A DNA stretch of 64,000 nt. Source: Polytrichum commune. Its lineage: Eukaryota; Streptophyta; Polytrichopsida; Polytrichales; Polytrichaceae. Under the pieces are notes generated by a model. That model saw only the letters and a list, made by a program, of their open reading frames with translations, did no database searches and was not told the origin of the DNA. Of the stretch, positions 1 through 64,000 are shown in pieces; positions within the stretch are counted from its first letter, which is position 1, and each line of letters starts with the position of its first letter. The stretch lies in assembly GCA_950295325.1 (NCBI GenBank), contig OX485807.1:24771666-24835665 (forward strand), in the 5' to 3' direction. The position numbers and the translations under genes are program-made.

Positions 1-646
1 CAACAAAGTTGAAGAGCATTTTACAAGATACAAGAGAGGCAGGAGGTGCATCAGACATTCGCGAGCGAATGCAACCACTGACAACACAACTTGAAGATAC
101 TATCTCCCATCTTCATGATGTCTTCACCCCACGTGTTTTTGTAGCTGTATGCCGTGGTTACTGGGACAGGATGGCCCGGGTAAGCTTCTGCCCTATTAAT
201 AAATAATTTCAATTCATGTTGAACTACCACCTCGATTCTCAGATGGATTAACGAGTATGCCATATCTACAGTAACAGCTTCTGATCCATTGTCCGTTCTG
301 TTATTGCAGGATGTGCTTCAATTTTTGGATAACAGGAAAGAGAATAGGTTATGGTACAAGGGATCTACTATAGCCCTTGGAGTAAGTTTTCATAACTTAT
401 CCAATATCTGAGTTCTTCCTTGATGCTGTTAGGTTGCCACATCATTGTCATGGATTGGTTAATCTGCTCTAGAACTCACCTGTCTGGTGGCTGCTGCAGA
501 TATTAGATGATGTGTTTGCTTCCCAAATGCAAAAGTTACAAGGGCGAGCTTTGCAAGAGAAGGATCTGGAGCCTCCACGCTCTGTTGCCGAAGCCCGCTC
601 CATGCTTTCGCGAGATACGCGCAATGGTGCTGATTCATTCTACTGA
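1..646 (+). CDS. PATROL1: PATROL1 / Munc13-like DUF810 protein, C-terminal end (5' partial)
   Basis: The last three exons are 1-179, 310-381 and 500-646 (stop TGA 644-646). Every junction is GT-AG and phase 0. The protein runs through HVFTPRVFVAVCRGYWDRMA-like sequence, DVLQFLDNRKENRLWYKGS, ILDDVFASQMQKLQGRALQ and EKDLEPPRSVAEARSMLSRD, ending in DSFY. This is the characteristic C-terminus of the plant DUF810 family (protein unc-13 homologue, PATROL1 and paralogues), which carries Munc13-homology regions. In Arabidopsis PATROL1 helps deliver the H+-ATPase AHA1 to the plasma membrane in guard cells; that role is family knowledge and not visible here. The N-terminal ~900 or more residues lie outside the window. 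The family has several paralogues in plants, so the symbol is the best match rather than proof of orthology. Confidence 0.93.
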
Positions 647-2318
647 GCGATGTATACGTTGTATAGATGATATGAACAGCAGCTACTACTAGCTTCCAAC
701 AGGATAGGTGGCCTGTACAATCTGCTAATTAAAAGCAGGATTACTCACAAGTAGGTTAAGGGTTTCCAGACAAACGGAAAGCATTCCACCTGGTAGACGC
801 CAGAGTAGTGCATACAGAGAATCGTTAGACACAGGTGAGGAGTAGGCATCCACAGGGGCAACTCTTTCTGTCTGGAACACTGTATAAAAGAAAGGGCTAG
901 GAACTAATCTCTATTTTGTACTCTTCTCATGCTTGTACTCTCTCCACATTGGGGACGACCACTATGAATACATTCTTACTCATCATCAATAGGTTTCTCT
1001 GATTCCTGGTTATTTAAACTTGTCCATGCTTCATTCTCTTGCTTTCATTACTTCCAACCTCGTTTGGTCATGAACCTTGCAAGAGGATCTGCGAGAGTAG
1101 TGCACGCAGATAAATCCTACGAGAGAAATTTATCACCGATCGTGTCTGTGCTCACCTGCATTTGCTCGTATCTGAAAAAAGCAAGTGCTTGAATTTAGCC
1201 ACAGGAATGCATTGATACTAATGTGTCCAATACCAGCGGTCAACTTATGAGAAGATTGGACTATGTGCTCACCATTCTAGGATCAATGATTAATACCATC
1301 AGGAGGCTATGCTCACTTCGACTTATAACTTTTACATCTCCATTCTAATTTTGAAACTTGAAATAACAGTCTTGGTGATGCGCAATTGCAAACCGGATGA
1401 GACAATTTCAGATCCGATCCCACAACCAAAATTATTTAGGAGTTCAAAGTGCCCACAATAGGGCTACATACCTTAACAACAGAAAGGGCATGCGGGAAAT
1501 GTCGACTGCCCAAAGATGCTATTCCTGAACCTTCGACATTTATTTAGTTGGCAGGAGTCCCCACATAAAGCCGATGAGGTGTAGTTGGCATATTATTTAT
1601 ATCATGTGGTCATTATTCCTGCACAAAGGTGCCAACATTTTGAAATGTTCACAAGCTGATGATTGTAATAGGAACTAGAAGAGGTGAATTGACGCTATTT
1701 GGGATCAAAATGCAGAGGAAGGGCCACTACTATAATACTATCAGTGCAAGTATGTATTTTCATCATAGATAGATAGAAACGGGACCCTCCTAGGAGGCAA
1801 ACATACATGGAGAGTCTCTTCACATGAGGGCTATTGTTTAGGGTTTGTCCATGTAATTAGTTCTCCATCTCACCCTTAATCTTCCCGCTCTCGTTTGAAA
1901 GGATTGTGGTAGTGGCCTTCCCTCTTCAAGTAATGATTTCATCTCTCTCCCTGGTACGTTGTGAAGCATCCTCCAATGATACGCACGGGAATGTGAGCAA
2001 TAAAGTTTGGTGTGTGTGTCTTGAGTTCCTGCCTCTGAGTATGTGGCAAGGTGTTGCCTATGTATTCTAGTTGTGTTCGATACTGTAGCCTTGAAGTACA
2101 GTAGTAAAGAGGGAACTTACTTCACAATGCTGTCTGATGCTTGGTTGAGCTTCTTGGTCTGTTTCTAATCTAAGTTCAAGTCTTAGAATGTGTTAAAGTC
2201 CTCTTATGTTAGTACTATGCATCTCGTTCTAGAAGTCATTCAATAGGTTATAGGCCCTTCTACCTCCCTTTAATCTACAACTTCTTTTTCATCTATTGTC
2301 CAAGTCTGCTCCATCACT
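647..2318. other. 3' UTR of the PATROL1-like gene, then intergenic DNA
   Basis: About the first 350 bases after the stop are presumably the 3' UTR; no clear polyadenylation signal decides its end. The rest is AT-rich and has no ORF with recognisable similarity. The 1780-2310 part may be leader or LTR sequence of the copia remnant that follows, but I could not find a matching second LTR or a primer-binding site. Confidence 0.4.
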
Positions 2319-3300
2319 ATGACTGATACCAATTGCAATCTCGACAACATCACTAGAATGAAGGGTCAAATTTCCACCTATGGAAATTTCAAATGCGTGA
2401 CATTTTTGTTGGAAAAGATTTGATGGACATTGTTGATGGGTCTCAACCCAAACCTCCTGATAGTGTTGATGTTGCAGTTAAAGCCGATTGACAGAAGCAT
2501 GACAATCAAGCCATTAGCTTGTTAAGTCAAACCATTGACGAAAGCATGCTCAAACATGCTATTCATTGTGTAACGTCTAAATAAATATGGGACAAGCTAA
2601 AGCTCATCAACAAGCAAAAAACTTCTGAGAATGTCCATTCTCTTCAAGCCAAATTCTACAAGTGTTCCATGACCTCTGAAGAGACAATCGCTGATTTCTT
2701 GGGAAAAATCGAAGTCATCATTTCTCAGCTAGCTGCCCGTGGAGACACTGCTTTCAACGATGATGCAGTCATCTCCAAAATTTTGTGTTCACTTCATGAC
2801 AACTTTGATAGCCTTCTCTCTGCATGGAGAATGCAACCCAATGCTTCCAAAACTCTTGAGAACCTCACCATCCAGCTTCTTCACACTGAATCTTTACACA
2901 AGGTTTGTGCCAATTCTAGCATTCCCACCCTCATCAGCTTATCTTGCCTCTGCTAAAGGCAAGAAACCCAACAACTCTTCTGAGTACGCTCCGGAGCAAC
3001 GATCTGCACGCAGGAAGGAGATTAACGATTGAAAGAAGCGAAGTGTGTGTTGGAGACGCGGTCGCCTTGGACATCGGGGACGGGAGTGTGACGCTTCAGA
3101 AGAAGATCAATGCAAGCATCTTGAGTCTCCAAAGAAATCCTGATGGAGACTCATCCCGTCCACCTCGCCCTGGAGGACTCCAGGCATTCATGGCAGCTGA
3201 TCTACACGGAGTTTTGGACACAACACACTAGTATATTGATAGTGGATGTACTGATCACATGACTGATAATCGGTCATTCTTTGCTACCTACAGCCACATG
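2319..3300 (+). mobile_element. Decayed Ty1/copia retrotransposon remnant (gag to protease)
   Basis: Translation in shifting frames gives a copia-type gag (UBN2 family). The longest intact piece is 2669-2956, containing TSEETIADFLGKIEVIISQ and a segment that ends in ENLTIQLLHTE. Frame breaks and stops precede it (for example in-frame stops near 2495 and 2580). At 3232-3290 the start of the aspartic protease is visible as IDSGCTDHMTDN, preceded by an in-frame TAG. No integrase, reverse transcriptase or RNase H was found downstream, and no LTR pair. It is a dead fragment lying between the PATROL1-like gene and the 4.96-kb DNA transposon. Confidence 0.8.
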
Positions 3301-4963
3301 TTGGTGTAAAAGTATGTAAGTCGTCGCGTTTTGTAGGCACTTTTGGTTAGAGGTTAGGTTACTTGATGGGATCGAATTGTCATGTTGCACCAGGAAGTTG
3401 TGTAAAGACATTTAGAAAAGAGGTGTCCGGTAACACACTGCAAGGAGTGATTTGAGCTCAGTGTTTCTATATGTAATTATTAACCACCATACCCACTATA
3501 GAGGCATTTGTGACCGAGACATTGTAATGGGCGCCTGTATACATCTGGGTTTGTTGAGCATCCAATACTTGTGCTAAGAAAGAGGTGTAATTTCTTGCAA
3601 CAATGGGGTTGGATGAGGTGCATGTCAGTGCGAAAGCTCTACCACTGTAATTGACTATGGACCCATTTCATTCCCACCAAAGAACATTTTCAAAATGGTG
3701 GTGGCTACAGACTCGCTGGCAACTGTTCCACTAGGGTACTCGGCATGAGGAGGGGTCATAAGATAAGGGGTCCAATTTGGAAGTGTTGAGCATGTCACTT
3801 ACCTTAAACGTCATCTTGGGTTGCCAAAACCCAAACCCAAATTGCATGTTTGTGAGCATAATTAGAACATCATGGAGTGTCATGCTTACCTTGGCAAGTA
3901 AGGTGACCGTGTTATACAAGGATGTTCCGTTGGGTAGGGTGGCCATCAAAGCCACTATCCATCGAATCTCCATGCTACACATGGTGGTGCCCATGATTTC
4001 GCACCTGTGAAATGCAACGGTATAATTCATGTCTTGGGTGTGCCCTATGTAGTCACGTCTACCAATGTGCTTGAGGAGGCTTTATTCTCGATCCCATTTT
4101 CGTGAAGGTGCCATTGGAGGTGTCAAATTTCTCAAAATACATCGCAATGAAGTCAATTGGGTTGGGCACCACATATGGTTTCGCCATAGCAACATTATGA
4201 AAATTGAAAAGCGAGGCATCTCAACTAGCAGGTGTGTTGTTCAAGTATTGGTATATACTAGGAACAAGATGGTACGTGCTAGCATTTAATGCCGTCTTGA
4301 CAGCTTGCACAAAGAAATTCCTTGCACCGAGTCGTTTTTGGATAGTTGAACAATACTCAAAAAATCCATGACTATATTCAACGAAGAAAGAAAGTAATTG
4401 GCCAACATTTTGTGGTTAGCATACGCCACGACTGCTTCTTGGGTGGTGCAACTCCATGTGTCATTCAAGGCAAGGAGAGCATGCCACTGGACCAAGTTCA
4501 ACTATGCAAGGATGATATTGGGTTCACCTTTAAGCATGTTGTTGCTACAAAACAACACATTCCATTGCACGTCTACGTTCTTGATTGGTGATGCACGTCC
4601 AATTGTGGCAATGTGCAAGAAGAGAAGCAACACGCATGCAGAAAGACTTGTGTGTGTCTTGTGGAATTCGCCATTGATAATGATTGTGGTCTATGAAACA
4701 AACATTGAATCACTAGTCAAATAGCATATTCAATGATATGCTAAAATTAACACCACCTTCATTTCTTTTCTTTTAAGTGAACAAAACCATAATCTTTGTT
4801 CCCAAAATGTCTGAAAGCATTGTCTAAGCTTTTCCAAGCAAGCCTATCATTGATTGTGTGGAGAGAAGCAACGGATGCCAAAGATTCAACATGTTAGCAC
4901 TACCTTTTGAAGCATGAATACGAGCTGAAAGACATGAGACAATATTCACAAACACCACTCTCA
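3301..4963. other. Intergenic, no supported gene
   Basis: Only short chance ORFs are present. A stretch around 4010-4100 reads VKCNGIIHVLGVPYVV in one frame, vaguely like the copia gag-pol linker, so part of this region may be further retrotransposon decay. I cannot support a function. Confidence 0.35.
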
Positions 4964-5148
4964 GGGCCGGTTTACACTACGGTGGAGAAGTCCACCGGTC
5001 ATGAAAAAAAGGCCGTTTCTCAATTGTGATTGGTCGAAAATGCAACTCTTGACCGGTGGGTGTTTACACTAGGTGAAGAAAACAATGGTGGTGAACTTTT
5101 CTCATGGATGATAAAATGACATGGCCGCCTACATGGCGGCACTTTTTG

Positions 5149-5232
5149 GAGTTGGGCTTCTCCGGAGGAGGAGTTTCTTGTCTGACCTCAAGATGCCGGA
5201 CAAGAAACTCCTCCTCCAGAGAAGCCCAACTC
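5149..5232. repeat. 34-bp inverted repeat hairpin with 16-nt loop
   Basis: The arms are 5149-5182 and 5199-5232, with the loop at 5183-5198. Read by eye, 33 of 34 positions pair; the only mismatch is CTCCGG in one arm against CTCTGG in the other. The arm starts GAGTTGGGCTTCTC and ends GTTTCTTGTC. It lies inside D1. A separate 6-bp stem, GCCGCC-tacat-GGCGGC, precedes it at about 5124. Confidence 0.85.
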
Positions 5233-5313
5233 AATAAAAAATTAATTTTCAAAAACAGATCTGGACCGTAGATTTTAGATTTGGTTTTTTTCAAAACCTA
5301 GGGTGTTGGCAAG

Positions 5314-5314
<1 letters not shown>

Positions 5315-5353
<39 letters not shown>
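5315..5353. repeat. (CT)n microsatellite
   Basis: A nearly pure CT run of about 38 bases inside D1, just upstream of the short ORF at 5402. Confidence 0.95.
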
Positions 5354-5356
<3 letters not shown>

Positions 5357-5401
5357 TGTAGTAGCTCCTTAGCGATTTTTTTTGTGCAATTTTTTTTCGC
5401 A

Positions 5402-5644
5402 ATGGTTGGTTACTCACAATTTCAGTTTGGTAGTAGCCGAGATGAGGATGACCTCATTGGTAGTGAGAATTATTTTGAGCCCTCAAGGCAATTTCTAGGA
5501 AGTGCTTTTAGGGCTTATGTTCAACACCCTTCTCCACTTGCAAGGAATTTGAGGGAAGAGTTTGAAGGAGGAAGAGAGATAGAGGAAGAGAATGATGTAG
5601 AAATTGTGGAACGGCCGATCATCATAATTGAAGCATTATGGTGA
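5402..5644 (+). CDS. Short hypothetical ORF inside transposon D1
   Basis: An 80-residue ORF starting MVGYSQFQFGSSRDEDD. It is acidic and Glu-rich in its second half (EEFEGGREIEEENDVEIVE) and then stops. I do not recognise it. It could be the N-terminal stub of a gene carried or captured by the element, or the broken first exon of a transposon ORF. An in-frame extension to 5303 would run back through the CT repeat and is less likely to be coding. Nothing shows that it is expressed. Confidence 0.25.
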   Translation: MVGYSQFQFGSSRDEDDLIGSENYFEPSRQFLGSAFRAYVQHPSPLARNLREEFEGGREIEEENDVEIVERPIIIIEALW

Positions 5645-6279
5645 TACATGATGGTTTTTTGTATCACCATAGTTGAAACGATAAAATACTTCAAAACCAT
5701 AAAGATCATAAGAGAGCACAAAATCTCTCTTCTTCGATTATCCATGATTGAAGATCAAAGATAAGAAGAGAGAATTTGATGAGGATGATTAAGAGGAGAG
5801 CATGTCTTAAATAATACCAAAGAGTAGTGCTTTGTCCAATGTGTATGGATTTTCCCCTCTTCATTCTTAAACACCCAAGGAGACATTTATTTCCTACATG
5901 GGCCAAACTTGACAATTGGCAATTTGGCAATTTTCATTATCTTTTGAATGAAATTGAAAATTATATTACACAATTCTTATGAACACAATTCTTGTTGAAA
6001 TCTTTTGATACAATGTGAATGTAGAGAATTATGGTTTTTTATCACAAAAAATCTTCACCATTAGGTGAACTTCTCTTCACCGGTGGACTTCTCCGGTGGA
6101 CTTCTCCGCTAAACTTCTCCTCTAGGTGTTTAGACTTCAACCGGTCAAGACTCCTTAAGAAATATTTTATTGCCTTTAATTCTTCTCCGGCACATCCACC
6201 ATTTGCCTCATATAACCATGTATTGGCCAAGCATTCTTGACCGACCGGAGGCCTTCTCCACCGTAGTGTAAACCGGCCC

Positions 6280-8826
6280 TCAGTTGACCAACTACAATGA
6301 GATTTGAATTGATGGGCCACCCAGATTGTAGGGTTCCATATGAACAAACAATCCCTTATATTCACTACCATGCTATTGCATTAAAGCTAGAATTTACATG
6401 GTTGCAAGTAGGATCAATCTTTAGAAGGGCACCGAGTGCAAAGTTCTTGTAGCTAATTGATTTCATGCAGGTGATCAAAACAAATAGTGTTGGGAGTATT
6501 TGGTGACGCTCAAATCAAAATTGCTTCATACGCCAATTCACTCAAGATTGATGACATATTCTTGAATTTGAGAGATGCAATCTCCGGCATAAAATATAGA
6601 ATTATATAATGTCAAGATCAATGAAATAACTATATTTTCTCATGCAACATGAACCTTATGTAGCCAACAACTGTTGCATCAATCTACATCATGGGTGCCT
6701 ATGTTGTTTCAAGATTCTTTTATCAAATTGCCACATGATAGATTGTGATGTCAAGGACACCATCAACATTTCTAAAGGGCATGTCTCCAAGGTGGCATGT
6801 TGGCAAAAAACAAACATGTCTTCCCAAATACCACTCCACCCCCTTCACATACAAGTTATGAATTTCTAATATATACTATACTCAACAATATGCCATGTAC
6901 AATTGATAGTTTTCCTAGACCATGTATGCATCATTTTGTATGAATATCATACAACTATTCAAACCATTTTTATTTATTTTTTGTTTTTCATGTGCATGAC
7001 AAAAAAACTGAAGCTTTTCACATGTATATGCAACATATTCAAGTATAGGAAGTGTACATCAAAATAATTTGCATTACAAAATTGACTATCCATCACAAGG
7101 AATCTAAAGCACATAACCAATTTGCACTTTCTAAAAGTGTCACACTAAATGGTACCATACTACTAGTAAGTGCAACAAAGGTTACACTTGCATGCACCAG
7201 ACCACATGCCTCTCATGTATGAGTTATATAGTCCATATCTACACACTTTTAGGTACGTGTATGATATTTCTGCAATAGGTGTAATACTTATGTACTTCTA
7301 GGTGTGTGCATGATATTTGTCAAAACATGCATATTTACTTCCCAAAAATGTCCATATTTTAATATGCATGTTTGTCATGAAACATATGCAAATAATTTTT
7401 TTTAAAGTGCACAAAACAAACTCAAGGTGAAGGGCTACACTTCGCTAAGAAATGAGCACCGTGAATTTCAGATTATGTTTGCAGTTTCCTGCATTTTTTA
7501 GCCTAAATACAGCCCAAACAAGTGCTAGTGTTTGAATGTGGGGTTTGTCTTGTTTATGACCTTTTGACACGCCAACTCATTACCCTGTGCACATCTCGGA
7601 GTGGGTTTTTTAACCACCTTGACAATATGTCCACTACAACACACGAGAGGAATGAGCATGGATGCTTCACCAAGTGCCATACAAGGAGACCTGTGTGTAC
7701 CTATGAGAAATGGAAAAAGCTCTTCTATCTGTTCTTTTACCTAGGTATCGTAGTGGGCCAAATGCTCTTGCCATGGCCAAGCAGGATGAGTGGAAGATGA
7801 AATACCTTGTAGAAATATGATTAGTGACTAAGTGAAATGGGACAAGATCATTTCTGATTTGGAGGGCTAGAGGCAGGTTGTAAACTTCCAACTCTACAAA
7901 CATTTCATGACTCTTGGATTGATTAAAAAAAATGTAATCTGGTCAGCAGCTGCGAATCACAAAGATTTCCGTTTCAAGCACACAATCAGAATAACAATGC
8001 AAAAGGTATAAGAGTTCAAAGTGAAGATTTTCTTTCTATTTCAATTTTCTTGCAGGACCTCCCAAATGTGTTCAATATTGAACCCTAGGATGGTTGAAAC
8101 CCCCCAAAACCTCGAGTTTACCTACAGAGAAGATCACCAGGATACATGAACGTCTGACACAGGAAACTTACACAGGACCCTTAGTTTACAAAGACCATTA
8201 GAATTATTATTTTATCCAGGGCATTTGAAACAGAGATGTATGAGTCCAGCAACCAACAGACACTGAAAGCCCAGTAAATTTACATGATGTAATTAAGTTG
8301 CTATGTTTTGAGATTTAGTAGCTCATGATTGAAATCGAATTATATCTAAGCTACATAGTCCTGATCCTAAACTGGTCTCGAAGCATGAATTCCAATATAT
8401 AACCAGGATCTTGCTCATTGAATATCTAACCTACCTAACATCCTGCGAGATTATTTGCAAGACAGCACCAGAAGAAGGCAATCTCTGTAGTTCAAATATC
8501 ACGAGAGCCAGGATATCTGATAAGCCAAGGGACAATGAAGGCCGGCCCTAGGTCACTGTTCTAAGCAGGCTCCCAATCTCTTCCTTAAAAAGAAGGCAAT
8601 AAGACCTTAACTATGTCCCTTGGGAATAATCGGTGAACTATAAATAGTCTGTACATTGTCTATGTTTAATCTCGTCCAAAATTGTAGCGTCTTGCATTGA
8701 TGAACTTGGACCATATGTCTACTTGCAAAAGCCAGAAAGTAATTATTCAGCAATGAATGGCAAAGACTAGCTTGCCTCTGGTCCCTATTGCCTCACCTAC
8801 CTCAAGACACTGTAATCTTCTCTTTT
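6280..8826. other. Intergenic, AT-rich, no supported gene
   Basis: ORFs are short and show no family resemblance. The 7900-8826 end probably contains the 3' UTR of the minus-strand METTL18 gene, whose stop codon is at 8829-8827. Confidence 0.4.
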
Positions 8827-11800
8827 TCACCTAAAGAAGAACTTCCAAATCTCCCGAACGTTTGAGGATCCATCTGCAAAATCAGCCACCAGATGCGCCC
8901 CCATAACACCTGCAAGGATAATTAAGTGAGTTCTGCTTGTAGATCTGACCAATTATAGTAATCCTCAACTTCACACTCCAGGAATTTTCTATACAGCAGG
9001 TCATTTCTGGTCAGTCTGAACTAAATTATGCAAAGAACTTTGGGATACATAATTGAACCTCGCTATTGAGTCAAGTCATCCATGCCTTAACTCATCACTA
9101 ATCACTCAAAAATCCCAGATCATTGGTGGAGCCGTGATGAGTCCAATGAAAAGAATTAATGCAAGATTCAACAGATAAAGGGTAGCCCTAATCTGGCTCA
9201 CTTCAAAACAGCAGAATCGCATCTCAAAGTAATGAAATTGTACCATCATCTTCAACAAGATGCTTAAACTGCCTTGTTCCTCCTCCAACACCAAAATAGT
9301 GTTTCTTGCCTGCCACATAAAGAACTCCATAGGGAGGGCGTAGACACTGCTCTTGCACAATCAGGAAAGTTGTGTTACTACCTGGCTTACTAACACTAGA
9401 TAGGGGCACCTTCTGTAAAATAAAGACTTGCAAATGCTTTCAAAATTTCCACTACTGTAACAGGCCAATCCATAAACTATGTGGAATCCCACCAAAATCT
9501 ATTCTCTGAAACTTAGTGTAGTGACACCACCACTATCCCATCTAAGAACCAGAACAATAAACATTCTTGGCATCACAAAGGGGAAAACATGTGCTTACCT
9601 TTTTAATTAATTCATAAAGCTTGGGAAGAGAGGCCAATGAATACACAGTCTCAGACATCAATATGATGTCATAGCCACCCTCTTGAGCACTGTTTGTATG
9701 GCCCCTTTCACAAGCCCTACTTCCAGAAAGCTTCCTTGCAAGACGACTTCGAGAGCCGCGACGACTGAGGCCACCATTTATGCCCTCAGTGCTTGCAGGC
9801 ACTGGCTCAGGTTCAAGCCAGTCACTTTCATTAAACATGAAATTGAAGTGGCCACTGTCGTAAGTGTTGCCATTTTCAGGTGAGCCACACTTGACAATTG
9901 AAAGAACATTATGGGCATCTGCCCAGTCACCAGCATAGTAGTGAATATCAGTCACCGCAGCAGGTCCCTTGTTTGATGTGCTGTCAGAATTAGTCCTTTG
10001 AAGCCACCCTTTGGATTGTTCCAGATTTACAGTCACATTATTGATTGTAAGGCTTCTCAACACTTCTGCATTAAAGTCATGAAAATGAACACTAGATGCT
10101 CCCTGCAATATGAAAAAGAAATCATCAGCAATGACACCCTTCAAAATATAAACTTTCACAGCACACCCATGATGCTTAGACACCTAAAGAGATTGCATCA
10201 TTCCTCCTCTAGAACTCGCTTCAATACTAGAATATTCAACCATTTTCTGGGAGAGGAGGCTTCCTCAAATGGCCATACAGGAGCAAAGTCACAGAGCCTG
10301 TCCCTAAGAAACTGGAAGTGGAGATACAATCTACCTCCATGAACCCCACCAAGAAAAGGACACAAAGGATGATGATGAGCTGCTGGTAAATACCAAACCA
10401 AAGACATTGGCTGATGAGATTATGTCTCACCTTTAAACATGCAAGAATTCCGGGTAGACCATGTCCACACCCAAGCTGCTCATGCACCACATTACAGGAG
10501 AGAATGAGTCACAAATCGCAAATGCACTTCTCTTGATTTGCTGAGGTATTTTATTTGTTAGAAAGAAAACTACAAGCACTTCACAAGCTTGAAAACCAAC
10601 ATAGTAGGCAAACTTGAAAGACAAATCTACATTATTTATGTAGAAAAACTCCTATCTGGCACTACAGAGAGGATGAAAGAATATTAGCAAAGTATCAACG
10701 CTAGAAATGTCTACCATATATGCTTGGCTCTTTGACTAAAATTCTGACAGGCTAAAACTTCCAAATAAGGACAATGAATACCTCAAGGACAGACTTCCCA
10801 CGAAACGAAAGCTGCCCATCTTGAATTTCTCGGCGCAAAGTTTCAACAAGGTCAATAGTACACTCCCAAAGTTTCAGCCCTCCTGTGTTATGGAAGCAGG
10901 TGGCATGTATCTTTAGCATTCAATACTCAGACAAATTGTATAAATACAGCAACAAAAAATACATGATTCACAATTGCTGCCTGAAACCACATTCAATAGA
11001 GTGTGCCTTGGTTACTTAATAGAAGACACACCTTCGTATTTCCCAGGGACTAAATCTGTGTTCGCCACTTTGAGTACACTTTGACTATTCACACGACCCT
11101 GCCACCCAGAGAGCACGGAAGAATGTAAGATGCCATTTGACTATGCTACAACCTCCAAGCATAATCCTACCAGTACTTTCTTCCCATCTCAACATATATG
11201 GTCAGTATGGAAGTGAAAGGTCCAGTGAACCACAAACCCAGCTTCCAGAAGAGACATACCTTAAGGAGTGTAAGACCACCTTGTAAGACAACAGGCTCCG
11301 TCACGAAGGACTTTGGCTTTACAGCCTGCACCAGCAAATGCCAGTAAACCTTGATCAATATTACCACTTCTATCGAATCTACTCAGAGGTAATCAGAATA
11401 CTGCTTTGACTAAATATTATAATTTGCTATCTAAAAATAAATGCATACATAGTGTAACTTGCATCAAATTCCGTAAGTAAGGAGGTGAGGATGCAACATT
11501 GACTCAAATGGGAACGACCCAATACATTATGCATGATCTCTTGTAAGAAAAAATTGTTCTAGCCATGGACATCTCAATCATCCTCATGGTATGTTGTGGA
11601 AAGCTCAATGAGACATTAAACACTAGAAGATGTCCGTTTTTGGACCACGTCCAGGTATGAGGATTTAAGAAGCAGACTGTTACTGGCCAACATCAGTAGA
11701 TTGAAGTTCGTTCCATTCAATCAAAAGCTCGTAATAATGACGAATGGATGTGCAACAAAAGCAAACATCTGAAACCATCTGAACCAAATCGTTCTACCCG

Positions 11801-12433
11801 TGAACATCTCCAAACCATCGCAATGGCATCATATTGTGCAGAGCTCGATGAGACACTAAATACTAGATGCCCGTTTTTTGCACGTCCAGCAGCCATGAGG
11901 TTTTAAGGAGCAGATTACAGGTCAACCACCATAGATTACTTGGAGTATCCTTTGAATCAGCAGTCATCGTTTTGACAAATGGATGTACAAAAGAAAGCAT
12001 CTGAACCAAATCGTTTTAGCCATGATGAACATCTCGAAATCATCGCAATGGCACCATGTTGTATTAAACGCTCAATGTCCATTTTTGGACGTCCAGGAAC
12101 CATGAGGTTTTGAGGAGCAGATTACAGGCCAACAACCACAGCTTCTTTGGAGTTTTTTTTGAATCAAGAGTCCCCGTAAGGACAAATGGATGAACAACAA
12201 AAGCAAGCATGTGAACTCAAATTTCCAGGTCGGTAACAGAGTGTCTTGTTTGCAAGAAAAGTACAAACCTCGTCTGGAAACACCTCCTCAGATGGCGGTG
12301 GTGGAGGTAGCAGTGGTTTCTCGGCGGTGGCAATGCCAAGCGCCTTATGGCTCTTCTCGAACGTCTGGAGCAAACAATGTGTCGTCAAGCCTGGCAAGCC
12401 TGGCAGGCACGCAAAGATAGATGGACCCCTCAT
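8827..12433 (-). CDS. METTL18: Histidine protein methyltransferase 1 homologue (METTL18/Hpm1-like), 377 aa
   Basis: Eight exons on the minus strand: 12433-12269, 11325-11260, 11098-11032, 10882-10782, 10475-10431, 10102-9599, 9346-9244, 8909-8827. They sum to 1134 nt and all junctions are phase-consistent GT-AG. The start MRGPSIFACLPGLPGL resembles the N-terminus of the Arabidopsis homologue At2g43320. SAM-binding motif I is VLELGCGHGLPGILACLKGA (from residue 131), followed by SSVHFHDFNAEVL, then GYDIILMSETVYSLASLPKL and CLRPPYGVLYVAGKKHYFGV; it ends EIWKFFFR. Yeast Hpm1 and human METTL18 methylate a histidine of ribosomal protein Rpl3/uL3; the plant substrate is inferred by homology. Exon 6 holds a linker of ~80 residues rich in Gly, Ser and Arg between the Rossmann strands. 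If exon 7 were read through its donor at 9243 the protein would end after DDGTISLL, but splicing to exon 8 restores the conserved tail. Confidence 0.95.
11555..12235. repeat. Three tandem ~225-bp repeats filling METTL18 intron 1
   Basis: Units start at about 11555, 11791 and 12013, each opening GTTCTAGCCATGGAC-like and containing a GTCCGTTTTTGGAC-like core, then CATGAGG-TTTAAGGAGCAGA. Units 2 and 3 are closer to each other than to unit 1. They occupy most of the 943-bp first intron. Confidence 0.85.
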
Positions 12434-13600
12434 CCCAAACCTCCCAAATCTTTTTCTGCTTGTGTACTAAAGTCTCTCCTTCCCGCCGCAACACTCAAAT
12501 CTCTTCTGCAGCAGCTGTTTCTTAGCTCATCACAACACCTCTCTCACTCTAGAATAACTTCTCCTCCCTTGTTCACACACACACCAATCCCTCACTCCAA
12601 TGAATCCCTCACTCCAATGAATCCCTCACACACATTGCTCCCTCCTCTGGTGTGCAGACACACCCTGTGACCTTGTTTTCAAGAATCTCCTCCCACACAT
12701 TACAACTACTTTTCTAAGGACACCTGATCGCGTGGCACACCGGTAGATAGTACTTGCGTTGATTCGTTAAATACAAGACGGCTTTAGGAAAGCTTGAGGG
12801 AGCAGCAAGCACACCTGCTCTTGCTCTTGCTCCTGCTGTGGCGTAGTAGCTGCAAAGTTGAACCGGAAAGCTACTCCCTCCTCCATTCCCCCTCCCTCCC
12901 TTCCTTTCTTTCTTTCTTCTTTCTTTTGCCTCTAGAATGCCAGACCAAGATACCTCCTGGCAACAAAAGCACCGTCGACCGGCTGACTCCTAAAGTCGCC
13001 ACACCATTCCCTCTCCTCTCCTCTCCTCTCCTCTCCTCCCCTATGCTCTCCTTTCCTCTTCTTTTCTTTTCACTTTCCTGCCTCTGTCCTGTCCTGCCTC
13101 TATTCTCTTCTCCACTTACGTCTAAGTTAACACCACCAGCACCAGCACCAGCTCCTCCTCACACGTCGCGTAAACAACCAGCCAAATCTCTCTCGACTCT
13201 TCCTTGAGTTTTCAGAGGAAGAAGACGACGAAGAGTAGTGCGACTGTTGCCGCCTTCTTGTAATAACTTAGGCTTAAGTTAGCTTTGCTCGGAGACTTTC
13301 TATTTCGATCCCTATTTTATTGAGATTTTCCACAGTTTACAAGTTGGTGAATCGTTTGAAGCACCCCACGCACGGTCATTGTCTAAGCTTATGATCGTTT
13401 TGTTTTGTGCGTTTCCGTGTGCTTAGGTTGAAGAGACAGAAGAGACTTAAATTAGGGGCGGCTGGTCTGGCGTTTCAGGCAAGAAACTTACCGCACTACT
13501 CCAGATTGTTTACTCGCAAATCATCTGTTCACGGAAGTAGAGTAGAGTAGAGTGTCGATGATTCTCCGGCACGATACTTTGCAGAGGTGAAGCCCCCTTC
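12434..13600 (-). promoter_or_regulatory. Upstream region of METTL18, probable 5' UTR with a possible leader intron
   Basis: This 1.2-kb stretch is pyrimidine-rich on the plus strand (repeated CTCTC around 13013-13036), so GA-rich in the direction of METTL18 transcription. On the minus strand a good donor, GCG then GTAAGT, lies at 13492/13491, and TTTGCAG acceptors exist nearer the start codon (for example about 12851), so a 5' UTR intron is plausible. I saw no convincing TATA box. The apparent Leu/Ser-rich ORFs here are artefacts of the CT-rich sequence. Confidence 0.35.
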
Positions 13601-13601
13601 G

Positions 13602-15099
13602 GATCCAAACGCAAAGCCAACCTGACGCGACGCGCCGTGACGCGCCGGGAGGGGACGGACACCAATTGACGGGCGTGAGCGTCTGGTGAATGGAGAGGAA
13701 AAGAGACGGGACGTGACGCCAGATGCCGCAGGCCGCCCGTTGCCTCACTCCTTTCTCCGTGCTGTGGCGAGACTGGAAGAGGAAAAGGGAAAGCTAAAAG
13801 GAGCACGGAATGATGCAAATATTGGAAGTCAAGAAACATTTTTAGATTCTCACATGTTTGAAAATGATCTACCTCCTACACCCTTTACAAGTTAGACAAG
13901 GTGTATGGATCTTGATTTTATATCCCAACCACATTCTAATGTAAAATCGGATTAATTAGGTAGACCAAATTTATGTTAAGAATTTAATTAACCTAATGAT
14001 AATGTGTGTCTACATGAGATGGGTGCAACACACATGATGAGTCATGTCCGTGTTGGTTGTCGATTAAAACAACACGGGTCCTAATGTCATGTATTGTGTC
14101 CCATTCACCCGTGTATATGTGCAAGCTAGGCGAATAACTTAGGTGGGTCAGATCCAAAAGCAAAGCCATCCTAACGCGATGTGTTGTGATGCGTTAGGAG
14201 GGGACATGTATCTAGTCATGGGTGTGAATGTCTAGTGACTGGAGAAGAAAAGAGACGGGACATGACACATATGTCATGGCCTGCCCGTTGCCTCGCTCCT
14301 TTCTCCGTGTTGTGGCGAGACTGCAACAAAGAAAGGGAAAGCTAAAGCTAAAGGACCAAGGAATGATGCAAATATTGGAAGTCAAGAGGCATTTTCGGAT
14401 TTTCACATGTTTGAAAATGATCTACCCCCTACACCTTTTGAAGGTTACACAAGATGTACGGACCTTGGCTCCACACCAAAGCCCAACATTTTCCTTTCTA
14501 ATTGCACCCATACCCAGACCATGCCCATCAGCAACGACCTATGCCCACCCATGCCCACCCATAGCATGACATGTGCGCACCCATGCCCACACATAGCATA
14601 ACATGTGCCCACCCATGCCCACCCATGCTATTCAAATTGCGCCCATGTATTCAAAAATTATGTAATGTGTATTGTGTAATTGTGTAATTGTGTAATTATG
14701 CCCCACACATGCCCACCCATGCCCGCCCATGAACAATAATAGCGCAACCATGCCCACCCATGCCCGCCCATGAACAATAATATTGCACCCATGCCCACCC
14801 AAAACCCATGGGCATGGGTGGGTATGGGCATGGGCATGGGTATGGGCGCCCGATGTAGGGCTCTGCTCCACACCCCAACCACATTCTAATGTGAAATCGG
14901 AATCATCATGTAGACCAAATTTATGTTAAGAACTAATTTAACCTAATGACATGGTACACATACATGGGATGGGTGCAAACACACATGATGGGTCATGTCC
15001 ATGTTGGTTGTCGATTGAGACGACATAGGTCCAAATGTCATGTAGTATGTCCCATTCACCCGTGTATATGTGGAAGCTAGGTGAATAACTTGGGTAGGT
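13602..15099. repeat. ~550-bp tandem duplication (two units), second unit interrupted
   Basis: Unit A is about 13602-14150 and unit B about 14151-15099. Shared landmarks include GATCCAAA-GCAAAGCCA, GGAATGATGCAAATATTGGA, TTTGAAAATGATCTAC, ACCAAATTTATGTTAAGAA and CCCATTCACCCGTGTATATG. Removing the 389-bp insertion plus its 8-bp duplication from unit B leaves ~552 bp, matching unit A (549 bp). Unit A is rich in CpG at its start; the same positions in unit B are mostly TG or CA. Confidence 0.88.
14477..14865. mobile_element. hAT-like MITE (389 bp) inserted in tandem unit B
   Basis: It is flanked by an exact 8-bp duplication CTCCACAC (14469-14476 and 14866-14873). The ends are imperfect inverted repeats: CAAAGCCCAACAT on the left and, in reverse complement, CAGAGCCCTACAT on the right. 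An 8-bp duplication with CA-starting TIRs fits hAT elements. The interior is dominated by CCCACCCATGCC-type short repeats in both orientations, a common kind of subterminal repeat in hAT MITEs. The uninterrupted unit A confirms the insertion boundaries. There is no coding capacity; the Trp/Gly/His-rich ORFs here are repeat artefacts. Confidence 0.85.
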
Positions 15100-15361
15100 A
15101 AATTGGAAGCTGAGTCCATGTTGCCTTCCCGTGTTTGGTAGGTGCCTAGGAAGGAAGGGAACTAAATGCATACGAGCATACTCTCATTCATCCAACACAA
15201 AAGTCATGAAATAGTATGCAGTATGGGAGGTGATCATTTTAAGTTGTTTGGTTACCTTCAAAGACCTTGAATTAGTCTACATTGAGTCCTTTCAAATGAA
15301 TCAACCACAAATTTATAGGGGTTCAAGATTCTATGTTGGATGGATGAGAGGTATGTTGATA
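15100..15361. other. Spacer, nothing recognised
   Basis: AT-rich sequence between the tandem duplication and the retroposon-like insertion, with no ORF of interest. Confidence 0.4.
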
Positions 15362-15855
15362 TGGGATAATCCCAGGTTGGCATAACTTTCCTGCCTATGA
15401 TTAACTCACTTGCAGCACCAAGTCAAAGTGTATTACACTAACACGCTCAGACGGATTCAACGCGAATCGAACCCGGACCGTATTAATATAACACGCACGT
15501 CCTTATCCAACCAACCTTGGAACCATGACTTGGCGACCAACCATACAACCAACCACCACTTATACTCCAAACAAATACGCACGCTTCTCGTCTCAAACAA
15601 AGTAGCAAGACCCACAAAATTCTAAATTAAAACCCATGCACCCTGCACACCCCCCTTCCCCCCCCCCCCCCCCGGTTCAACCGGTTAAAACATCAGTTAC
15701 TAACATAGTGTCTACTCCCTGCAAAGGGTGAAGTAGTATTACACCCAACGCCGCTACCCTGGGGTACGGCCACGGTTGTCCTACGAACATACACTTTATT
15801 CACTCCGGTTCCTAGTAGGGACCGGAGTTCTTCTTCTTCTTCTGGGATAATCCCA
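15362..15855. mobile_element. Retroposon-like insertion flanked by 13-bp direct repeats
   Basis: TGGGATAATCCCA occurs at 15362-15374 and exactly again at 15843-15855. The enclosed 468 bp ends in a (TTC)n run at its right border, as SINE/LINE tails can. On the minus strand there is a tRNA-type B box, GGTTCGATTC, near 15475, and an A-box-like TGGTTGGATAAGG about 35 bp upstream of it, which suggests tRNA-derived material. The element also contains a poly-C tract at ~15660 and a CTCCGGT...ACCGGAG hairpin at ~15805-15829. The orientation is contradictory (boxes on minus, tail on plus), so the class is unsure. Confidence 0.45.
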
Positions 15856-16431
15856 TGTCCCCTGTTTCGAGATAGCTTAATAGCTATGAGCTATGGGTAT
15901 AGTAAGTAGTTCACAAGTCAATAACTTGGATGTGTACCTAAGGTACATAGGTTTTATTCAATCTTTTTTCTTGATTGAACAACTATGTATGATTGGTGTG
16001 TGGTTAGGTGAGGATTGCAGAAGGAATGCCATAAAGACATGTGTTTCAAAGATATTGGAGTAAATCATAAAATTCAATCATCTCCACACTCAATAACTAT
16101 TATGATTGGGAAGACATGTGTATTATGATAAGGAATCAACAAAAATGCACTTTCAAAAATCATAACAAAAGCATGGGAGGTCCGATTTATTGTTGATGTT
16201 TAGGATAGATTTGGTAATGCAACACAAGTCTTGTTGTGAAAATCTAATTGGTAGAAGTTAGCAAACATTAAGAACAAACCAATCAACACCCACATACCTT
16301 TTACATTAGTGACCATTGCATGTCACTCTCCATATTAGGTTTACCTACTTAGTGGACACATGCCTTGGCACTCCAATGACCTTCATGCACTCATGGGTTG
16401 TCCTCTAGATCCCAATCCCTTGTATAGAATT
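15856..16431. other. Intergenic, nothing recognised
   Basis: No ORF or repeat that I can support, apart from the approach to the inverted MITE copy that ends at 16585. Confidence 0.35.
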
Positions 16432-16585
16432 CCATGTAGATTTCACATCCGTCTTGCATTCACATACTCCATTGATCCCTCAAGTGTAGTGTGAAGCGAA
16501 CTTGGACCAACTCCGTCTTTTCCACCAATGAGGGTGCTTGAAGTGGAATGGTCACGGGCTCTCAGTCTTGTGTGTGAAGTGGCCC
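16432..16585 (-). mobile_element. Truncated MITE copy A1 (one terminus, inverted)
   Basis: Its reverse complement starts GGGCCACTTCACACACAAGA and then follows the A family (GAGAGCCCGTGACCATT, TCATTGGTGGAAAAGAC, CGCTTCACACTACACTTGAG). I could not find the other end. It lies 53 bp from A2 and opposes it, making a long inverted repeat. Confidence 0.7.
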
Positions 16586-16638
16586 TAAGTGACATGAAAT
16601 ACCATAAACAATAGATTGGCATAACATGCTAGAAGTAT

Positions 16639-17232
16639 GGGCTTCACACACGAGATTGAGAGCCCATGACCATTACACTGCAAGTACTCTCATTGGTGGA
16701 AAAGGCGGAGCCGGTCCAAGTTCACTTCACACTACTCTCAAGGGACCAATAGAGTATGTGAATGCAAGACGGATGTAAAGTCTACATCGATCCCTACATG
16801 GCATTAAATTAATGGAACAAGTTTCATGGTCACTTGGACTATTTTCAAAAACCACTTCTTGGAGATGGGTCTAACACAAAACCGGGAGACCATGGCATTC
16901 CGAATGCTCACAACTGTTGATCGAGGAGGAGGCTTATAGCCTTTTCCCGAAATGCCGCCCTCTGGGGCGGCCACGTCACCTCAACTTTTTTTTAGGGTTA
17001 GGGTTCGCCGTAGTTTTATTCTATTTTATCATGTGTGAGGATCCGCATGAATAGTAATTCATTGAAATAGCATTTGGTTGAGGGTCCGGCCACATATGAC
17101 TTCACACTCCACTTGAGGATCCATGACCACACTACATGATTTTGGAGGTGTGTTGGGACGGCCTTTGGCCACTTTCTTTTGGGCTCTCACAATTACATGG
17201 TCACGGCTCTTGGGTCGTGTGGGAAGTGGCCC
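16639..17232 (+). mobile_element. MITE A2, GGGC-TTCACAC family (594 bp)
   Basis: The left terminus is GGGCTTCACACACGAGATTG, missing two bases relative to relatives; the right terminus ends GGGAAGTGGCCC. The flanks are TAT on the left and TAA on the right. It contains a telomere-like TTAGGGTTAGGGTT at ~16992 and a GAGGAGGCTTATA block shared with ~43.3 kb. It directly abuts A3, sharing only TAA. Confidence 0.75.
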
Positions 17233-17235
17233 TAA

Positions 17236-17734
17236 GGGCCATTTCACACACGAGACTGAGAGCCCATAACCATTACACTTCAAGCACTCTCATTGGTGGA
17301 AAAGGCAGAGTTGGTCCAAGTTCGCTTCACACTGCGCTTGAGGGACCAACGGAGTATGTGCATGCAAGATGGATGTAAAGTCCACATGGATTCTTACATG
17401 GCATCAAATGGATCATGTTTCATGGTCACTTGGATTATTTTCAAAAACCACCTCTTGGAAGTAGGCCTAACATAAAACTAGGAGACCATGGCACTCCAAA
17501 CACTCACAACCGTTCATTTATTCTATTTTATCATGAGTGAGAACCCGCGTGAATAGAAATTCATTGAAATAGCATTTGGTTGAGGGCCCGGTCACATATG
17601 ACTTCACACTAAACTTGAGGGTCCGTGACCACACTACATGATTTTGGAGGTGTGTTGGGACGGCCTTTGGACACTTTCTTGTGGGCTCTCACAATTTCAA
17701 GGTCACGGCTCTTGGCTCGTGTGTGAAGTGGCCC
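17236..17734 (+). mobile_element. MITE A3, GGGCCACTTCACAC family (499 bp)
   Basis: The left end is GGGCCATTTCACACACGAGA and the right end GGCTCGTGTGTGAAGTGGCC plus C. The flanks are TAA (17233-17235) and TGA. The interior matches A2 and A4 closely (CATTGGTGGAAAAGGC, CTTCACACTGCGCTTGAGGG). The flanking trinucleotide shared with A2 suggests insertion next to, or at the edge of, the earlier copy. Confidence 0.8.
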
Positions 17735-18212
17735 TGAGTTACATCGGCCTTGGCACAGGCCATTCAAATATAGGTGTCCTCCAGTTTTTAGAAGAGTGAC
17801 CACATGCTAGTAGGGCCCAATGCAAATACTACCTTACCTCCTGGGGACCGAGTTCCTAGATTAACATGCAATTCCATCTTGAGCCTGTAAATTGTGTACT
17901 TAATTAATTACTTTCAGGGAGAGAGAGGAGTTTCCATTATTAGTGACCGAGGTACCATTTTAGTGTAGTGGATCGTATCGCAACACAAACAAAGCAAATA
18001 ATAGGATGCAAACAGATAGAGAGTAGGACCTGTTCAATGCATGTTCAATTCGGAGTTCAAGTATTGAAGACTTTCTCAACATTTGTTGGATAAACATGCG
18101 AGTTGAATTACCAAGGATCAACACACCCATTCATTTTCATTTGAGTCCTCCCTCAAACGTTGTGCAGCTAATTAAGGTCACCAAATACCCGATCCAAGTA
18201 CTTGTTCATGTG

Positions 18213-18243
<31 letters not shown>

Positions 18244-18648
18244 ATTTTCACTTGTATTTTGATGTATTTGGAATATGTCCAAGTACATGTTTGAGTGGCC
18301 AAGGGTTCATGCCACTCAAGTAAGTTGAAGGTGAAGACATTGGAAATCCCCATAGCATTCATAAGTGTTCATTGTTTGTTCAAGCACTAAGCCTTACTTG
18401 AGTATTGACATTTCATTGTTCAATATGAACCATTCCTAGTTTCTTCGCCCGTTTCAGGTAAATGTGGACTAATGTGCATATTATAATAATGATAATAATA
18501 ATAATTCCCCATTTTTTTAGAATTAGTTAGAAAATTATGAAATAGTCAAATCTTGTAATGGTTTGTGGGGGCATGTGGGAGGCTAAGCACATGCCCGGGG
18601 GGGGGGGGGGGTGGACTCTTCATACCACATACAAACTAATGTCAGTGT
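17735..18648. other. Intergenic with microsatellites
   Basis: It holds a (CA)n repeat at about 18215-18242, an (AAT)n-like patch at 18482-18504 and a poly-G run at about 18597-18611. No gene is supported. Confidence 0.6.
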
Positions 18649-18656
18649 AAGAAGGG

Positions 18657-19152
18657 CCCAGGGAGTGCACTGTTCAAGTATTGTATTTATACACGTGGGT
18701 GCACAAAAGGGGTATTATTTAAAACAAGCATGTACAAAATGTACGTACAAGAGACATATTGCTATTAAGCAAGAAGTAGATATACATGAGGCTATAGAAA
18801 AATATATGTAAAGTACGCATTTACGCGTTTACGCGTTCAAGTCAGACCTGGACCAAGAATCATGTGTTTTTTCATCCACTAAGTAACGACTTTATAACTA
18901 AAAATCCATGATTTGATATTATACATATAATAGGGCCATATTTTTGCATTTCCAAACATTTGTACACATGTTATATACAATTTCTATATTTGTTTTTGGA
19001 CCCTTGTGTATGTATGGAAATGTATTTTGAAGCAATGAGATTTGTAAGTATATTGCTTGATTTTAGCAAAAATAAAATGTATACAGGGGTATTTTAATAA
19101 GGGGCATGCACGCACGTGATGCTTGGTTTTAATGAATAGTGCACTCCCTGAG
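18657..19152. mobile_element. TIR element with exact 8-bp target duplication (496 bp)
   Basis: AAGAAGGG is directly repeated at 18649-18656 and 19153-19160. The 20-bp TIRs are CCCAGGGAGTGCACTGTTCA and, reverse-complemented, CTCAGGGAGTGCACTATTCA (18/20 identical). The 8-bp duplication fits hAT-type transposition. The interior is AT-rich and non-coding. Confidence 0.7.
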
Positions 19153-19160
19153 AAGAAGGG

Positions 19161-21176
19161 ATATTACTTGAGGCATTAGCGTACATAGTATACATAAGGG
19201 AGAGGTATTGTTTTCTCTAGTGTGTACATCTAAAAAGGCTATTAAATTTTATGAATTAAAGGTAGATGTACAAAAGGGGGCCCTAAGCTTAAGAGAAAAA
19301 ATTGACTACAGATGTGTTAATTCCATCCACTTCATTTTTTCATTCATTACTTTATGTGCTCATATGATAGTCCTCAATGCCTATCACGTGCTTACTTGTT
19401 AGGCTTTGCATTTGGGTTTTAGTTTTTACAAACTAAAGGCTCTTGGAGCTCTCATGGGCTTCCTTTAGTTTTGCTTTGTAGATTTTGGCTAAGTTATTAT
19501 GCTTTTTTGTTTGTTTTTTATGTAATAGTCAAGTTACGTGATATGGATGAAAATTATTTAATGACTTTTTATGGGTGGAAAATAAAAGTGGATTCTATAT
19601 GTAATAAAGGCTTATTTACTTCATGATGTATAGTTTGTATATGTAGTGGAGGCATTTAATACATTAAGTTGAAAAGCTTAGTATAAATACATGAGTCCAT
19701 TTTTAGCATGTTGTTAGTAAGTAGTTCTCTATAAGCTTCTCGTATATAGGAGGGTTTAATTTCTTCATGACCCACGCACATCATTTAGGTTTCCAATGAA
19801 GAGTCTACCCTTGGAGGGCATTGGGCCCACCGCACCTACCCCCCCAGCTAAAGAATGTCATGCCCTGCAGGTGATTCACTAACAATGAATTCTAATTCCC
19901 ACCATATAGGTGTAATAAAAAATTCACCTTTTACAACTTTCTCTATTAGGGCGCAAGCACAGTCAAGTACACAACTCAATTACCCTGCATATGTTTAAGT
20001 GAAAGAGATTCAAAACTACATAGCTTACTAACTTTGAATCTTGTGAAGGAAAAAATCGTAAAAATTTGAAAAACACATTGATCTACAATGCCAAGCACGT
20101 CATGTTGACAATTATTTTCAAGAAAGTTTACATATTTTAGAAGACGGTGCGAGTAACATGCAAGAAGCGTGCAAGTAGATATATTGAACATGTCATTGTC
20201 TAAAATTTGTTTTTAACATGATAAAATTACATTAAACTAACCTAATTGATAATTAGATGAGACAATTTCTGATTTGATCCAATTGCTTAGATTCTTCATG
20301 AAGTTGGGAATGCCCATAATAGGACCAAATACGTCGAGTCTCCAAAATTGATTTTCTTGCCATTGGTGCAAGACAAAATTGAAGCAATGCATGCCTCAAC
20401 TAGGAGAGTGGGTCTCAAATTACAATCATGTTCACTTTGATAGAATGGCATGAATGAATAACTCCAACCCTCTCCTTCCAAATACACATAATTTAACCCT
20501 TAAAGGTCCAAGAGGCCTATTAAGGACCTCGAGATATCATACAAAAGGGTCTAATGTTACTTGTTGATATTTTCAGCTTAAAAAATGCAAAAGCAACACT
20601 TATCAAGAAATAACCCATTTATCACTTGCATCATTCAAATCAATGCATAGATAGATTCCATTCTAAGGAACATACATATATGAAGAATGCATTATAAGAA
20701 AATGTGAGCTCACATAAATGACTTAAAACTCAAATACATACCATTTACATCTAACAATCAATATCATTTTATTGTTTAATGAGTTGTGTGAAACATGACC
20801 TCAATAATGTAGACCAAATGAAATATTATCTCAATGTACTTTATATACACTTCTTGGTGTAGGGTTTGTACTCAATGTCATGTATGCCGTAAAAGTACAC
20901 CCTGGGTCCTTTAACCCTAAAACGCTTTTGGAACCCGATTTGGGCCTCTCACACACACAATACTTTGAAAATTGTACAATGTGAATATATATTTTGAATA
21001 GATAATGATAACTTGTTGTTTTCCAAAGTTATTTTTCTTGACAATTGGACACACAACAACTTCAAAAGAATTTGATGAAGATTTCATATCATCCATTCTA
21101 GAGAGAGAGATCAGACGTAGTTAGTATGAACATGCAAAAAGCATTAAGAGGGTTAATAAGGGTTGATTTATGTAAG
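19161..21176. other. Intergenic, AT-rich, nothing recognised
   Basis: No ORF of interest and no repeat structure that I could define. Confidence 0.4.
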
Positions 21177-21179
21177 TTA

Positions 21180-21600
21180 GGGCCACTTCACACATGAGAC
21201 TCAGAGCCCGTGACCATTACGCTTCAAGCACTCTGAATGGTGGAAAAGGCGGAGCTGGTCCATGTTCGCTTCACACTATGCTTGAGGGACCGATGGAGCA
21301 TGTGAATGCAAGATGGATGTAAAGTCCACATGGATTCCTACATGGCATTGAAAGGATAGTGTTTTCATGGTCACTTGGATTATTTTAGAAAACCACCTTT
21401 TGGAGGTAGGCCTAACAAAAAACTAGGAGACCATGGCACTCTAAACGCTCACAATTGTCGATTTATTCTATTTTATCATGTGTGAGAACCCACATGAATA
21501 GATATTCATTGAAATGGTATTTGGTTGAGGACCCGGTCACTTTCTTTTGGGCTCTCACAATTTCATGGTCACGGCTCTTGGCTCGTGTGTGAAGTGGCCC
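21180..21600 (+). mobile_element. MITE A4, GGGCCACTTCACAC family (421 bp), intact ends
   Basis: The best-preserved copy of the A family. TTA is duplicated exactly at 21177-21179 and 21601-21603. The left end is GGGCCACTTCACACATGAGA; the right end is CTCGTGTGTGAAGTGGCCC. Inside are GTGACCATTACGC, TGGTGGAAAAGGCGGAGC and CTTCACACTATGCTTGAGGG. A 3-bp TTA duplication with GGGC termini indicates a PIF/Harbinger-type MITE; there is no coding capacity. Confidence 0.85.
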
Positions 21601-21639
21601 TTACGCACAAAACAATGCACAAGGAGAACTGGCTGCTAG

Positions 21640-22475
21640 TTACAGATGAACCGGTTGAGTTTGAGAAATAAGCGGTTGAAGTTCAAAGACTCCAAGAAAA
21701 ACAATCAATCATTTTAGAGGAATGTGTAGAATGTACCTCAAATTATTAAAGAAAAGCCGGAAGATCACAACAAACATGTAACCGGTTGGACTTGGAAACA
21801 CTAGGATTTTGACCGATCATGCCCAAAACACTCCCCGGGCCAAACCCAATGCCCCTCGCATGTGAGATTGGTCCCTTGGATTGAGGAAAATGAGCCCTAA
21901 GACTCTTATTATTATTGTTGACCTGGACCCAGCCAATCCCTCTCTCTCTCTCTCTCCCTTATCGAGAGAGTCTTCTTGGTTGGGCACAGTGTCCGGGGAG
22001 GATTTTGGGCATAATTGGTCGAGATCCCAGTGTTTCCAAGTCCAACTGGTTACAGGTTGACATCCTTCGGTCCAAGGAGTAAAATTGAAGGGCTATTACC
22101 CTTATTTTGGGGTCCAGCCCTTCACTTTCCTTTCAAAATATTTTGCAACCCTTCAAAAAGGAAGGGTTAATTTTCTATAAACCCTTCAAAATGAACGGCA
22201 AAAAAAGTAACCCTTCAAAAAAAAAGTAAACATGATAATGTGTACTTTCAACAAAAACTTCAATACATACATGAAGGGCAATTTTTGAGGCAACCCTTCA
22301 TTTTGAAAGGGAAAATTTTGAGTTACCCTTCCCTATGAAATACAAGCAACCCTTCAAATTTATGCCATGCTTCGGTCTTCTTTATAAGGTTCGAGGCATA
22401 TTCCATAGATTCTTCTAAGAACGATAACTTCAACTGGTCATTTCTTTCTCAAACATACTATTGGTTCATCTGTAA
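21640..22475. repeat. Foldback element with long imperfect inverted arms
   Basis: The left arm starts TTACAGATGAACCGGTTGAG and the right arm ends GGTTCATCTGTAA. A second, inner pairing links 21773-21841 (GTAACCGGTTGGACTTGGAA) with 21988-22058. Arm homologues also occur in direct orientation at ~23736-23890 and ~24345-24452. Between ~22080 and 22370 the right arm is interrupted by a stretch with many ACCCTTC / GAAGGGT repeats. I could not find a clear target duplication. Confidence 0.6.
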
Positions 22476-22479
22476 ATAA

Positions 22480-22968
22480 GGGCCGCTTCACACTATGGTT
22501 GTCCAAGTCGAGAGGCTGTGGGATTGAGTGGGCCAAATTTTGTTGAGAGTCCAAAGAAATGGGCTGAAAATAGATGGCCAATAAAATACAGGAAGTGGAG
22601 CCTTTGGCCGGGCATAGTGTGAAGCCTCCAAAGGCCAAGCCCAAAGTCCAAACCCAAAGGAGCATCCCACTTTATTCCTTGCTCAAAATAACCCCTCCAA
22701 TCCAACGGCCAAGATCTTGTCAACGAGTGATTTTTTGATGGAAAAAACCGATAGCCTCTCGACCATAGTTTGGGTCTCCATTCCCGTCCGACCCAAACTT
22801 CCTTTGAGAGTCCGTCGCCTTCTTCAGAACGTAATCATTTTAAATTGCGACAACCTTTGGACTGTGGCCATAGTGTGAAGGGTCGAGAGGCTGAACTCTT
22901 GGTTTCTTGCAATTTGATTGGTGGAAATCGACGGTCTCTTGACCTTCGGCCATAGTCTGAAGTGCCCC
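22480..22968. mobile_element. MITE C1, GGGCCGCTTCACAC variant (489 bp)
   Basis: The left end is GGGCCGCTTCACACTATGG and the right end, reverse-complemented, GGGGCACTTCAGACTATGG. The flanks are TAA on the left and TAC on the right, so the duplication is one base off. Internal copies of CATAGTGTGAAG occur at ~22615 and ~22868, suggesting nesting. It directly follows the foldback element. Confidence 0.7.
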
Positions 22969-25900
22969 TACGGTAGGAATACCATAACCTGTCAATGACC
23001 ACTAGTGGTGCACTAGACTAGGGGCAGAGTGGTTCTTGTGCAGACCCAAAATGGCTAATTGAAAAAGTGGTGGCCCGAAAAGGACGCACTGCTAGATGGG
23101 ATGCAATGATTGGCCGGATAGGTGTTGTTTCACACCACTTGCGACCACTTTTGAGTGCCATCAAGTTAACCGTTTTGTGTGTCTTTTGTATGCAGCGTAG
23201 AACATTTTGATGTTTAGATTAAGAAGACTCTATTGTACAAGTAGGGGACTTGACTTACTCGCCTCTTTGAGAAAATGTAACTAATTAACTAACTACACGA
23301 AACATAATTACGAAACGACTTGCATTCCTCCTCATTTCCTCTTTTCCATCTCTGGGAAATATTGCACAAAACTTTCAAGCCACTCGTTGTACGTAGCCGA
23401 ATCACCTTACTTTCACAGGTTATGGTGTTCCTACCTTAGTTAGTGGCCACTTCTCCCCAGCGACCCAACATCATTTAATTAATCAGGATGCTGTCTGTCT
23501 GTGTAACAATAATGAAGTTAATTAAGCTTAGTAGCTGGATACCAAATTTGCAAAAACCGAGTCTCATTGTGGATGTGGTGCCAGGTTGTGATCTCTCTTT
23601 CAGTGTTTCGTGCACAGGCCAAATGGCAAAATCTGTAGTGGATTATATTAAATTATCATAGTGGCCGTTGTCGTGTTGGATGCCACAGTTTTGGACACCA
23701 TTGGTCAACAACATCCTAACTTACTCTCTCCAAGTCCAACTGGTCACATGTTTTGATCTATTCTATTGCCTGTTTTTTAAAATATTAATAATGTGAGGTA
23801 TATTCCATATATTCCTCTGAAACAGCTGAGTCGGCAGATGTTCCGAAGTTTTGAACGTCATCCAATTACTTCTCAATCTCAACCGCTTCATGTTTTGATC
23901 TATTGGTTGTTTGTTTTGTTTGTTGGCTCTGTCTGTAGGACAGAGGCTATGCATCAACTTCTTCGTTTCAAGAGCAAATTTCCTAACCACTTTGCGTTCA
24001 CACTTGGACGTTACTTGTTCTTGTTATTCTTGGTCCACTTTATGTAATGTGGATGTTAACTATAATTATATATGTATATGTACATATAGAACTATAATTG
24101 CTCCCTAAAATGCATTGAAAGAAATCTAGTTAACTATAGTTATTTCGGCAGTTCTTGATTATTTATTCTAAAAATCTCGGGTGATATCAAAATCCTTGAC
24201 CTGCATTTGAGAAGAAGGTGCACAAAATCCAAGAAAGGTTTGGTATAGTAAATAGCCATGAATTGGCATGAGCAAAGTGGACAACTATAATTGTAGTCTT
24301 TCATAGTAAAGGACAAAGCCTCACGGTTCTACCATTTTCTTGTTAATAATGTGAGGTATATTCCATATATTCCTCTAAAACAGTCGGCAGATTTTCCGAA
24401 GTTTTGAACTTCACCCAATTACTTCTCAATCTCAACCGGTTCATCTGTAAGTAGCGATCAGTTCCTCCCATTCATTGGACAACCAGGGCTAGATCCACCT
24501 CTTTGATGTGGGGCCCGCCATGACTACGAAGTAAAGGGGAGCTAGGAAAAGTTCGACTCCTATAGATTTGTGGGTAATTGATGTAAAGTCGGTCCCTCTA
24601 GACTAGTTCGGGGTTTGTGATGTAAATGGTGGGATAAAATCATCCAAAAAGGGATTATTTTATGATGATAATTAATTGTGTTTCATTTTGGTGATTGTTG
24701 GTGTGGTCCAACTCAAAGAGGCAGGTCTCTAGCCCTTACCATGTTGGACGGTCGGTGTGAATTTACCTTATTTATCTATTTAGTTGGTTATTATCTATTC
24801 TAGGTAGTCATGTCGTCATCTTCTCCGATTCTCTAGTGCTATTTCCCTACAACTTTTTTTTTTGCATTTGTATCTTCCCCATCCCCACTCCCCATCATGC
24901 ACATCGGTTCTAATAGTGCGATCCATTTGTTAGAGGTTCACATTTGTTCTAATAGTGCGATTTATTTGTCACAGGTTCCATTTGCCATGGGTTTCGACAA
25001 ATGTTGGTTTGGTGCATAGGTGAATGCATGGTATCAATAATTGGCATCAATAGTGGTATAAGAAAACCTATCCATGGGTTTCAAAATTTTAACACTAGTC
25101 AAATATTGACATTTGGTGGGCATTTCAAGGTGAGAATCTTGGGATACCCAAGTTATTATTCGGGGTCAATACCATTTCCCATCCATATTGATTCTAGTGC
25201 AATTTTGCCTAGATATGGAAGGTCTTGCATGGTATATAAATCTGAATGGTATCAAGAACAAAAATACAGTCAAATACCCATACCATGTTGGTATCAAAAA
25301 ATTACAAAACCCTCATTATAGATGACCAAATGGTTTAAAACAGAAAGAAAAAGACAATACCAAGTCTAACAAAAGGTTTCAACATATGAGGTTACATCAA
25401 AGTTTCTGTCATTGAGTTACAGAATTAATTTTGAGATTTAGTGTATGTTTGAAGTGGAAAGATGTTATGTGAAAACAAGGATGAAAGCATGAAGATATGG
25501 TGACTGGGAGGAATATTTGGGCGGTAAGAATACCCTGCACAAGAAAATCGTGCAAGTGTGGGATCCTCTAATAATATTGATAATAATATTAATAATAACA
25601 ACAATCAAATTACACAGAAGAGACTCATCATATTTTGAAGATCCTTACGGCAGGCATGAGTTGGTCCACAGTCAAGGCAAACAGGTTGAAAACCATCAGT
25701 ACTAAGATACATCCACTATGTAGTACTTGAACAAATATGAATGTGGGTCTGGCTGTGTGAAACATCTGCCAAAATTGTACGGAGTGTTTGTAACGTCTTC
25801 TGTTGGTACAGCTCTCGAGATAAGTAATCGAAGTGTATCGTTTGCCCATATACTTGACAATATATTAGTACTTGGAGAACCGACATGATTAAGAAATTCA

Positions 25901-26925
25901 GTCATTTGAAACCACAAGTTGTATTCTCAGTAAACACCAACCACAAAAAGGAAAATATTTCGTCACTCACATTTGTACGACGACCGCATTCATAGGACTA
26001 CACGCCCCAAACTTATCCAGCCTTATCCACAATCTTTCAGACAACATGAGAATGTTGTGTTTTGTGACATCATGTACTAGTTGCACCTAACTCCAATATA
26101 CATATCACCAGTATGCCTTCAAGCCTTTCAGAGTATCATTTTTTAATTGGGTTCCCTGTGATGTGTATCCAAATCATGACTGTAGACATTTTCCTCATAG
26201 TATTTGGAACTCACTTGATATCTTATTCACTATCAAAGCGAAGATTCTTGTGCTCATTAAATGGCAATATAGACTCAATCCCCCCCCCCCCCCCCTTAAA
26301 TTGACTATTGAACCTGGTTAACAAATTTTGAGCACATAGTCCAATCTCTTTAAACCGCATGTCTGTTTGGTGTCTGACCTTAGAACCACACCCCTCCCAA
26401 GTATAGGGGTCCATATATGATGAGTAACCGAATTAGGGCCACTTACCTTAAATTTGACTGCATCACTTCTATGTGGTTTACTCTGATATAATCCCTCAAT
26501 GCCACATTCTGTGCAAAAACATGTGAGCAACTTCAAGAGATCAGGGCAAAGCTCACCAATAGATGGCATTTAAGATTCATTTACATGTGGATAACTTGAA
26601 AATTAGGATAACATGGTACATACATGTTGTCCTCCTGTGTTGTGCAGTGCATAACCTTCATGCTTGTACTGATTGAAAATGTACAACATGTGATCCACGG
26701 ATTCCGTGGACAGCACAAAATCACATCCACCAGATGAGATAAGTGGGGACCTAGATCATGTGATTAATTATAAATTTCTACTACGATCATTGAGGATAGA
26801 GTCCTGCTTCAATTCTTGAAACTTTTGTACCAAATTGACTTTGTCATGCAAAGACTCCCTCCTAAAGAAAATTCAGCTCTTCATGTTGTGTTGATTGGGT
26901 TCACAACCTTTCTTTGATGATCATT
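22969..26925. other. Intergenic with repeat fragments, no gene
   Basis: Two fragments at 23736-23890 and 24345-24452 match the right arm of the 21.6-22.5 kb foldback element (ATATTCCATATATTCCTCT, GAAGTTTTGAAC, CTCAATCTCAACCG). There is a poly-C run at about 26281-26295. The last few hundred bases probably contain the TEL2 3' UTR. No coding sequence is recognised. Confidence 0.5.
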
Positions 26926-29900
26926 TTAAAAGGGTAAGATGATTGGGCTGCGACTATTGGAATGTAGAGTAAGTGGAGATTCATTCGTTGAGGGCAGAGT
27001 TTGGAGCGCACGTGCTGCCTGCAAGGCCATTTCTGAGTGCAGCTGAACACATGCCATCGCCAACTGCCACAAACAAAAAAATCATCATTTAACGCCACTG
27101 GCAGTAACTTAGCTGGATAAACCCTTTAAAAATATCACATGTATTCGGTTTGAGACTACCTGGATGATTTATGGCATGCGTTCAGTATCTAGAGTTCTCA
27201 CTTCATACATTACATTAGAGCATCAAACACATTAATAGTTTGGTGACTAAAATCCACACTAAAGGCACCTTTACAGTAAGGCCAAGGGCTATGACCAAGA
27301 AATTGTGAGGGCCCTTGAAACTCAACCGAAGGGTTGTGCCATATAAATTTAAAACTGATTTTGTGTGGTCATGGGCCTTCCAGTTAGTGTAAAGATTTGC
27401 AACCAGGCTCTCAATCAAACACTATTTCATTACCATCCTATTCATGTGGGCACTTCTACACAATAAGTTTAAAAAACTGAAGGGTCATGAGGTTTTGAAG
27501 TGTCGTGGTCTCCCAGATTTGTGTTATGTACGACCCACCTCTTTGAGATGGGCTTTACGCACAATTCAGTAGAACATGGAACAATATCCATTGCATGCCA
27601 TGTAGGACTTCATGATGTAGGGATTTCATCCATTGAAACTTCCTTGGTCCCCGGGGTCCTCAAAGCTCTAGGATAAAGTGAAGTGGGATGGTCTTGGCAT
27701 TTTCTACCAATGAGAGATTTTTACATTAATTGGTCACGGCCCCTCAAGCTCTGGTGTGAAGTGCCCCTAAGGTCCCTAAATAAAAAGATAGGTAGTGAAA
27801 TGAAGGGAGGCGAGACATACTGTTGAGCAGTCCCCATCCGGATCATTGTTAGCTATGCCAAGAGCCCACTCTCGAATCCACTCAAGCCCTGTAGCAAGAC
27901 TTGAATCTGTGGCAGTAACGGCAGAGACTACTTGAGAGGGGTGAAGGGAAACAATGACTCGTGATGCTGCATACAATGCTGCCCGTCTCACATACGCCTC
28001 AGGATGATTAGCAACCGCCCTGCCACATGTCCAAGTTGACAATCAATAATATTCAGACTGGCAAATCCTTATCCAAAGTGACCACTTGACAGAACACCAA
28101 CATGTCCAAGTCCAAGGATGTCCGAGGATGTCCGAGGATAGCTCTAGCCTATATGTATATATACATATATGGAACACATGAGCAAACAACTCCTTCGACA
28201 TATATGACTACACAATATAAACAGGAAGAATTGCAGAACCTTGAACATGCCCAAACTGACAATTAATGATATTCAGGCTGGCAAGTTCCTTCACCAATCC
28301 TTTTCCAAAGTGACCATTTGACATAACACCAACAATCAATATGATGTCCACCGCAAATTGCTCTAGCCTATAAATATGGAACACATGAACGAATGACCCC
28401 TTTGACATACCTATACGACTACATAACATACACAGGAAGAATCACAGAACCTTGAAAATGTCAAAACTGATGAATATTCAGGCTGGAAAGTCCCTTGACC
28501 ACTCTTTGCCCAAAGTGGCCACTTGTCATAACATCAACAGTCAATATAGTGTCCACAGGTGGCTCTAGGATGCACATATATATCTCTGTGTGTGTGTGTG
28601 TGTGTGGAACAAATGAGCAAACGACTCTGATACCTACATGACTAGATAATACACAGGACGAATTACAGCACCTTGAACATGTTCAAGTCCCTTGACCAAT
28701 CCTTATCCTAACACCACCAATCAATATAATGTCCATGGATTGCTCTAGCCCATACAAACATATATATATATATATATATATATGAGAAACAGTGAACAAC
28801 TCACAGGACGCATTAGAGAACTTTGTTTTAGTCCAAGCTGACAATAAGTAATATCAGGCTGGCAAATCACTTAGCAAATCCTTATCCAAAGTGACGACCT
28901 GTCATAATACCAACAGTCAACATAATGTCTGCGGATGCTATAGACTATATATACATGGAACACATGCGTGTACAACTCCTTTGATGCACCTATACGACAA
29001 CATAATGTACCCACACAGGGAGAATTAGCGAACCTTGAACGGAGCAATTCCAGCAAACCTGCTCCTAACACAGGTGCTTCTGGCTGAGCTGTGATGCACT
29101 CCATGCAGACTCCAAGAGTGTACAATATCTTCCCGAGAACTATGAATCCTGAATCCAAGAAATCAACACCATGTGACCTTTTGTCGTAGTCACGCATGAT
29201 TGGGAGCATAAATGCAGCTGCAACAGGAGCAAACAGGTTCTCTCCTTTGCCTGCTAGTATATTATGTGAGCCGGTAGTCTGCTGTCCTGGAAAGCTTTGT
29301 TTCTGTTCTCGTAGAGCCATAGCCCGAGGAGCCCACGTTCTGGATTTTCCTGGTCGCCGATCGCCTTTCCGTAAAGGAAGGACTCGTTCATAGCGATGTG
29401 CCCAGCCCAACATAGAACCACCTCCTGGCATAAGGGCGGGTACTTCCGACCATGGGGTTGAGCCTGCAGGAGCTTGATAATTCCCTGGTCCATACCAGGG
29501 AGCTCCTTGTGAAGAAGAACCTCCTGCAAGCTCTGTGATAAGTCCTCCTTGCTGTGGGAGCCGATGATTCCTTTCTCTAGCAACAGTTTTTCCAGCCAGT
29601 TCCTGTGCAGCATCTGGTAGAAAATGCTCCCAACGTAATGAGCAGAAGAGAAGGGAGAGAGTTTGAGAACAACCAGCTAATTTCCTAAATCTTCCAAAGC
29701 GAACTGGTTTTCTTTAGTAGTCTATTGGTTATGCTTTGAGGAAAATACAAAATATTCTCTTTATTCTTTGAAAGTAGTCAGCTTTTGGCCAAGGTTCGGA
29801 GCTTTCATCCCATTTCAATTGATTGACTAGTAACTACACTAAATAGTCCTATTAGTGTAGGCCCTAGTAATTCTCTAGAACCAACATTGATTCCCATAAT

Positions 29901-32900
29901 GAGAATTCATGCGGGCCATGATAAGTTGCAACCCACGTAGGCTCTCTAGTTTAAAATTTGTGTGGGCCACATTAATTGATCTTCTAGGAAAATGATGTGG
30001 GTGACTATTTTATGTTATGCTATTTTTGCCCTTGAACTAATACTGAAACTAATACTGAAGGAGTTGGTTGGAAGTCTCTAGGAAGACTTAGGGAAGACCC
30101 AAGCCCACATTATTTCCACCCACACTAATAGGACTATTTAGTGTACACTTCTTTGTCTAATTAGTGTGAGTTAGACATTCAAAGTTACATGTTTCTATAA
30201 CTTTTTCTCAACATTGTCGTTTTTTACCAACTACATTTTATCAAATTTTTTGGTGTGGATACTACCTACACCAAATATAATATTTAGTGTCATATGGAAT
30301 ATTATATCACTATGGTAACTTTTCGGATGACACTTCTTATGAACAAGTTAACAAATATTGTCATGGATAATGGATGAGTTCATCCATTGGCCAAAACCCT
30401 ACCTCCTCTTGTCAGCAACTTGTGATGAAATATTGTCATGGATGATTGAAATTTGGATGAAAAATCTCTTGATAAGTGACAATAATCGCAACACTGTAAA
30501 TCTATAGCCCCCCCCCCCCCAAAATGTACAGAGGAATGACAAATAATGTGGAATTAACATTCAGTGTTGGTGACACTAAACCGCGGTTTACAATTAGTAT
30601 TGAGCAAGAAATTAGAATTGGTGACACTAAATATCATATTTAGTGTACTTATGTTATTTGGGTAGAAATTGATACTCTTGGTAAAATGTTAATATAATGC
30701 GTAACTCTAAATGGTAACCCACACTAATTAGACAAAAAGGTGTAGTTGTCGGTTCTCCCTGTTCCTAGGATGGCATGGAAAAGGGCATGTCCAGAGGAAC
30801 AGTTTCCTCAAACTTGCAATCTGCTTCTGAACTTCCAACTCAGCTCCACTTTTAGAGCGTGCCCACCAGACTGGCGCATTTTCTTGCTACCAATGGCTTT
30901 GTAAGGTATGACTGCTCACTGACAAATGCATAGTTTGGTTTGAGTGACGAGCTTAATATACCTGACATTGAATCAAGGAGCAGAAGGCGCTGGCTAATAT
31001 CGATGTGCGCAGAGAAGATTTCTGTAGTGATGATCACCACAGAGCTAAGAGGAGCGCACACAAGCAGAGCCACAAGTGCCCCATGTCGCCTTTTGTCAAG
31101 TGCGTCTTCTTCATCCTCGACTGCAATGGAGCTAACCCTCACATGTACAAGAGCACGCACAAGCTCCTCTGCTGCATTATCAAGCTCTACAGGAGCTGCT
31201 CTAATCAGTTCTTCTGCAACTTTTAAGGCCCTTTCAACCTGCACAAATGGGAGGCAATCAAATAGAATCACTGCACTAAAAACTGGTGGGGATTGGTGAT
31301 TGACACATTTCCAAGAAAAAAAGATGACTCCAATGTTGCCACCAGCGTGACTTATGGTGTTGCTTCATTTTCAAGTTGGTCTATGTCTATGTAATCTCGA
31401 AACGGGCATCACAAGAATTAGATGGACCCTAAAGACTACTGCCTCCTTCCAAACTGAACACCTTTTAATGGGTGTGGATAAGTTGGCCTACACCTATCTC
31501 TCCCAAGGTCAAGCCCCTAGGTTCCCACATCGTTGGGTAAGAATATCCGGTTCACCCAGAGACTCCCACTATGATTGGGTGGATCATAGGTGATAGGGTG
31601 CACCAGAAATTATGGGCCAAGAAGGTCACCCATCCAAGTACTATTCCAGCCTTAGGTGGCTTAACCTCGGAGTTGCCATGGGACCTGGGTTAAGGCCTTG
31701 GGTTTGAGCCACCCACACATTTCAGTCATCTACTTCAATTTCTCCAATTTTTAGTAAGGTTGATTCTTTCAGCATGTTTTGAGGCCCTTTCAACCTGCAC
31801 AAATTGGATGCAATAAGGTAGAACTACTACATTACCAACTGGTGTGGGGATTGTTGCGATCAACACATTTCAGACATCATTTTCCAGTTTTGCAAATTTT
31901 TCCTAAGGAGATGGAAGGCTACATACTGCATCAGGGTCATCTGGTTTGAGCAATGCTGTTGCGCAGTCTCTCAATTGTGAGGGAAGCTTGCGTTTCTCCA
32001 ACTCAGAGTCATCATCTGACATGTCGTAAGGCTGTAAGGAGCCCATGCTATCAGTATCACTATCATTGTCACTACTCAAATCCCCGGTGCTCTTTTCACC
32101 ATCTCCCAACCATTCGCCACTTTCTTCACCAAGATTAATAATAGCATCAGGATCGTCATCTTCTAAACACTTTTGTTCATGTCGTTCTCTCCTCTGGCGT
32201 CGTCTCTCCTGTTTTTCTGCATCTGACTTAAGAAAAAGGATGTTAGGTATGTGGGTCTATAATGGACACTTCCAACTCCAGATATACTTTAGGCTGTTGG
32301 ATGGGAACACAAATCCTCTCATCCACTTAGCAAATGTGAAACATGAAGATTGTCGCTTCAAGTGTCAAAATCATAGTTGACATGCAAAAGCTATAAATGG
32401 TCAATGTGAAGATTCTTCTTTCTCTATAGGTGATCACATAGGACCTTCCGATTATGCTAATTACTGAACCTAGAATGGTGTCCTCATTTTGAACACATAG
32501 TCCAATCTCATTGTAACATGTGTCTCTTTGGTGTCCGTTCTTAAATACAAACCTTGGCTTATACCACCCAAAATAAAGGCGTCTGCATAAGACTAGTGCT
32601 GAACTTTAGGCCCGCATACCTTTAATGCATAAATCAACTAGGAGTCCCAACTAAATGCAGGAGGTCTAACGGCAGACAGATAATGAGATCTAAAGATTTC
32701 TTATTCAGATCAGATTTCCTTGAGTTGTGTAATTGCAGTTGTGTATTGCAAGTTCTGTCCTTGTCAAGCATGACATACACAATTAGATACAAAAGACATT
32801 CTGGGAAATACACAATCAGTTATCTCTGGACTATCTGTTTGCAACTTGAATTTCAGATGCACCTAAATAAACATTATGTTAGTAAGAAAATACACTGATT

Positions 32901-35900
32901 GAGTTTAATTAGTGCATGCTGACTATGTAGCAAAACCTTCACTTCCAGCTCCTTGAAATTTCAAGAATAGATTTCCAAGGGAGACATGATAAATAGTTTT
33001 ACTTCAGAGGAGACAGACATGACATGTCAAGGTAGACGACACTCGAGGATTTAGTAACATTTAACATTTACAGTAAATAGACAATCAATATGGGTAGCCC
33101 AACAGTCCAGATGTATTTTGGTACTCATCAAGTGATTTTGAGAGATTGTTTTATGTGCCACTAGCTTAGGGATTTGTGAATAGTTTAAAAGGGTGAAATC
33201 ACCCACAAATTAAGAGCACTAAAACCCACTAATCTGATACCAATCATAAAATTTCAGTAAAGGAAGGAAGGCACGCACCAAGACCAAAACCAATCACCTT
33301 GCTCATTTCTTCACCCCCTTGGATCAAATGAATAGCACTTTCAGAATTATTTACACCATGGGTTTGCTCCACTTCCTTAGAAATACCAGATGCTTTATAC
33401 TGTAAACTCTCCCAGTCATCAAGACTACCAATTTCAACCTCCTCATCAAGCACCAAAGGCTTTGCAGGGTTGATCAGCAAAGAAAAAGCAAGTGCGACTC
33501 GCTTTGCCATTTCGCGAACTAGTGGAAGAGGGCTCTCTAGCCTGTCTGCAATCAAAAGCACAGCTGATTTCAGAACTCCAAAAGACTCCTCCAAAATAAA
33601 ACTTTTCATATATCTCAAAGTAGTAATTTCCTCAGCCTAATGTTTCTCGAGTGAATGTCAGCCCAGCTAAATGTATTTGTTAACCAATGCAGGTTTAATG
33701 GACGCACTTGTAACCCCTTGCAGAATGGAGTGCATAAGATTGCCACATTTTTCCATTTCTCCTTTGTTCATGGTCCTCACACAGATTCCAACTGCTGCTG
33801 TCAAATCTGGAAATCCTTGGTTAAGCAGAAAACAGTATCAACTTTGCCTTTGAGAAAGGAACACATACTAGGGAATTAAAAAAAGGTTTCGAACTCTTTG
33901 CTGTTCTGTACATAATGAAGACAAAGTAGGTTTATCAGAACAATCAGCTCATTATCCACAAAACTGTACATATGAGGTCACAAGTGGTTACTCTATGGTG
34001 CTACAATGCAGGACTATTATGCTTCGTTTCTTTTGTCAATCTTGAGTAAGAGGCTAAAAGTGAGGCATAAGAGGTTGGTTCCTACAGGGCTTTATATCCA
34101 TCAACTCAAGGAATAGAGAGTTCAAGGAACTCCAGTAATGAACAGCTCTCAAGTACTGAACCTTGGGTAACAACATAGTTTATCCTCTAATTCAGCATAA
34201 CTTTGCTCAAGAGTTGGTTGTTTTGTATACAAACCTTTGATGTTCGGTAAGTTTTCAGTGCATGCTTGGAGGATAGTGTGGCAGTCTAAACAATCAATGT
34301 TCTATATTGGTTCATTTGAGGTCAAACTCATTTTGGCATGGCAAGATGTGCAAAATGGAGTTTGGCCCTCAATGAACCAATGGTTGTCCTTCATTCAAAT
34401 TCAAACACTACCTCCGACCATGCACCACAAGTGGAAACAATTATTGATATTGTATGCGAAACAACCAATGGAAAATCATAAGCAATGAACTCTCAACGAG
34501 AAGTCCCATTGATTTAAAGAATAAGTCTATTGATTTCAAGTAGCCTGGTTGGAAAATTTCTAATTGTCACAAGGCCATACAGGAGAACTTCTCCAATAAT
34601 AAGAGAGGATACATGCTTGCTTGGGCAATGAAGCTGAGCGGATAAAGTCATTTGATGACCAAGCTTGTCCAAGTTGCCGCACAACATCTGTCTCTCTACT
34701 CAAACCTTCATTCACTGCCGATCTTTGGAGATCCACTTTTGGTGTTGGTGGAGAGTGCAACACAGCAAACTGTAAAACCCATTTTAAGCAGCAAACGGGA
34801 AGTATCTTGACAAACAGGCACTTTTCCAGAAAAACCATTCTGCAAATTAGACCAGAGTAAGTCCATATGTCAAAAGTTGTTGTCTAAATGAGCCTAAACA
34901 GACCAAACCCTTCAGTGATCTAAGAAAATTTAAATTTTTCAAAGCTGGGCATATGCAAGAATGTAACATGTCTTCTAAATAATCTTTCAGCTTGTTCTTC
35001 CTGGACTTTAAGACATACCTTGTCAATGTGTGTTTAGGTAGAAGAGATCCAAAAGTCATCCACAAGATACAATATGCTTGCCAGTCTGAGACTTTCTTAG
35101 ATGCCATCTCTTTCAGAACAGCTTCCACCCATTTCTCCATTGCATGCGAATCCTTGATTGATAAAGCAATTGCAGGCCAAAATGTCTTCTGCAAAGAGGA
35201 CTTGATAGCTTCCAATTTTAATTCCTGTTCAGCTCCTATGTTGCTAAGGGCTTGTGCCTCGTGCTGTATAAGCAGGGGCACATAAACTGAGGATATCACA
35301 TCTGCATGGACGCTTTGCATCAGATACGTGCTCAGAATATAGCTATTTGTTAACCAACAGCCATTTGTCTGTATGCAACCTTAATAATAGGAAAACTTGA
35401 TCATTACTACACTGAATAGTCCTAATAGTGTGGGTGAAAAATTGCTTTGGGCCACAGTAATTATTCAGTCAGGGTGGTGTAGGCCAAAGCCACCAAGTCT
35501 TCCCATAAGTCTTCCTGGAGACTTCCAACCAGCACCTGTGGTAGTAAGGGCAAAAGTAGCATAAAATAAAATAGTCACCCACATCACTTTTATATAAAAA
35601 CAATTAATATGGCCCAAATTAATTTTACACTAGACATTTGGGGTGGGTTGAAATTAATGTGAGTTCCAGAGAATTACTGTGGCCCACACTAATCAGACTA
35701 TTTAGTGTAGTCTATAGAAATTCATCTGCTCAAACAATTTGCATAACACTTGCACATATTTCACAACCAAGTAGGACATGAAAGATCATCTGCACACACC
35801 TGCATGCCCACGTCGGCAGAGTCTGCCAATAACTTCACCAATGAACACAAATGTTCCATCACTAGCACATTCTTCAACCGTTGCATAAGATTTACCAATT

Positions 35901-38551
35901 TTTTCCCAGCGTTCTTCAGCAGCCAAATACAGTTGTCTCGACATTGACTGGTAAAATGCACTGAGTTTAAAATTAAGGTCAAAATCTCACTTTCATCCAA
36001 GCAAAAAGAATCATCACAAATAGTCAAAGTGAAATTGCTAGTAAAAGCAATGATGAATGGCATAACTCAACAATCCCAACACGGAACTAACTCTGGATAA
36101 CACAAAATTTTAGGCCTGCTTTACACTATGTCCAAGGGCCGTGACCATAAAACTGTGAGGGCCCTTGAAACTCATACACGACCGACATGTCGTTACCATC
36201 CCACTCATGTGAGCCCTTCTACACAAAAAGGTACAATATATCAAGGGTTGTGAGATTTTGAAGTGCAAAGGTCTCCCAGTTTAGTGTTATATTAGACCCA
36301 AATCTTTGAGGTTGGCTTGACGCAAAATCCAGTAGACCATGAAATGTTATCCATTGCTCTAGTATAAAGTGAAGTGGGATGGTATCGGCCTTTCCCACCA
36401 ATGAAAGTTTTCAGGTTTCAATGTTCATGGGATCTCAAGCTCCAGTGTAAAGTGCCCCTTAGATAGGACCATCGATGAAACAAATAAATAGTGAAGCAAA
36501 ATCAATGTGACAAGCAAGTCACAAACAAATACAGCTCTGCAACACTGCATGTTTGAAAAAAAGGATACGGAGATTCAAGAGCAATTGGAGCTTTCAAGCC
36601 TGCTCTGTCTGGAATTGACACAACTAGCTGTGCAATCTGAAAAACGTCCTTCAGCAAACTCCCTCGGCTTACATTGCCAGATCCACCTTCTGAGAGCTTC
36701 GCCTCAGAAAGATTAGAGCAGCCAAATGATAAAGCCACCTCCTTTACACCATGCTGCTGTACTAAGCACAGATTTAATAACCTGCCAGAAAAAATCTTAG
36801 AACAAATTGCAGGTACCACAATAAAACTCAGCTGGAATCAGGAACTGGTTGCACAAGAATGAAATAAAGAAGGTTGAGCACCAGACCAACTCTGGAAGCC
36901 CTAAAAAATGATTGCTCAAAGAAAGTGAGATGAAATAACATGGACCTTTTAGCTTGAGCACTGACAGCACTACCACTGTCTAAACCACCGTCCAAATCTT
37001 CATCCATTCTGTGATCCAGAGCAATGGATGGCGCTAAAATCAGAATCACCTCTGATGCCGGAGCTTGTTTAAAAAACTCATCAAAAAGCCACCTCAGCGC
37101 AGATGATGGGAAACAAGCCAACCAGTCCGGGGCAACCTCTGGCATGCAGCAACAGGAACCCTCAACAAACATACCAAATGCAAATACAGAAAATCCTCAA
37201 ATACATTAATGGATGCATGCTAGACAGTAATTCAGATAAGATGGAAAGAACTTGTGTTTGAAGGACTGTGCACAATTTATCCTGTTCTTTTGGCGCTTCC
37301 TGAGGTTTGATGCAATAATCAATCAATGAGGATAAAAAATTGCAACCACTCCATGAGAAGGTGAAAAATGATGTACTAGTGCTGCACCTAATACAAAGTG
37401 CTCACTATCGTAAATATATACACTGAAAATTATAAATCTCAAGTTGTTGGCTAGAGTGAATTCACACTCAGATTGTATGCTACATTATGGTGCTACATCA
37501 AGAACAAGACAGAGAAAGAGAGAGAAAATAAGATTTAAAATAGGGTTGAGTACGCACGGTGCAAGAGAAGTGTTGCCAATGTAGAGAAAAAGCGGCTTCC
37601 ATATAAAGAATGCCTCAATGTTATATACACGTCTGCTCTCTGATCTGCATCAAGAGCTTTCCTCTTGCAGACTGCTGCCAGCTGTTGTAACCAATTCAAG
37701 GTTGCCAAAAGGGATCAAAGACCAGATTGAGGAATAAAAATTTGCTAATACATTGTCCTTCATAAATAAGGGTAACATTAAGAGCAATAATTGCATTATC
37801 ATTAGGTGACAAAGTTAGTGCTCATACAACTTTGTGCTGCTTCACAAATTCTGCCACAATGGCAAAAGAGTTTGAGTTGTGAGTTCATCCTGATTACCTT
37901 CTCTACTGCAGCTACTTGTGAGTGAATACCACAGTCTTCCCCTGCAACTGCTTCACCATATGTAAACTGGTTAGAAAAATGGTGGTGTACTTGCTCTTTT
38001 GCACAGAGCCACAAATTATAATGTTGGAACCTTGCAAAATTTCCTTGCAGTTCTTCCTTAAGAATCAAGGGAAAGACACAAAAGCCTAATCAGGAAATAT
38101 AAATTCAAAACCATGCAGTTGCAAATTTCGAGACCCCTAATTTGCCAACCCTACACTTTAGGGTTCACAATTCAGTCCTCACTTTTTCACAAAACTGCTA
38201 TAGAATTTTGAAATTCAGAGTATCAGTACTAAAACAAACACCCCTTCATACCAGCCTGCCATCCATACATGGTTGCTCAGAATATTACAGAACTTTTAGA
38301 ACTCGACATGTCTGCAAGTAAGTGAGAGCCACACCTGAAAAGAGATCCTCTGGGACTGCATACAACATGGACGCAAGTGCGTTCAAAGATGCAATCACCA
38401 CAGAAACATGTGAGGCATTGGCTATGGTGGTAGCCATGGTGGCCAACAGCTCTCCCAGGCTGGAGTCCAAGGGCTTGCCATCATCCTTGCCGTCCTCCGC
38501 CTCAGACATGGCTACTTGTGACAAACTTCTTGCTGTAGCATTCTCAAGCAT
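26926..38551 (-). CDS. TEL2: Telomere length regulation protein TEL2 homologue (TELO2), about 1141 aa
   Basis: Fifteen exons (minus): 38551-38335, 38043-37898, 37681-37558, 37138-36946, 36781-36544, 35947-35800, 35301-35019, 34839-34613, 33806-33708, 33545-33279, 32216-31927, 31238-30962, 29613-29034, 28019-27821, 27063-26926. All junctions keep phase; the donor at 36543 is weak and uncertain. Diagnostic blocks are KILPVCCLKWVLQFAV, NRLESPLPLVREMAKRVAL, SLQPYDMSDDDSE before an acidic linker, KGENLFAPVAAAFMLPIMRD, HPEAYVRRAALYAASRVIV and LAMACVQLHSEMALQAARAL at the C-terminus. TEL2 is an alpha-solenoid scaffold of the TTT complex (with TTI1 and TTI2) that works with HSP90 to mature PIKK kinases such as TOR and ATM; the Arabidopsis homologue is EMB2423. 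The start is the first ATG after an in-frame TAA; a second ATG (38509) is possible. Arabidopsis TEL2 is about 1027 aa. Introns carry MITEs and tandem repeats. Confidence 0.94.
27263..27767. mobile_element. MITE B1 in the last TEL2 intron (505 bp)
   Basis: TAA is duplicated exactly at 27260-27262 and 27768-27770. The right end, reverse-complemented, is GGGGCACTTCACACCAGAGC; the left end is a decayed AGGCACCTTTACAGTAAGGC. Inside, read from the right end, are GGGGCCGTGACCAATTAA and CTCTCATTGGTAGAAAATGC, the same order of blocks as in the A family. Confidence 0.75.
28021..29033. repeat. Five degenerate ~200-bp tandem repeats filling TEL2 intron 13
   Basis: Units lie at about 28028-28248, 28249-28459, 28460-28680, 28681-28836 and 28837-29041. 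Each has TGACAAT-AATATTCAGGCTGGCAA, CAAAGTGACCACTTGACA, a TCAATATAATGTCCA-GGATTGCTCTAGCC core, a (TA)n or (TG)n patch, then AACACATGAGCAAACGACTC and AGGAAGAATTGCAGAACCTTGAAC. The last block is the reverse complement of the exon-13 splice donor region. (GT)n at 28586-28606 and (AT)n at 28760-28783 lie inside two units. Confidence 0.88.
29837..30143. mobile_element. TA-flanked TIR element E1 in TEL2 intron 12 (307 bp)
   Basis: The first 22 bases, beginning CACTAAATAGTCCTATTAGT, are repeated exactly in inverse at the right end. TA flanks both sides (29835-29836 and 30144-30145). It is related to E2 at 35.4 kb, which carries the same termini and inverted interior. The TA duplication points to Tc1/mariner-type mobilisation in spite of the CACTA-like start. 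Confidence 0.78.
30146..30742. mobile_element. TA-flanked TIR element F1, abutting E1 (597 bp)
   Basis: The left end is CACTTCTTTGTCTAATTAGT followed by GTGAGTTA; the right end, reverse-complemented, is CACCTTTTTGTCTAATTAGT followed by GTGGGTTA. TA lies at 30144-30145 (shared with E1) and 30743-30744. The interior is AT-rich with a poly-C run at ~30508-30520 and internal ATTTAGTGT repeats; there is no transposase. Confidence 0.72.
31312..31714 (-). mobile_element. Candidate 5S-rRNA-derived SINE in TEL2 intron 11 (403 bp)
   Basis: It is flanked by an exact 9-bp duplication, ACACATTTC, at 31303-31311 and 31715-31723. On the minus strand it begins with a 119-nt segment (31714-31596) that follows plant 5S rRNA from its GGGTG start to its GGTGCACCC end. 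It includes TCCCAT, AACTCCGAGGTTAAGC, and AGTACTTGGATGGGTGACCT, the region of the internal Pol III promoter. About 280 nt of unrelated body follow, ending TTTTTTTCTTG next to the duplication. The TSD, the head position and the absence of TG...CA ends argue against a Cassandra-type TRIM LTR. It interrupts a small intronic tandem duplication. Confidence 0.72.
31781..31905. repeat. Intronic duplicate of the TEL2 exon-12 acceptor region
   Basis: This stretch repeats 31224-31311: GGCCCTTTCAACCTGCACAA, then CCAACTGGTG-GGGATTG and CAACACATTTC. On the minus strand it recreates TTTGTGCAG followed by GTTGAAAGGGCCT, the exact exon-12 acceptor and first coding bases. It therefore forms a decoy 3' splice site at 31795/31794, upstream of the real one (31239/31238). 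Confidence 0.8.
34179..34525. repeat. Foldback MITE in TEL2 intron 8
   Basis: The left arm contains AGAGTTGGTTGTTTTGTATA, TAAGTTTTCAGTGCATGCTT and TTCTATATTGGTTCAT; the right arm repeats these in reverse (GAGTTTGGCCCTCAATGAAC, CATGCACCACAAGTGGAAAC, GCGAAACAACCAATGG). Arms exceed 120 bp around a short centre. The same family occurs in SKI2 and receptor-kinase introns. Confidence 0.72.
35410..35707. mobile_element. TA-flanked TIR element E2 in TEL2 intron 6 (298 bp)
   Basis: The left end is CACTGAATAGTCCTAATAGT; the right end, reverse-complemented, is CACTAAATAGTCTGATTAGT. TA lies at 35408-35409 and 35708-35709. The interior matches the reverse of E1 (AGTCTTCC...GGAGACTTCCAACCAGC, GGGCAAAAGTAGCATAAAAT). 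Confidence 0.78.
36113..36458. mobile_element. MITE B2 in TEL2 intron 5 (346 bp)
   Basis: TTA is duplicated exactly at 36110-36112 and 36459-36461. The left end is GGCCTGCTTTACACTATGTC; the right end, reverse-complemented, is GGGGCACTTTACACTGGAGC. Inside are GGGCCGTGACCATAAAACTG and, from the right, TTTCATTGGTGGGAAAGGCC. It is closely related to B1, and lies just downstream of the weak exon-5 donor. Confidence 0.8.
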
Positions 38552-38981
38552 GTGTTAGGATGATCTCTTTGTATAGCTTCGAGAAGAACTTTCCAAGAAT
38601 CAGGGTCCTTAGTTTCATGCATGAGTGCCAGGCATAGTAAAGTGGCATTAAGCTCTCATTAGCCGACACCTCATTGTTACTCTTTGGATAAAGCCTTCTT
38701 CAATCCACCAAGATTCAAATTAAACACCTTGCCAAAAATAATCTGAATGCACATTAGGTGGGTTCACAAAATCTGAAGAATGAGGCCCAAAGTTCATTGT
38801 GAAGTGCATAAAAGAATGATCTGTCTCTTGCAGGAGATTATAGAGACCAACTTCCTCTGTAACAAGCTCAATTCCTCCTATTGCACAAGGTTGTAATCAA
38901 ATAAACTGTGGAATGCACGTAGTTCAATCTCTTTGGGTTAAGTCCGTTCACGTTGTTTAATTGAAGACACCTTGGCTAGTT

Positions 38982-39446
38982 CAATTGAAGCGAAGGTTGA
39001 ACAGCGAGATAAAGATTTTTTTCGGTATCATGCTCAAACCAACCGATCTTTAAGTAGCTCATGGCTATTCAACATTTCGGAACGCTCTTATGAGAAATTG
39101 CCTGGTGCCCAAAAGCAGGTATCATTTCGGAGGTTAAGTCCATTCGAAGATATCCTAAACCCTGAACCCTAAACGCTGTATGTTTGAGGCGAACTTTTAT
39201 TCAACTAAAGCGCAGCTTAAACAGAGGGATGAAGATTTTTTTTTTTCATGAAGATTTTTTTTTTTTAGGTATCATGCTGAAACCCACCGATCTGTAAGTA
39301 GTTCATGCTAATAAGGATTTCGGAACGCCCTTCTGATAAATTGCCCGGGTGCTCGAAAGCAGGTATTATTTCCAAGGTTAACTCCATTCGAAAATATCCA
39401 GAACCCTAAACCCTGAATTTTTGAGGCTGATTCTTTATTCAATTGA
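38982..39446. repeat. Two tandem ~220-245-bp repeats upstream of TEL2
   Basis: Units are about 38982-39201 and 39202-39446. Both contain GATAAAGATTTTTTT or GATGAAGATTTTTTT, GGTATCATGCT-AAACC, TTTCGGAACGC, AAATTGCC, AAAGCAGGTAT and an ACCCTGAA-like end with TTTGAGG and TTTATTCAA. The second unit has an internal 21-bp duplication of the poly-T part. Confidence 0.8.
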
Positions 39447-39889
39447 ATACCGAGTAAATTTTATGCAGTACCTGAACAAGCATCCACCTACTCATCAAGC
39501 TCTCGCAGAAACAATCATGCAGAAACGAGAAACCTGAAATTTGTGAGTGGCACCTCCGATTCAAACAAAGTCGAATTTGAGTGAGTGCCCTACCTTCTTT
39601 GACTTCTTGTCACTCTGAATAGATTCAAGGGATCCATAAAGCCACAGCACTCCGTTGAGAAATCTGGGTTGAGCACTCCATACTCCAAATTGCTGAATTG
39701 CGCAGCAGTGATTGCAAAACAAGAGGTTCAAGGAGTGCGCAGCCTCCCAAGACTGATAGAAAGAAATTGCGCACACAAAGTGTAGATTCTCGTAAGCAGG
39801 TTATCATATAGATCCACATCCCCAGATTGCAAGCAACAAGGACTTCAATTCAATTGGATGATGTATTATTGTACCGAAATGCAAGTCTC

Positions 39890-40020
39890 AGGGACAAAGA
39901 GCCGTGACCATGAAAATTTAAGGGCCCTTGAAAATCATCCAAAGGCCGTACCGTGGGATATCGAAATCCTGTTGATGGGCCCTCAAGCTTAGTGTGAAGC
40001 GAAAGTGGACCGCAACATGT
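39890..40020. mobile_element. MITE B-family fragment
   Basis: The sequence GAGCCGTGACCATGAAAATT, then GGGCCCTTGAAAATCATCC and GGGCCCTCAAGCTTAGTGTG, is shared with B1 and B2. The termini are degraded and no target duplication is visible. Confidence 0.55.
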
Positions 40021-43000
40021 CCTTTGGACATTCCAATATATTAGGCACTTCCTAAATATACATAATCTCTTATTTTCATCTCATAGAGCTTCACCACTAA
40101 AGGTCTTACACTTTTTCAAATAGTGCGACAAACATTATTCATTTGCTATTTAGGAAACTGCAAGGCTAGAAAACAAGATGGTTTGTGAAATAAACTTGTT
40201 GATAGCAGTTCAAATGTTTTTCCTCAAGGTTTTTGTGTTTCCGGTACATTTCACTGCGTGCAAATTATAAGCATTTGGAATGATTGTCAGAATTTGGTGT
40301 TGTTTGACATGTGTTCTATTTGATTTAAAAAATATTTGGTAATTTTGATGAGTAGGAGAATATACAATATATATTTATTACCTATTAGGGTTGATGTACA
40401 AATTTAGTGGAATATCATTGTATACTTCATAGGTCATTTGCATATTAGTAAGAAGATGCCAAATACATCTACAAAATTGAAATTTGAAAATTGCCACATC
40501 CACAAATTCTTATTTCAATGGACAAAGAAATTCCAAAGGAAGGGGAAAAATCACTCCCCATCTCTCACCTCTGGCGAAGGCTAGTTTCTTCTCTAATCAA
40601 GTGCAAATATGTGCAAGATTGGAAACCCAATTGCAACCAATTAAACAATATAGCAAAAATCAAATGAAATCAATTTTCTATCCCTCCTAATGCTCTCCTC
40701 CCCTCTCATCCTTTTATTTCCTACCATTATCATGCCTTCCTTGCCCTCACATACTTTATGTTCATTGAAGCTCTAGCAAGTTCAAGGACTATGGTTACAT
40801 ATGATAAAGTGGGTGGCATGCAAGAAGCAATTGCATATAGCAATCATTTGCATCCTTGTCTACCCTTTCACATTTTTATCATTTGGACTGAAAATGTTCT
40901 CATTGTTTATCATTTGTAGCTCGAGTAGTTGGCTATCAGTTATGTTACACGTGAGGTCAATGGTAGATCCAATTAAGGCATTTTTGGGTAACACACTTAT
41001 TACAATGACTAGCATGAATGTGAGTTAACAACAAATGTAGCCAGATTCTAAGTTAGATGGTGTTGAGGGTTGGCCCAAGTTGGGGCAATTAAAAAAATGT
41101 CAAGCAATTTTTTTTTTCCCAAAGAAGATGGTGAAGTGGCAAACCCCAACAACAAAACCATTGCACTCAAATCTTCAATCACTCACAATGTTTTCATTCT
41201 TCCACTTCAAGATTTGGATAAGGTATGGATACACGTGACTTGTGAAATTGAATCTAAAGAGTCCAAACTTCCTTCTTAAGTCCAAGTATTGAAGGAGGAT
41301 TCATTGAAAAATACACCAAAGAAAAAATGATTTTAGAATGATGGCTATGTCCAAATGATTGAGTGTTAAGAAACTCGACTAATGCTTATGAAAAGAACTC
41401 AAGAAGCTCTACAAGATGAAATATTGTTTCATAAAAAACAAGGAAGATGTGATCTTGGAGTTATCATCATTCCAAGTTTATGAAAGTGCTCCTATAAGGT
41501 CAACACCACCTTGAACCAATGAGTTGTACTAGAAAAGTCCGTGTCAACAAAAACCACTCCATGTCAAACAACCCATTTTCTATGATTTTTTGTTTCTCAC
41601 TTAAGTGGCACCAACGAAATATAGACTATAGCAATTTCATCCTTATTTCAAATTAAATCACCATAAACAGATGAAAATATGTTGAATTAACTAAAAATTG
41701 GTCAGAATAATTGATTTTATTGCAATTTTGTTTTGAGAACTTGATCTAAAATTTTCCAAAAAAAGGAATTTAGATTTTAAAAAACTTGTTGACTATATTT
41801 CACCACTAAAAAAAAATTCAATGCTTGGCAACCCATACTGAGATATGTGGGTGTTATTTAGATAGTTTTTCTTGTTCTTCATCTTCTAGTGATCAAATTT
41901 ATGTCTTCAAATTTGTGTTGCATTAAGGAATCTAAGATGAAACACTAACAAGAATTATATTGAAAATTGGAATTCTTTATTTAATCATGGTTATCAAAAG
42001 TGCATGTTAATTGATACCTTAAATGAATACATAGGTCCTCCCGTTGTGTTCATTATTGGCCCCTCTCTCTCTCTCTCTCTCTCTCTACACTTGGATTCCT
42101 CAACACTTGGAGCACATGGAGCATTCTCAATTGGTTGGACAAATAAGAAAATTCATAAGTCTTGAGCAATATTTAATGTAAGTTAAGTCTATTCTCCATT
42201 TGTTTTATGAATCTTAGGAAAACATCATTGCATACGATGGGATACACCTATGTAATGACCATATAGTTGAGACTTTCCATTGTCTCAAATTAATATATGA
42301 ATCACAACAACACGAAGTCACCCTAAACATAGGCTACAATATATCATCAAGAAATATGCAGCCCAAAGCTAATGGTTAACCAATATAAGCACATTGGGTA
42401 GAGCACTTGAAACCTACTTCAACATAACATCAAAATAATACATGCATATTGAATATAGAATACACCCCAAACCCTTCAACCTACAAAACTATTGTGTAAT
42501 AAATACATATTGATTGCAACATAGGAGTTTCATCCCAAAAACAAATTAAACAAATATTTAATATTATATATGGATATTCATCCAAACCCAAACACAATTG
42601 GATTCGTAAGTAACTCAAAGTCTAGCCCAATTGTATTGAATGCACATAGACTTACTAGTAGATTATTATAATACTAAACATGCTAAAATTATAATAATAG
42701 GTCAAGTACAAAGATGCTGGATAATATTGGTGGTTGTTCACAACCAAAGAATTTGACTTCTACCAAATTCTCATTGGCTTGATTCACCCACGAGGTGAGC
42801 AATGTTGTCTTTTGCAAATGCTATGTCATAATACTTTCGAGGGAGGGATAGTAACCCATTATGATTCTTCCACGGTTTCCATGCTATAATTATGGAATAT
42901 GTGTTTATCCAGCTTGGACCATGCTCATAATCCACCCTCCGTATATGTTAGTTAGCAATACATTACATATAGGGATTTGACCTTGGTAGTGACCATATAG

Positions 43001-43254
43001 ACATACCTCGTGAATATGAACACCTTGGAGTTGATTTCTACTCACATGGCTATATTGAGCCATGAACTAAAGTGTCAAATTGCATGTATAAAAGCTTTGG
43101 AGTCATGTTAAAAGGAGCTAAAACTTCCATTTATTCAATGCTTGAATGCTTTAAACTTATATATATTGGGGTGGGGGGGGGGGAGAAGATGCATGAAGAT
43201 TTTAAACATCACTCTAAGTTTGGAGACCTAGAGAGAGAGAGAGAGAGAGAGAGT

Positions 43255-43330
43255 AGACAAGTGATGTGGCCGCCTCAGAGGGTGGCATTTTCGGAAAGGA
43301 CTACCGGTATAAGCCTCCTCCTCGAAAAGT
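43255..43330 (-). repeat. Repeat block shared with 16.9 kb
   Basis: In reverse complement, GAGGAGGAGGCTTATA, AAAATGCCACCCTCT and GGCGGCCACATCAC match 16914-16980 in order (about 85% by eye). A (GA)n tract adjoins it here. It is probably a piece of a dispersed transposon. Confidence 0.6.
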
Positions 43331-44022
43331 CCTCATTGAAAGGATTCTGGAAAAGGCATGAAAATACATTTGATGACTCGCATCAAAGTGTGTTCCTTGA
43401 CATACTATTATACATTGTTGGTGGAATTTGAAAAACTTCCCATAGAATTATACACACTTAAGCTAACTATAGGTCTCCACATTAATGACTTGCCCGCCTA
43501 CCCTCATCTTGGAGCTTAGATGAATATCTTATTCATTCTCAAACTGAAGACACTCATACCCATCAAGTGGTCATACAACCCAATCATGTTGACTATTTAA
43601 CCCATAATGGTTAATATATTATGAGCACGTAGTCCAATATCTTTAATATACATGTCTTTTTGGTGTCTATTTTTGAAATCACACCTAATGACATACCACT
43701 CAAAATATAGGTGTTTAGGTTTTCAATTTAGGCATGTTTATCTTAAATTTGTGTTATAGCATGACCTGCCAAAAACTTTACTTGAGGTCATGGAAATTCC
43801 ATGAAAGCCAATCTTTCCAAAAGGTTGACTCAAATCACCCAATTTTATCATGCATAATAATTGGGAGGATAATGTGTCTTAATGTTTGATAATGGAACTT
43901 AATGATTGGCTACATAGTGATTGCCACTTCAACGATTTGAGAAAGGAAAAAATTAAAGTTAGCAAACATCATATGAGCGGGCTAAGGTATGTTCGAACTT
44001 CGCCATGTGATCATATCATCGC

Positions 44023-44037
44023 AAACCCTAACCCTAA
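44023..44037. promoter_or_regulatory. Telo-box upstream of SKI2
   Basis: AAACCCTAACCCTAA lies 133 bp upstream of the proposed SKI2 start codon. AAACCCTAA telo-boxes are common near transcription starts of plant translation and RNA-metabolism genes; a role here is inferred. Confidence 0.5.
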
Positions 44038-44169
44038 TTCTGGACTCGCGAGCAACAGGGGAGGACGCACGGAGCTCGCAATCGATCGATCGGATCGCAT
44101 CGCAATTGCACAATCACCTATCGACAGGAATCGACGCCAAATGCACCAGAATTCTCAAGCCAGGTCACC

Positions 44170-47100
44170 ATGACGCCACGAATAGGTACGATTCCTGCTC
44201 AAAACGCATCAGAAGTGGACCTGATCCGATCCCCACACATGGAATTTCAAGCATCTTGCATTTTTCCCCGGTTATGCATGTGGTTTGGATTCAATGGTAG
44301 CAGAAGCCTACGAAATTTTGGAAGTCCAGGGAGCTGGACAATATTCACTTTGGTCCAGAATTTTGGAGCGAAAGGTCCCTGAAGTGGTCATGAGGATTTT
44401 GCATGTCATTTGTCATGGTTGGTCATGTGAAACTTGGAAGAAATTATTCACATCCTTTTGGGACATGTTGAGTTCCCAGGACACCATGTTTCTCATTTTG
44501 AACGTCTTGAAATTTAGCACTCTGAATTGTGATTTCACCATTCTTTCTTTGGTGAGGATAGTGGATTATGTTAATGTCTTTGCACTTCATCTCCATTCAT
44601 CGACTTCGTTTATCAGAGTGAAGCTCTGGGGTTCAGGGTTTGGTATTGAAAATTCATCAAAACCGTCAGAGAGGTTTGATGTGATAACAGCAGAAAGAAT
44701 ATTGTGTGAATGTTGAAAAGGTTTCAGCTTTTGTAATTTTATCGAATGTGGCAAGGATTATCTAAGAGCACATAGGTTGAATTCTTTGCAGCGATCTTGT
44801 AGAGAATGAAAGGAGCTGGAATTTGGAGTAGATGCATCCGCAGTTGAATTCCAACTTTTTTTGAAACCTTGTTGCAATTTCTCTAATCTCATTTTTAGCA
44901 TGCATTTCATCACTATTATAACTAAATGTAAATATTTATCCGACATGATTGTCGGATTCAAGGTTTTGAGGTCAGCTACTGATTGAATAGGAAGGGTGAG
45001 AACTTACTAGCTGGTGGGATTATTTGACATGAATGGGGTGATGTGTGAATGCAGGGGGGAACTTCCCCTTCAAGGTTAGGATGACAGGCTATGGTGGGCA
45101 TCTTTCTGTGGAGCCATTGCCAGAAGTTTGTCGAGATTCTCCATTGAGCAATCTTCCAGACCTCATACTTGTAAGAAACTTGCATGTCACCATTTTCTAT
45201 CCATAGTTGTTGAGGCAAACTCTTGAAGTTACAGAGGCTATTGAGGTAATTTGATGAACATGACTGCTAGGAGTAGCTGATTTTAAACCTTGACTCAACA
45301 GAGTCTGGAGGTTAGTTCCTTAAAGTATACATCAATATCATCTTGTGATGCTTTCAAACTGTAGTTGATGACTTGATGCTTCCCAAGGCAAAATCTTCTT
45401 GTTGTCATTCTTGGAAGGTTGCTACAATGTCTGGTTGCAATGTAGTTGTCCTTAGGTCTATATTGTTAGAAGGTGTGTCAGTTGCAGGAAGATGAAGGAA
45501 ATACCATTTCTGATATCATGATATTGTATTCTTGGAACATAATACCATCATTTCTTTGTAGTTTTTGTTATGAGCTATGAGGTTATCTCTATTATGTGAT
45601 TGTCTACAAATGTAAGTACGAGTTTCTGAGAGACAATATAAGGATAGTGAATATCAATTACAGTCTATTACTGCACATTGCACTGGGTTTTACTGTTCTA
45701 GCCGGTGCTTAGGTTTGCTCATCATTATGCAGTAAAATTCTGATATTCATCTGGAAGCATCTGCATTGAAGGCTTATTACTTTTCAAACCTATGTCACTT
45801 TTCTCACATATCCTCCTCAAAGGTTTTGTAGCTTTTTTCTGGGGTAGGGTACTTTGGCGTCCAGTTGTGATGTACTGTGTTCTTTGTGTGGGTGCAGCCC
45901 CCGCCCTTTCCACCTGAGACACCTGAAAGTGCTCGGAGGAAAATTGAAGAGGAATATCTCACACCCTGCCTGGATGAGGATGCCAGCGATGTTGCACTCG
46001 CTGGAAAGATGTGGGACTTTGACTGGTTTGGTGAAGGTACTTAATCTGTGTCATTTCCCTTTTGCAATTGAAGAATTACTTTGATCATGTGTCAGGGGTG
46101 TTTGTTTTTGATGGTGTTGTATGACCTCTGTGTGGTGTTATTTACCTTCAGAGGCTTGATTACCTTATTACTGATGCAGTTTTGCTGATCATAATTTGTC
46201 CCTGTTTCTTACACATATGCTTTCCTATCTATGGTTTAGGAGTAACGGAGCTACAACCATCGCTGCCAAAGCTAGCAGTTGTCCCAGTCTGGGAACCTCC
46301 GTACAGACGTGTGAAGAAGGATGGATGCAATAGCTTGGAGGATTGGATTCCTGATTTTGAGGAAGTCTGTGACATTCGCACTCATTTGTATTCTTTCCAT
46401 TTGTGTCTTTTATGGCATGTATTTAAAAATCTAAACTATTAGTGTTCCTTATACGTTGATAAAGTCCTGTGGTGGAGGCTAAAATGACATCTTTAAGTTT
46501 GTTAGCAAGAAGAACAGGAGGTGCAAAACATAAAGCAATGCAGAAGTTATGTCTTATCTGTGATCATTATGACAATGAGAATAGGTACCTCACTTGGAAA
46601 TAGGTGGGAATTACACAACAAGTCTCATCTCTTAATGCACTGGCTATCATTGGAGTTGCCCACAACATTGTGGATGTAGTGATTTACCTGATTTTATGGG
46701 TGTGGGCTAGGTTGAGACAGAACATGCAAAGCTCAATGCTCAAAATTCCTCTTCTGTACTGCGAAAACCATCTCACCCTGAGGATTTTGTGAGAGGAAGC
46801 ACCAATAATCATCCCTTCCGACCAGGAGGTTTTGACCTTACTCAAACCTCTGGCAAAAAAACTCCTCAAGGAGCATTGAATGGGGACTGGGTTCGAACAA
46901 TTCTATATGGTGGGCCCCTTCAGAAGGTTGCTCCGGGTCTTAAACATGGTATTGACTTTGGAATTCCAGAGGTGAGTTGTCTGAACCTCTAATTTCCCTG
47001 GTTGAGTGCAACATGCTGAAGGTTATGTCCTATTCGTTGTTGATGTCCTCAGTGTAGTTCATGATCATGGTAACATATCTTGGAGGCACTTAAAAAAAAT

Positions 47101-50100
47101 AAATATCTCAAGAACAAATCTGGTGTTATGTATCACATGATCCTCCATATCGAATTTGGTGCTCTCTCCAATTGAGCTTTGAGCACATAGTTGATTATTC
47201 TTGAGCACTATGTGAAAAAGCTGAGAATTACAGGAAGGTCAGAGGTTTAAGTTTAGCAATTGATTGCATTACATTTTGTGACATGTAAAATTGTTTTCTC
47301 TATTTGCAGCCTTTGTTGGAGCCTAAAGACTGGTGGGATGAGGCAGCTTACGATTTAGAATTGTCACAGGCACAAGAGAGTTCAATACTCAACAAGGTAA
47401 GTGTCAATGGATTTGTCTATTCTCAGAGTCAAAACCTTTCAAGTGTTCTGAGCTTTATCAGACTTCACTTTGATTAGCATTCATGGGTTACTGTTCACTT
47501 TTTACATTAGGTGATGCACTGTTCTTACAAGAGATCTTATATATGCTGGAAGCAATTTTGGCTGGGACAGTACAGATGAGGGTCATCATATCATTTCATG
47601 TGAAGGCCACAGGTTGCCCACACATATGGGGGATTACTTTTTCATTTCTAGCCAAAATTCGATGCACTGCTTTGCAGTGCAATTCGAATTAGAAAATATT
47701 TCATGTTGTGGTTATTGTGTCAAGTACAACTGGGAGGACATGGCACTGAACATTAGTGTATATATCTTACACAGGATGGAGGAGTGTCACGTTTTGAAGA
47801 CATCTTTAAGAAATCTTGGGAGCAGAATGAGATCCCAGAGGAAATTAATGAAGAGGACGAAGGTTTGACGCTAACTTTTCTGTTCCGTTATGAAACATTT
47901 TGCAGTCTCCAGCCAAATTTGCTTGTCTTGTAGCAACTATGCTCACAACTCTAGAAATGGCAATGATGTAGTCAATTCATTTGATAATGGAAAACTGCAC
48001 ACAAATACATGCATGTGAGTTGTCGGTTTATGACTCACATATTACACCGTCAAGTTATAATTCAGCAGTTCTCTTTCTATTGATGTGTTTATCAGATTTT
48101 TACAAGATTAGTACACCATTACTTCATGTCTGCAGCAATCCATTTGTTGTACTAATCTGACGTGAATTGTGCTATAACTGTGATGCTTTTTATAAGCAAT
48201 ATTTATATGTTAATTTGGTCCAAACGTTTGGGGAGTTTGTATCTGCATTTACAAAAATACAGATATGGGAGATAATCTGGAATCTCCATGGATCAGATGA
48301 TGTTATGTAACTGGGACTGGTGTGGTGGAGTTAGCACTTACCACAATTATAGTGCTTGTTGTTTCTTCTTATGGAAATTAGTGCTGGGTATGAACAGTGG
48401 AAGAGATTGACAAGGAGGCTAGCGAGGTGTTTCTGGAGGGCAGTAGACAGGAGATTAAACGGCACCAAGAGGTGGTGCTTGATGAAGTCCTAGGAGATTA
48501 CAAAGATGTAGTGAAAGCCGCTAAGGCGAGTTTAAAGAAGTCTTCAAGTCGAGAGGTACAGTCCATCAGTTGATGGCTTGAATTTGCTCCATTGGCATAT
48601 ATCCTTGGGGCTTACTGGTGATGTCGTTCATTCTTCTTGTAAATTTGACACGTCTGGTGAGCTGCATTACATAGGGGTTTAAGGCCAAGAGCAAGCCAAA
48701 TCAAGCAATGCTATTTTTGGGCACTGTAGAGGGAGTGAAAGTTTGTACATCAAGCAACAAAGTAATGCACTTAATGTTTAGGAGTTCATATGCAGGTATG
48801 GGCAGTCATGGAGGGAGTAGAGAATATTAATGAGCGATTTGAAGAACTTGTGCCAGACATGGCACTCACCTTTCCATTCAAGCTTGATTCTTTCCAAAAA
48901 GAGGTACGCTGAAATCACATAAGCATAACTTGCTCCTCAGAGAATTGCAAAGGATATTCTTTCTAAATTGATTTTACTGGTCTCCCCTTTGTCTCTTGGC
49001 TTTGTCTCATCTAGTCACCGCCGCCCAAGTGTGGTTTTACCTTTCTCTGTTCAAAAGTTAATCTATTACAATCTGCTTGACTGGATTTTTTTTTAAAATT
49101 AAAATTAAAATTTGATTAATCTTCTTTTTTGGTTTTTAAAAAAAAAATCTATTTTTTTAAGAAATGCTTTGCTTTAGGTTGGTTTTTCTCATACACAGTC
49201 TTACATAGGTTCTGCATATTCATAGAAATTTCACAATTGTTATGAGCATCCTACACTTTATTGCAAGCTTGGCAGTTTTGCTCAAAAAATGAAGCTCTGT
49301 GAAAGTTGGCCAGGGGCCTAATGGTTGAAGAAAGTTGTTAGTGGCTTTTTATGTCCTTATTTTAAAGCAGTATTCTGTCTTGATTTAGTGCGTAAGGAAA
49401 GCTTTTGATATTTATTTTCCTGATTCTGAGTTGCAAGTGTTCAATTTACATCTGACAGGCAATTTATCACCTGGAGAGGAATGAGTCAGTCTTTGTAGCA
49501 GCACATACATCAGCTGGAAAGACAGTTGTGGCGGAGTATGCCTTTGCATTGGCTGCTAAAGTAAGTTTCTTCCTTGAGGTCCTTCTGGGTGAACAGGCCT
49601 CTGATTGGAGATAAATACATCTGATTGGAGAAAAATTCCTTGTGTATTTCTCTACTTGGTTGCAACTTCAAAGGATGATTGTTGCAATAATGAAGAAAGT
49701 TATGGTGTTACACTGCTATTCCCATTCTTAATTTGTTGGGTTTGACATGGTTTTAAACCCAAGAATCTATGGGTTTGAGTATGAAAACCTCTGGTGCTCT
49801 GGAGTGAGTGTAGCTTCATGTCAGGTTCTAAATGTTTGGTCTGGGGTAAGGAGCCTTGTATTTTAGTGTACCTTATTTAGATTTTATCTTTTGTGTTACA
49901 TTAGTTACATCAACTGGTGCACTTGGTGGTGCAAATGGAATGATGAACGAAGTGGTTCTGTACCAGCAATGCACTCGAGCAGTTTATACTTCCCCAATAA
50001 AAACTATCAGCAATCAAAAATTTCGAGACTTTAGTGAGAAATTCGATGTTGGTCTTCTTACGGGAGATGTAAGCTTACGACCTGAGGCTTCTTGTCTCAT

Positions 50101-53100
50101 CATGACAACTGAGATTTTGCGTTCAATGCTCTACAAGGGTGCAGATATTGTTCGAGACATTGAATGGGTATGCTCTTATTCAGGTCACCCACCATCATAT
50201 ACTTTATCTATTATTATTTGTTACATTCAGGTAGGCGATGCACAATGGATTTTCTGTATTCCATCCTATCATGAACGATTATTGTTACTTTACAACAGAA
50301 TGGTGGTAGAGGCTGGCTTTTTCAATGTGATGAAACTGCCAACCTTTGTGGAAAATTCTTGATTCCACTGTCCACTGCTAAAGTCATTTATGTGATATTG
50401 GGTCTTTGCATTTGTTGGGCTCTGCCTTTAGGTAGGGTATTGCATATACTTTGGTGTTTTTTGTTTAGGCTTTTAGTACTTTAAGTCTATAAGAACCTCA
50501 AGACTTTGAATAGAGGCAATCAAGCCATTCACTAAGAGTACCTAGTGAACATAGTAGGTGCTCATCATGCCTTGAGGCATGGACTACACATTCCTCAATG
50601 CCTAATTTGATTTATACCATGCCTCGAGTCTATACAACCATCAGGCTACTCCTACTAGCTATGCCTCATGGCATTGGCTTTGGTGATTCTCTTATAAACC
50701 AAGATGTTGTACATGTGCACGCACTTCAAGGCTATAGTTTTCTCTTTTATAAATTTAACCTATTGGTATTAGGATGTGCAGTTGTCATAGATGTTTAGTG
50801 TGAATTAGATGGTGGGCTGGCCCTTGTGTATACCATGCCTTCATTTTTCATACTCCTGGTTGCAGGAGTTGAATAATAATATTATTTTATTCCTCATTTT
50901 TTGCAAATTGTGCCAGGTTATTTTTGATGAGGTGCACTATGTGAATGATGTGGAGAGAGGTGTGGTTTGGGAGGAAGTGATTATAATGCTGCCCCCACAC
51001 GTCAACATGGTTCTCTTGTCTGCAACTGTAAGTCCTTTGATTTGCAATAAAAACCTTGAAGCGGAACATTACCTTTATGTTACAGGACGCTTTTCTTGTC
51101 CAGCTCTCTGGTGTCTCGAAGTGTCATCTCTGCAACCTTTCATATGTGGAGTCAGACGAGCTTTGCCTCATTGAAATGTCATATGGTCATTGAAGTATAA
51201 TTTCTTTATTAAGCTTTGTTTTGCTCTGTGTTGAAGGGGAAGAAGTGAGCCTTTCCATGAGTGCTGGGTAGTTAAGGTTATCTTTTGATATTGTGTACGT
51301 GCTGTGGCCTCTCAGGTGCCAAATACATTCGAATTTGCAGACTGGATAGGGAGAACAAAGAGAAAAAAGATCTATGTTACTGGGTAAGAAATCCTTTGCA
51401 TTGCACTCAATATTGTCTAAAGTAGAGGAGTTGACCAGATAGAGAGCAGATGAATGGTATAACAGTAATAATTATTTGGTTAATAACTGCCCATGACTTG
51501 CAGAACCACTTATGGGATACCATGGTGACGGCTTTGCAGCAATATTTGCAAAGTGATCCAATTATGGTCCTGGTAAAGTTTGAAGGTCTAAAGTTTTGTA
51601 ACCTGAAACAGTTGAGAGTAATAAAATGTTGGGGAATGTGTTTGTCTTGTGTTTACTCAGAACCATGCGAAGACCAGTCCCATTGGAGCACTGCTTGTAT
51701 TATGGCGGAGAGTTGTATAAAATCTGTGAGCAATCAACATTCTTACCGGAAGGTGTGAAAGAAGCACACAAAGCACATCATGCAAAGACAGCCAAGCTGC
51801 CAACCAGCTCTGGAGGGGCAGGTGGTGGGCAAGGCAGGGGTGGCGGTGGGCAAGGACGTGGGGGAGGAGGAGGGATTTCTGGACGGGGCGCTGGTATTCA
51901 AGGGAGAGGGGGTGACAATCAAGGGAGAGGTGGGGGACGGAAGGGGCCAACTTCAAAACAAGTTGCACAGGGAACAATACAAACTGCTATGCGAGGCGGT
52001 GGTAGTGGATGGAGGTCAGAAACCTCACAGTGGTATACACTGGTCAACAACCTGAACAAGAAGGGCTTACTTCCTGTATGTCCAAACTTGCCCTCTCCTA
52101 TATTTTGTGTTTGGGCTTTGATGTGTACCTTCTAGGACATTTTGTTTGTGGCTTCCTTTACAAATTAGTATGGGATATGTATATGCAATCAGAACAAGTT
52201 ACACAAAAACATGGTTATCAATGGGCTTACTGGTAGTTAAGTTTTACTAAGTGATGAAATCCTGCTGCAATAGTGCTATGTTGTGTCCAACTAATATTAA
52301 TCTATATTTTCAGGTGGTGGTTTTTTGTTTCTCCAAAAATCGTGTTGACCAATCAGCTGACAGCTTGACAGCAATAGATCTTACTACAGGGACGGAGAAG
52401 AGTGACATATACATGTTCTGCCAGAAGGCGTTCTCTCGGTTGAAAGGATCCGATCGTAGACTACCTCAAGTATGTGAAGAGTTATATATATAAATAATAA
52501 AATATAATGTATTTTTTATTTTAAAATGATAAACATGTATTTTAATATCGTTTCTCTATCAGTTTAGTGTAGAAAGTTGCAATCAGCTACAGTCTTTGAT
52601 GTCTCAATCATATTGAGTATATGGAGAGAAATCTAGAGTTGGAATACAGTAATGTCCTCATACATTAGTGATGGATATAGGACAAGGACAAATTGCAAGC
52701 TTGACATCCTGGGATTTCTGGCTAAGAATCATTTTTGATAGAGGTATTCTGTTAAATGTCTCTGACCATCATATAATTGGAATTCAAGAAAATCTCCAAA
52801 TTCTTGTTGAGATGTACTATAATCTTGTAATTTATATGTAAACAGAGATGACATGATGCGTGCACATCACTGTGTTGATATTACTGTTGACATCTGTTCA
52901 TTGTCCTATTTAATGGGTGTGTCTATACTTTTCTCGGTGGTGTATCAGGTAGTGCGTGTGCAAGAGTTGCTCAAAAGGGGTGTTGGAGTGCATCATGCAG
53001 GTCTACTTCCCATTGTGAAAGAAGTTGTTGAGATGCTCTTTTGCCGAGGTGTCATCAAGGTGTTTGCCCTCCTTTCACAATTCTTTGTAATGAGTTCAGT

Positions 53101-56100
53101 ATCTTTTCCTTGAACATAAATGACATTGGAGTTTTCTTTGATTCTTTTGTCCTGCAACTTCAAAGAGCATTATAAGGGCAACCGTGTTTACTCCTCCTTT
53201 GGTTACAGGTCTTGTTCTCCACAGAGACATTTGCTATGGGTGTGAATGCTCCAGCTAGAACGGTAGGTGACAACTCTTGCTTTTTGGTGTGTTTTTTGTC
53301 GGTTGTTCTTTCTGTGGAACTGGATGGCCGCATATGGGACCTGGAGTAGAGATAGTCCTTATTTGCGTTTTGATATACAGGTCCGGACATGATTTGGGTG
53401 CATTCAATTAACCAAAGGAGTGATTCTAGCCAACCATTTGAATGCAATGAGCTTACATTCTTGTGATGAACATCTCTTGCTCAAATTTCTTCAAATTAAG
53501 GGAAAAAGAAGAAACGAAGAAACATAGTTTTCTTGAGATTTATCAATGATATAGCGCCTATTTAATTGCACTGAACCATTTGAACACAATGAGCCCCTAA
53601 AGTCCGTATACAATACATTCACATATCCTGTGCAGCAAGAAACTGACAAGTGGTGCATTTTATGATGAGCTAGGCTATTTAGTGTTCGAGACTACCTCCA
53701 ACAGATTTTCAATATACATCCACATATGCAATCACCTATCCAATTTTGTGCAACTCTTGAACACAATGAGCCCCACAAGTCTTGCTCTAGGACCAGGTTG
53801 ATCTTGATTGAGGATTTGTATGATTCTTAATGCTTGAAATTTCTTGTCGGATTGGGGTTGTGCAGGTAGCCTTTCATGGTCTTCGGAAACATGATGGAAA
53901 GAATTTTCGGCAAATTCTTCCTGGCGAGTACACACAGATGGCAGGGCGAGCAGGTCGACGTGGTCTAGACAAGGTCAAATCTTGCACCTGTTTTGCAGTA
54001 CTCTGACTAAATCCTTGCAGATTTATTTATCAGTTACATAACCTTAAGGGAACAATATGTATCCAAATATTGTCATGTTTTCAATTCCGTTTCAAGAGTC
54101 TCGAGTTACTTTTGTGGTTGCCCTATTTTTATGTCTTGTGAGCATTCCACTCATCCTTGTATCTGTCAGAGAGTTCTATTGAGTTGGTGACAGCTGCCAT
54201 TGCAAGCTGCAGGCAGGTTTATTAGTCAGTCTGTGACATTACCACATTTTAAAAAATGTCCGTTTTGATTGTTTGTATACAGGTGTTGCTGTTTGCTCCA
54301 ATTTAGTTCATGCTTTTGCATAAAATGTATTAATCATCCTTGAGGATTGGGTATACCTAACTCTCGTACTTCAGAGTTATATTTACAAGGCGTCCTCTGG
54401 TGGGTTATGGTGATATACAGGTAGGTACTGTGATTGTAATGTGTTGGGATGACATTCCAGAAGAAGGAGACTTGAAGCGGTTGTTGACAGGGAAGCCAAC
54501 CAAGTTGGAATCACAGTTCCGGCTCACATACAGCATGATACTCAACCTCCTTCGAGTTGAAGACCTCAAAGTATGACCCTTTTTTAATACCAGAAATTTC
54601 ACATTATGTTACCAGAAAGGGTAGTGCACACTCCCTCTTATTTTAAGTTTGCCCTGGGGGACCACCTTATCCTGCTAATTGTTGTGAGCATAACGGTTTA
54701 TTACTTGTCTGGCAGGTGGAGGACATGCTTAAGCGGAGCTTTGCAGAGTTTCATGCTCAACGTGCACTGCCAGAGCAGCAGCAACAATTACTGGAACGAG
54801 AAGGTGCTCTTTCCAAGATGAACGTCAAGATTGAGTAAGTCTCATTTTGTTTACATATCATGTTACATGTTACAGATTTGTATATGTAAGTTTCATATAT
54901 ATGTTTTAACCTTACATATACTGATGTGAAATTTTTTAAAGTGACACTGTTTAACATGATTCCGTGTAAGGTCCCAGATTGATTTTCCATGGAGATAACC
55001 ATTGAAAGGTACTTAATGGAATAGGGTCTTAAAATTTTATATGCTGCCAGGTTACCAACTTGTTGACAACTTGATCATATGTTCATGTGCAGCTGCATAC
55101 TTGGAGAACCATCTATAGAGGATTACTTTAAGGTCTTCCTTGAATCTGACAAAATAGGAGATCAGATCCAAGAAACAGTGCTCCAGTCAAGAGCAGCGCA
55201 GCAATCACTTGTTTCAGGACGAGTTGTAATCGTTCGTAACTCTGTGGTAAGTTGCAGTTACTCAAGTTGCAGATTAAATTTTGTAGCAAAACGGTAGGGT
55301 CAAAAGGTTCCATTCTGCATGAAAAGCTCTACGAAGGAACACAATTTCAAAAATTCATCACCTATTTTCGAATGAATTGACATTGGCATTCTTGCACATG
55401 GTAAATTATTTGACCTAAATTCCTTTCTTTGTTATTACTTATTTTCTAAGTTTCCATTTCTAAGTTAGATTGATTTATTCTTGATTGATTACTTTGTTCT
55501 AATAGATGTTCAGTATTTGCAGGTTCAGTATTTGCATGCCAGCATATTGATTATTTTGTCACCGCTATGAATCTTCTTACTGTCATATTGCCTTGGCAAG
55601 GATCTAGCAAGTTTTCTTAGATATATTGTATCTTGTACTCTGCATACTGATAATTCATTGCTTGGTGGTCAGGTGCCTGTCCCTGCATTGGGAGTTGTAG
55701 TGAGAGCAGGCACAGGGAACACCAAACTGCCCATTGTCCTTGCTCTTCACAGAGCACCTCTTCCTGTTATAGGAAGCAACCCTGTGAAATCAGGAGTAGT
55801 GAACACGACGAATCAGCTTGCACAAGAGGGCTACTTCATCAGCCGAAAAGGGAGAGGCAATGAAGATGATTATTTCATGGGTGTTGGTTCACGCAAAGGG
55901 ACTGGTGTGATGAATATTACCTTGCCTCACTATGGCACAGCTGCAGGGGTGGGCTACGTGGTTATGGAAGTTGACAATCAAGGATTTGTTAGTCTATGTA
56001 AAGCAAAGATCCGTGTGGATTCTAATCGACTGTTGGAAGAGATTAGTGCGGCAGCATTTTCCTTGACCGTGAAGGAGCTGCTTCAACTTGAACAGGAGCA

Positions 56101-58446
56101 TCCTGGCCAGGATCCTCCAGTTCTTGATCCTCTCAAAGGTACTTTTGCTGTAGAGTTTTTTGATTGGTATGTAGCCGGTAAAGGCAGTAAGGAGTAATTT
56201 AAATGTCCTAACGAGGGTGAGTGGTATTCTGCTCTATGGGTGTAACGATTTAGGAGGGGTTCTTTATTGACTTGTTTGAAATGGTGACATGCTAAAAAGA
56301 GCACATCCTTGAGAATTAGTGGTGTTCGGTTCTAATATAATCACATCAGTTAAAACAGCTGTTCCAAAAGTTAAAGGCTGAATGCTAAAAGAGCCTGTAA
56401 CAGTGCCGAATGATGAATTTTTTAAGAGTGCTAAAGGTTGAGCGTACTTAAGGAACTTTCCACATACGTGCTGATTGTCGAGCATTACAGTACTCCATCC
56501 ATTAAGACCGAACCTTTTTTAAGAAGATGTGATGCTTCTACCAGATTTAATCTTGGCAACTGGGGTTTTGTAAAACTGGATGAGAAGCCTGGGAGTCTAT
56601 TCTTATTTAAAGGACTTTAGAATCTGACCCTATCTTAGTGGGTAGTAGGTGAGTGAGGACACTGTAAGTTTTTGGTGTTATGCATTGACCAACAAGATTA
56701 GTATCAAATTTACAATGTGGAGTTCCGCAGACTTGAAGCTGAACGATTTGGAAATAGTGGAGGGTTACCGGAGGCGACAATCTTTTCTTGAGACAATGGC
56801 ACAAAATACGTGTCACAAATGCCCTAAACTTCAAGAACACTTTAGTCTTATGAAGACTCAGCACACATTGAAAGAACGAGTCAAGCAGCTTAAGTTTGAA
56901 CTTTCTGATGCAGCTCTCCAGCAGATGCCTGATTTCCAGCAAAGGGTAATGATTTCCTTCAAATGATAGCTTCTGTAAGCATCTTGGTGGTGAGGGTTGA
57001 AGGTTTTACATCAACTTACACTGACGTCAAGTGTGTTTGCTGCATATAGTTTTGGTAACCCCATTGCTGTCTGTATCCATTGCACTCAGAAATGAAAGCA
57101 TGTGTGTGAGTGGTTGCAGATTGAGGTCCTGCAGCAGGTGGGATGCATAGATCCCGAATTAGTGGTGCAGGTCAAGGGCCGGGTTGCATGTGAGCTTAAC
57201 AGCTGCGATGAGCTGATTGCTACAGAGTGTCTGTTTGACAATCAGCTGGGTGATCTCTCCCCTGTCGAGGCAGTCTCACTCCTTTCTGCTCTTGTTTTCC
57301 AGCAGAAGGATGCAAGTGAACCTCTGCTCACTCCTCGCTTAGAAGAAGCTAGAGACAGGTATTAATCCTACACAAATTAAATTTCTACAGTGCAGGTTAT
57401 GATTTTCATCTTTTGGATCAAAAAACTTAGGGTTATCTTTTAATTCAATTGGACTTTTTCATTGGGAGTTGGTTGTTCTATGTACAACACTTTCCATGTT
57501 TGGTAAGTTTAAGTTGCATTCTTGGAGTCAATGTGGAGGTTTGCTTGGTTCATTGAGGGCCAAACTCATTTTTGCACTGGTTGAATGATAAGATGACTAT
57601 CTATCACAGACATTGTGACCATGATTTTGCTATCAAAGAGAGAAAATCATGTATCACCTTGTTTAACTTGATATTTGACCAGCATTTACAGAAGATTATC
57701 ATGTCATTGCAGGGTGTTCCCTACATTAATCGAGTAGCACTGAATTGCTTCTTGACTACTGAATTGCTTAAATCTTTAGTAATACATTGGTTAATATTAA
57801 ATTGTAGTGCGAGAAATCTACTCAACCTCTTTTGATGTGATCTGACATAAGCACACCTCTTCTCTGTACCTGTGTTGTTGAACATTACCAGGCTTTATAA
57901 TACTGCTATTAGGCTTGGGGAGGTTCAAAAAAGCTTTGGGCTGGCGTTGGATCCTGAAGACTATGCTCATGGCAATCTCAAGTTTGGACTGATGGAAGTT
58001 GTCTATGAGTGGGCCAAGGTGTTTGTCCTGATCCTTGCAACACTACAAATTTAACTAAGACAATGTATATTTTTAAGAAGATGATACTCTGGAGGCATTT
58101 ATACAATGTATCCATCCTTTCAAGGTGTTTTGGTACCCATAATTCTTGAATGCAAGTCCTCTTAACTTATTTCTGTTGTGGCATCATCTCAAACTGCTTT
58201 GTTGCATCTGGTGGGTGTACACAGGGGACACCTTTCGCGGATATCTGTGAGCTCACAAACGTGCCAGAGGGTTCCATTGTCCGTGCAATTGTGAGGCTTG
58301 ACGAGACGTGCAGGGAATTCAGGAACGCAGCTCGCATTATTGGTGATTCAACCCTCTTTGAAAAAATGGAGCAAGCCTCGAATGCCATTAAACGTGACAT
58401 TGTGTTTGCAGCCAGCCTGTATGTCACTGGTGTTCCTGTTGTATAG
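44170..58446 (+). CDS. SKI2: SKI2 DExH-box RNA helicase (cytoplasmic exosome cofactor), 1371 aa
   Basis: 26 exons: 44170-44185, 45055-45170, 45898-46036, 46240-46364, 46711-46971, 47310-47396, 47775-47862, 48398-48555, 48796-48903, 49459-49560, 49967-50167, 50917-51027, 51316-51383, 51661-52075, 52314-52469, 52949-53059, 53209-53262, 53866-53973, 54421-54570, 54716-54834, 55093-55246, 55673-56138, 56731-56945, 57120-57358, 57892-58018, 58225-58446. Total 4116 nt; every junction keeps phase. Motifs: AAHTSAGKT (K387), DEVH (471-474), LLSAT, and [10 protein letters not shown] (796-805). The C-terminal DSHCT domain ends [20 protein letters not shown], near identical to Arabidopsis SKI2 (1347 aa). 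SKI2 with SKI3 and SKI8 threads mRNA into the cytoplasmic exosome. Wording such as [11 protein letters not shown] places it in SKI2 rather than MTR4/HEN2. A Gly/Arg-rich block (576-622) sits after the first helicase domains, where the arch insertion is expected. The 16-nt first exon is the least certain. Confidence 0.96.
57432..57590. repeat. Half copy of the foldback MITE in SKI2 intron 24
   Basis: It contains GGGAGTTGGTTGTTCTATGT, TGTTTGGTAAGTTTAAGTTG, GAGTCAATGTGGAGGTTTG and GGTTCATTGAGGGCCAAACT, the order seen in one arm of the copies at 34.2, 60.0 and 62.1 kb. The opposing arm is missing. Confidence 0.65.
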
Positions 58447-59370
58447 TATGTAGCATAGCAAAATGTAATTCCTTTGACACCTTTGGTGTCTGTCTGTACA
58501 TTCTTCACATGTAGTGCTATGGTTGCAGGATTTGACGCACATGCCCTTCCACTGGAGGGTTCACTTTTTGACCCCCTCTAACCATAATTACTTCCACAAT
58601 CTTCACAGATGTCCAGATTACAAGAAGGGCACTTTCTGTAAAATAATTTTCTTAATATTTATGAAACTATGTACACTCATATGTGCAAATAGGTGCCTTT
58701 TGTAAATCGGTTGCCTCTTTACCCATGCAAGTTACCTTGGTTCAAAAGCAGATTACAAAAATTATAATTCTGTTCATTCATCCTGTATTTTGTTACTATG
58801 GTTTTAAGTATTCAAAATAGTGTGCAATGTCATTAAGTTAGCATGGGGCAACTGTATTGCACATATCAGTGTAGATGAACTAGAATCCTAATTCAACACT
58901 AGACCAATAGTGGACAAGTAGAGAAGAAAACAAATGTCTTTGAGACCAATGGTATACAGATCAAGGTTTGCGAATGATTCAAGCTTGGAGTGCATCAGGT
59001 GAGCTAATTTGGTGCACTGAAAGGCAACTAAGAATGGAATAATGTGGACAATTAACAGGAGTCTGTAAGTACTCCTGCCTTCCAAATTGCACTGGCAGTA
59101 CAAAATCTTTACATGGACACCTTTGTGCCACATCATTCATTTTGAAGAGTCAACAAAAATACACCTTCTGTCGGAATAAAACACTTTACCACTTGAGGTG
59201 ATATCTGATTGCCAGCTCATCCGTTGTTAAGATATAGGACTCACATTTCTAAGAGTTTTTGGCCATTCTTGTTTTGTGCTTAATGTGTTGCCTCATCAAC
59301 ACCTACACATCTTGATGACAAGACTCAGGTCCTACTCTACAAAATTTACAAAATTGACCCACTACTTACA
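58447..59370. other. Convergent intergenic region (SKI2 and receptor kinase 3' ends)
   Basis: 924 bp separate the SKI2 stop from the stop of the minus-strand kinase gene. It presumably holds both 3' UTRs. No other feature is recognised. Confidence 0.6.

Positions 59371-64000
<4,630 letters not shown>

Follow-up and report, generated by a model that had tools for sequence, protein, structure and literature searches.

Within the window, by which we mean the whole 64,000-nucleotide stretch of moss DNA analysed here, a 403-nt insertion is read on the minus strand from position 31714 to position 31312, with an exact 9-bp duplication (TSD) on both sides. The host gene is TEL2/TELO2 on the basis of its Pfam matches (PF10193 and PF25320), which agrees with the assignment made from the letters in a preliminary description of this DNA. 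An open frame of 280 codons on the minus strand at 28871-29713 has zero Pfam matches. The insertion and the features related to it in the window are:

31312 to 31714, minus strand: whole SINE copy of the family that we call family A (genome-wide copies with matching borders; exact TSD; paralogous empty site)
31715 to 31723, minus strand: 5' copy of the TSD, GAAATGTGT (sequence)
31303 to 31311, minus strand: 3' copy of the TSD, GAAATGTGT (sequence)
31596 to 31714, minus strand: head derived from 5S rRNA, from GGGTG to GGTGCACCC (score of 89 to the genome's own 5S; RF00001 at 17 bits)
31346 to 31595, minus strand: body, common to all full-length copies (alignment of 30 copies; no Rfam match)
31312 to 31345, minus strand: 3' hairpin (ACGCTGGTGGCAACATTGGAGT) and T-rich tail (hairpin fold; comparison with LINE 3' ends)
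31777 to 31908, minus strand: paralogous empty site, where the intron/exon boundary recurs in tandem and the insertion is lacking (alignment score of 137 versus 39)
15375 to 15843, plus strand: 5'-truncated LINE copy of the L091 family, with a 3' end like the SINE tail (94% identity to the L091 3' end; TSD TGGGATAATCCCA)

The duplicated 9-mer reads ACACATTTC on the plus strand. When the two flanks of the insertion are joined and aligned with positions 31777-31908, the score is 137, the best of 200 shuffles reaching 39. This duplicate adjoins the SINE copy, just upstream in the direction of the TEL2 gene, and it contains a single GAAATGTGT and lacks the insertion. The claim that 403 bp were inserted here and that 9 bp were duplicated exactly is thus borne out both by the sequence itself and by the empty site. 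The tandemly duplicated boundary (31777-31908 compared with 31240-31311 and its flank) may also place a pseudo-exon beside the true TEL2 exon.

Local alignment of the head with the genome's own 5S, a reference derived from dispersed copies of which several have a TATA-like upstream element, gives a score of 89 for the window copy (best of 1000 dinucleotide shuffles, 35) and of 96 for the 404-nt family A consensus (shuffle maximum, 32). The Rfam model RF00001 covers positions 1-120 of the window head at 17 bits under a lowered threshold, the gathering value being 38, and a default Rfam scan of the window gives zero matches because the head has diverged. Within the internal control region, the stretch GAATAGTACTYGGATGGGTGACC is retained in the window copy. 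The consensus has GGCCGGAATAGTACT in common with the 5S of this genome and not with the flowering-plant sequence, and the control-region element GGATGGGTGACCT is retained. The earlier view that the first 119 nt represent a whole 5S rRNA with its internal control region therefore stands as a full-length relationship (89 versus 35), albeit a diverged one.

The 5S complement of this assembly is itself unusual. A canonical flowering-plant 5S query finds 28 places at 73-84% identity, and the genome's own 5S is at best 82-84% identical to that of flowering plants. A 5S core pattern occurs at only 17 places across the assembly, and this search finds no canonical 5S array. These 5S copies (L031-L046 and the core-pattern places) are few and dispersed, form no tandem array in the assembly, and are unusually diverged from flowering-plant 5S; the rDNA array may be linked or missing. 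Six further 5S-like stretches, several of them in tandem pairs, resemble the P5SM (plant 5S mimic) of a TFIIIA gene, as judged by eye from flanking zinc-finger exons (L078, L081, L083, L085, L086 and L087).

Pseudogenes of 5S rRNA are generally common in genomes, and the window copy scores only weakly against Rfam, as might be expected if the head were a unique 5S pseudogene lying beside an unrelated repeat. That reading is already contradicted, and we regard it as hardly credible, given that hundreds of dispersed copies carry head, body and tail together with independent flanks and duplications. In the 408-Mb assembly, family A is dispersed over all seven large contigs. Searching with the DNA of the window copy yielded 2253 candidates, of which 41 places were scored, and the scored copies other than the window's own are 79-83% identical to it. 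A head pattern gives 315 genome matches, a tail pattern with at most two mismatches gives 531, and the exact head followed at limited spacing by the exact tail gives 50; each of the three reversed-pattern controls gives 0. We roughly estimate the family at 1500-3500 copies, assuming a tail divergence of 15-20%.

The 30 copies that we oriented and aligned mostly begin with GGGTGGCTTAAACCC and finish with a (TTTC)n-type repeat that differs in length between copies. For 11 of the 30, the flanking duplication scores at least 8, compared with 2.3% of shuffled flank pairs, and the convincing ones are about 7-14 bp long. The genome search proposed in the preliminary description has returned copies in which the 119-nt head, the body and the borders recur, with duplications in this range. 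Mean non-CpG divergence from the consensus is 10% in these 30 copies, so the sampled copies are old; the sample was picked for similarity to the window copy, and the value is not a family-wide age. A TTTT stretch near position 160-190, which could end RNA polymerase III transcription early, is present in 21 of the 30.

Because Cassandra is the known mobile carrier of 5S sequence in plants (PMC10853983), and a 5S is present here too, we considered whether the 403 nt might be a solo LTR from a TRIM resembling Cassandra or Ajax, in which the 5S would lie inside the LTR. We consider this very improbable. In Cassandra the 5S lies within LTRs, whereas in family A there is no LTR, the 5S comes first and begins exactly at the border of the unit, and the duplications vary (about 7-14 bp, and 9 bp in the window) instead of measuring 5 bp. 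Ends of the TG...CA type are absent from the 30 aligned copies, in which the borders GGGTG...(TTTC)n directly abut the duplications, and neither LTR-like pairs at a fixed distance nor two-LTR copies with a primer-binding site and polypurine tract between them were seen among the family A places listed. The distinction from Cassandra that had been drawn in advance on the basis of ends, duplication length and paired LTRs holds for these copies, and neither extension into LTRs nor confinement to a unique pseudogene, either of which had been named as refuting the proposal, was found. What the two elements have in common is that each is a mobile plant element bearing 5S. Dispersed head-body-tail units with a fixed 5' end and variable duplications instead argue for the original proposal of a true 5S-headed SINE.

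The body that follows the head is, as first described, a separate segment; it is common to the full-length copies, and an Rfam search with it gives zero matches. At its 3' end family A reads ATAATTCACGCCGGTGGCAACATCGGAGTC(A/G)TC(TTTC)n, that is, a hairpin and a pyrimidine repeat. Variation of the hairpin within the family is mostly CpG decay and for this reason offers no covariation proof of the fold. The 3' end had been described as T-rich, which would make its partner LINE unusual. The first part is correct in that the end is a hairpin and pyrimidine repeat of LINE type, but T-richness alone is not odd, since the plant SINEs Au and p-SINE also have T-rich 3' ends (PMC3747384).

Candidate partners for this tail were found by way of another 5S copy in the genome, the 3' part of which has a relative at positions 15727-15832 of the window. 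A search with this 3' piece gives 40 places, and in 17 of them a PF14529 endonuclease lies upstream on the same strand at a distance of 3.3-7.2 kb (6.1-6.5 kb in most), compared with 0 in the opposite, control direction. One LINE copy that we fetched, L091 (ORF at G000:C2:51458150-51464960), has a single open frame that runs to 2060 aa or more and includes endonuclease (PF14529), reverse transcriptase (PF00078) and RNase H (PF00075) domains, and a PCIF1_WW match. The latter (PF12237, E = 1.4e-9; ORF residues 1301-1416) is unexpected for a LINE and sits between the reverse transcriptase and RNase H. A KPD...E motif noticed by eye at the C terminus, where Pfam has no match, may represent a second, restriction-like endonuclease, and the layout would make L091 Dualen/RandI-like, on the basis of its domains and not of a tree. 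The truncated copy of this family at 15375-15843 of the window is flanked by the 13-bp duplication TGGGATAATCCCA. We also note an antisense tRNA-like stretch (GCGAATCGAACCCGGACC) in the 3' UTR of L091-type LINEs.

The LINEs of this genome with a hairpin and pyrimidine repeat at the 3' end carry ORFs of about 2000 aa with the order endonuclease, reverse transcriptase, RNase H. Among the 3' regions of eight more LINEs, those of L092, L096, L097 and L098 have the succession ATTCAC, hairpin, pyrimidine repeat, which also ends L091 and the other 5S elements. Local alignment of the family A tail with these five LINE 3' ends gives p = 0.002-0.012 for each, with no closely matching long tail. By intersection of coordinates, the exact tail of family A is found on none of the LINEs, and the 100 tail places listed have no PF14529 upstream. 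On the shared layout and these p-values against all five LINEs, a tie between family A and the Dualen/RandI-like LINE type is likely but not proven.

Family A is not the only 5S-bearing element in the genome. The RF00001 search reveals other 5S copies with different 3' parts in the same hairpin-pyrimidine layout, and at least seven are fused to LINE-like tails. Local alignment divides them between two LINE groups, L067, L070, L073 and L077 matching the first and L071, L074 and L076 the second (p < 0.002 for the best pair of each). L073 and L077 have part of their LINE tail in common, and L067/L068 may be one duplicated locus. Duplications around L070, L073, L074, L076 and L041/L067 score 8-12, and those of L071 and L077 are weaker; in the control, 5 of 56 mismatched pairs also reach 8. 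L076 occurs at one place only, and the 5S junction of L073 is likewise spanned at a single place, its LINE-like part recurring widely without 5S. Given these unique junctions and the flanking duplications, L073 and L076 each appear to record one event, the fusion of 5S RNA with the 3' end of a LINE by a LINE reverse transcriptase, which suggests how 5S SINEs arise.

L071 (G000:C2:11360823-11360941, minus strand) is about 480 nt long and combines a 5S with a tRNA-like unit, which has motifs resembling A and B boxes, and with a hairpin tail of LINE type; it is possibly a 5S-tRNA double-headed SINE. A relationship between its tRNA-like body and the body of family A was dropped, the score being 34 against a null maximum of 32.

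Taken jointly, the evidence is best explained if family A is a moss SINE of the SINE3 type, with a 5S head, that RNA polymerase III transcribes and a Dualen/RandI-like LINE moves, and we hold this explanation with considerable confidence. Within it, we infer the transcription by RNA polymerase III, the recognition of the hairpin, the target-primed reverse transcription and the exact LINE that serves family A. RNA polymerase III would initiate at the 5S-like +1 (GGGTG) by way of the internal 5S control region, and the resulting RNA would carry the body and then a 3' hairpin and pyrimidine repeat that mimic the 3' ends of Dualen/RandI-like LINEs. The LINE reverse transcriptase would bind the hairpin and prime on nicked target DNA, giving rise to a duplication of 7-14 bp. 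Family A itself probably originated when a LINE reverse transcriptase fused 5S rRNA to an element with such a 3' end.

Alternatively, the LINE that moved this 5S-headed SINE might be another one, such as an L1-type LINE, or one that is now extinct, the likeness to Dualen-like hairpins being convergent. The age of the copies (10% non-CpG divergence), the modest similarity of the tail (p = 0.002-0.012) and the fact that the exact family A tail is found in no LINE all fit this idea, but we think it unlikely in view of the ATTCAC-hairpin-pyrimidine layout that L091, L092, L096, L097 and L098 have in common with the other 5S elements.

Vertebrates and some insects are the reported hosts of SINE3 elements, whose partner LINEs are of the CR1, I or RTE type (PMC7245038, PMC3747384); zebrafish SINE3, AmnSINE1, OS-SINE1, Ped-1, HaSE3 and SINE3-1_TC are examples. 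Family A resembles them in its 5' 5S head with an internal RNA polymerase III control region, its body, its LINE-like 3' end and its variable TSDs, and differs in its moss host and in the Dualen/RandI-like hairpin and pyrimidine repeat of its tail. It belongs to the SINE3 kind, in a lineage where this was unexpected, and its partner is likely to be unusual. Among the SINEX elements of Chlamydomonas, SINEX-1, -2, -4 and -5/6 have 3' ends of RandI/Dualen type (PMC3747384), which the family A end resembles, and SINEX-2 has a (CTTT)n repeat (PMC3747384); unlike family A, their heads are tRNA-derived or of unknown derivation, and their host is a green alga. SINEs related to 5S have also been reported outside animals, in the fungus Aspergillus fumigatus (PMC5063351), and family A is similar in having a non-animal host. 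The 5S/L1 and U6/L1 chimeras of mammals are single insertions of a small RNA and a LINE 3' part with duplications of 7-17 bp (PMC13174262), and in this respect L073 and L076 are like them. The mammalian 5S/L1 chimeras, however, are mostly antisense and truncated, whereas in the moss fusions the 5S is in sense orientation and in most cases complete, and family A, unlike the chimeras, has been amplified.

A recent review describes the SINEs of land plants as derived from tRNA and assigns their LINEs to L1 or RTE, Dualen-type LINEs not being listed for this group (PMC9033089). In the openly accessible literature, covered mostly through titles and abstracts, we find no 5S SINE described from a land plant. 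To that extent the literature matches the initial remark that the class was unfamiliar from plants, although priority is not certain; the plant host presumed there is a moss and not a flowering plant. Light-harvesting (LHC) proteins encoded by this genome have their best matches among Physcomitrium patens chains (structures 7xqp, 8htu and 7ksq), one of these being an Lhcb9 chain at 380 bits, against 239 for the next ordinary single LHC chain, and Lhcb9 is typical of mosses. A moss 5S-headed SINE with a Dualen-like tail would bring the 5S class into land plants. It would also provide the type of element invoked in a proposed origin of Cassandra, in which a free-standing 5S SINE was inserted into an LTR (PMC10886601). 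The occurrence of low-copy 5S-LINE fusions together with a large family makes SINE birth by RNA-template fusion testable within one genome. We give even chances to the broader reading that the whole birth path of 5S SINEs is preserved in this genome, from single-copy 5S fusions to the 3' ends of two LINE groups, through the 5S and tRNA-like L071, to one kind amplified to more than 1000 copies, by way of hairpin recognition by dual-endonuclease (Dualen-type) LINEs, and that land plants would have in family A their first SINE with a 5S head and also their first to be driven by a Dualen LINE. Elsewhere in the assembly, 14 LHC genes with identical Pfam scores form a large tandem array of about 95 kb (G000:C5:1751760-1846160).
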